Assembly: GCA_023262495.1 (NCBI GenBank)
Contig: JALRAS010000018.1
Location: 1-33,079 of the forward strand
Length of the DNA: 33,079 nt
Source: Bacteroidia bacterium
Lineage (GTDB): Bacteria > Bacteroidota > Bacteroidia > UBA4408
Reading direction: 5' to 3'
Made by a program: the position numbers and the translations under genes. Positions within the stretch are counted from its first letter, which is position 1; each line of letters begins with the position of its first letter. Positions 1-33,079 of the stretch are shown piece by piece. A model generated the notes under the pieces. The model ran no database searches, was not told where the DNA came from, and saw nothing but the letters and a program-made list of their open reading frames with translations.

Positions 1-585
1 ATTAAAAAAACAGGCAACAAAATTATATCTCAGCCCATCAAAGGTACAGCAAGGCGTGGTTCAACCGAGAAAGAGGATGAAACGCTCATACAAAATTTGC
101 TCGCTAATCAAAAAGAACGCAGCGAAAATGTAATGATCACTGATTTAGTAAGAAATGATTTGAGCAAACACGCAGCCCGCAATTCAGTGCATGTTGATGA
201 GCTTTTCGGGATTTATTCTTTTAAGCAAGTTCATCAAATGATTTCAACAGTAAGTGCCACCTTAAAGGAGGAAAAAGACTATATTAAAGTGATTAGAGAT
301 GCCTTTCCGATGGGCTCAATGACAGGCGCTCCAAAAATTATGGCAATGAAATTGATTGAGCATTATGAAAAAATGAAACGAGGACTTTATTCAGGTGCTC
401 TCGGTTATATTGATCCTAATGGTAATTATGATTTTAATGTACTCATTCGGAGTATCATCATTAATACCACCAATAATAAAGCTCAATTTTGTGTAGGTAG
501 TGCCATCACTGCCGATGCTAACGCGCAAGATGAGTACAATGAGTGTTTGCTCAAAGCAAATGCCATGATGAAGGTTTTAGGATAA
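1..585 (+). CDS. pabB: Chorismate-binding enzyme, C-terminal part (aminodeoxychorismate synthase component I / PabB-like), 5'-truncated by window edge
   Basis: Frame 1 is open from base 1 (IKKTGNKIISQPIKGTARRGSTEKEDET...). It has the PIKGTxxRG, MITDLVRNDLS, FPMGSMTGAPK and YSGALGYI motifs of chorismate-utilising enzymes. The ORF track starts only at an internal ATG (97). Confidence 0.88.
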   Translation: MKKTGNKIISQPIKGTARRGSTEKEDETLIQNLLANQKERSENVMITDLVRNDLSKHAARNSVHVDELFGIYSFKQVHQMISTVSATLKEEKDYIKVIRDAFPMGSMTGAPKIMAMKLIEHYEKMKRGLYSGALGYIDPNGNYDFNVLIRSIIINTTNNKAQFCVGSAITADANAQDEYNECLLKANAMMKVLG

Positions 586-614
586 ATATTTACTTTTAGC
601 CAAAGTTTATACAC

Positions 615-2726
615 ATGGGCAGCAACAACATTTTAGAAACACCGGTTGAGTTTTTAAAAGGAGTAGGGCCTCAGCGTGCCCAGTTGCTAAAAACGGAATT
701 GAATATACATACATTCGAAGATTTGCTGCAGCATTTTCCTTTCAGGTATGTTGATCGCAGTAAGTTCTACAGTATTGCTGAGGTAAATGATACAGTAGCC
801 TACATCCAAACAAAGGGTTTGATTATTAAAACCGAGACATTGGGAGAAAAGCGGACTAAGCGTTTTGTGGCAACCTTAAAAGATCATACAGGCACCATTG
901 AGTTGGTTTGGTTTCAAGGTTTAAAATGGGTAAGTGAATTGGTAAAGGCGGGTGAACAATACGTGGTTTTTGGAAAACCAACTGATTTCAAAGGAAAATT
1001 TTCTTTTTCACATCCCGAGATAGAGTCATATGATCATTATATGCAAATGGGAACTGAGGGGTTGCATGGCATCTACTCAAGTACCGAACGACTCAGAAAT
1101 TTTGGAATGGATAGCAAGGGTATGCTCAAGTTGATGCGCCAGTTATTGCATCAGTTACATGGTCATTTACCCGAGTATTTGCCTTCGTATTTGATTCAGC
1201 AAAATAAATTTGTTTCTCGTGAGGTGGCATGGAGAAATATTCATTTGCCTGCTAATGCAAACGAATTAAAGGACGCGGAGTTCAGATTAAAGTTTGAAGA
1301 ATTATTTGTGATACAAATGCGCTTGCTGAAAATAAAAACCAATCGTAATCTTGTATACAGAGGGATGGTATTTGGTAAAGTTGGCAACTATTTCAATACA
1401 TTTTATAATGATTATTTGCCTTATGAGTTAACAGGAGCACAGAAGCGAGTAATTAAAGAAATTCGTTCAGATATGGGCAGTGGCAAACAAATGAATCGTT
1501 TGCTTCAAGGTGATGTGGGAAGCGGGAAAACAGTAGTGTCGCTCATTTGTATGTTAATTGCACTCGATAATGCCTATCAAAGTTGTTTGATGGCACCTAC
1601 GGAGATATTGGCCAATCAGCATTTTACCACTATTACAGAATTATTGGGTAATATGCCTGTTAAGGTTGGATTATTGACAGGTTCAACTACCAAAAAGCAG
1701 CGTGCTGTTTTATTTGAGCAATTACTCAATGGCGAATTACACCTATTGATTGGCACCCATGCATTAATTGAAGAGAAGGTGCAATTTCAAAATTTGGGAT
1801 TTGTTGTGATTGATGAGCAGCACCGTTTTGGTGTGGAACAGCGCAGCAAACTCTGGAGTAAAAGTCAACAATATGTTCCACATGTATTGGTAATGACTGC
1901 TACGCCTATTCCAAGGACTTTGGCAATGACCGTATATGGCGATTTGGATATTTCAATTATTGATGAATTGCCACCGGGCAGAAAGCCCATTATGACTGTG
2001 CATCGTTATGACGATAGAAGACTTGATGTATATGAATTTATAAGAAATCAAATTGCTGCCGGAAGACAGGCCTACATTGTGTACCCATTGATTGAGGAGT
2101 CGGAAAAACTTGATTATAAAAACCTAATGGACGGTTATGATATGGTATTGAATCGTTTCCCAATTCCACAATATCAAATAAGTATTGTACACGGAAAAAT
2201 GAAAGCCAAAACGAAGGATTGGGAAATGCAGCGCTTTGTGAATGGAACCACTCAAATTATGGTGGCTACCACAGTAATTGAAGTTGGTGTAAATGTTCCC
2301 AATGCAAGTATCATGTTAATTGAAAGTGTGGAGCGCTTTGGATTATCTCAGTTGCATCAGCTTAGAGGAAGGGTGGGGCGCGGTGCTGAGCAATCATACT
2401 GCATTTTGATGAGCTCTCATAAATTGAGCAGAGAGGCACGCATGCGCATAGATACGATGGTGCGCACCAATGATGGATTTGAGATAGCGGAGGTTGATCT
2501 GAAACTTCGTGGACCGGGAAATATCGAGGGTACACAGCAGAGCGGTGTCATTGATTTGAAGCTTACCAATATTTCACAGGATCAGGAAATTATTGAATTG
2601 GCAAGAGCAACGGCCAATAACATCATGGAAAAGGATGCTGCCTTACAAATGCCTGAGCATTTACCCTTGTTGAACTTCCTGCAACAAAACAGTAAATCAA
2701 AATCAAATTGGAGTCGAATCAGTTAG
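615..2726 (+). CDS. recG: ATP-dependent DNA helicase RecG
   Basis: 703 aa; N-terminal wedge domain (VEFLKGVGPQRAQLL), Walker A GDVGSGKT, DEQHRFGV, TATPIPRTLAM, QLRGRVGRG. Confidence 0.97.
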   Translation: MGSNNILETPVEFLKGVGPQRAQLLKTELNIHTFEDLLQHFPFRYVDRSKFYSIAEVNDTVAYIQTKGLIIKTETLGEKRTKRFVATLKDHTGTIELVWFQGLKWVSELVKAGEQYVVFGKPTDFKGKFSFSHPEIESYDHYMQMGTEGLHGIYSSTERLRNFGMDSKGMLKLMRQLLHQLHGHLPEYLPSYLIQQNKFVSREVAWRNIHLPANANELKDAEFRLKFEELFVIQMRLLKIKTNRNLVYRGMVFGKVGNYFNTFYNDYLPYELTGAQKRVIKEIRSDMGSGKQMNRLLQGDVGSGKTVVSLICMLIALDNAYQSCLMAPTEILANQHFTTITELLGNMPVKVGLLTGSTTKKQRAVLFEQLLNGELHLLIGTHALIEEKVQFQNLGFVVIDEQHRFGVEQRSKLWSKSQQYVPHVLVMTATPIPRTLAMTVYGDLDISIIDELPPGRKPIMTVHRYDDRRLDVYEFIRNQIAAGRQAYIVYPLIEESEKLDYKNLMDGYDMVLNRFPIPQYQISIVHGKMKAKTKDWEMQRFVNGTTQIMVATTVIEVGVNVPNASIMLIESVERFGLSQLHQLRGRVGRGAEQSYCILMSSHKLSREARMRIDTMVRTNDGFEIAEVDLKLRGPGNIEGTQQSGVIDLKLTNISQDQEIIELARATANNIMEKDAALQMPEHLPLLNFLQQNSKSKSNWSRIS

Positions 2727-2763
2727 CCAAACATACGGGTTATCTCACCTGTTTGATAGCTGA

Positions 2764-5178
2764 CTATTGATTCAAAATTTTAATTTTAGCAAACTTGAGA
2801 ATCAATTGCTTTTTACCGGCTTCCTCAAAATTAATAGTGGCCTTTTGATTGGGATAAATGCCCTCCACTAACTCAACAATTCCTTTCCCAAATCTGATGT
2901 GCTCAATTGTTTGACCTGCTGTAAGATTACGTGTATCATCGCCTTGTATATCGTTGTTCGATTTTACTGATGCTGAACTTAGTTTAGTTAAGTTTTTTGG
3001 CGGGGTGAAAGCCGGTTTAGGAGTTGTTTTACCTGCCGGAGGTTGATATACCGGTTTTCTTGAAGCTGCTTGTTCACGCGGTTTATACTGATTGCCCCAT
3101 CCTTCTTTTGACTCGTTGAAATCGAAGTCGCTAAAGAAATCATGTTGATGAGAAGATGTTTGAGATTTTCCAAATTTTAGATTCAAACAGTCGGGATCAA
3201 TTTCACTGATAAAGCGGCTTTGCTCGCATGTATTGAGCGTGCCGAATTTATATCGGGAGGTTGCAAAAGTAATGGTGGCGCGCTTTTCTGCTCTTGTAAC
3301 CGCCACATAAAACAATCTGCGCTCCTCTTCCAATTCATCGCTGCTGTTGATACTTAACTGAGATGGAAATAAATTTTCTTCAACACCAACAATATATACA
3401 TACGGAAATTCTAATCCTTTAGCCGAGTGAATAGTCATTAAAGAAACCTTGTTGAAATCACCATCTTTGTCATCGTTGTCATCGGTGAGTAGGGCAATGT
3501 TTTGCATGTAGTCGCGCAAGAGGCGATTTTGATTTTCATCTTCCTGAACTACCAAATCATCTACATCATTCTCGGTAAACTCTTTCATACCATTAAGCAA
3601 CTCCTGTATATTTTCATATCGGTTAACGCCTTCGGGTGTTTTATCATTGTACAATTCTCTCGTTAGTCCGCTTTGCATAGCAATATGTAACCCGGCATCG
3701 TAAGCATTATGTGTATTTGCAATTGCAGCAAAACTCTTAATCATTTCGGCAAAGTCATGTAGTTTTGTCATTGCGCCCTGATTAATACCAACCTGATACT
3801 GGGTAGGATGATTGAGCACCTCCCACATAGGAACATTATGCGTAAGCGCTGCCACAGCAATTTTATCCATAGTGGTATCTCCAATTCCTCGTGCCGGATA
3901 ATTGATGATGCGTTTGAGCGATTCTTCATCTTGATGATTAATGGCTAAGCGGCAATAGGCCAGTAAATCTTTTATTTCTTGCCTCTTGTAAAAGCTCAAA
4001 CCGCCATAAATTTTGTAAGGAATATTTTGTCTGCGAAGGGCTTCTTCCATGGCACGGCTTTGTGCATTGGTGCGATACAAAATCGCAAAATCTTTGTGTT
4101 GTGCCTGCGCATTCATCTGCGTATCAAAGATAGAGGAGGCCACCACTTGTCCTTCTTCATTATCGGTAAAGGCACGGATTACATCTATTTTTTCACCAAT
4201 ATCGTTTTCTGTCCACACATCCTTTTTAAGTTGTTGCTTATTGTTGGATATAATGCTGTTTGCTGCTTTAACAATGATTTTTGTGCTTCTGTAGTTTTGC
4301 TCCAATTTGAACACTTTCAAATCGGGATAGTCTTTTCTGAAGTTGAGAATGTTTTGTATGTTAGCACCACGAAAGGCATAAATACTTTGAGCATCGTCTC
4401 CTACTACACATATATTTTCATTAAGCGCAGCTAATTTTTTTACGATTACATATTGCGAAAAGTTGGTATCCTGATACTCATCTACCATGACATATTTGAA
4501 CTTGTGCTGATACTTAAGCAATACTTCAGGAAAGTCTCTAAACAAAACATTTGTGTTGAACAGTAAATCATCAAAATCCATGGCAGATGATTGAAACAAG
4601 CGCTGCTGATACATTTTATAAATGGTCCCCAATTGTGGCTTCTGACTCGCCTTGTCCTCTAACTGAATTTCATCGTTGCCGTTATAGGCACGCCAAGAAA
4701 TAAGGTTGTTTTTTGCGGCCGAAATACGGTTGTAAACGAGCCCGGGTTTGTACTGTTTATCATCTAGTTTTAAATCTTTGATAACCGATTTGATTAAACT
4801 TTTTGAGTCATCAGTGTCGTAGATGGTAAAGTTTGTTGGAAACCCTAATTTTTCGGCTTCAATACGTAATATTTTGGCAAAAACGGAGTGGAAGGTGCCC
4901 ATCCATAAATTACGCGCTTTGCTTGATCCAACAATTTTTTCAATGCGCTCCTTCATTTCTTTGGCTGCCTTGTTGGTAAAAGTAAGCGCTAATATGCTAA
5001 AAGGGTCAACGCCATTTTGCATTAAGTAGGCAATTCTATAGGTAATTACCTTGGTTTTTCCTGAGCCCGCACCTGCAATTATCATCATCGGCCCTTCGGT
5101 GCTGGTGGCCGCGCTATATTGTGGTGGATTTAATGTTTCTAAAAAATTTTGCACGTTATATTCTGATCCATTATTCAT
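2764..5178 (-). CDS. UvrD/PcrA/Rep-family superfamily 1 DNA helicase
   Basis: 804 aa; AGAGSGKT, TFTNKAAKEMKERI, VDEYQDTN, GDDAQSIYAFRGA, QNYRST, TIHSAKGLEFPYV, VAVTRAEKR; C-terminal linker plus HIRFGKGIVELVEG module as in PcrA. Confidence 0.96.
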   Translation of the reverse strand: MNNGSEYNVQNFLETLNPPQYSAATSTEGPMMIIAGAGSGKTKVITYRIAYLMQNGVDPFSILALTFTNKAAKEMKERIEKIVGSSKARNLWMGTFHSVFAKILRIEAEKLGFPTNFTIYDTDDSKSLIKSVIKDLKLDDKQYKPGLVYNRISAAKNNLISWRAYNGNDEIQLEDKASQKPQLGTIYKMYQQRLFQSSAMDFDDLLFNTNVLFRDFPEVLLKYQHKFKYVMVDEYQDTNFSQYVIVKKLAALNENICVVGDDAQSIYAFRGANIQNILNFRKDYPDLKVFKLEQNYRSTKIIVKAANSIISNNKQQLKKDVWTENDIGEKIDVIRAFTDNEEGQVVASSIFDTQMNAQAQHKDFAILYRTNAQSRAMEEALRRQNIPYKIYGGLSFYKRQEIKDLLAYCRLAINHQDEESLKRIINYPARGIGDTTMDKIAVAALTHNVPMWEVLNHPTQYQVGINQGAMTKLHDFAEMIKSFAAIANTHNAYDAGLHIAMQSGLTRELYNDKTPEGVNRYENIQELLNGMKEFTENDVDDLVVQEDENQNRLLRDYMQNIALLTDDNDDKDGDFNKVSLMTIHSAKGLEFPYVYIVGVEENLFPSQLSINSSDELEEERRLFYVAVTRAEKRATITFATSRYKFGTLNTCEQSRFISEIDPDCLNLKFGKSQTSSHQHDFFSDFDFNESKEGWGNQYKPREQAASRKPVYQPPAGKTTPKPAFTPPKNLTKLSSASVKSNNDIQGDDTRNLTAGQTIEHIRFGKGIVELVEGIYPNQKATINFEEAGKKQLILKFAKIKILNQ

Positions 5179-5394
5179 ACAACAAAGTTAAAATTTGAAT
5201 TACAATCATCGGAGAAAAGTTTTGACATTTTCTTCAAAATGATAGGAATACTGCTTATCATTGCTAGTCAACTTTTTAACAAACTTCTATATTGTTAACT
5301 AAACTATTGACTATCAATGATGAGATAAAATATATTTATGTTTAATTAATTAAAAGGTTCATCGGTCCTGCCTATTACTTATATTTATTCCATA

Positions 5395-6300
5395 TTGCGT
5401 GTGTCATTGAAACAAGTTTTTAAAATACTAAAGAATCGTAAACTTAGGGAATATCAGCCTATCAAGTTAATATCCGAATATGATATGCACTGCTCCTTCA
5501 TCATGTCGGGTAAATCAAATACCTGTAAGGTGTATCAAATGCTCTATAATCCTGTGTTGATCATGGTAGTTTTTTCAGATATTGAAAAAGTACCGGTCAA
5601 TCAGCATCAAGTTTATCAAATTAAATCTACTGTATTTAATAGTTCAAAATCTATTATGTTGTATGTAAAACAATATCATCGCGCTGATTTAGAGGGTTTG
5701 AATGCCTTTATTTTTGAGGTGGTAGATGTTAATACGGGACTTAGTTTTTTACAGCATCGATACATGAAACGTATCTACAATTATAGTAAAGCCAAAGATG
5801 CTAATTTTATTGATGATTTTACTTTTGAGCACTATCAAAGGATTGTGGCCTTGTTTGCACAACCTAAAAAAGTTTTTCTTGTTTCTGTAACTGATGGTAC
5901 AGCATTAAAACACTTTCCAATTGACCTGTGTGCACCGCTCGAGAAGTTTTTTATAATTGGGGTTAGAAATTCCAATAAAGTGGCGGCAAGTTTGAGGATT
6001 AATGATGAGTTTTATATCTCATCAACTGCTGCTGAGGCGTATCATCAAGTTTACAATTTAGGAAAATTTGGTAAGCAAAAAGATGCTGGCAACCGCAGTG
6101 ACAAAATTCCTTCTGAGCTGCTCTGCGATACAGTGAAGGTTAAACTAATTGATAAAATTGTACTCGATTATCAAACCATTTTTGTGACTGCCGTGATAGA
6201 AAAAAATATCCTATCAACTGAGCTTCATGAGCTTTATCATTTGCATAAACTATGGTTTTTATTTCTAGAAAATCAAACAAACATTGAGACTGTTCAGTAA
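5395..6300 (+). CDS. Hypothetical protein with a possible flavin-reductase-like (FMN-binding split-barrel) C-terminal half
   Basis: 301 aa ORF with TTG start; VFLVSVTDGTALKHFPIDLC...FFIIGVRNSNKVAASLRINDEFYIS resembles flavin reductase domain proteins. Its stop overlaps the next gene by 17 bp. Confidence 0.6.
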   Translation: MRVSLKQVFKILKNRKLREYQPIKLISEYDMHCSFIMSGKSNTCKVYQMLYNPVLIMVVFSDIEKVPVNQHQVYQIKSTVFNSSKSIMLYVKQYHRADLEGLNAFIFEVVDVNTGLSFLQHRYMKRIYNYSKAKDANFIDDFTFEHYQRIVALFAQPKKVFLVSVTDGTALKHFPIDLCAPLEKFFIIGVRNSNKVAASLRINDEFYISSTAAEAYHQVYNLGKFGKQKDAGNRSDKIPSELLCDTVKVKLIDKIVLDYQTIFVTAVIEKNILSTELHELYHLHKLWFLFLENQTNIETVQ

Positions 6301-7471
6301 AAAATTTTATCACAGATTTTTCCTTATCATCAGCAATGCAGTAAGGCAGTTTTCGGCACAGGCAGTTAACTTGTTTGTTTCTATGCTGATTATAAAATGG
6401 TACAGCAATGCTATGTGGGGAAGTTTCTCAACCTATCTCTATTATACTTCCATCATTGTAATTATTACAGGTTGGGGTAATCGGGAGTATCTCATGCGCG
6501 AATTCAGCAAAGCGCCTTCAAATATGGGGAGGTTGTTTTATAGTGTGTTAAATGCGCGATGGATATTACTGATACTTGCTTTTATAATTACGTTTTTACT
6601 CTACCCCATTGGAGAGGCGGGTATCACTTGCCTATGGATATTAGCGCTGCATATCACACAATCTCTCGAGGTTTTGCTTAATTACAAAAGGAATTATTTA
6701 AGTGCAATGATAATTGAGTGTGGTGTTTTTTTATTGTTGATATTCTACTTATATAAATTTGAAATAAAACAGCTCTATCAGCTTATTGCGCTGTATTCAT
6801 GTTACCATTTATTGAGAAGTGTGGGTTACATCGTTTTGTTTAGAAATGAAATTAAGCAGCCACTTTTTTCTACTGAACCTGATTACCTGAAACACGCCTA
6901 TGTGTTTTTTCTTTTGGGGATCATTGGATTTTTACAATCACGAATCGATTTTTTAATATTCACTTTTTTCGGCAATGCCGCTGATGTTGGGGTGTATCAG
7001 GTTATTAGCGCTTATTTTATTTTAATACATGCTGTTGGAACATTAATTGTACTTCCGTTTGTTAAAAATATTTATCGCATGACCGAACATGCTGTGCTTC
7101 TATTACAACAAAGAATCGTGTTTGCCGCTTCTATCTTGGTCCTAATTTCTCTGTTGTTTTTATATATGCTGAACACCTTTATTTATCATTTTGATCTTGG
7201 TGCTACGGTTTATTTGCTGGGTGCAGCAATTGTTTATCCTCCTTATTTTTATGTGATTAAAATATTTCAGATTTATAAGTACAACCAACAAAAATATGTG
7301 CTCCAAACAGGATTAATAGCCATTCTTATCAATAGCGTCATTGCTGTTATACTTTTGACTCAGGGAAATGGAATAACTGCGGTGCTCATCGCATCTGCTG
7401 TTGCTCAAATTTACACGGCTTGGAGTTATCATTGTTTTAAACTTAATAAGATAACACTACCCAAAGATTGA
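6284..7471 (+). CDS. Polysaccharide flippase / Wzx-like membrane protein (MOP superfamily)
   Basis: 395 aa, multiple hydrophobic segments; N-terminal RQFSAQAVNLFVSMLIIKWYSNAMWGSFSTYLYYTSIIVIITGWGNREYL is typical of O-antigen/teichoic acid exporters. TTG start overlapping the upstream CDS. Confidence 0.78.
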   Translation: MRLFSKKFYHRFFLIISNAVRQFSAQAVNLFVSMLIIKWYSNAMWGSFSTYLYYTSIIVIITGWGNREYLMREFSKAPSNMGRLFYSVLNARWILLILAFIITFLLYPIGEAGITCLWILALHITQSLEVLLNYKRNYLSAMIIECGVFLLLIFYLYKFEIKQLYQLIALYSCYHLLRSVGYIVLFRNEIKQPLFSTEPDYLKHAYVFFLLGIIGFLQSRIDFLIFTFFGNAADVGVYQVISAYFILIHAVGTLIVLPFVKNIYRMTEHAVLLLQQRIVFAASILVLISLLFLYMLNTFIYHFDLGATVYLLGAAIVYPPYFYVIKIFQIYKYNQQKYVLQTGLIAILINSVIAVILLTQGNGITAVLIASAVAQIYTAWSYHCFKLNKITLPKD

Positions 7472-7482
7472 TCGTAATGTAC

Positions 7483-8652
7483 TCACTTTAAGTAGTTAGG
7501 TTCAAATGCCGATGCTTCACGCATTTCATCTGTAGCAAGCATACTTTTATAAGGGGCATAGGCCTCAATATTGGCACGGTGATAAACGTTTTTTAAGAAA
7601 GGAAATTCAGGGTTGTCATACGTTGGAACACCTTGTAAACGCTCTTTAACAGCAGCTTCACTCATTTGCCATTCTTCGCTCAGGCGTGCAGCAGTTGGTT
7701 CATAAAAGCACAGATAAATAAACTCTCCTTGAGAATGCGCCTGCTTTTTTGTGAAGTCAAGTGCAGCACCTGTCTGCTGATGAAAGGCATTGAGCCGTGT
7801 ATTAAAAGTTTGGGCTGCCAATTGAAAATTTTCTACCGTTTCGTAACCTGCGATATTAGCTGTAGGATAAAAAGTGGGTTGCATACCGCTTTCGTGGCAC
7901 CACATGCATTTGGCCGGTTTACCTGCAGGGTGTTTTCCTCTTTCTTTTGGAGCATAAAGATTTCCGTTTTGATCATAAATCACAAAGCGAGGTTGACCAT
8001 TTTCCATATAATCAAAGGCCTCAATTACACCGCTTCTAACATAGTTGCCTTGGGTAAAAAATCCATTGCCTTCTTCCGAAAGAAAGGAGTTTTTTAAGAT
8101 ATCTGTTTCGCTGATACGATAGCTGATTAATCGAGATCCATTGGCAATACACGAAGTATCGCAAGCAAAAATTTTAGCCGAAAAAGCAGCGTATTTTTTA
8201 CTGAACTCACTCAAGGTACGGGGCGCACCTGTGATGCTGTAATATTGGAATGTGCTATTAAAGCAAACAGCAAAAAATCTGCCGGCATCTATTCCCCCTC
8301 TTAATTGATATTCTTCGGTATTTTTAAATAAGCTTATCAGCGCTGACAATTGCTCAACTGCCGGATTCGAAAAGCCCAGTAAATTTACATCAACTTCAAT
8401 TTTTTGAGGTCCCACATATTTTACTGCTTCATCAAATTGCTCGGCCGGTAACTTAGCACCTAAGTATGAAAATAACCAAGTGATGCCTGTCATAAATTGC
8501 TCATTGCTTTGATTAGCGGGTGCAGCGTATTGTAATAAAATAATTTTACCCTTGTTTGCAGGTAAGTGATTGTATGTGCAGGCAGAGCTGCAAAAAATGA
8601 TTGTGAATAATATGTAAATGGAATTTTTTTTAGGCATAATTGACTCAAACAA
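7483..8652 (-). CDS. Putative lipoprotein with a single CXXCH (possible c-type heme) motif, function unknown
   Basis: 389 aa; lipobox-like N-terminus (ILFTIIFCSSAC); KCMWCHESGMQPTF contains CXXCH. Confidence 0.7.
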   Translation of the reverse strand: MFESIMPKKNSIYILFTIIFCSSACTYNHLPANKGKIILLQYAAPANQSNEQFMTGITWLFSYLGAKLPAEQFDEAVKYVGPQKIEVDVNLLGFSNPAVEQLSALISLFKNTEEYQLRGGIDAGRFFAVCFNSTFQYYSITGAPRTLSEFSKKYAAFSAKIFACDTSCIANGSRLISYRISETDILKNSFLSEEGNGFFTQGNYVRSGVIEAFDYMENGQPRFVIYDQNGNLYAPKERGKHPAGKPAKCMWCHESGMQPTFYPTANIAGYETVENFQLAAQTFNTRLNAFHQQTGAALDFTKKQAHSQGEFIYLCFYEPTAARLSEEWQMSEAAVKERLQGVPTYDNPEFPFLKNVYHRANIEAYAPYKSMLATDEMREASAFEPNYLK

Positions 8653-9222
8653 TAGTAAGAAAAATTTTATACAAATGGCAGTTTTGGTTTGATAAGGTGG
8701 TCAGGAATTATTAAGGGTTATGTCGTTTACAATTATAAATCTTGAAATTTTTGGAATCTGTTTTTATTTAGTAGCTTCACAATGATTTAACCCCGATACT
8801 TTTTCTGTAACAGTCCAATAAATTGAACTATAGCAGCTACTCTATCGGTATAATATCTTAAACTCATCGACTAAATTATGATAAATAAAGGAATAACTTG
8901 TATGAAATCTTCGAACCTTCAATTCCATAAAATAAGCTATACGGCATTTTTTATTGGCCTTTATGATGAAAATACCTGTCATCAAAAAGAGTCAGGCATT
9001 CAAAATAGTTTAGCATCGATTCAAGCGCTTGACATCGTTTTTAGAAGGAGCGAACTTATTGAAATTGCTCATTGACAAGCTTCTATCATGGGTTTGCTAA
9101 AAGTTTTGATGAAGCGCTTCGTTGAAACATTACAAGGTTCAATAGTTGCTCTACTCATGAACTTTTATCATATGAATTCCTCAAGAATGCAAACTACAAT
9201 TTACAGTTAAATCATCATAGCC

Positions 9223-10461
9223 ATGGAAAATACAATCAGAGTTACTTATCGATATTTGCGGGTCCCCCTGCTACTGTTGTTGTCTTTAGCATGTTTGCGT
9301 TTTGGAGTCATCCCTGGTTGGAAACAGGTAAATAGCGATTTTCCCAATTATTATGTGAGTGCACAACTCCTGCAAAAAGGAATATTGCATGAGGCCTACG
9401 ACATTGAAAAATTTAATTCGCATATCCATGAAATTAATTCCAATGCCGATGGTATGTTTGTTATGTATCCGCCAACAACAGCGCTGATTATGCAAGCTTT
9501 CACAGGTTTTGATATGTTAACGGCCAAGCGAATTTGGGTAGTATTGACTGTAGGCATGCTTGTGTTGATAATAATCTTGTTTGCCAAAATCACCAATATA
9601 GCCCTAGTAGATGCAGGTAACCTGCTTTTGTTGTGTGGTTTCAATCTCTTTAATGATATCATGTTAGGTCAAGTATATACCATGATGTTGCTGCTGCTTA
9701 TAGTTGCACATTTGGCTTGGGCTAGGCAATCTTGGATTACGGCAGGCATATGTTGGGGTGTAGTGGCGGCATTAAAATTTCTGCCACTTTTTTTTCTGCC
9801 TTTGCTACTTTATAAAAAGCAATTTCGACTAGTAGGTTACATGATAATCACATTTTTTTTCATTCACTTCATCACTTATTTAGTTGGCGGTGTAGAAGTT
9901 TATCGGTCGTTTTTTGCAGCATTCATTCAAAACTATGTGCGAGGTGAAGTGGCTGGTGAAATCCCCTTAAGCATACAATACCAGAGCATGCAAGTTATTG
10001 TCAATAGACTTATGCTACAAGGCAACATAGCAGCGCCAATTGGTACAATAATTACTTTATTATGGAAATTGACTTGGTTATTGATTGCAGTTTATCTATG
10101 TTTTCGGATGCGAAATCAAAAGTATTTCATTGAGGTTGCTTATTCATCGATCATTTTGTTGTTGTTGCTCTTCGAGAATGGTTCAGCCACTTATCATTTA
10201 TTGTTTACTGTGCCAATTTGGTTTACTGTATACAAGCTTCATATTTCTGAGGCAGGCAAGGGCTTTATGTTGTTGGCATTTATATGTATGGGATTTATTC
10301 CGTTTCTTGTGCATGTTGCTCAATTGCATACTTTCATCACCGATTACAGCAGACTTTGGTGCTTATGTTTGTTTGCCGCATGTTATTTTTATGTAGTCAT
10401 CAGGTATCATCAAAGTGGTGGCGGTGGCATTCACAATTCACCATTCACAATTCACAATTAA
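9223..10461 (+). CDS. GT87-family (DUF2029) polyprenol-phosphate-sugar-dependent glycosyltransferase-like membrane protein
   Basis: 412 aa; many TM segments, N-terminal SDFPNYYVSAQLLQKG...YDIEKF and YPPTTALIMQAF, typical of DUF2029/GT87. C-terminal tail IHNSPFTIHN is encoded by a tandem repeat. Confidence 0.8.
   Translation: MENTIRVTYRYLRVPLLLLLSLACLRFGVIPGWKQVNSDFPNYYVSAQLLQKGILHEAYDIEKFNSHIHEINSNADGMFVMYPPTTALIMQAFTGFDMLTAKRIWVVLTVGMLVLIIILFAKITNIALVDAGNLLLLCGFNLFNDIMLGQVYTMMLLLLIVAHLAWARQSWITAGICWGVVAALKFLPLFFLPLLLYKKQFRLVGYMIITFFFIHFITYLVGGVEVYRSFFAAFIQNYVRGEVAGEIPLSIQYQSMQVIVNRLMLQGNIAAPIGTIITLLWKLTWLLIAVYLCFRMRNQKYFIEVAYSSIILLLLLFENGSATYHLLFTVPIWFTVYKLHISEAGKGFMLLAFICMGFIPFLVHVAQLHTFITDYSRLWCLCLFAACYFYVVIRYHQSGGGGIHNSPFTIHN
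10429..10459 (+). repeat. Heptanucleotide tandem repeat (ATTCACA)x4.4, one unit ATTCACC
   Basis: Direct reading: attcaca-attcacc-attcaca-attcaca-att, followed at once by the stop TAA and a G-rich run (ggggggcgggg). Confidence 0.95.
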
Positions 10462-10566
10462 AGGGGGGCGGGGAGGTAGTATTCGAGTTATTATTCCCAC
10501 TTTATTTCACCTTGAAAAAAAAATTCACCATAAAATGCGTAAAATTGCAATCGCTATAATCATATT

Positions 10567-12195
10567 ATGAATTTAGAATTTAATAAAAACGAAGACACTA
10601 ATCGTTTGCTGGTCTCCAACATGGAGCGAAAGTTGGCAAAAGTGTATTTGGGCGGTGGAGCCAAACGAATCGAAAAGTTACATGCAGAGGGTAAAATGAC
10701 TGCACGCGAACGCATTGCCTACCTACTCGATAAAGATAGTGAGAGTATTGAAATTGGAGCTTTTGTAGGTGAAGAAATGTATGAAGAGCATGGTGGTTGC
10801 CCAAGTGGGGGAGTAGTTATCGTAATGGGCTATGTAAGCAAAAGATTGTGTCTTGTTGTTGCCAACGATGCTACAGTAAAGGCAGGAGCATGGTTTCCTA
10901 TTACAGGTAAAAAGAATTTGAGGGCACAAGAAATAGCCATGGAAAATAAAATTCCAATCATATATCTTGTTGATAGTGCCGGTGTTTATCTTCCAATGCA
11001 AGATGAAATTTTCCCCGATAAGGAACACTTTGGGCGCATCTTCAGAAACAATGCTATCATGAGCAGTATGGGCATTATTCAAATTGCAGCCATCATGGGA
11101 AGTTGTGTAGCCGGTGGTGCCTACTTACCCATCATGAGTGATGAAGCCATGATAGTAGATAAAACGGGAAGTATATTTCTTGCAGGTTCTTATTTGGTAA
11201 AGGCAGCAATTGGTGAGAGTATTGATAATGAAACGTTGGGCGGTGCCACCACACAATGCGAAATTAGTGGTGTAACCGATAATAAATGTAAGGATGATGC
11301 CGACTGTTTAACACGCATCAGAAATATTATGGACAAGCTGGGTAAGCCTGCCGATGCGGGATTTGATCGAGTTAAACCGATGTTACCTTTAAAAGATCAA
11401 AAAGAAATTTTTGGGATACTCCCTGATACACGCGATAAACAATATGACATGCACGAAATTATTTATCGTTTGGTAGATAATTCGGAGTTTGAAGAATACA
11501 AAAGTGCCTACGGACAATCTATCATATGCGGATTAGCGCGAATTGATGGTTGGGCTGTTGGTATTGTTGCCAATCAACGCAAAGTAGTGAAAAGTAAAAA
11601 GGGCGAAATGCAGTTTGGCGGTGTAATCTATTCTGATAGTGCCGATAAGGCCGCACGCTTTATCATGAACTGCAATCAAAGAAAAATTCCTTTGGTGTTT
11701 TTACAAGATGTTACCGGTTTTATGGTGGGCTCTCGCAGCGAACATGGAGGCATCATTAAAGATGGTGCCAAACTTGTGAATGCCATGAGCAACTCGGTTG
11801 TTCCTAAGTTTACCATCATAGTTGGTAACAGTTATGGAGCCGGTAATTATGCCATGTGTGGCAAGGCATACGATCCGCGTTTAATTGTTGGATGGCCAAG
11901 CGCACAGGTAGCAGTAATGGGAGGAGCGCAGGCTGCCAAGGTATTGGTGCAAATTGAGATTGCCAGCTTAAAAGCAAAAGGCGAAGTAATTACGCCTGAA
12001 AATGAAGCTGAGCTATACAACCGTATTAAAGATCGTTATGATAAGCAAACAAGTCCTTATTATGCGGCAGCAAGATTATGGCTCGATGCTATTATCAACC
12101 CACTAGATACCCGAAAAGTAATTAGCATGGGAATTGAAGCAGCCAATCAGTCACCCATTAAAAAGCGATACAACGTTGGTGTGATCCAAACGTAA
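10567..12195 (+). CDS. Acyl-CoA carboxylase carboxyltransferase (beta) subunit (methylcrotonyl/propionyl-CoA carboxylase type)
   Basis: 542 aa; LHAEGKMTARERIAYLLD, IPIIYLVDSAGVYLPMQDEIFPD, GGAYLPIMSDEAMIV, QDVTGFMVG, GNSYGAGNYAMCGKAYDPR. Confidence 0.94.
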   Translation: MNLEFNKNEDTNRLLVSNMERKLAKVYLGGGAKRIEKLHAEGKMTARERIAYLLDKDSESIEIGAFVGEEMYEEHGGCPSGGVVIVMGYVSKRLCLVVANDATVKAGAWFPITGKKNLRAQEIAMENKIPIIYLVDSAGVYLPMQDEIFPDKEHFGRIFRNNAIMSSMGIIQIAAIMGSCVAGGAYLPIMSDEAMIVDKTGSIFLAGSYLVKAAIGESIDNETLGGATTQCEISGVTDNKCKDDADCLTRIRNIMDKLGKPADAGFDRVKPMLPLKDQKEIFGILPDTRDKQYDMHEIIYRLVDNSEFEEYKSAYGQSIICGLARIDGWAVGIVANQRKVVKSKKGEMQFGGVIYSDSADKAARFIMNCNQRKIPLVFLQDVTGFMVGSRSEHGGIIKDGAKLVNAMSNSVVPKFTIIVGNSYGAGNYAMCGKAYDPRLIVGWPSAQVAVMGGAQAAKVLVQIEIASLKAKGEVITPENEAELYNRIKDRYDKQTSPYYAAARLWLDAIINPLDTRKVISMGIEAANQSPIKKRYNVGVIQT

Positions 12196-12278
12196 AGTAC
12201 AATCAGGAATTAATTACGAGTAAATTTTTAATCGGTATTTACAACTGTAAGATCTGCAAATTTTCGGTGCAATACACA

Positions 12279-12363
12279 AATCACATGGGTATAACTGCAT
12301 TTTTGCCAAACTTCTTTCCGACCGGCATTTACCAATCACATTGGTATAAATAGTCACATTTTA
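12279..12363. repeat. Two imperfect direct repeats AATCACAT(G/T)GGTATAA... about 55 bp apart; the second contains the inverted repeat ACCAAT-CAC-ATTGGT
   Basis: aatcacatgggtataactgcatttt (12279-12304) vs aatcacattggtataaatagtcacatttt (12334-12362); palindrome accaatcacattggt at 12331-12345. Confidence 0.5.
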
Positions 12364-12595
12364 TTGAACTATATATTGTTATATCGGCATTAGCCATTTG
12401 AATTTATTAAACCCGAATTAAACAATAGAAGTTACGGATGTTACGCACTAGTGATTTATGAGGGTATTCCCGCTTAACAGCTTTGGGCAATGCAACAAAT
12501 ACAAACGGTAATATCTATTTGAAAAGGAAGTGCAAAATCTGGTTCAGCGTGCTACAAGCCAATTATAATTTCTTGTCTTGCTTTAGGATGAGCAT

Positions 12596-13663
12596 TTATC
12601 TGCCCTTGTCATAATCAACAGTAATGCTTTCAGTGAGTGCATACGACTGACAGGTGAGGATGAACCCTTGTTTAACTTCGGCATCAAGCAAGGCATAATT
12701 TACCTTCATGTCTACTTTTCCTTCAGTAAGCAATGCCCTGCAGGTACAGCATGATCCACCCTGACAAGCATAAGGAGCATCAAGATTAATGCGCAGAGCA
12801 GCATCTAAAATACTTTCATCAGGCATCATTTCAGTCACTACTTCATCTCCATCTAAAATAATGGTCAAAGTTGCTTTTTTAGTTGCCGATACAACAGAAG
12901 GAGCAGCAGCACTCTCAACAGGGGCGCTAAAATATTCAATATGAATTTGAGATTTTGGAACATTTAATTGTTGCAATGTTTGCTCCACATTTTGCATCAT
13001 TGGCACCGGACCGCAAATAAAAATCTCAGAGCGGTTGTCAATTTTTACAAACTGCTGCATGAGTGCCGATAGCTTTTCAACGGTCATCATTCCCTTGTAT
13101 ATTTCGGGGTAGTCAGTTGCATTGTTGAGAATGTGATGTACCTTTAATCTGTCGGCATGCTTATTTTGTAAATCTTTCAACTGATTGTTGAAAATAATGG
13201 CCTCCTCGTTTTCATTACCATAAAAAAGTTGAATGCGACTGTTTGGCTCTGCCTGTAAAACCGTTTTAATGATACTTAACATTGGTGTAATACCACTGCC
13301 ACCGGCAAATAGCAAATACTCCTTATTATTGCCCGCATCCATTGCGGTGTAGAAGTTACCCATCGGTGTCATCACCTCAAGCACATCTCCTACCTTTAAA
13401 CGATCGTTAATGTAGGTTGAACCCTTCCCATTTTTCACCTTTTTAATGGCTACACGCAAATCAGCATCGGTAATAGGGCTGCTGCAAACGGAGTAAGAGC
13501 GTCTTATTTCCTGTCCATCAATGTGAAGTTTAAACGTGATGTACTGTCCTTGTATATACTTGAAATCATTCACAAGTTGCTGAGGTATATGAAATGATAC
13601 AGAAACACAGTCGGCTGTTTCGCGGGTAATATCTTTTACGGTAAGTGAGTGAAATTTTGACAT
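12596..13663 (-). CDS. 2Fe-2S flavodoxin/ferredoxin-NAD(P)H reductase family protein (PaaE/HmpX-like)
   Basis: RRSYSVCSSP (flavin binding), LLFAGGSGITPMLSIIK (NAD(P) binding), C-terminal CQGGSCCTCRALLTEG plus CQSYA plant-type ferredoxin. The ORF track starts at 13690; MSKFHSLTVKDI at 13663 is the more likely start. Confidence 0.88.
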   Translation of the reverse strand: MSKFHSLTVKDITRETADCVSVSFHIPQQLVNDFKYIQGQYITFKLHIDGQEIRRSYSVCSSPITDADLRVAIKKVKNGKGSTYINDRLKVGDVLEVMTPMGNFYTAMDAGNNKEYLLFAGGSGITPMLSIIKTVLQAEPNSRIQLFYGNENEEAIIFNNQLKDLQNKHADRLKVHHILNNATDYPEIYKGMMTVEKLSALMQQFVKIDNRSEIFICGPVPMMQNVEQTLQQLNVPKSQIHIEYFSAPVESAAAPSVVSATKKATLTIILDGDEVVTEMMPDESILDAALRINLDAPYACQGGSCCTCRALLTEGKVDMKVNYALLDAEVKQGFILTCQSYALTESITVDYDKGR

Positions 13664-13700
13664 TCTAGTTGAATTTTTTTGGAGCAACAAAAGTAAAAAA

Positions 13701-13728
13701 AAACCGCAAAGATTTTTGGCTTCGCGGT
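13701..13728 (-). terminator. Rho-independent terminator-like hairpin downstream of sdhB on the minus strand
   Basis: Minus strand reads aaccgcgaag-ccaaaaat-ctttgcggtt followed by a T tract (plus strand aaaaaaaa upstream of aaccgcaaag); 10-bp stem with one imperfect pair. Confidence 0.72.
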
Positions 13729-13750
13729 TCTGTTTAAGTTTTAAATAAAA

Positions 13751-14491
13751 TTAAGAGATTGATGCGCTGTAATACTCTCTGTTCATGCGGGCAATGTTGG
13801 ATAAGGAAATGCCTTTTGGACATTCAGCTTCGCAAGCTCCCGTGTTGGTGCAACTTCCAAAACCCTCTTCATCCATTTGGTTAACCATAGCCAACACTCT
13901 TTCCTTGGCTTCAATTCTTCCTTGAGGTAACAAGGCATATTGAGATATTTTTGCACCTACAAACAAACTTGCTGAGGCATTTTTACAAGCCGCAACACAA
14001 GCACCACAACCAATGCATGAGGCAGCATCCATTGCTAAGTCGGCATCTGCTTTAACAACGGGAATATTGTTTGCATCTTGAACCTGACCGGTATTAACGG
14101 AAACAAATCCTCCTACTTGCATGATACGATCAAAAGCGCTTCTGTCAACTACTAAATCGCGAATGATAGGAAACGCGTTGGCACGGAATGGTTCTATGTA
14201 AATCGTTTCACCATCGGTAAAGTTTCTCATGTATAGCTGACAAGTGGTGGTACCGCGCAAAGGACCATGAGGACGTCCATTAATATGCATGCTGCACATA
14301 CCGCAAATTCCCTCACGGCAATCATGATCAAAGGCCACAGGTTCTTCACCTTTACGGATCAGTTCCTCATTAAGTACATCCATCATTTCTAAAAACGACA
14401 TGTCAGCATTGATGTTGTCAATGGTATAATCAACCATTTTTCCTGCTGCTTGGGCGTTTTTCTGACGCCATATTTTTAAGTTGAATTTCAT
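13751..14491 (-). CDS. sdhB: Succinate dehydrogenase/fumarate reductase iron-sulfur subunit
   Basis: [36 protein letters not shown] 2Fe-2S ligands, [14 protein letters not shown] and [15 protein letters not shown] clusters. The ORF track start (14623) overlaps sdhA; MKF at 14491 is preferred. Confidence 0.96.
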
Positions 14492-14529
14492 TGGATTGAG
14501 AATTTTATATTCTGTTTTGCAAACTTTAG

Positions 14530-16446
14530 TTATTTGTAAGAACGTGTGGCTAATTTCACATTCTCGAATTTCAGCGCTTCTTTGTGCAATGCTGCTTGCT
14601 GACCCACTCCTTTGTGTTCCCAAGCTGCTACATAAGCATAATCTTGGTCATTTCTTTTGGCCTCTCCCTCATCTTGATATTCAACTCTAAAGTGACCTCC
14701 ACAACTTTCATTTCTGCTTAAGGCATCGGTAACCATCAGCTCACCTAGTTCAATAAAGTCGGCTACTCTGCCTGCTTTTTCCAAATCTACATTGAGTTCG
14801 TTAGCACCTCCCGTAACACGCACATCTGACCAAAACTCTTCACGCAATTGTTTCAACATTGCCTGTGCTTTGGTTAGCCCTTCGGATGAACGAGCCATGC
14901 CACAGTATTCCCACATAATTTTTCCAAGTGCTTTGTGGAAATCATCCACAGTTCTGTTTCCTTTTACAGCTAACAACTTATTGATTCTTTCAGCGGCCGC
15001 TTTTTCAGCTGCATCAAACGCAGGATGATCGGTTGGAATAGATTTCGTAAATATTTCACCTGCAAGATAATCACCAATCGTATAAGGCAATACAAAATAA
15101 CCATCTGCAAGTCCTTGCATCAGCGCACTTGCACCTAATCTGTTGGCACCGTGGTCGCTAAAGTTACACTCGCCCGTTGCATAAAGTCCGGGCACTGTGG
15201 TCATCAAATTGTAATCTACCCATAAGCCGCCCATCGTATAATGTACCGCAGGATAAATTCTCATTGGTACTTCATAAGGATCTTCATTGGTAATATGATG
15301 GTACATATCAAACAAGTTTCCGTAACGCGCTTCAACAACACTTTTTCCAAGTCTTTTGATGGCATCTGCAAAATCAAGATATACAGCAAGACCTGATTCG
15401 CCAACACCTCTACCATCATCACATGCTTCTTTCGCTGCTCTTGAGGCAATGTCGCGCGGTGCTAGGTTCCCAAAACTTGGGTATTTTCTTTCCAAATAAT
15501 AATCTCTTTCATCCTCAGGGATATCTTGTGGCTTGCGTTTGTCTCCTTGCTTTTTAGGGACCCACACTCTTCCATCGTTTCTTAACGACTCACTCATCAA
15601 AGTTAATTTCGATTGGTAATCGCCCGAAACCGGGATACAGGTAGGATGTATTTGTGTGTAACAAGGATTAGCGAAAAACGCTCCTTGCTTATGCGCTTTC
15701 CATGCAGCTGTTACATTACAACCCATAGCATTAGTACTCAAGAAAAATACGTTTCCATATCCACCTGTTGCCAATACTACGGCATGACCAAAATGTCTTT
15801 CAAGTTTTCCAGTTTTTAAATCACGAGCAATTATTCCTCTTGCTTTTCCATCAATATTAACCAATTCAACCATTTCATGACGGCTAAACATTTCTACGTT
15901 TCCTATACCAATTTGACGGCTTAGGGCGGAGTAGGCACCTAACAAAAGTTGTTGTCCGGTTTGCCCTCTTGCATAAAACGTACGCGATACTTGCGCCCCA
16001 CCAAAAGAGCGATTGTCCAATAATCCACCGTACTCGCGGGCAAATGGAACACCTTGCGCCACACACTGATCGATAATGTTTGCACTAACTTCGGCAAGAC
16101 GATAAACATTTGCCTCACGTGCTCTAAAGTCACCTCCTTTGATGGTGTCGTAAAACAATCTAAATACACTATCGCCATCGTTTTTATAGTTTTTAGCAGC
16201 ATTGATACCGCCTTGTGCAGCAATAGAGTGAGCCCTGCGAGGACTATCTTGATAACAATAGGCCTTTACTTTATAACCTAATTCGGCTAAGCTTGCTGCT
16301 GCAGAAGCACCGGCCAAACCTGTACCTACAACAATTACCTCTAGCTTTCTTTTGTTGGAAGGGTTTACCAACTTTACGTGTGATTTATAATCGGTCCACT
16401 TTGTTTCAAGCGGCCCATCGGGTATTTTTGAATCTAAAACTGACAT
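14530..16446 (-). CDS. sdhA: Succinate dehydrogenase/fumarate reductase flavoprotein subunit
   Basis: 638 aa; [23 protein letters not shown]-binding motif, [20 protein letters not shown]-like [47 protein letters not shown]. Confidence 0.97.
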
Positions 16447-16491
16447 ATCTTCTTTGTATTTGATGATATTAATATTCGGTTGGTGTGATAA

Positions 16492-17193
16492 TTATTTGAT
16501 AATGCCCAAGTGCATTACAATAGGCATCAATGCAAATAATATTGGAATAATGATAGAGAACCAAAAACCCGTTTTTTGAATGATTGGTGTGTATTTAGGG
16601 TGATTCCATCCCATTGTTTGGAAAGCTGATTGAAAACCATGTAATAAATGATAAGCTAAACTCACCATGGAAGCTACATATAAAATTACAATTAATGGGT
16701 TTTCAAATACCTCTTTCATTTCTTCAAACAAAGTTTCTTGACCAGGTAATTTTTCTAATTCGGAGTGTGCTATGTGGTCGGTAAATCTGCTTGGAACCCA
16801 AAAATCTTTGAGATGCACAATTAAGAACATCAAAATTAATGTCCCTAACAAGCCCATCCAGCGACTATACCACTTGCTGTTAGCATTTGGTTTTTGATAT
16901 TGATAACCTGTACTGCGGGTTTTGTTGTTAGCAAGAGTTAGTAGAAGCGCATCAACAATGTGGGCAATAATACCCAAAAATAGAACAACCTCCATGATCC
17001 TAATCAGTACATTTGTTCCCATGAATTTGGCGCCTTCGTTAAATAACTCACCACCATCATTGAAAAATATCAATGAATTGATGGCGCAGTGAACAACTAA
17101 AAAAGTAATCAGAAAAATGCCTGTGACACCCATCAGCATTTTCTTCCCTATCAGGGTGCTGAACAATCCGTTATGAGTTGATTTTTTTGACAT
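16492..17193 (-). CDS. sdhC: Succinate dehydrogenase cytochrome b558-type membrane subunit
   Basis: 233 aa with several TM segments, upstream of sdhA on the same strand; KKMLMGVTGIFLITFLVVHCAINS, YHLLHGFQSAFQTMGWNHPKY as in the Bacteroidota b558 family. Confidence 0.93.
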   Translation of the reverse strand: MSKKSTHNGLFSTLIGKKMLMGVTGIFLITFLVVHCAINSLIFFNDGGELFNEGAKFMGTNVLIRIMEVVLFLGIIAHIVDALLLTLANNKTRSTGYQYQKPNANSKWYSRWMGLLGTLILMFLIVHLKDFWVPSRFTDHIAHSELEKLPGQETLFEEMKEVFENPLIVILYVASMVSLAYHLLHGFQSAFQTMGWNHPKYTPIIQKTGFWFSIIIPILFALMPIVMHLGIIK

Positions 17194-17383
17194 ATGAATC
17201 AGTATATTTGTATTTAAAAGTTTGCGAATTTATAAACATACCTTGTTTAATCAAAGCACTTTTTATTTATTTTATCACATAACATTACAATTCGCATTAT
17301 TGTTCATGCTGCGCAATTGGGTGAAAATAATTTAGAATGGTTTAAAATAACTTTTTGTAAGCTGTCTTGGGCCTTGCCGTATA

Positions 17384-18262
17384 TCAATTGCGCTTGTCCA
17401 TACCCCACATCAATTTTTGTCGAAGTGTACTCATAAAGTCACTTCCTTGCAATCTTACCAAATTAATTGAAAAATTTTCTTTCATGATGGTTAATTCTTC
17501 ATCGGCATCAAATACCTCTTGTCGGGAGTCGAGGGTAACTAAAAAATTCTTGTTTCTGCCTTCTACTTTTAGTGTTACTACATCTTTATCTGAAATAATT
17601 ATAGGGCGCACATTCAGGTTGTGAGGCGATATGGGGGTTATGATAAAGTTGGCCGAATCGGGCATTACCAAGGGGCCACCGCAACTCAAACTGTAGGCGG
17701 TTGATCCTGTAGGCGTAGAAATAATTAAACCATCAGCCCAATAAGCGTTCAAGAATTCTCCGTTTATCCAAGCATGAATAGTCATCATGGTGGTGTTATC
17801 GTTTTTATGAACGGTTATTTCGTTGAGTGCAAAGTTACTTTTTTTGTAGGGATTATTGGGTGATTCTAATCGAATTAAACTACGCTTGTCTATTTCATAC
17901 ACACCTGTCAAAATTTTATCGATGGCATCTTCTATTTCTTCGATAGAAATACCCGATAAAAAGCCTAATCTGCCGGTATTGATTCCAATTACAGGAATTT
18001 CTGAAGCACCCACCATAGTAATTGTTTTTAGCATGGTGCCATCGCCTCCAATACTGCAAAAGAACGAGGGTTTTTTCTGCAGAATTTTTTCGTCCTTGAA
18101 AAAAGAAATGATGGTTTTGAAAATAATTTTTTCTTTGATGATAGCATAAAAATCTTCATGCACACACAGTTCTACTCCGCATTCCTCAAGCTTGGTAATG
18201 AGCCGCTGAATGGGGCTTGCGTTATAGTTATTCAATGATTTTCCGTAGATAGCAAACAGCAT
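17384..18262 (-). CDS. nadK: NAD kinase
   Basis: 292 aa; SIGGDGTMLKTI, GINTGRLGFLSGI, NEITVHK, GLIISTPTGSTAYSLSCGGP. Confidence 0.96.
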   Translation of the reverse strand: MLFAIYGKSLNNYNASPIQRLITKLEECGVELCVHEDFYAIIKEKIIFKTIISFFKDEKILQKKPSFFCSIGGDGTMLKTITMVGASEIPVIGINTGRLGFLSGISIEEIEDAIDKILTGVYEIDKRSLIRLESPNNPYKKSNFALNEITVHKNDNTTMMTIHAWINGEFLNAYWADGLIISTPTGSTAYSLSCGGPLVMPDSANFIITPISPHNLNVRPIIISDKDVVTLKVEGRNKNFLVTLDSRQEVFDADEELTIMKENFSINLVRLQGSDFMSTLRQKLMWGMDKRN

Positions 18263-18309
18263 AGAAAAATTTTATGTGTAAAGATAGTAAAGGAAAAGCG
18301 ATTTCAAAT

Positions 18310-18381
18310 ATGTTACCTAAAAAAATTGAAGTTCAGCATGATGGCTGTACTTGCGGTACATATAAATCAAAGGTTATTTGA
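18310..18381 (+). other. Very small ORF (23 aa) MLPKKIEVQHDGCTCGTYKSKVI with a Cys-X-Cys motif; coding status unknown
   Basis: ATG at 18310, TGA at 18379-18381, read directly; lies in the intergenic region upstream of the MbnP-like gene. Confidence 0.2.
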
Positions 18382-18408
18382 ACAAGTTGTTGCATACTTT
18401 GTGTAACT

Positions 18409-18523
18409 ATGCGAAAAATAAATAAAAAAATTAATTTGCTTGATTGCAACCTTTATTTCTACAGGTTGTTCATTCTCCAACCTTAATGATAATGATTCGT
18501 TACCTCAAAAGAAATTAATTTGA
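18409..18523 (+). pseudogene. Apparent frameshifted mini-lipoprotein ORF (MRKINKK[fs]LICLIATFISTGCSFSNLNDNDSLPQKKLI*)
   Basis: ATG at 18409 in frame 1; a 7-A run at 18424-18430 separates it from a frame-2 lipoprotein signal peptide with lipobox (FISTGC) ending at TGA 18521-18523. One base fewer in the run joins the two. Confidence 0.45.
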
Positions 18524-18573
18524 ATTAAAGTAAAGATAAATTGCATAAATTTACAACGATAAAAAAATCAGCA

Positions 18574-19371
18574 ATGAAGTGTATCTATAAATTTTTTCTT
18601 TTAAATTTGGTAATCATCGCAATAGCTTGCAGGAAAGACAGTTCCTTGAAAAAAGAAACTCAAGATCCTGCCATACCCAAACCGGTTGAAAATATAAAAT
18701 ATGGCTCGGTGAGAATTAATATCTCTAATTTGGTTGGCAATGAAATGATTTCTCTGAACGATAGTGTCTACACCAATACAAACGGAGATAGTTTTACTAT
18801 ATCTAAGTTCAAATACTATTTAAGTAATTTTACCTTAAGAAATGCGAATGGTGAACTACATAGACAAACTGAAAGTTACCACCTAATTGATTGTCAAAAA
18901 GGGTCTAGTTTTACCATGCTAATCGATAGCGTTCCGGTAGGAACTTACAATGCCATGAATTTTATTTTAGGGGTAGATAGCACCCGAAATACCTCAGGTG
19001 CTCAAATAGGTGCACTCGACCCTGCGCTTGGGATGTTTTGGAGTTGGAACCAGGGATACATTTTTTTAATGATGGAGGGTTCTTCACCCAACTCTACAGC
19101 ACCTGATAATATGATTACTTACCATCTTGGCGGTTTTGCACAGCCCTACAATTGTATTCGTAATGTTAACCCAAGTTTTGGTGCGCTTGATCTTGTTGTA
19201 ACTGAAAAAAATTCAAGTGAAATTGAAATTTCTGCAGATTTATTGCGGTTATTTGATACGCCTACGCTCATTAAATTTGCTCAAACAAGCGAGGGAATGG
19301 GCGGAGCAATTGCTGTTACACTCTCAAACAACGCAGTTAATATGTTTAAAGTTATAGATATTGAAAATTAA
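18574..19371 (+). CDS. MbnP-like lipoprotein (copper-binding MbnP family)
   Basis: Lipoprotein signal MKCIYKFFLLNLVIIAIAC; FKYYLSNFTLRN, YHLIDC, VPVGTYNAMNFILGVDSTRN, GMFWSWNQGYIFLMMEG, YHLGGF: matches the MbnP family pattern. Next gene is a di-heme peroxidase. The ORF track start (18541) is TTG; ATG at 18574 is preferred. Confidence 0.85.
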   Translation: MKCIYKFFLLNLVIIAIACRKDSSLKKETQDPAIPKPVENIKYGSVRINISNLVGNEMISLNDSVYTNTNGDSFTISKFKYYLSNFTLRNANGELHRQTESYHLIDCQKGSSFTMLIDSVPVGTYNAMNFILGVDSTRNTSGAQIGALDPALGMFWSWNQGYIFLMMEGSSPNSTAPDNMITYHLGGFAQPYNCIRNVNPSFGALDLVVTEKNSSEIEISADLLRLFDTPTLIKFAQTSEGMGGAIAVTLSNNAVNMFKVIDIEN

Positions 19372-19374
19372 AAC

Positions 19375-20412
19375 ATGGGTAAATTAAGCATATATATAGT
19401 CTGTCTGATGCTTATTTTGACAGCTTCTTGCAAAGTTGATTCTAAATTTGATCCTATTATTAACGAGGATGATATTACTGTAAAGTGGCCTGATTATTTC
19501 CCTGCTCCCGCGTATGATTTTTCAGGAAATCCCATCACTAAGGAGGGCTTTCTCTTGGGTAAAAAACTATTTTACGATCCAATTTTAAGCGTTGATAATA
19601 CGATTAGTTGTGGCAGTTGTCATCAGCAGTTTGCTGCTTTTGCTCATGCCGATCATAAGTTGAGTCATGGTATAGACAATAAGTTGGGGGTGCGAAACTC
19701 TCAGGCGTTATTCAATATGATTTGGAACACTTCATTTTTTTGGGATGGTGGTTCAAAACATATCGAGGTTCAGCCCATAGGCCCAATTACCAATCCGGTA
19801 GAAATGGATGAAACCGTTCAAAACGTAGTCTATAAATTAAGTCAGCGAGCCGATTATAAAAGTCTTTTTAAAGCGGCATTCAATACTGATAGTATTACTA
19901 GTCAGCTTATGTTGAAGGCAATCGCACAATTTATGGGTGCTTTTGTAAGTGCCAGCTCGAAATACGACAAGAACCGAATTGACCCTATTGCCAATCCTTT
20001 TACTGAAGATGAAAAATTGGGTCAAACTATTTTTGAAAGTAAGTGTGCATCTTGTCACGTTCCGCCATTGTTTACAGACAATAGTTTTCGCAACAATGGT
20101 TTAGATGAAATTTTTTCTGACAGTGGCAGGTATCTAATAACAAATATTAACAGCGATATGGGAAAGTTTAAAGTGCCTTCCCTGCGAAACATTGAATTAA
20201 CCTATCCCTACATGCATGATGGGCGTTTCGAGACATTACCGCAGGTATTGAATCATTACAGCTCAGAGATCAAGCAATCGGCAACATTGGATCAGTCATT
20301 AACCAATGGAATTGCACTTAATAACACCGAAAAGCAGCAGTTGATAGCATTTTTAAAAACACTCACAGATAGAGAGTTTATAAACGACCCAAGATTTAAA
20401 GAGGCCAATTGA
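19375..20412 (+). CDS. Di-heme cytochrome c peroxidase / MauG-MbnH family protein
   Basis: 345 aa; two CXXCH motifs (CGSCHQQ, CASCHVPP), PLGKKLFYDP-like LGKKLFYDPILS, VRNSQALFNMIWNTSFFWDGG, YPYMHDGRFETLPQVLNHY. Lipoprotein-like N-terminus. Confidence 0.93.
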   Translation: MGKLSIYIVCLMLILTASCKVDSKFDPIINEDDITVKWPDYFPAPAYDFSGNPITKEGFLLGKKLFYDPILSVDNTISCGSCHQQFAAFAHADHKLSHGIDNKLGVRNSQALFNMIWNTSFFWDGGSKHIEVQPIGPITNPVEMDETVQNVVYKLSQRADYKSLFKAAFNTDSITSQLMLKAIAQFMGAFVSASSKYDKNRIDPIANPFTEDEKLGQTIFESKCASCHVPPLFTDNSFRNNGLDEIFSDSGRYLITNINSDMGKFKVPSLRNIELTYPYMHDGRFETLPQVLNHYSSEIKQSATLDQSLTNGIALNNTEKQQLIAFLKTLTDREFINDPRFKEAN

Positions 20413-20508
20413 TTGCTTGCATTTTGAGTCATATTTTTTTTATATCGAAAACATTTCTATTTTCGCACCTTTATATCAACAGCTAATTTTTAATAAAACT
20501 AAGTCAGG

Positions 20509-22338
20509 ATGAAAACCGCAAAGCTTACTAAAAAGTTTGTATTTATGATGTCGGCAGCAGTTGCCATATCGGGATGTAAAACCACCGATTGGTCAAAAGT
20601 TACCTACACCAGCAGCCCCAACCCGCTTGAAATGCATGGCGACACAATTGTGATTACCGTAAAAGGAAGTATTCCTGCAAAAACACAGGCTACTAAAGAG
20701 GTAATAACATTAACTCCTATGTTGAAGTGGAATGGAGGAGAGCTAGCGCTGAAACCACTTGTATTTCAAGGTGAAAAAATTAAAGAGGGCAAAGGGATAA
20801 TTGTAGCTAAGAAGAAAGAAACCAATTTTAATTACAGCGAAAAGGTTGCTTACAAACCGGAAATGCGTGTTTGCGAGTTTACTGCCAAGGCTGTAACAAC
20901 CAAAAAAGATAAGGTGAAAAAAGAGTACATGGTGCCTAAGTTAGCTGATGCAACCATCGTTACTCCGCTGCTCGCTGCCGGTGATGAAAGAGCTGTGATG
21001 GGAAAAGAAAACATGCCTAGAATTGTACCTATGGGTATCGAAGCAGATATTCATTTTCTTATTAGTCAAGAAAACGTGAGACCAGCTGAGTTGAAGACAG
21101 ACGATATGAAAGCATTGATGAATTTCTTAAGCGGAAGTCAAACAGCAATTAAAGACGAAAAAGGTAAGAAAACCATTGGTTACAACAAAAACTACGATAT
21201 CAAAGGAATTTCAATTTCTGCTTATGCGTCTCCTGATGGCGAGCAGGATAAAAATGCCAATTTAGCTGCTGATAGAGGAAAAGCTTCTTCAAAAGAAATT
21301 AGTAGTTTCCTTAAGAAAAATGATCTTAATTATTTGATTGAGGCAACAGATACAGTAGTGACTGAAAACCCTAAATCAGGAAAGAAATCAACCAAAATAA
21401 ATAAAACCAATATTGAAGATAAGTTTTATACCATCAGTTCCACCCCTGAAGATTGGGAAGGATTTAAATCAAAAATGGAAGCTTCAACAGTTCCAGATAA
21501 AGACATGATTTTACGTATTCTTTCTACTTACTCTGATTTAGACAAAAGAGAAACTGAGATAAAAAATATTAGCAAAGCCTACACTGAAATTTCTGATCAA
21601 ATATTACCTGCTTTGAGAAGAGCAAAAATCAGTGTGAGTGGAGAAAAGAAATGCAAATCAGATGAGTTACTAGCTCAAATGTCGGCCTCTATGCCTGATT
21701 CTTTATCGATTGAAGAACTACTTTATGCTGCATCTATCACTTCTGATATGGGCGCTATGACAACTATTTTCAGCAATTGTGCAAGGATATATCCTAACGA
21801 TTGGAGAGGTCACAACAATCTCGGATGCATGTATCTATTACAAAATAAAATTAATGAAGCAGGTGCATCATTTGAGAAAGCAAATCAAGCTGCTGCCAAC
21901 AATCCTGCTGTGTTGAATAACTTAGGAATTGTAGCCATGAAGAAAGGCGACAGAAAAGCTGCTGAAACCTATTACAGCCAAAGTAGTGCTCCTGAAGCTC
22001 AGTATAATATGGGAAGAATAAACATCCTAAAAGGTAAATATGCTGCTGCTGTTTCAAACTATCAAGGTCAAAACTCATTTAATGCTGCGCTTGCTGCTCT
22101 GCTCAATGGTAATGCTGATGCAGCGATGAGTGCCATCGAATCATCAAATGATAAGGATAGTGCAATGGGTAATTATTTGAAAGCAGTTATTGCTGCAAGA
22201 AAGAGCGATGCCACAGGAGCAGCCAATTATTTAAAGGCCGCCTTTGCTAAAGATGGCTCACTTAAGCAAAATGCTCAAACGGATATGGAGTTTCTCAAAA
22301 TAAGAGAAATTGAAGCCGTTAAATCTGCTTTAAATTAA
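20509..22338 (+). CDS. Lipoprotein with an OmpA-like segment and C-terminal TPR repeats
   Basis: 609 aa; lipobox AISGC; ISISAYASPDGEQDKNANLAADRGKASSKEI resembles the OmpA C-terminal domain; C-terminal NNLGCMYLLQNKINEAGASFEKANQAAANNPAVLNNLGIVAMKKGDRKAAETYYSQ is TPR-like. Confidence 0.75.
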   Translation: MKTAKLTKKFVFMMSAAVAISGCKTTDWSKVTYTSSPNPLEMHGDTIVITVKGSIPAKTQATKEVITLTPMLKWNGGELALKPLVFQGEKIKEGKGIIVAKKKETNFNYSEKVAYKPEMRVCEFTAKAVTTKKDKVKKEYMVPKLADATIVTPLLAAGDERAVMGKENMPRIVPMGIEADIHFLISQENVRPAELKTDDMKALMNFLSGSQTAIKDEKGKKTIGYNKNYDIKGISISAYASPDGEQDKNANLAADRGKASSKEISSFLKKNDLNYLIEATDTVVTENPKSGKKSTKINKTNIEDKFYTISSTPEDWEGFKSKMEASTVPDKDMILRILSTYSDLDKRETEIKNISKAYTEISDQILPALRRAKISVSGEKKCKSDELLAQMSASMPDSLSIEELLYAASITSDMGAMTTIFSNCARIYPNDWRGHNNLGCMYLLQNKINEAGASFEKANQAAANNPAVLNNLGIVAMKKGDRKAAETYYSQSSAPEAQYNMGRINILKGKYAAAVSNYQGQNSFNAALAALLNGNADAAMSAIESSNDKDSAMGNYLKAVIAARKSDATGAANYLKAAFAKDGSLKQNAQTDMEFLKIREIEAVKSALN

Positions 22339-22362
22339 TAAGCTTTTTATATCATTAACAAT

Positions 22363-22394
22363 AACCTGTTCAATAAAACGAACAGGTTTTTTTG
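22363..22394 (+). terminator. Rho-independent terminator
   Basis: aacctgttc-aataaaac-gaacaggtt followed by tttttt; perfect 9-bp stem, 25 bp after the 20509-22338 CDS. Confidence 0.85.
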
Positions 22395-22469
22395 TATCAA
22401 GTACTTAATTGATTAATTTAGCACAAAATAATACCTCGGTTGAGGAAGATAAAAACTAATTTTTAAGGT

Positions 22470-23039
22470 ATGATAAACTATACAAAAAAATCTCTTTTAC
22501 TACTTGCCTTGCTCGTTATTAAAACTAGCATCCTAAGTGCTCAAGCTGATACTAGTTTAGTAAGAGATCCTAAGAAGTATTATTTGCAGATAAACAGCCT
22601 TATTAAAGATTCAAAGGGGCCAGACAAGGCAGATGAAAAATTAGTTGTGAAAGGAGCAATTATCAAGGTAATTAACAGTAACAATTATTTAATAGGGTCA
22701 TATTTTACAGACAAAAAAGGCAGGGCAACTTTCCAATTGCCACTTGATAAAAAGTTCAAAATTATTTTCCAAAAAAAAGGATATGTATCTAAAATTGTGG
22801 AAGTAAATACACAAATTCCTAAAGAGGTTAACAACGCCTACATTTTTGGCGTTGATGTGGCACTTTTCGCTGAGGTTCCCAACTTAAACACAGATGTTTT
22901 GTTGCAGCCGGTTGCAAAAATTAAGTTTGATAAGATGGCAAAAGATTTCAACTATGACGCTGCCTACACCCATAAGGTGAATGGTGAGTTGAAGAAAATG
23001 TATAAGGAGTATTACACGCTAAAAAAGAATAATAAATAA
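22470..23039 (+). CDS. Secreted hypothetical protein with a carboxypeptidase-regulatory-like (Ig-like) region
   Basis: 189 aa; signal peptide LLLLALLVIKTSILSAQA; KGAIIKVINSNNYLIGSYFTDKKGRATFQLPLDKKFKIIFQKKGYVSKIVEV resembles CarboxypepD_reg-like folds. Confidence 0.65.
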   Translation: MINYTKKSLLLLALLVIKTSILSAQADTSLVRDPKKYYLQINSLIKDSKGPDKADEKLVVKGAIIKVINSNNYLIGSYFTDKKGRATFQLPLDKKFKIIFQKKGYVSKIVEVNTQIPKEVNNAYIFGVDVALFAEVPNLNTDVLLQPVAKIKFDKMAKDFNYDAAYTHKVNGELKKMYKEYYTLKKNNK

Positions 23040-23052
23040 TCACCCAAACAAT

Positions 23053-23098
23053 AAAAAAAATCCTTCCCATCCTTCCCATCTGGGAAGGATTTTTTTTT
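23053..23098 (+). terminator. Rho-independent terminator with duplicated 5' stem arm
   Basis: aaaaaaaa-tccttccca-tccttcccatc-tgggaagga-tttttttt; the upstream arm TCCTTCCCA occurs twice in tandem. Confidence 0.85.
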
Positions 23099-23247
23099 GA
23101 TAATAGGTGCTTAAAGTTGGATCAAAATACTTGCTTAACTACAACTTTTGGCCTAAAATTATTGAAGCCCAATTCCCCATTTTTTAATGAGGAATTGAGA
23201 TTTAATGGGTATCGCTTGTTCAATTTTATTTCCAATTGTTCATATCA

Positions 23248-23282
23248 TTTGAACCAACGAGCATGCTTGTTTATTATTTTTG
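23248..23282 (+). promoter_or_regulatory. Possible Bacteroidota-type promoter (TTTG ... TAnnTTTG) for thyA
   Basis: TTTG at 23248-23251 and TATTTTTG at 23275-23282, 23-bp spacing (slightly long), 16 bp before ATG 23299. Confidence 0.3.
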
Positions 23283-23298
23283 TGTAAAATATCATAGC

Positions 23299-24093
23299 AT
23301 GCAACAATATCACGAATTATTACAACATGTTTTGTCTATAGGCACTTTTAAATCTGACCGCACAGGCACAGGAACAACAAGTGTATTTGGGTATCAAATG
23401 CGCTTTAATTTGCAGGATGGATTCCCTTTGATGACAACAAAAAAGTTGCATACCAAGAGCATCATTCACGAGCTTTTGTGGTTTTTAAAAGGAAGCACCA
23501 ATATTGCCTATTTGAAAGAAAATGGAGTAAGTATTTGGGATGAATGGGCCGATGAAGCAGGCAATTTAGGGCCTGTGTATGGTTATCAGTGGAGAAGTTG
23601 GCCAACGCCTCATGGAGGTCATATCGATCAAATTAGCAATGTGATTGAAAGTATTAAAAAAAATCCTGACTCGCGCAGACTGATTGTGAGTGCTTGGAAT
23701 GTTGCCGATATTGAACAAATGAAATTACCTCCTTGCCACGCATTTTTTCAGTTTTATGTAGCAAATGGAAAGCTTAGTTGTCAGCTATATCAAAGGAGTG
23801 CAGATATTTTCTTGGGCGTTCCTTTCAACATTGCTTCTTATGCCTTACTCACGCACATGGTGGCTCAAGTATGTAATTTTCAGGTTGGTGACTTTATTCA
23901 TACGCTTGGTGATGCACACATTTATGCTAATCACATGGAGCAGGTAAAACTACAACTTAGCAGAGATTTTAGGCCGTTGCCAACATTAAAAATGAATCCT
24001 GCGGTCAACAACATTTTTGATTTCACTTTTGAGGATTTCAGTATTGAGGGCTATAATCCTCATCCAGCAATTAAAGCCGCTGTAGCAGTGTAG
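23299..24093 (+). CDS. thyA: Thymidylate synthase
   Basis: 264 aa from [101 protein letters not shown]. The ORF track start (23236) is probably too early. Confidence 0.98.
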
Positions 24094-24114
24094 TATATGT
24101 TAATGATGTAGACA

Positions 24115-24822
24115 TCAATTCATTGATGCTTCGAATTGCTCGCAAAAATAGTTGTTGAAGAGCAGCTTTACCTCTGCCATTTCTACCTCGTGACCCAACT
24201 CTTGTTTCAAGGAGGTTACTGCTTTATCATCAATACCGCATGGAACAATGTGTTGAAAATAATCAAGGTTTGTATTTACATTGAAAGCAAATCCGTGCAT
24301 GGTTACCCATCGGCTGCAGCGTACGCCCATAGCGCATATTTTACGCGCATTTGCCTTGTCTGCATCTAACCAAACTCCTGTATAGCCATCGTAGCGTCCT
24401 GCTTTAATACCATAATGAGCACAAACATTGATAATAGCTTCCTCTAAAAAGCGCAAGTATTTATGAATATCGGTAAAAAAATTATCGAGGTCAATAATTG
24501 GATAACCAACCAATTGTCCTGGGCCGTGATAGGTAATGTCTCCACCTCTATTAATCTTGTAGTAAACAGCATGTATGGCTGCTAATTGTTGTTGGTTAAC
24601 CAGCAGGTTTTCTGGTTTCCCGCTCTTGCCCAGGGTATATACATGCGGATGCTCACAAAGCAAAAGGTAATTGGGTGTTTCAGTTGGTGCAGCATCTAAG
24701 TTACTGCGGTTTAGAACTTTAATGTTTACGGTATTGGCAAAAATTTCTTCTTGTAATTTCCAGGCATCGGCATAGTCAATGAGACCTAAATCTTGGTAAA
24801 TTACCTTTTTGTTTTTTTGCAT
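24115..24822 (-). CDS. lipB: Octanoyl-[acyl-carrier protein] transferase (lipoate biosynthesis)
   Basis: 235 aa; [68 protein letters not shown]-like motif, [10 protein letters not shown]. Confidence 0.96.
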   Translation of the reverse strand: [235 protein letters not shown]

Positions 24823-24827
24823 GTTTG

Positions 24828-25820
24828 CTAATCCATTTTAGACAGCTCTGATTTCAAGTGATTGATAATAGAGATATCGATTGCATCAACTTGTTTAACA
24901 TCGGCAATTGCACAGCTGATCCAGTCACCTAAATGTATCATGTAAAGTGCTCTTTGCATTGGGCTTTCGCCTTTGGCATGTATTTCAATAATTGTTTGAC
25001 AATACTTAGAAAAAACCTCTTTGCATACTTCAAGTCGCTTTACAGAGCGATAGTAATCAGTGCTGTAGCGGAAAATGATGACTGCCAATTGCTCATTTTT
25101 TTCTGTCCAACCTACCAACTCATTATGGTTCATTTCAGGAATCACATGATGCCAACAAAGCATTTTACTATTCTCATTAAGTTGTTGTCTGAAGCGAATT
25201 GCAACACCTTCTGTATTTCCGAGTGTGTAAATTATAGGTAATTTATGATATAATTGAGAAGCTATTTGTGTAGCTTCCTTAATAATGTTTTGCTGCTCCT
25301 GATTTAGCAACGCTATGGTTTTTTCAATTTCAGGAAGATAGTGTTGCGAAATGATTTGATGAAATTGTAGCGTATTAATTATTTGACAAATAGAATAGCC
25401 AATGCATGAGCGTGGAGGAAAACCTGCGGGTAACATAATGCAATCAATTTGCTCTTGTTTGGCTATAGCAGCTGCTTCACCACCGGAAGTTATAATGGTA
25501 ATTTTTGCTTTTGCTTTGATACAATGTTTTAATACATGAATGGTTTCTTCAGTATTTCCGCTGTAAGTGCAAATGATGGCAAGTGTATGTTGGTTAATAA
25601 AAGCGGGCGCACTGTAATCTTTGTTGATAACGATTGGGCAAACTACATCATTGCTTACAATTTCAGAAACTATTGAGCCGCCTATACCAGAACCGCCTAA
25701 TCCGGAAATCAGTACTTGATTAATACTTTCAGTAGCTCTGCTGAGCTGCGCACTATGGGCAATTGAGATTGCTTTTTGAAGTTGCTTAGGGAAATCAGCA
25801 ACCAAATCTTTCATAATCAT
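24828..25820 (-). CDS. Bifunctional phosphoglucose/phosphomannose isomerase-like SIS-domain protein
   Basis: 330 aa; ISGLGGSGIGGSIVSEI, ICTYSGNTEETI, PAGFPPRSCIGYS, ENSKMLCWHHVIPEMNHNELVGW. 5 bp upstream of lipB on the same strand. Confidence 0.85.
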   Translation of the reverse strand: MIMKDLVADFPKQLQKAISIAHSAQLSRATESINQVLISGLGGSGIGGSIVSEIVSNDVVCPIVINKDYSAPAFINQHTLAIICTYSGNTEETIHVLKHCIKAKAKITIITSGGEAAAIAKQEQIDCIMLPAGFPPRSCIGYSICQIINTLQFHQIISQHYLPEIEKTIALLNQEQQNIIKEATQIASQLYHKLPIIYTLGNTEGVAIRFRQQLNENSKMLCWHHVIPEMNHNELVGWTEKNEQLAVIIFRYSTDYYRSVKRLEVCKEVFSKYCQTIIEIHAKGESPMQRALYMIHLGDWISCAIADVKQVDAIDISIINHLKSELSKMD

Positions 25821-25924
25821 ATACTAACTAAATAAAGAAGCGCAATTTACAAAAAAAGCAATTGTAATTTATCTTAAGATTGAATCATAATTAAGAAATG
25901 CCTGTTTATATAACTGAAGTCACA

Positions 25925-26641
25925 TTATTTTTTCAAGTTAATTTTGGCAACAACCTCACTTTTCTCAATATAGCCATCATGTCTCCAATCTTGAACACCG
26001 TTTTGGTAAAGGATAAGCACAGGAAGTGCATCAACCTTTAGTGATTGCAGCAAAGCTTTATTTTTATCTGCATCAATCCTCACTACCTTTACCTCTGCCG
26101 ACATTTCCTTGCTGATTTCATCCAAATAGGGCTTCATTTTCTTACAAGGGGCGCACCATTCGGCATAAAAATCAATAAGTACCTTTTTGTATGACCGCGT
26201 TAATTGATTGTAATCATCTACACTCATACCCGGGTTCTTGTCAGTATTATTGTTGCTTTCGGGTAAACCTGCAGCACGCCACTTCATCATGCCGCCATTC
26301 ATTTCATACACTTGTTTAAAACCTTCTGCTCTCATATGCGCTGCAGCTGAGGAGCTTCTTCCACCGCTTAGGCAATATACAAATGCGGGTTTTTGTTTGT
26401 CGAGACTCGAAATTTGAGCATCAAAATTACTACCATTCCAATCATAATTCATAGCATTGCTCAAATGTCCGCCTTGAAATTCATCGGCAGTTCTAACGTC
26501 AATTAATTGCGCATCTTTAGTTTGTTTTAATTTAGCATCGAACTCATTTGCACTGAGCACAAACCCGGTATTTTGACCATTGCTGCATGCACTCAAAATT
26601 ACAAGACTCATCAGCAATGCGTGTACTATTTTTTTCATCAT
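25925..26641 (-). CDS. Rhodanese-thioredoxin fusion lipoprotein
   Basis: 238 aa; lipobox VILSAC; rhodanese QLIDVRTADEFQGGHLSNAMN and VYCLSGGRSSSAA; thioredoxin IDFYAEWCAPCKKMKPYLDEIS. Confidence 0.9.
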   Translation of the reverse strand: MMKKIVHALLMSLVILSACSNGQNTGFVLSANEFDAKLKQTKDAQLIDVRTADEFQGGHLSNAMNYDWNGSNFDAQISSLDKQKPAFVYCLSGGRSSSAAAHMRAEGFKQVYEMNGGMMKWRAAGLPESNNNTDKNPGMSVDDYNQLTRSYKKVLIDFYAEWCAPCKKMKPYLDEISKEMSAEVKVVRIDADKNKALLQSLKVDALPVLILYQNGVQDWRHDGYIEKSEVVAKINLKK

Positions 26642-26798
26642 GAATTAGGTTTATTGATTTAATATGTAATGGTATTATTTGCTTGTTTTCATCCCTTTTT
26701 TATTTCATCTTTTTTAGACAAATGCAACTACAAATCTATAAAGATCTGATTGTTTTACAAGATTGTGTGTAGCTCATCAGAATACCTTGTTTACTGCG

Positions 26799-27095
26799 TT
26801 AAATATAACTATTCAGTATCTGCAATAACTGTTGGGCCTGCACAACTCCTGATTGACGCCATTTCATTTCTCCTTTTTTAAAAATCATCAAGGTGGGAAC
26901 TCCTTGTATGTGATACTGAGCGGCCACAGCATTGTTTTTGTCTACATCAATTTTTATAATCGTAGCCTTATCACCCACTAAATTTTTCAACTCATCTAAA
27001 ACAGGCTTCATCATTTTGCAGGGGCCGCACCACTCTGCAAAAAAGTCTATTAGTACAGGTTTTTCCGACTGAATGATATCATTGAAAGTAGCCAT
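26799..27095 (-). CDS. trxA: Thioredoxin
   Basis: 98 aa; [50 protein letters not shown]. Confidence 0.93.
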
Positions 27096-27100
27096 GTAGT

Positions 27101-27487
27101 TTAGTGTTTAATTACTTTTTTATAAATGGGATCGTATGAAATAAAGAAGTTAAGCCAAAGAATCCGCGACCAGCGGGCAAGCAGTGGAAAAAGTAGCAAT
27201 AATATTCCGATGATCCACATCAAAAAATCAAATAAGGGTAATTCCAAAAAATAAATTTGAAGGAGGTAAGCAACAATAAAAATTCCTGATGTAAATGCAT
27301 ATGAAACATACATGGCACCGAAGAAAAATCCCGGCTCCTTTTCAAATTTTAAACCGCAATGAGCACAATTTTCTTCGGTTGTCAACAACTGATTGATACG
27401 GTAGGGTGGATAACTAAGCATTTTACTCTGATGACAACGCGGACATTTATTCATCAAAACAGAATAGGTGATATTGGTTAATTGCAT
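27101..27487 (-). CDS. DUF983-family small membrane protein
   Basis: 128 aa; two CXXC motifs ([33 protein letters not shown]) plus TM segments, typical of DUF983. Confidence 0.85.
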
Positions 27488-27625
27488 AAAACTAAATTAG
27501 TGTAACAAAGGTGAGTTTAATTAATGGGATAAAAAGTGACTTTTGTTACATTTTGTATTTTTTTTAGAAATAATAATGTATCAAAAGAGTTGTCAAACCA
27601 ATATAAAGTCTAGTATTTAAACGTT

Positions 27626-28417
27626 TTAATTACGTAGGATAAGTCTACCTGTATTGTTTTCTGTTTTTATGATATTGGATGGATTGCCATAACAGTATGT
27701 GTTTCCCACGTATTGTACCAGTGCTTCAAGCTTTTCTTCGGCATAAAAAAAATGATCGCTTGAGCTGATGTTGTTGGTGTATACGCGCTTGCATTTGAAT
27801 TGCTGCATACGAAAGGTGCCGCTGCTTCTTGCATAGGCATATAGTTGAGTAGCTTTTCCGCTTACAATTAAATCGGCCACACCTGTATGAATATTGGCAT
27901 ACATCAACGGTACATCAAGATTTAATTTGATGCTATCCATGCCATCGTAACAGTTAAATGTAAAAGTATCGGTAGTGATTGTATTCACTGAGGTTACAGC
28001 AGCTGTTCCACGGTATATTAATTCATTTAAATTTTTGAAGTGAATAACGATGTCAATTTGATTGCTGTATGTTCTTGCAAAGTTACATCGGTTGTTGTTT
28101 CGGAGTATTAATTTATTTTTCTCAATCGTACTTTCTACCTCAGGCAATAAATTTTCTCCTCCCTTAATTTCAATGAGGTTGATGCTATCTTGTATCAAAT
28201 AAACGGGCATGTTGTTGTATATTTCAATGGCTGAAAAATCTGACGGATTTCTTGTTTCGGTGATGATTTTGCCCGTGCGCTTGATACATTCAAAATTTGC
28301 TCCCTGTTGACATGAACTCCCCAAAATGATGAGCACCATCAATGCGACAGATGGTAGTTTGCAAAAAGTTACAGCTATAAAAGTACCGTATTTCAAAACA
28401 ATAAAATTACATTTCAA
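27626..28417 (-). CDS. DUF2807 (GIN-domain, putative auto-transporter adhesin head) lipoprotein
   Basis: 263 aa; DFSAIEIYNNMPVYLIQDSINLIEIKGGENLLPEVESTIEKNKLILRNNNRC, TAAVTSVNTI: beta-helical GIN/DUF2807 pattern. Confidence 0.8.
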   Translation of the reverse strand: MKCNFIVLKYGTFIAVTFCKLPSVALMVLIILGSSCQQGANFECIKRTGKIITETRNPSDFSAIEIYNNMPVYLIQDSINLIEIKGGENLLPEVESTIEKNKLILRNNNRCNFARTYSNQIDIVIHFKNLNELIYRGTAAVTSVNTITTDTFTFNCYDGMDSIKLNLDVPLMYANIHTGVADLIVSGKATQLYAYARSSGTFRMQQFKCKRVYTNNISSSDHFFYAEEKLEALVQYVGNTYCYGNPSNIIKTENNTGRLILRN

Positions 28418-28455
28418 AATTAAGAAAAGTTATGCTTTTCGCGGCATCGAATGAC

Positions 28456-30174
28456 TTAATTTTCAATTCTAAAAACCGGATATCTGTGTGCTGATTTTTC
28501 ATACTCCGGAGCATTTCTAAAAATCCATGAAAGTTGCTCATAGTGGTTGTTATGAAGATTTTTTTCTTTTACATACGCATTCAGTTTGAATTGTAATTCT
28601 GGATTTTCTTTCAAAATTTTTTCTGCCGTTTCTTCATATACATAATCGCTGAACCATTCTTTTTGTTGCAAGGCACTATCAAAAAAATTCCAACTGAAAT
28701 AGGAGTCAATCGCCTTTGGTTCCAATGTTTCTACAATAAATCTATTACTTGTTTGATTGCAGGGAATCAAATAATCGCCACGATGAAAACGGATGAGCAT
28801 TTCTTCCTTTCTAACCTCAATGTTGCTGTGCAAGTAATGCCCTTCATAAGGTTTTGAGGTAGTTTTGTAGTTGTCGATGTAATAGCCTTTTACCAATATG
28901 TTAGAGTCTCTTTCTAGTTTAGTCATTTTTACGCCATTGATTTGTAGCAAATTTATTACCTCTGACCAAGCCTGTGGAATCAGGTATTCCTTTGGTTTTT
29001 CAACATCATCAACCGGGTTATAGTAATTGAAATACTTCACTGCTTTGATAAATGACTTGTTGCGGTCGTAATAGAGGCGTTTGAGTCCGCTGATATTGCT
29101 TTTTTTATAGCCGGCTTCATATCCTTTGAAACTCAATAAATCGAAGCGAGAAGTATCGATAACCCAATTGAGAGCGAATCTTTTTTGTGTATTGGCGATA
29201 TCATCGTCCGCACGTTTTTTGATACTGATTATTTCATCGGCATACCTATTGGTAATCGACATCAAGGTAATTAATAAATCATAGGTTGCCTTAACCTGAA
29301 TAGGATAGGGCTTAAGCATGTGTGCCTCCGTAACAAAGCCAAGTATATTGTAAAGAGCGGTATATCCGGTAGCAAACCTGGGAGTTTCTAAAAAACCTAC
29401 GAGGCCGCTATCAGGCGTTTCTTTGAGCGTATTTACATAAGGACACATTTCATTGTTTTTCAATTTCATGTCAGCATAAATGGCGGGAACCATTTTTGAG
29501 GTTAAAAAGTTTCCGGGCAGCGCATGCATTTTATTGTGTTGTGAAACAATCAAGGTCATGTTATAGCTGTAGTCGGCTCCGTTGCTGATGTGCGTGTCAA
29601 TAAATACATGTGGTTTAACGAGTTGTATTAATTCTATGAGAGAACGTGTATTTTTTGCATCGCACTTAATAAAGTCTCTATTCAAATCCAAATTTCGGGC
29701 ATTGCCTCTAAAACCGTGCTCTTTGGGCCCGTTTTGATTCGCACGAGAGCAGCAACCTCTGTTGAGGCCTCCATCAATATTATAAAATGGCACAATACAC
29801 ACCACTACCTTTTCGAGTAAAGATTGCAACTCTTTTTTATTAAGAAGGTCTTCGCTAAAACTCAAACATGCATCAACACCGCAGGGCTCACCGGCATGAA
29901 TACCGTTATTAATGAACACAATGGCCTTGTTTTTATGGCAAATGGATGCGAAATCAAAATCCTTGTCACCCGAAATTACAAAGAGGTGCAGTGGCAAGCC
30001 CACGTCTGTTTTACCAGCCTCCATGAGCCGGGTTTGACTGTATTTTTTTTCTAGATTTTTATAAAAATCTATACACTCTTGATAGGTAACAGTTTCATTT
30101 TCGAGATACTTTTGTTTGACATTTTGCGCCTGGCCAATAGAAGTAATCAGCATGAGCAGTAATATTTTTTTCAT
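28456..30174 (-). CDS. M14-family zinc carboxypeptidase
   Basis: 572 aa with signal peptide; NNGIHAGEPCGVDACLSF (HxxE zinc motif), PFYNIDGGLNRG, RNLDLNRDFIKCDAKNTRSL, HVFIDTHISNGADYSYNMTL. Confidence 0.9.
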   Translation of the reverse strand: MKKILLLMLITSIGQAQNVKQKYLENETVTYQECIDFYKNLEKKYSQTRLMEAGKTDVGLPLHLFVISGDKDFDFASICHKNKAIVFINNGIHAGEPCGVDACLSFSEDLLNKKELQSLLEKVVVCIVPFYNIDGGLNRGCCSRANQNGPKEHGFRGNARNLDLNRDFIKCDAKNTRSLIELIQLVKPHVFIDTHISNGADYSYNMTLIVSQHNKMHALPGNFLTSKMVPAIYADMKLKNNEMCPYVNTLKETPDSGLVGFLETPRFATGYTALYNILGFVTEAHMLKPYPIQVKATYDLLITLMSITNRYADEIISIKKRADDDIANTQKRFALNWVIDTSRFDLLSFKGYEAGYKKSNISGLKRLYYDRNKSFIKAVKYFNYYNPVDDVEKPKEYLIPQAWSEVINLLQINGVKMTKLERDSNILVKGYYIDNYKTTSKPYEGHYLHSNIEVRKEEMLIRFHRGDYLIPCNQTSNRFIVETLEPKAIDSYFSWNFFDSALQQKEWFSDYVYEETAEKILKENPELQFKLNAYVKEKNLHNNHYEQLSWIFRNAPEYEKSAHRYPVFRIEN

Positions 30175-30318
30175 ACGTTTGAATGGATTCCCAAATTAAA
30201 GCAATTGACAGATATGCTGCAACAGTAAACAAAAAAACATCGTGTATTGTTATAGCTAATTTGAACTTAATCGTAAGATTTTAAAAAATGATAATTTTGA
30301 ACCCATAAAATTATTGTA

Positions 30319-30732
30319 ATGAACTATTGGTTGATTAAATCAGAACCTTTTAAATATAGCTGGGAGCAATTCAGCAAGGATAAAAAATGTGTTTGGGACG
30401 GTGTAAGAAATTATGCTGCACGAAACAATCTCAAAGCCATGAAAAAAGGTGATCTTGCCCTGTTTTATCATAGTAATGAGGGGATGGAAATTGTTGGCAT
30501 AGCTAGGGTAGTAAAAGAGTTTTATCAAGATCCTACAACAACAGAAACAGCATGGGTGGCCGTGGATTTTACTCCCTTTAAAGCTTTAAAAAAGCCCGTT
30601 TCTTTGGCACAAATTAAAGCAGATAAGTTACTCGAAAACATGGATTTGGTAAGACATGCCCGTTTGTCGGTAGGTACCGTAAAGGAATTTGAGTTCGATA
30701 GGATATTGGCCTTGTCAGAAACCAAGGCATAG
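30319..30732 (+). CDS. EVE-domain protein
   Basis: 137 aa; MNYWLIKSEPFKYSWEQF, WDGVRNYAARNNLKAMKKGDLALFYHSNEGMEIVGIARV is the canonical EVE fold signature. Confidence 0.93.
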   Translation: MNYWLIKSEPFKYSWEQFSKDKKCVWDGVRNYAARNNLKAMKKGDLALFYHSNEGMEIVGIARVVKEFYQDPTTTETAWVAVDFTPFKALKKPVSLAQIKADKLLENMDLVRHARLSVGTVKEFEFDRILALSETKA

Positions 30733-30811
30733 TTGTCATTTCCTTTTCTAATTAATTTTAGGCAGTATCCATATACATTCCTATATTTACACCCTTTTTA
30801 CTATAATCAAT

Positions 30812-33079
30812 ATGCGATTGAATAAGAAATTTACATTTACGGTCTGTTTGATTTTTCTCATTGCTTGCGTGCAAGTTTTTGCTCAAAATGGAAACATCAG
30901 GGGTTTTGTATATGAATCTGAATCTGCCGAGCCGGTTATATTCACATCCGTTATTCTTAAAGGAACAACCTTTGGCGCGCAAACCGATGTTAATGGCTAT
31001 TTTTCAATAACCAAGTTGCCTGCCGGGTCATATACCTTGATGATTACTATGCTCGGTCATGACACATTAATCGAGAAAATCAACCTCAAAGAAAATGAAA
31101 TTCTTACCAAGAAATTATTCATTAAAAAATCTTCTGTAAAGCTTAAAGAGTTTGAGATATCGGCTGAAAAAAAAGAACAGCTTACTGAAGTACGCACATC
31201 GGTCACCAAAATTACGCCTCAAGACATTAAGAAGATTCCTTCAGTTGGTGGGGAGCCCGATTTAGCTCAATACCTGCAAGTGCTGCCAGGAGTTATTTTT
31301 ACTGGAGATCAAGGAGGGCAACTTTACATTAGGGGTGGTGCTCCTGTTCAAAATAAAGTGTTGCTCGATGGGATGATTATTTACAACCCTTTTCACTCAA
31401 TTGGTTTATTCTCGGTGTTTGATGCCGACTACATAAGGAATGCAGATGTTTACACAGGTGGATTTGGCGCACAATATGGTGGTCGTATTTCATCTATTAT
31501 GGATATCACCACGCGCGATGGTAACAAAAAAAGACTTTCAGGCAAGGTTGGAGCTACTACATTCGGATCAAAAGTATTGCTCGAAGGTCCACTTAAAAAA
31601 GCCAAAGAAGATGGCGGTGGCTCATCTTCATTTTTGTTATCATTCAAAAACTCATTTCTTGAGCAAAGTTCTAAGTTGCTTTACAACTATGTTGACACAG
31701 CCGGACTTCCATTTAATTTTACCGACTTTTACGGAAAAGTCTCCTTAAACGCTTCAAACGGCAGCAAGATCAATCTTTTTGGTTTCAATCAAACAGATGT
31801 TGTTAATTATAAAAACACCAGTAATTTAAAATGGACTCAAACCGGTTTAGGGTCTAATTTTATTGTGGTACCCTCAGGATCTGCTGTTTTAATCAAAGGT
31901 AACTTTGCGTATTCGAAATATGGCATCACCATGGGCGAAGGCACCGAAAAGCCAAGAAGCAGTAGTATCAATGGATTTAACTTTGGTATCAACTTTACCT
32001 ATTTCAAGCGCCAAAATGAGTTGAACTACGGAATTGATATACTCGGATTTAAAACAAAGTTTGATTTTTACAACTTTAATTACAAAATATCTCAAGAAGA
32101 AAATACCTCAGAACTTGCCGGCTACCTCAGGTACAAAATGATTTTTGGCAAGTTAATTATCGATCCTAGTTTACGTATTCATTACTATGCATCGTTGCAG
32201 GAAATTTCGCCCGAGCCAAGATTTGGTTTGAAATACAACCTTACCGATCGCTTTAGAATAAAAGCTTCTGGTGGAAGATACACACAGAACTTGCTTGCTG
32301 CAAACTCTGATCGTGATGTGGTTAACTTGTTTTACGGTTTTTTATCAGGACCTGAAAACTTGCCTCAAACTTTTGTTACCCGAAACGGAAATGTAAAGGA
32401 TGTAAACAGCAAATTACAAAAAGCGCTTCATTACATTGCAGGTTTTGAGTTTGACATCACCAGCAAAATATCCTTGAATGTGGAAGGGTATGATAAAGAA
32501 TTTACACAACTCACCAACATCAACAGAAATAAAATTTTTGATGATGTGGCCGATAATTCAGCTAAGCCCGATACACTTAAAAAGGATTATATCATTGAAA
32601 GTGGTTTTGCAAGAGGTATAGACTTCTTGCTGAAATTTGATTACAAAAAATTGTATGTATGGGCAGTTTATTCCTTTGGTTTTGTAAGAAGATGGGATGG
32701 TCAACAGCTTTACCCACCTCATTTCGATAGGAGGCATAACATTAATCTTGTAAGTTCTTATGTTTTTGGTAAGGGTCTCAACTGGGAAATTGATGCACGT
32801 TGGAATTTTGGATCTGGTTTTCCTTTTACCCAAACGCAAGGATTTTATGAAATGCTCGATTTGCAGGGTAATTTGAATAGTAATGTGGCCACAGCCAACG
32901 GTAATTTAGGGATATTATATGGAAGGCTAAATAACAAACGTTTGCCAACCTATCACCGACTCGATATCAGTATCAAAAGAAAATTTGCAGTAAGTGAAAA
33001 TGGCATTTTGGAAGTGAATGCCGGTGTAACCAATGTGTACAATCGTGAAAATGTATTTTATTTCAATCGTATAACCAAC
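30812..33079 (+). CDS. TonB-dependent outer-membrane receptor with N-terminal carboxypeptidase-regulatory-like domain, 3'-truncated by window edge
   Basis: Open frame from ATG 30812 to the window end (756 codons, no stop): MRLNKKFTFTVCLIFLIACVQVFAQNGNIRGFVYESESAEPVIFTSVILKGTTFGAQTDVNGYFSITKLPAGSYTL...; plug domain LAQYLQVLPGVIFTGDQGGQLYIRGGAPVQNKVLLDGMIIYNPFHSIGLFSVFDADYI. Absent from the ORF track because it is open-ended. Confidence 0.92.
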   Translation, partial: MRLNKKFTFTVCLIFLIACVQVFAQNGNIRGFVYESESAEPVIFTSVILKGTTFGAQTDVNGYFSITKLPAGSYTLMITMLGHDTLIEKINLKENEILTKKLFIKKSSVKLKEFEISAEKKEQLTEVRTSVTKITPQDIKKIPSVGGEPDLAQYLQVLPGVIFTGDQGGQLYIRGGAPVQNKVLLDGMIIYNPFHSIGLFSVFDADYIRNADVYTGGFGAQYGGRISSIMDITTRDGNKKRLSGKVGATTFGSKVLLEGPLKKAKEDGGGSSSFLLSFKNSFLEQSSKLLYNYVDTAGLPFNFTDFYGKVSLNASNGSKINLFGFNQTDVVNYKNTSNLKWTQTGLGSNFIVVPSGSAVLIKGNFAYSKYGITMGEGTEKPRSSSINGFNFGINFTYFKRQNELNYGIDILGFKTKFDFYNFNYKISQEENTSELAGYLRYKMIFGKLIIDPSLRIHYYASLQEISPEPRFGLKYNLTDRFRIKASGGRYTQNLLAANSDRDVVNLFYGFLSGPENLPQTFVTRNGNVKDVNSKLQKALHYIAGFEFDITSKISLNVEGYDKEFTQLTNINRNKIFDDVADNSAKPDTLKKDYIIESGFARGIDFLLKFDYKKLYVWAVYSFGFVRRWDGQQLYPPHFDRRHNINLVSSYVFGKGLNWEIDARWNFGSGFPFTQTQGFYEMLDLQGNLNSNVATANGNLGILYGRLNNKRLPTYHRLDISIKRKFAVSENGILEVNAGVTNVYNRENVFYFNRITN

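Follow-up and report, generated by a model that had tools for sequence, protein, structure and literature searches.

A divergent Bacteroidota pair of an MbnP-family lipoprotein and an MbnH-like di-heme enzyme with a predicted copper site

We analyzed a 33,079-nucleotide stretch of DNA (the window) from an uncultured Bacteroidia bacterium, which contains two genes on the same strand (+) with a 3-bp gap between them. The first gene (18574..19371) encodes an MbnP-family lipoprotein of 265 aa with the lipobox AIAC (Cys19) and an aromatic motif, GMFWSWNQGYIF, at residues 153-164. The second gene (19375..20412) encodes a 345-aa MbnH-like enzyme of the di-heme CCP/MauG superfamily, with two CXXCH heme sites, CGSCH at residues 79-83 (19609..19623, +) and CASCH at residues 224-228 (20044..20058, +), and with PYMHDGRF. 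Coordinates, strand, spacing and motifs were found to be as given in a preliminary description of this DNA, which missed the lipobox of the enzyme (TASC, Cys19). Since the second protein has a lipobox too, both partners are probably lipid-anchored.

The pair is flanked by a divergent NAD kinase gene upstream and a TPR lipoprotein gene downstream. A Pfam scan of the 20 other open reading frames (ORFs) of the window revealed no methanobactin-type gene and no copper gene, and a methanobactin operon (MbnA, MbnB and MbnC with a cognate TonB receptor alongside) was not seen among the ORFs scanned. The earlier statement that no methanobactin enzymes adjoin the pair therefore holds for the ORFs scanned. 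The accompanying statement about the cognate TonB receptor is true of the immediate neighbors, but a receptor-like ORF starts approximately 10 kb downstream of the pair, at about 30.8 kb. Read by eye, this ORF (~30812-33079) appears to have a carboxypeptidase-like domain, a plug and a barrel, and it runs off the end of the window. Upstream of the pair, positions 18409-18523 contain a possible remnant of a short lipoprotein frame (LIATFISTGCSFSN...), in a different frame from the nearest ATG.

The lipoprotein matched the Pfam family MbnP (PF20243) with 174.9 bits against a gathering cut-off of 27 (2.2e-51). Sequence searches of the PDB gave little: phmmer with the window MbnP found nothing, and a profile search returned only a weak match (E 0.33) to 7l6g, the solved MbnP of Methylosinus trichosporium. 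We therefore used fold comparison, with an AlphaFold2 model built from 27 homologues (pLDDT 88). The model matched six chains of 7l6g (E 3.7e-9 to 3e-8, prob 1.00, TM about 0.5) and had no other convincing match in the PDB. Membership of the lipoprotein in the MbnP family stands on the profile and the modeled fold together, at an identity to the solved MbnP of only about 15%.

For the enzyme, Pfam CCP_MauG (PF03150) matched with 177 bits (3.6e-52), and the best fold match in the PDB was 6e1c, the MbnH of M. trichosporium (E 9.7e-21, TM 0.80), with classical peroxidases, MauG and other CCP/MauG structures close behind. These Pfam and fold matches bear out the MbnP/MbnH-type assignment of the preliminary description, which had proposed a search against both families. 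That search gave a score above the Pfam cut-off for the lipoprotein and scores below the NCBIfam equivalog cut-offs for both proteins, at 43.9 vs 140 bits for the lipoprotein (TIGR04052, MbnP_like_WxW) and 233 vs 362.85 bits for the enzyme (TIGR04039, MbnH). The enzyme was also far below the cut-off of the MauG model TIGR03791 (161 vs 443.85). Scores so far below the equivalog cut-offs, together with the lipoboxes of both proteins, agree with the proposed lipid-anchored Bacteroidota version and place the pair, judged by sequence, on a divergent Bacteroidota branch. We do not use the NCBIfam MbnH score to discriminate, since a lone CCP of the same genome also scores 233; the identity of the enzyme thus rests on linkage and fold, not on this score.

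One alternative casts the enzyme as an ordinary di-heme cytochrome c peroxidase with a role in H2O2 detoxification, and the lipoprotein as its electron donor, a scaffold or an unrelated neighbor. It draws on the closeness of the enzyme to classical bacterial peroxidases in sequence and fold (1iqc, E 2.4e-40 and TM 0.73) and on the failure of TIGR04039 to separate it from the lone CCP, but the best fold match is MbnH, and Tyr295 (20257..20259, +) replaces the Met ligand, although many lone CCPs share this Tyr. In alignments, the counterpart of this residue is Tyr in 6e1c and Met in 1iqc, and residues 60-296 of the enzyme match MauG 12-295, so that Tyr295 falls on the axial-ligand position Tyr294. 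Among MbnP-adjacent enzymes, Tyr occupies this position in 102 of the 104 that could be scored, the heme-1 site is invariant in all 107, and the inter-heme Trp (Trp123 of FWDG in the window enzyme; 19741..19743, +) is present in 95; the heme-2 site is conserved as well. Sampled lone CCPs have the Tyr in 13 of 23 cases and the Trp in 18 of 23. Trp123 was consequently discarded as a way of telling MbnP-adjacent enzymes from lone ones; in the window genome, the lone CCP has F at this position. The window enzyme therefore has the two c-heme sites, the MauG-type Tyr and the inter-heme Trp of an MbnH-like protein, which part of the lone CCPs share, in addition to MbnH as its closest solved structure and a gene adjacent to mbnP.

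We examined the coupling of the two genes across genomes. MbnP was found in 218 of 295 genomes of the class Bacteroidia, and a CCP (di-heme peroxidase) was present in 213 of these 218, compared with 27 of the 77 genomes lacking MbnP, as counted from lists of the class genomes with no correction for phylogeny. A same-strand enzyme adjoins MbnP in 61 of 80 named loci. The distances among MbnPs and among enzymes were correlated (Mantel r 0.82 over 107 pairs, with 0 of 1000 permutations as high), a value that is not corrected for phylogeny and to which shared ancestry contributes. The pairing noted in the preliminary description is thus upheld. Both the gene order, fixed in most loci, and the co-divergence speak against the ordinary-peroxidase alternative, which we consider improbable.

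A collection of sequences was scanned with an alignment of eight sequences, the 27-sequence alignment being too diverse for this purpose. In four of the five MbnP-bearing genomes without a CCP, K or Q occupies the position of a conserved His in the homologues, which mostly lack the WxW motif; in the fifth, G155, MbnP keeps both WxW and His. An enzyme was present in the flanks (~1.5 kb) of 51 homologues with WxW and His and absent from those of 17, while 12 of the 13 homologues with K or Q lacked an adjacent enzyme and the remaining one is 1.3 kb away from an enzyme that belongs to another MbnP. Five loci (L054, L052, L053, L070 and L072) have an MbnP fold with K or Q for His, no WxW and no adjacent CCP, and these are apparently enzyme-independent paralogues. 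The preliminary description had held that a clade in which the peroxidase never co-occurs with the lipoprotein would refute the pairing. Such separation was found essentially only in paralogues without the His ligand and, mostly, without WxW, which strengthens the case for coupling. On another contig, the window genome itself carries a second MbnP/CCP pair (GMYWTWQSGY, FHLGGY), and it also has a third CCP that stands alone. In two records named Solimonas (L144 and L153; Gammaproteobacteria by name), an enzyme adjoins an MbnP of the Bacteroidota type (MFWTWKSGY), which suggests transfer between phyla.

The loop after heme 1 differs between MbnP-adjacent and lone enzymes. In the window enzyme it reads AHADHKLSHG (HADHKLSHG, 19645..19671, +) and contains an HxxxHG motif that is typical of MbnP-adjacent enzymes. 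The motif, which was derived by inspecting the same sequences in which it was then counted, occurs in 75 of 81 enzymes beside HxGG-type MbnPs and in 5 of 26 whose neighboring MbnP is of another type. None of the 22 sampled lone CCPs has it; for two of them (L209 and L210), an MbnP homologue turned out to lie in the vicinity. Its absence from the sampled lone CCPs is a further point against the ordinary-peroxidase alternative. A docking surface or a second metal site would be our guesses as to the role of the loop.

The proposed copper site of the lipoprotein lies in the WxW motif, Met154-Phe-Trp156-Ser-Trp158 (19033..19047, +), and in His184 of HxGG (19123..19125, +). In the alignment of 27 homologues, W156 and H184 were invariant (27/27 each), M154 was found in 26 and W158 in 25, and His is replaced by K or Q in homologues without an adjacent enzyme. 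The window protein thus has the full combination of WxW, Met and His, and the weak profile alignment sets its WxW region against GMAWNWQAG of 7l6g. We take the roles of M154, W156, W158 and H184 at the copper site to be those of the characterised MbnP. A 2021 PNAS paper reportedly identified the first Trp of WxW as the kynurenine in M. trichosporium MbnP, with His and Met binding copper. In two enzyme-adjacent homologues (L016 and L018) MAWPxM replaces WxW, so that the first Trp is kept and the second lost. MAWPxxMGGGYHF variants of MbnP (L016:1399-3152, L018:1387-3148 and L068:1390-3185) lie beside a di-heme enzyme with a shortened post-heme loop. Residue conservation, the MAWPxM variants and the reported M. 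trichosporium site favor W156, the first Trp of WxW, as the likely kynurenine. The earlier proposal that one of the two Trp in FWSWNQGY is modified is supported as to the target, with a preference for the first; copper binding and kynurenine formation are predicted from homology and conserved residues.

It is improbable, in our judgment, that the enzyme modifies the lipoprotein Trp to give another product, or that the metal or function is a different one, such as a redox or structural cofactor. Divergence from the characterised MbnP, a four-Cys feature named for 7l6g that is not seen in the lipoprotein, and the lack of copper genes beside the window pair would be in line with this, but Met, the first Trp and His are all conserved, and the neighbors of the pair in relatives include SCO1 and Cys-motif proteins.

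These neighbors were surveyed in the named loci. Two unnamed conserved families lie beside MbnP in many Bacteroidota, in 33 of 80 loci each and together in 31. One is approximately 125 aa long, with CxN..C.GKC and an HPP ending, and the other, approximately 330 aa, is barrel-like and starts with CDxCGC; within L106-L185, L134:5494-5886 and L134:7794-8798 represent the families. Pfam assigned no confident family to most members of either, with three barrel members touching PF13557. Neither family had a match in the window genome (273 contigs, ~97% complete). Both families also flank MbnP homologues without an enzyme or without WxW. G002, a genome of the same genus (L009 / L110), has a solo WxW-type MbnP with no adjacent CCP near both Cys-motif families, and two other MbnP/CCP pairs. 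SCO1/SenC lies beside MbnP in seven loci, and a cbb3-type cytochrome c is also present in six of these; the seven are not independent, because at least five are from Pedobacter or relatives.

The Cys-motif and SCO1 neighbors are as compatible with the handling or delivery of copper as with its uptake. The pair may serve uptake, storage or the supply of an oxidase, and an acquisition module is therefore not established. Together with the second MbnP/CCP pair in the genome, this puts the earlier label of a stand-alone copper-acquisition module beyond the evidence. Export, detoxification or storage of copper by the same chemistry is a rather unlikely alternative, and it overlaps the explanation we prefer, which leaves the direction open. 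No uptake receptor adjoins the pair, and the small Cys-motif neighbors of relatives could sequester Cu(I); yet copper represses CorA, whose site and partner are of the same kind, and this is a sign of acquisition (PMC3912023).

The family assignments, the folds, the pairing, the conserved residues of the site and their loss where the enzyme is absent support a two-gene operon of MbnP/MbnH type. We consider it probable that the enzyme makes kynurenine at Trp156 and that the lipoprotein then binds copper and holds it or hands it on. In this mechanism, H2O2 would activate the di-heme lipoprotein enzyme to a high-valent (bis-Fe(IV)-like) state, and the activated enzyme would oxidise Trp156 of its partner to kynurenine. 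Once matured, the lipoprotein would bind copper, probably Cu(I), beside the kynurenine through His184, Met154 and solvent, and would hold it or pass it on in the cell envelope. We infer the heme chemistry, the kynurenine, the copper and the envelope role from homology. The missed NCBIfam cut-offs and the low MbnP identity count against this explanation, as do the roughly one quarter of named WxW-type loci without an enzyme in the flanking DNA examined and the lack of a CCP in G155.

It is possible, though we lean against it, that MbnP in Bacteroidota forms part of a copper-handling module not described before, together with the CxN..C.GKC and CDxCGC families, in which dedicated Trp-oxidising enzymes would have their own HxxxHG loop, enzyme-less paralogues would also have lost the copper-site residues, and the window pair would be a reduced form. 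A literature search of limited range found no paper on a Bacteroidota MbnP or 'metallo-mystery pair', and no description of the two Cys-motif families or of the HxxxHG loop; these families and this loop are the parts for which no description was found. Kynurenine copper sites have been demonstrated in very few proteins so far, and MbnP homologues occur in approximately three quarters of the sampled Bacteroidia-class genomes, so that, if the chemistry holds, such protein-bound sites may occur commonly across a phylum that is itself abundant. Site loss without the enzyme and the enzyme-specific His loop offer concrete residues for testing.

The window pair is an ordinary, well-supported example of a family whose wide distribution was already known. 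MbnP/MbnH pairs far beyond methanobactin producers and outside methanobactin operons, as the preliminary description had it, have been on record since 2013 (PMC3621798), and for MopE and CorA the kynurenine copper site is established (PMC3912023); the window pair adds a divergent Bacteroidota member. It resembles MbnP/MbnH of Methylosinus trichosporium OB3b (7l6g, 6e1c) in both folds, in WxW with Met at -2, in the conserved His, in the adjacent genes and in the MauG-type Tyr. It differs in its low identity (~15% for MbnP, 31-32% for MbnH), in having no methanobactin genes in the window and no counterpart of the four-Cys feature in the 7l6g record, in the lipoboxes of both proteins, and in the extra HxxxHG loop of the enzyme. 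MopE/SACCP and CorA/CorB of methanotrophs likewise combine a cell-surface copper protein and a kynurenine site with a co-transcribed di-heme partner (PMC3912023), the site in the window lipoprotein being a predicted one; unlike MbnP, MopE and CorA use two His ligands, and MbnP has no marked sequence similarity to them (PMC3621798). MauG of methylamine dehydrogenase shares the di-heme fold, the Tyr294 equivalent and the inter-heme Trp with the window enzyme, but acts on pre-MADH to form tryptophan tryptophylquinone.
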